A stretch of DNA of 5,399 bases, from NCBI GenBank assembly GCA_022865865.1, contig JALHTN010000373.1:1-5399 (forward strand), in the 5' to 3' direction. A program made the translations under genes and the position numbers. This DNA comes from Anaerolineales bacterium (GTDB taxonomy: Bacteria > Chloroflexota > Anaerolineae > Anaerolineales > UBA4823). A model generated the notes under the pieces. It searched no databases and had not been told where the DNA came from. It saw only the letters and a list, made by a program, of their open reading frames with translations. Below, piece after piece: positions 1 to 5,399 of this stretch (the stretch's first letter is position 1; every line of letters starts with the position of its first letter).

Positions 1-570
1 CACAACCAGGCTCGCTCCGGCGGCGGCATGGATCACTGTGGGGGAAATCTACACCTGATAACTGATACGCTGAGCGGCAATTCGGCCAGCGCTAATGGTG
101 GGGGGCTCTACAATCGGGGCAGTGCGGTTCTCACCAACATCACCCTCTCAGGGAACACTGCCGGGGGAGCCAGTACAGGGGGGAATATCTTCAACGATAC
201 CGCGCAGCTCACGATCGGCAATACCATCGTCGCAAATTCAGAGATCGATGGAAATTGCTTCAACAGTGAAGGTTTTATCCATTCAGGAGGGCACAACCTG
301 GATGATGGGGACACCTGCGGATTTAGTGTCCAGGGTGACCTGGTAGATACGCCTCCCCTGCTCGGACCGCTCCAGGATAATGGCGGTTCTACACCCACAC
401 ATGCTCTTACTGAGAACAGCCCAGCGATCGATATGGGTGACAATGATTTATGCCCGGATTTGGATCAGCGAGGCATTGCTCGTCCCCAAGGCAGTACATG
501 TGATATTGGTTCTTATGAGTCGAAATTCACTCTACTTGGATTTGAACTCTTCCTCCCGATCATCTATTAA
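1..570 (+). CDS. Choice-of-anchor Q / right-handed beta-helix surface protein, 3' part (5' end outside window)
   Basis: The reading frame is open from the first base, so the gene starts upstream; 189 codons are visible. The ATG at 28 is internal and is not a credible start. The first ~70 residues are short Gly/Asn/Ser/Thr-rich beta-helix rungs (for example [15 protein letters not shown], then [19 protein letters not shown] and IGNTIVANS). A choice-of-anchor Q type end follows: [36 protein letters not shown]. These proteins are normally exported and resemble polymorphic outer-membrane or pectate-lyase-like repeats; their ligand is usually unknown. The last residues (FELFLPIIY) form a short hydrophobic tail, from memory common at the ends of Chloroflexota surface proteins, perhaps a sorting or anchoring signal. 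The signal peptide would lie outside the window. The family call is firm; the biological role is not known. Confidence 0.88.
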
Positions 571-993
571 TATTACTAATCCATTTCTTGAGACCATCAA
601 TTATCATCCTTTTTAGTGATCAGAGCTGATCTGGTGAAATATCAGTTATGTTCTTAGTATAAAATCATCTCTACCTGGGAACGTCAAATGTCGTGGATGG
701 CGGTGAGCTGTGGCGGATGCAGCAGCAACGCATACTATCATATGTTCCTCTGATCTTGCGCTAGCTGCAATGTCAAGCGTGAGCAGGTCAGGCTAAGGAA
801 TCAAACCTTCAGATTGGTTTCACGATTTGACCATGTGACGATCAGAGATAAGCCCAGACGGGATAGTCCGGAATGCACTTCAAAATGCTGGTGGAGATTT
901 CTCTATCGAGTAAGTCCTGGGGAAGATTCCGGTCAGGTGAGAAAGAAACCCAGCACCCCTTGATCCAAGACAAGATGCAAGCGTAAAACGAAC

Positions 994-1028
994 AGCAATT
1001 TTGATTGAAAATTGAACGAATTGCTTTT
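994..1028 (+). terminator. Possible intrinsic terminator or AT-rich hairpin
   Basis: AGCAATT (994-1000) pairs with AATTGCT (1019-1025), and TTT follows at once, with further T-rich sequence to about 1045. A competing hairpin pairs CAATTTT (996-1002) with AAAATTG (1008-1014) around a five-base loop. The stems are AT-rich and therefore weak, and the T tract is interrupted by G and C. No accepted gene immediately precedes it, so it may end a read-through transcript, end an unrecognised RNA, or mean nothing. Confidence 0.25.
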
Positions 1029-1069
1029 GGCTTTGTTTTTGTTTAATTGGTGGGTGTCTCGGCGAGTCT

Positions 1070-1098
1070 ATGAAACTTTTAGATAAGTCTGTTATGAT
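1070..1098 (+). promoter_or_regulatory. Possible promoter of the three-gene operon
   Basis: ATGAAA (1070-1075, four of six matches to TTGACA) and TATGAT (1093-1098, five of six to TATAAT) are 17 bases apart. A second -10-like GATAAT lies at 1115-1120. Either would give a leader of roughly 80-100 bases before the ATG at 1203. Such matches are common in AT-rich sequence. Confidence 0.25.
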
Positions 1099-1202
1099 TT
1101 GATCTCTTAAAGCGGATAATATCGAGAGAAAATCCACCTTAATTCTTGATATGGTGCTGGAAGTCCATTTCAATCAGGATTTGCCAAGCGATCGCATTTG
1201 AA

Positions 1203-1868
1203 ATGAAAACTGCTTATTTCTCCTCTGAGAACTTACAGGAAGAAGCGCTGGAAATGGCTCACCTGCTGCCTGGCAACCAAAACAAGCGCGGCTCAACGTT
1301 CAAACCAGAGCACTCGGCCTTGCTGGTTCTCGATATGCAGTCTTATTTCCTCGAGCCTTCTTCGCATGCTTTTATCCCCAGTGCGACCGCCATCGTCCCG
1401 GGACTCAAACTGCTCGCGCAATCTTATTTCGCTCATGACCTGCCTGTGTTCTTCACCCAACATCTGAACTCCGCGCAGGATGCTGGTTCCATGTCCCGTT
1501 GGTGGAAGGACTTGATCACCATCGAGGATCCCTTAAGCAGCATCATCGCTGATTTTGATTTTTCTAACCGCTATGTACTCCGCAAGAGTCAGTACGATGC
1601 TTTCTACCAGACAGATCTGGAAGACAATCTCAACAAAAAGGGGATATCTCAGCTGGTGGTGACTGGTGTAATGACACATCTCTGCTGTGAAACCACTGCT
1701 CGCTCCGCTTTTGTGCGCGGTTTCGAGGTTTTTTTCATCATCGATGGTACCGCGACCTACAATAAAGACCACCACCTGGCTGCATTACTGAATCTCGCCC
1801 ATGGTTTTGCCACACCCGTAATGGCAGCTGAAATTCAAGCCGCCCTTGAAAAGCTCTCAGAGACATAA
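1203..1868 (+). CDS. Isochorismatase-family cysteine hydrolase
   Basis: A 221-residue protein, near the usual size for the family (about 180-220). The isochorismatase-like fold hydrolyses amides, N-carbamoyl compounds or, in some members, the isochorismate vinyl ether. The expected catalytic triad is visible: Asp44 in LLVLDMQSYF, Lys128 in VLRKSQYDAF, and a cysteine in GVMTHLCCETTAR. By alignment with nicotinamidase-type enzymes, Cys161 (first of the CC pair) should be the nucleophile. EntB and PhzD have Gly where this protein has the Cys, so a cysteine hydrolase is more likely than a true isochorismatase. The ATG at 1203 was chosen because MKTAYFSSEN begins a typical family N-terminus, while the earlier in-frame start (TTG at 1146) adds non-family residues. 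No good Shine-Dalgarno is seen. It is the first gene of an operon, with the oxidoreductase start 5 nt after its stop. The substrate is unknown. Confidence 0.88.
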   Translation: MKTAYFSSENLQEEALEMAHLLPGNQNKRGSTFKPEHSALLVLDMQSYFLEPSSHAFIPSATAIVPGLKLLAQSYFAHDLPVFFTQHLNSAQDAGSMSRWWKDLITIEDPLSSIIADFDFSNRYVLRKSQYDAFYQTDLEDNLNKKGISQLVVTGVMTHLCCETTARSAFVRGFEVFFIIDGTATYNKDHHLAALLNLAHGFATPVMAAEIQAALEKLSET

Positions 1869-1873
1869 ATATT

Positions 1874-2761
1874 GTGAATAGAGAAAAAGTGATCATCATC
1901 GGAGCCGGTCCGGGTGGATTGGCGACAGCCCTGCAGCTTGAACGCTATGGGATCCAGCCCTTATTAATTGAACAAGAGCGGGTTGGGGGATTGCTGCACA
2001 ACGCTAATCTGGTTGAAAATTATCCTGGTTTCCCTGGTGGCATCAGCGGACCCCAGCTGGTGGACTTATTTAAGGAACAAGTTCAAACTTATAGTTTAAA
2101 TATCAGAAAAGCACGCCTGGAGAATCTTGATTACATAAATAATCAATTCCAGTTTTCGATTGCACAACAAATCCTCCGCTCCCAGATTGCAGTCGTTGCA
2201 TCTGGAACGAAACCGCGCTCGTTCAAGGATTTCGATCTCCCAATTGAGATCCAAAACCAGGTTTTTTACGAGGTTTACCCGCTGCTGGATGTGAGAGGCA
2301 AACAGATTGCCATCGTCGGTGCGGGAGACGCGGCCTTCGATTACGCGCTAAATTTGGGACGGGATAACGATATCTGGATCCTCAATCGTGGAAAAGAGTT
2401 CAGCTGCTTACCATTGTTATGGGAACGAGCACAATTAATTCCGCGCATCCAATACCATCCAGAAACTAACATTTCCAAGATTTCTGCAGCACCTGGCGCG
2501 AGGATATCGCTGGAATGCAAAACTACAAACGGTTCCGACACCTTCGAGGTGGATTATCTAATTGGCGCGCTTGGACGTGACCCGAATCTTGATTTCATAT
2601 CTGGTCAGTTTGCCAAAAAAGCCATACAATTGGAGAGTTCAGGTGAACTTTATTATGTCGGCGATGTGGTCAACGGTTTATACCGCCAAACCGCGATCGC
2701 TGTCGGAGATGGTATATTAACAGCGATGAAAATTTATAAGCATTTCAAGGAGAAAGATTAG
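1874..2761 (+). CDS. Thioredoxin-reductase-like FAD/NAD(P)-dependent oxidoreductase lacking the CxxC pair
   Basis: A 295-residue two-Rossmann flavoprotein. The FAD-binding GAGPGG is at residues 10-15, and VENYPGFPGGISGPQL (47-62) is the classic thioredoxin-reductase segment. A second nucleotide-binding motif, GAGDAA (149-154), suits NAD(P)H. The C-terminal FAD motif VGDV (262-265) is followed by YRQTAIAVGDG. Where thioredoxin reductase has YCATCDG just before RGK and the second GxGxx(A/G), this protein has YEVYPLLD, so both redox cysteines are absent. It therefore cannot pass electrons through a dithiol like TrxR. It could be a TrxR-type ferredoxin/flavodoxin reductase or act on a small molecule. 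It also lacks the active-site Cys of YpdA-like bacillithiol disulfide reductases (Gly in GPGG). The start is GTG, 5 nt after the hydrolase stop, with no clear ribosome binding site, so coupled translation is likely. The stop overlaps the next gene's start by one base. Confidence 0.88.
   Translation: MNREKVIIIGAGPGGLATALQLERYGIQPLLIEQERVGGLLHNANLVENYPGFPGGISGPQLVDLFKEQVQTYSLNIRKARLENLDYINNQFQFSIAQQILRSQIAVVASGTKPRSFKDFDLPIEIQNQVFYEVYPLLDVRGKQIAIVGAGDAAFDYALNLGRDNDIWILNRGKEFSCLPLLWERAQLIPRIQYHPETNISKISAAPGARISLECKTTNGSDTFEVDYLIGALGRDPNLDFISGQFAKKAIQLESSGELYYVGDVVNGLYRQTAIAVGDGILTAMKIYKHFKEKD
2747..2752 (+). promoter_or_regulatory. Ribosome binding site that fixes the GTG start of the radical SAM gene
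   Basis: AAGGAG lies eight bases before GTG at 2761, inside the last codons of the oxidoreductase gene. The GTG shares its G with the TAG stop (TAGTG). The site supports this start and suggests the two proteins are made together. Confidence 0.75.
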
Positions 2762-3714
2762 TGAAAGTTATTGCTTCTACTGGTAGAGAAGATGTGGCCA
2801 TGGTTTATGTAGTTGATATGGGGGAGAATAGATTGATCGAATGTGTTGAATCCATCCAACCACCCATTCCCCGCGAGGATAAATGGGTGCTGCTGGTTTC
2901 TACCATGTTTGGCTGCCCAATTGGATGCTCGATGTGTGATGCTGGAGGTCACTATCAGGGTAAACCAACAAAAGATCAAATCCTCGCTCAAATCGATTTT
3001 TTAGTCAGAAAACACTATCCTGATGGCATAATTCCAGCGAAACAATTCAAAATCCAATTCGCGCGGATGGGTGAACCGACATTAAATCCACAAGTATTAG
3101 ATGTGTTAGACGAACTTCCTGAGCTTTACAAAGCCCCCGGATTAATGCCTTCAATTTCCACAGTTGCCCCAAAAGGTTGTGATGATTTCTTAGAACGGCT
3201 GATGGAGATTAAATTTAATCGTTATTCCAACGGATACTTTCAGTTTCAATTCTCCATTCATACGACAGATGAAGATCTACGCGATCAAATCATCCCGGTT
3301 AAGAAATGGAGTTTCGCAAAGATGAAAGCATACGGCGAACGATTCTACAGTCCAGGGGATCGCAAGATCACCTTAAATTTTGCTTTAGCTCAAGATATGC
3401 CTGTCGATCCGGCCGTACTATTGAAAAACTTCGATCCAGATAAGTTTTTAATCAAGATAACCCCCCTCAATCCAACTTACCAGGCGATGGAAAATCAACT
3501 CTCATCTTACATTGATCCAAGCATTGCGGATCATGGCTACGAGATTGTTGAAACACTTAAAAATGCTGGATATCAGGTGATAGTAAGTATAGGAGAGGTT
3601 GAAGAGAATCTGATCGGCAGCAACTGTGGGCAGTACATAAAACGTCACCTGGCTGCTACCAGCCACATTTCGGATGGGTACACCTACTCAGTTCAAGATT
3701 ATCCCGGATCGTAA
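2761..3714 (+). CDS. Radical SAM protein of the RlmN/Cfr methyl-synthase type, non-canonical
   Basis: A 317-residue protein. The [4Fe-4S] motif CX3CX2C is C52, C56 and C59 (GCPIGCSMCDAG). Several segments match RlmN/Cfr in order: FARMGEPTLNP (100-110, RlmN MGMGEPLLN), FSIHTTDEDLRDQIIPV (164-180, RlmN SLHAPNDELRDRIMPI), LIKITPLNP (230-238), and GSNCGQY (286-292), corresponding to the ACGQL that carries the methylated cysteine (C355 in E. coli RlmN, C338 in Cfr). Two departures stand out. The residue seven before the first cluster cysteine is Leu45 (LLVSTMFGC), where RlmN/Cfr have the second essential Cys (LCVSSQxGC). Only ~51 residues precede the cluster, against roughly 90-125 in Cfr/RlmN, so most of the N-terminal accessory domain is missing. 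It is therefore unlikely to be a normal 23S rRNA A2503 methyltransferase. It is the last gene of the operon, and by eye more AT-rich than the hydrolase gene. Family certain, function unknown. Confidence 0.85.
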   Translation: MKVIASTGREDVAMVYVVDMGENRLIECVESIQPPIPREDKWVLLVSTMFGCPIGCSMCDAGGHYQGKPTKDQILAQIDFLVRKHYPDGIIPAKQFKIQFARMGEPTLNPQVLDVLDELPELYKAPGLMPSISTVAPKGCDDFLERLMEIKFNRYSNGYFQFQFSIHTTDEDLRDQIIPVKKWSFAKMKAYGERFYSPGDRKITLNFALAQDMPVDPAVLLKNFDPDKFLIKITPLNPTYQAMENQLSSYIDPSIADHGYEIVETLKNAGYQVIVSIGEVEENLIGSNCGQYIKRHLAATSHISDGYTYSVQDYPGS

Positions 3715-3737
3715 TTTCTCCAATAAAAACCAGCTCA

Positions 3738-4001
3738 CTATCCAGGAAACATATCTGTTAGGGTTTCTACATCCATATTAAATAAAGCGACTCGTGGTTG
3801 AACGTCAAAGAAAGACGCAGCAAGCATTGCATAGCGGGTTTTTTGCAAACAGGATGTAATATAGCGATCATGTTCATTAATGGTGCAGTCTTTCCTGGCA
3901 AATCACCTTTTCGATTTATACAGCGCTTTCAATTGCTCGGGGTGCGAACTGGAGTTTGCTGCGCCGGGAATAGATTGAACAACCTGGTCAATAATCAACA
4001 T
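3738..4001 (-). pseudogene. Protein-like minus-strand frame interrupted by one TGA (broken gene, recoded gene or 32-aa small ORF)
   Basis: From an ATG at 4001 the minus strand reads 32 residues (MLIIDQVVQSIPG... to LYKSKR), a TGA at 3905-3903, then 54 more codons in the same frame (FARKDCTINEHDRY..., KTRYAMLAASFFDVQP, ALFNMDVETLTDMF) to a TAG at 3738. One stop in 87 codons, with ordinary codons and a normal residue mix, looks more like coding than chance. The + strand frame over the same bases is rich in ATA, AGA and Cys codons and looks like its shadow. I recognise no family. A perfect TATAAT lies six bases before the ATG (4013-4008), with no ribosome binding site, the same arrangement as mobA. 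The simplest reading is a small gene with a nonsense mutation. Selenocysteine is possible but not favoured: no clear SECIS-like hairpin follows and the context (KSKR-stop-FARK) is not a redox motif. A sequencing error cannot be excluded. Confidence 0.4.
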
Positions 4002-4007
4002 TGTAAG

Positions 4008-4015
4008 ATTATAAA
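4008..4015. promoter_or_regulatory. Near-symmetrical -10 element between the broken ORF and the universal stress gene
   Basis: ATTATAAA reads as TATAAT on the minus strand (4013-4008), six bases before the ATG at 4001. On the + strand it reads TATAAA (4010-4015), which would start transcription near 4022, just before the ribosome binding site of the stress-protein gene. The best + strand -35 is weak: TGGTCA at 3985-3990, 19 bases away. No good minus-strand -35 is seen. Confidence 0.35.
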
Positions 4016-4029
4016 TTCAATACCCATAG

Positions 4030-4035
4030 AGGAGG
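4030..4035 (+). promoter_or_regulatory. Strong Shine-Dalgarno of the universal stress gene
   Basis: AGGAGG, within AGAGGAGGT, lies six bases before the ATG at 4042. It is the strongest ribosome binding site in the window and settles the start. High expression is suggested. Confidence 0.85.
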
Positions 4036-4041
4036 TTTCCA

Positions 4042-4461
4042 ATGTTCAATAAGATATTACTGGCAGTAGATGGTTCGGATCATTCGTTGAAGGCTGCAAA
4101 ACTGGCCGGAAATCTGGCACGTTTGTCCGGTGGCACACTGCAGGTGATCACAGCATATGAAGAACTACCCAGCTACCTGGGAGAACCAAATTTATCGCAT
4201 GCAATCGCGGAACGGACAGAAAAAGCGGAGAAGGTAATCGCTGAAGCCACTCAGGAGATCGGTGAAATACCGGGCAATTGTGAAGCTGAAATTTTAAGCG
4301 GCGATCCAGCTGAGACGATCCTGCGCGTAATTGAGATTAATGATATCGATCTCGTTATCTTGGGAACTCGAGGCCGTGGAGGCATTAAAAGCTTGCTGCT
4401 TGGCAGTCAAAGTCACAAGGTGGTTTCTGCAGCACCCTGCCCAGTTTTACTGGTGCGGTAA
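4042..4461 (+). CDS. Universal stress protein (UspA family, ATP-binding type)
   Basis: A 139-residue single-domain cytoplasmic protein, the standard length for the family. It begins MFNKILLAVDGSDHS with the conserved Asp10 of the nucleotide site. It ends with the ATP-binding pattern G-2x-G-9x-G-S: G108, G111 and G121-S122 in GTRGRGGIKSLLLGS, followed by the usual APCPVLLVR end strand. The full motif places it with the ATP-binding (MJ0577-like) members. These proteins are induced by starvation, redox stress or energy stress and normally dimerise; the partner here is unknown. The gene stands alone on the + strand, more than 320 bases after the radical SAM gene, and faces mobA tail to tail across 72 bases. 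No strong terminator is visible there, only AATTGG/CCAATT at 4511-4516 and 4542-4547 with a long loop. Confidence 0.93.
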   Translation: MFNKILLAVDGSDHSLKAAKLAGNLARLSGGTLQVITAYEELPSYLGEPNLSHAIAERTEKAEKVIAEATQEIGEIPGNCEAEILSGDPAETILRVIEINDIDLVILGTRGRGGIKSLLLGSQSHKVVSAAPCPVLLVR

Positions 4462-4533
4462 ATACTTTCCCAAAACCAAAATCTGCTCTGGATTTACCTG
4501 CGGGTTCATCAATTGGGGAAGATATGATCCAGC

Positions 4534-5136
4534 TTATTGATCCAATTCCTGGGCCAATACTTCTGCATTCAGAAAGTCTTCTCTGGTATTCAAGTTCCTG
4601 AAAGCTATCCGCTGAGGGTCATACTGGTCCAGTTCTGACTCAGTAATAGGCGTGACTTTGACCTTGGGGAACCAGGAAATTAATCGCTTTTCACCAGACT
4701 GTAATGCACTTTGAACGGCAGACAAGCAGCTTTCCCGGCGATATACTGCATGAAAAGGCTCATAACCTTTCTCAGTTTGGGGGATCACAACGTCTACATC
4801 ATTCGCTTGCAGCTTTTCAATTGCCTGCGCCAAAATATCAGTGTTGACAAATGGCATATCACAAGCTACGACTATCACAATGGGGAAGCGAGCAACACTC
4901 AGCGCAGTATACAAACCCCCCAGTGCACCCTTTCCTGGAAGCAAATCCCGAAAAAGCGGAAACTTGAAATCAAGGTACTCCTGCGGGTTGTTGGTGGTGA
5001 TCAATAATTCATCTCCCAATGGTGCAACGCGGCTGATGACACGCTCAACCAGTGTTGTCCCTAGAAATGGGAGCAGCGCTTTATCCTGGCCCATCCTGCG
5101 TGATTCCCCACCCGCCTGAATTGCGACACTTTTCAT
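4534..5136 (-). CDS. mobA: Molybdenum cofactor guanylyltransferase MobA
   Basis: A 200-residue protein of normal length for MobA. It transfers GMP from GTP to molybdenum cofactor, giving the guanine dinucleotide form used by DMSO-reductase-family enzymes such as formate dehydrogenase and nitrate reductase. The nucleotide-binding signature IQAGGESRRMGQDKA lies at residues 6-20 (AGGxSxRMGxDKA). LPGKGALGGL (66-75) follows, then the metal-binding ACDMPF (91-96, Asp93), the EPFHAVY segment (126-132), and the C-terminal NLNTREDF (181-188), which matches the family's N-x-NTxED. MobA-like CTP transferases such as MocA are related, but the motifs here fit MobA best. No Shine-Dalgarno precedes the ATG at 5136. 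Instead TATAAT ends six bases upstream, suggesting a leaderless message. It is divergent from the AmmeMemoRadiSam gene, and no other molybdenum cofactor gene is in the window. Confidence 0.92.
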   Translation of the reverse strand: MKSVAIQAGGESRRMGQDKALLPFLGTTLVERVISRVAPLGDELLITTNNPQEYLDFKFPLFRDLLPGKGALGGLYTALSVARFPIVIVVACDMPFVNTDILAQAIEKLQANDVDVVIPQTEKGYEPFHAVYRRESCLSAVQSALQSGEKRLISWFPKVKVTPITESELDQYDPQRIAFRNLNTREDFLNAEVLAQELDQ

Positions 5137-5150
5137 ACTGAGATTATAAT
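5121..5150 (+). promoter_or_regulatory. Possible + strand promoter of the AmmeMemoRadiSam gene, overlapping the mobA promoter
   Basis: TTGCGA (5121-5126, four of six to TTGACA), an 18-base gap, then a perfect TATAAT (5145-5150). The -10 shares six bases with the minus-strand TATAAT in the palindrome ATTATAAT (5143-5150). A start near 5157 leaves a leader of about 85 bases. The -35 lies inside the mobA coding region. Confidence 0.4.
5143..5148 (-). promoter_or_regulatory. -10 element of mobA, placed for a leaderless transcript
   Basis: A perfect TATAAT on the minus strand (5148-5143) is followed by CTCAGT and then the ATG of mobA at 5136. Transcription starting about seven bases after the -10 would begin at the start codon itself, which fits the missing Shine-Dalgarno. 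No good -35 is visible on this strand. Confidence 0.45.
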
Positions 5151-5173
5151 TGAGTTATCACTTGGAGATTGAT

Positions 5174-5236
5174 ATGGGTGCTTCTTCAATCGATTACCTC
5201 CATGAGACACGTCACCATGTATATGTACCGGAGTGA
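5174..5236 (+). CDS. Possible 20-codon leader ORF upstream of the AmmeMemoRadiSam gene
   Basis: ATG at 5174 follows TTGGAG (GGAG at 5164-5167) by six bases and opens a 20-residue frame, MGASSIDYLHETRHHVYVPE. Its TGA ends five bases before the next gene's ATG. The next gene's own GGAG (5230-5233) overlaps the last codons, so translational coupling is possible. The peptide has three histidines and no recognised motif. A GATTGA/TCAATC hairpin (5167-5172 with 5186-5191) would cover its ATG. Support is the ribosome binding site and spacing only; ORFs this short also arise by chance. Confidence 0.3.
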   Translation: MGASSIDYLHETRHHVYVPE

Positions 5237-5241
5237 ATGTT

Positions 5242-5399
5242 ATGACAAATCTGGCACAAACCCTGGATAAATTAACGGTAGAAGGTGAACTGTATGAGCC
5301 GATGAGCAGGGATGCAGTGGTCTGTAATGCCTGCGGACACCGATGTCTGATCAGGGAGGGCCGGCGCGGGATCTGCCAGGTGCGCTTCAACGAAAAGGG
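5242..5399 (+). CDS. amrS: AmmeMemoRadiSam system radical SAM enzyme, N-terminal part (3' end outside window)
   Basis: Fifty-two complete codons are visible before the window ends. The ATG at 5242 follows GGAG (5230-5233) by eight bases; an in-frame GTG at 5233 is possible but less likely. After a short lead comes the family N-terminus: ELYEP, then C28, C31 and C35 (VVCNACGHRCLI), then C45 in RRGICQVRFNEKG. This four-cysteine cluster, with G-x-x-G-x-C-x-V-R-x-N, is typical of AmmeMemoRadiSam radical SAM enzymes, which resemble pyruvate-formate-lyase activases. The radical SAM CX3CX2C itself would lie further downstream. The usual partners (AMMECR1 and Memo domains) are not in the window and may follow. 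The biochemical role of the system is, as far as I know, unsettled. The gene symbol is a family label used with moderate certainty. Confidence 0.82.
   Translation, partial: MTNLAQTLDKLTVEGELYEPMSRDAVVCNACGHRCLIREGRRGICQVRFNEK

What the first reader, a model, noticed from the sequence alone, without database searches (positions are those of the whole stretch)
2761..3714. RlmN/Cfr-type radical SAM protein that keeps the methyl-carrying cysteine but lacks the second essential cysteine
Seen: C289 in SNCGQY aligns with the CGQL cysteine of RlmN (C355) and Cfr (C338), and the cluster cysteines, GEP motif and S-I-H segment are all present. The residue seven before the first cluster cysteine is Leu45, in LLVSTMFGC, where RlmN/Cfr have Cys in LCVSSQxGC (C118 in RlmN, C105 in Cfr). 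Most of the N-terminal accessory domain is also absent. Known: in RlmN/Cfr one cysteine receives the methyl group and bonds covalently to the substrate, and the other is needed to resolve that adduct. Inference: this protein may methylate a substrate whose adduct resolves another way, form a lasting protein-substrate link, or act on something other than rRNA A2503. It could define an undescribed subgroup of the family.
Basis: partly seen in the sequence, partly recalled or inferred. Interest (0 to 1): 0.72.

Follow-up and report, generated by a model that had tools for sequence, protein, structure and literature searches.

The report
RlmN-like enzyme missing its resolving cysteine
A widespread but unstudied radical enzyme, often labelled as a ribosome methylase, keeps only half of that enzyme's two-cysteine machinery and usually sits beside two fixed partner enzymes, which suggests that it does related chemistry on a different, still unknown molecule.

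Summary
Window ORF 2761-3714 (317 aa) is a radical SAM protein of the RlmN/Cfr fold. It keeps the methyl-carrier cysteine (C289), has Leu45 where RlmN/Cfr have the essential resolving cysteine, and lacks RlmN residues 1-79 (RNA-binding domain). This is family-wide: in relatives from bacteria and archaea position 45 is never Cys (0 of 85 rows) and C289 always is (85 of 85). A 51-row tree puts all rows without that cysteine on one side of a branch supported 99/96. The gene belongs to a cassette with an isochorismatase-fold cysteine hydrolase and a TrxR-fold FAD oxidoreductase without CxxC: all three adjacent in 68 of 85 loci, and co-occurring across 195 Asgard-type genomes (p below 1e-30). Nine of 14 checked genomes also carry a normal rlmN. 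Barrel residues differ from RlmN. Best reading: a class-A-like radical SAM enzyme acting on a small, probably anionic non-RNA substrate in a three-enzyme pathway; substrate and product are unknown. An unexpected relative: a phage clade whose core lacks both cysteines, with the carrier cysteine on a separate protein of about 40 aa encoded nearby.

The parts
2761..3714 (+). RlmN-fold radical SAM protein (317 aa, GTG start, TAA stop)
2893..2895 (+). Leu45 codon (CTG), position of the resolving Cys (C118 RlmN, C105 Cfr)
2914..2937 (+). CxxxCxxC [4Fe-4S] motif, C52/C56/C59
3049..3078 (+). K97 to P106: family-specific K97 and R102 followed by the GEP motif (104-106)
3376..3378 (+). N206, on a predicted barrel strand; the nine RlmN controls have an invariant Glu here
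3454..3456 (+). K232, on a predicted barrel strand; the nine RlmN controls have an invariant Asn here
3625..3627 (+). Cys289 codon (TGT) in SNCGQY, position of the methyl-carrying Cys (C355 RlmN, C338 Cfr)
1203..1868 (+). ISO: isochorismatase-fold cysteine hydrolase with D44/K128/C161, first gene of the cassette
1874..2761 (+). FAD: TrxR-fold FAD/NAD(P)H oxidoreductase without the CxxC; its stop overlaps the rSAM start by one base

Best explanation
A new subfamily of the RlmN/Cfr fold that works in a three-enzyme pathway on a small, probably anionic, unsaturated (aromatic or heteroaromatic) non-RNA substrate. Inferred cycle: SAM methylates C289; a second SAM is cleaved at the C52/C56/C59 cluster; the 5'-dA radical takes H from methyl-C289; the thiomethylene radical adds to an sp2 carbon of a substrate held in the barrel by K97, R102, N206 and K232. 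The adduct is not resolved by a cysteine at position 45; another acid/base residue (invariant D60 and E282 are candidates), the substrate itself, or a partner does it. The FAD enzyme would supply electrons or set the redox state of the substrate; the cysteine hydrolase would cleave an amide or other C-N bond before or after. SHOWN by sequence or model: fold, missing cysteine, conserved C289, missing RNA-binding domain, fixed partners, coexisting RlmN in 9 of 14 genomes. INFERRED: methylation of C289, small-substrate class, roles of the partners, mode of resolution.
Against: No activity, substrate or product is known. C289 might serve another purpose. Coordinates of the model were not at hand, so no distance was measured and 'barrel-lining' is an inference from strand position. 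Lysine and arginine could also bind a nucleic acid backbone. Ten of 85 loci show no ISO and one no FAD at my thresholds; ISO and a partial FAD occur without rSAM in G270, and rSAM without either in G276 and G349 (in G276 the match starts at a contig end, in G349 it is partial). RlmN over cut-off was not found in 5 of 14 carrier genomes; all 14 are MAGs by title, and G003 shows an RlmN tail beside masked sequence.
Confidence: 0.5

Rival explanations
1. C289 is not a methyl carrier. It is a hydrogen-atom donor or radical relay, as the conserved cysteine of spore photoproduct lyase is (recalled), and the enzyme makes a non-methylated radical product.
For: With the resolving Cys gone, one Cys near the cluster is all that an H-donor mechanism needs; spore photoproduct lyase is among the further Foldseek matches (ranks 15, 17, 18).
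Confidence: 0.2
2. It is an RNA (tRNA or rRNA) C-methylase that uses a different base in place of C118.
For: RlmN fold and SAM-site motifs kept; JGI's name for about 41 of the 120 hits listed is 23S rRNA (adenine2503-C2)-methyltransferase; basic invariant residues could hold phosphate.
Against: RlmN residues 1-79 have no counterpart; in Cfr the N-terminal domain has an HhH2-type fold and binds rRNA (PMC13001441 passages). TIGR00048 score 45.8 against cut-off 290. A normal rlmN coexists in 9 of 14 genomes. Pairing with two enzymes of small-molecule type.
Confidence: 0.15
3. The missing resolving base is deliberate: the adduct stays on the cysteine, so the carrier segment is used once, or is released by a separate enzyme such as the cysteine hydrolase.
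For: C118A in RlmN and C105A in Cfr trap the covalent adduct (PMC9692996 and PMC13001441, passages). In sister phage enzymes, which also lack the -7 Cys, a CG[QM] motif lies in a separate frame within 1.5 kb downstream in 67 of 77 loci (controls: upstream 1, other strand 0 and 0), duplicated in tandem in Vibrio phage D479.
Against: In the window's family the carrier stays in the same chain; a single-turnover enzyme would be costly; a split subunit may simply reassemble and turn over.
Confidence: 0.1

Closest known systems
RlmN (TIGR00048; class A radical SAM methylase, m2A2503/m2A37)
   Different: No C118 equivalent, no counterpart of RlmN 1-79, different invariant barrel residues, ISO and FAD partners; 45.8 bits against cut-off 290
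Cfr (9p0p; C8 methylase of A2503)
   Different: Its -7 Cys aligns with Leu45; has the N-terminal RNA-binding domain; CfrAB model 27.1 bits against cut-off 530
phrog_24834 (phage radical SAM family, unknown function)
   Same: Window protein matches at E 8e-34; the phage members seen here also keep a CG cysteine and have Thr, not Cys, at -7
   Different: Phage-borne, ITCGN motif; no ISO or FAD of cassette type found within about 5 kb
Split phage radical SAM cores with a separate CGQ microprotein (found here: L169, L190, L193-L268)
   Same: Same side of the tree; also lack the -7 Cys (Gly, 77 of 77 readable)
   Different: Carrier cysteine on a separate small protein; no FAD partner, and an isochorismatase-domain gene beside only one locus, L247

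Membership tests
Class A radical SAM methylase (RlmN/Cfr) | Radical SAM CxxxCxxC and RlmN-like fold | tested here: met
Class A radical SAM methylase (RlmN/Cfr) | Methyl-carrying Cys in CGQ motif (C355/C338) | tested here: met
   position and conservation only; methylation itself not testable
Class A radical SAM methylase (RlmN/Cfr) | Two conserved cysteines (definition in PMC9692996): resolving Cys at -7 (C118/C105) | tested here: not met
   0 of 85 rows and 0 of 225 hits have Cys
RlmN equivalog TIGR00048 | Score over the curated cut-off | tested here: not met
   45.8 bits against 290
RlmN/Cfr | N-terminal helical RNA-binding domain | tested here: not met
   model residue 1 aligns with RlmN 80
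RlmN/Cfr | C-methylation of A2503 or A37 | not testable with these tools
   needs biochemistry
Isochorismatase-superfamily cysteine hydrolase (ISO gene) | D-K-C catalytic triad | tested here: met
   D44 76 of 76, K128 86 of 86, C161 86 of 86 rows with a letter; triad roles recalled
Thioredoxin reductase (FAD gene) | Redox-active CxxC | tested here: not met
   no Cys pair at that place in the 13 rows of alignment A4, aligned to 2q7v

The most novel reading that the evidence does not exclude
A clade of radical SAM enzymes in bacteria, archaea and phages has given up the resolving cysteine and uses the CGQ cysteine as a covalent one-carbon carrier for a nicotinamide- or NAD-related molecule. In cells it works with a cysteine hydrolase and an FAD/NAD(P)H enzyme; in phages the carrier is a detachable, possibly consumable microprotein, encoded in some phages near NAMPT and NadM.
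Probability: 0.1. Interest if true: 0.93.

Novelty: new variant of a known kind. Interest (0 to 1): 0.74.

Why it matters
Both cysteines are held to be essential for RlmN/Cfr chemistry (PMC9692996). A large natural clade that keeps one and lacks the other gives a ready test of what the second cysteine is for and how the adduct can otherwise be resolved. Many database entries labelled as 23S rRNA methyltransferase (about 41 of the 120 hits listed) are probably something else. And it defines a compact, portable three-gene pathway, shared by archaea and several bacterial phyla, whose substrate is unknown.

Tried and rejected
Substitute resolving cysteine (C28, C131, C140): rejected as a family-wide replacement by conservation. 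Damage or pseudogene: rejected by family-wide conservation. Anti-phage defence: PADLOC gives no match for rSAM and ISO, and only a 22-bit hit of the FAD N-terminus to a desaturase model. Plasmids, searched with the Thermotoga member P0138: 58 records matched; the 20 listed are at 30% identity or less, and those with annotation are RlmN, Cfr or RNA methyltransferase; 38 were not listed. Wider pathway genes: none recurs with the cassette beyond 6 of 32 neighbourhoods; NadA-like ORFs near three cassettes (L011, L129, L130) were not followed. MobA and AmmeMemoRadiSam neighbours were seen only in the window and some Chloroflexota loci.

NAD lead: NadM- or NAMPT-like genes lie in the fetched flanks (about 4-5 kb) of 20 of 78 split phage loci, that is 15 of 49 clusters at 80% identity, against 2 of the 30 other phage loci L139-L168. 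From the other side, 9 of 80 NAMPT loci (the best 80 of 579) hold a related rSAM: five are phages already counted, four are new, and the three of these that I printed are of the two-cysteine phage type, which does not single out the Cys-less clade. Big phages carry both as auxiliary genes (recalled), so this is only a lead.

Papers: six searches for this family or its gene pairing and one for phage NAD pathways with radical SAM listed no report of it, by title and abstract start; one search listed 15 of 176 hits; one search was a background search. Only the open-licence PMC library was searched. Of papers I saw passages of PMC9692996 and passages plus one section of PMC13001441.

Full report
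WHAT IS THERE. The window encodes, on the plus strand, an isochorismatase-fold protein (1203-1868), a TrxR-fold FAD protein (1874-2761) and the radical SAM protein of the finding (2761-3714), the last two overlapping by one base. Further on lie a universal stress protein, a MobA-like protein and the start of an AmmeMemoRadiSam-like radical SAM gene (weak, 21 bits on a fragment). No whole genome is held for the window; close homologues that bear a name are called Anaerolineales or Chloroflexota.

THE OBSERVATION. Pfam Radical_SAM is just under its cut-off (27.9 against 29.5 bits); NCBIfam RlmN gives 45.8 bits against 290. By sequence, the PDB matches at E 0.01 or better are RlmN and Cfr only. 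Aligning the family with Cfr (9p0p) and with nine RlmN proteins from carrier genomes puts Leu45 on the resolving cysteine and C289 on the methyl-carrying cysteine. The nine RlmN controls all have both; two of them (L020, L023) read CGL instead of CGQ.

CONSERVATION. 106 family rows (window, 85 genomes and repeat fetches of some) give 86 distinct rows. Residue 45 is I 56, V 11, L 10, T 6, M 2, gap 1, never Cys; C52, C56, C59 and C289 are Cys in all 85 rows with a letter. H167 is N in 12 of 86, E105 is D in 6 of 85 and Q291 is M or L in 8 of 85. The 225 proteins listed by two searches (best 120 of 6656 and best 120 of 5770, 15 in both) have L 133, I 84, M 7, V 1 at -7, and 223 have [ST]NCG; P0076 has STCGQ and P0089 is truncated. 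Names in the second list include Thermotoga sp. SG1, Cloacimonetes, Thermoplasmata, Micrarchaeota, Heimdall- and Lokiarchaeota and Syntrophaceae.

BARREL RESIDUES. Among 49 members chosen under 70% identity to each other (41-67% identical to the window protein), D60, K97, R102, N206, K232, E282, N288 and C289 are invariant. In RlmN the residues aligned with K97, R102, N206 and K232 are N, G, E and N, each invariant in the nine controls. K97, N206 and K232 fall on predicted strands. This suggests, without proving it, a changed substrate pocket suited to an anionic ligand.

THE CASSETTE. In 14 of the 15 loci the gene follows ISO and FAD on the same strand; the fifteenth, L015, holds only a fragment of the match at its end. 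Searches gave 89 genomes with a match; four (G349, G852, G867, G879) came without a locus and were not examined. In the other 85: ISO-FAD-rSAM 62, rSAM-ISO-FAD 5, FAD-rSAM-ISO 1, FAD-rSAM 10, rSAM-ISO 1, rSAM alone 6 (same strand, domain scores of at least 40, 80 and 80 bits, centres within 2.6 kb; flanks were mostly 1.5 kb and some end with the contig). In the 195 Asgard-type genomes the three genes share 29; rSAM without ISO or FAD: G276, G349; ISO with a partial FAD (184 bits) but no rSAM: G270. The FAD threshold of 248 bits was set after seeing the gap to 185 bits; 38 genomes pass E 1e-50, and in most genomes only 12 first-look FAD candidates were scored. Related genomes are not independent, so the p-values overstate. 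In 32 wider neighbourhoods the clusters for rSAM, FAD and ISO reach 32, 28 and 24 and no other gene more than 6. ISO keeps D44, K128 and C161; its best solved relative by score is EntB isochorismatase. FAD lacks the TrxR CxxC.

NORMAL RLMN BESIDE IT. TIGR00048 is over cut-off in 9 of 14 carrier genomes, all MAGs by title; G003 has an RlmN tail beside masked sequence; in G005, G008, G011 and G014 only the cassette protein matched.

THE TREE AND THE PHAGE RELATIVES. A tree of 51 rows (17 of the 50 cassette rows at hand, 9 RlmN, 14 unsplit phage and 11 split) separates all rows with the -7 Cys (nine RlmN, phages L191 and L192) from all without (cassette, phage ITCGN type, L154/L158, split type), support 99/96; the cassette group itself is one side of a branch only at 53/83, in 58% of bootstrap trees. 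The split type was met in four phages and then in 74 IMG/VR loci (L265 repeats L169, and L244 and L262 lie on one contig). Of the 78 loci, 77 cores readable at -7 have Gly and none of 78 has a CG[QMNLS] cysteine in its last quarter. In 77 loci with at least 500 bases downstream, a CG[QM] motif lies within 1.5 kb downstream on the same strand in 67, upstream in 1, on the other strand in 0 and 0; of the ten misses four show a longer form of the motif farther off and six none. 51 distinct microproteins of 34-108 aa, most about 40, mostly share a stretch like GYDYAVAIAT followed by ACGQ; in Vibrio phage D479 the unit is doubled. The 78 loci make 49 clusters at 80% identity. P0226-P0345, the best 120 of 7614, are the same core: Gly in 120 of 120, CG[QMN] in the last 30% in 0 of 120. 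In 130 phage loci L139-L268 no FAD gene of cassette type was found, and one isochorismatase-domain gene (L247, just upstream of a split core).

HOW IT MAY WORK. In RlmN/Cfr the methyl-Cys radical adds to the base and the second Cys deprotonates the adduct to free it; without it the enzyme stays cross-linked (PMC9692996, passages; PMC13001441, passages and active-site section). In this family that step must be done otherwise, if the chemistry is the same. I think another residue or the substrate itself is likeliest, in a pathway with a redox enzyme and a hydrolase. A permanent adduct is possible, and the split phage carriers make it worth testing.

VERDICT. Real, conserved and more interesting than stated: a subfamily of the RlmN fold with a defining feature of class A missing, and a fixed three-gene setting. 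Mechanism and substrate are open.

Noticed in passing
L169, L190, L193, L194, L195-L268 (phages and IMG/VR): Phage RlmN-like enzymes are split: a core of mostly 260-290 aa with Gly at -7 and no CGQ cysteine, and a separate ORF of about 40 aa carrying ACGQ[LM] within 1.5 kb downstream (67 of 77); tandem duplicate in Vibrio phage D479.
   Followed up: partly
L169, L205, L220, L250, L252, L254, L265 and others: NAMPT- and NadM-like genes (Pfam-confirmed in L250) lie beside several split phage cores, a lead towards NAD or nicotinamide.
   Followed up: partly
L247:3393-4001: An isochorismatase-domain gene (Pfam 41 bits; 25 bits to the cassette ISO profile) lies directly upstream of a split phage core, the only such case in 130 phage loci.
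   Followed up: partly
L191, L192, L340, L341, L344: A further phage RlmN-like type keeps both cysteines (-7 Cys and GGGCGQLW) and in L340, L341 and L344 lies near NadM and NAMPT.
   Followed up: partly
L154, L158: Phage relatives with Thr at -7 and an LCCGQL motif with two adjacent cysteines.
   Followed up: no
window 4534-5136 (-) and 5233-5397 (+): A MobA-like gene and the start of an AmmeMemoRadiSam-like radical SAM gene follow the cassette; ORFs in L001 and L003 show a like layout.
   Followed up: no
L011, L129, L130: An ORF that looks like NadA quinolinate synthase (recalled motif, not tested) lies a few kb from three cassettes of the Krumholzibacteriota-centred sample.
   Followed up: no
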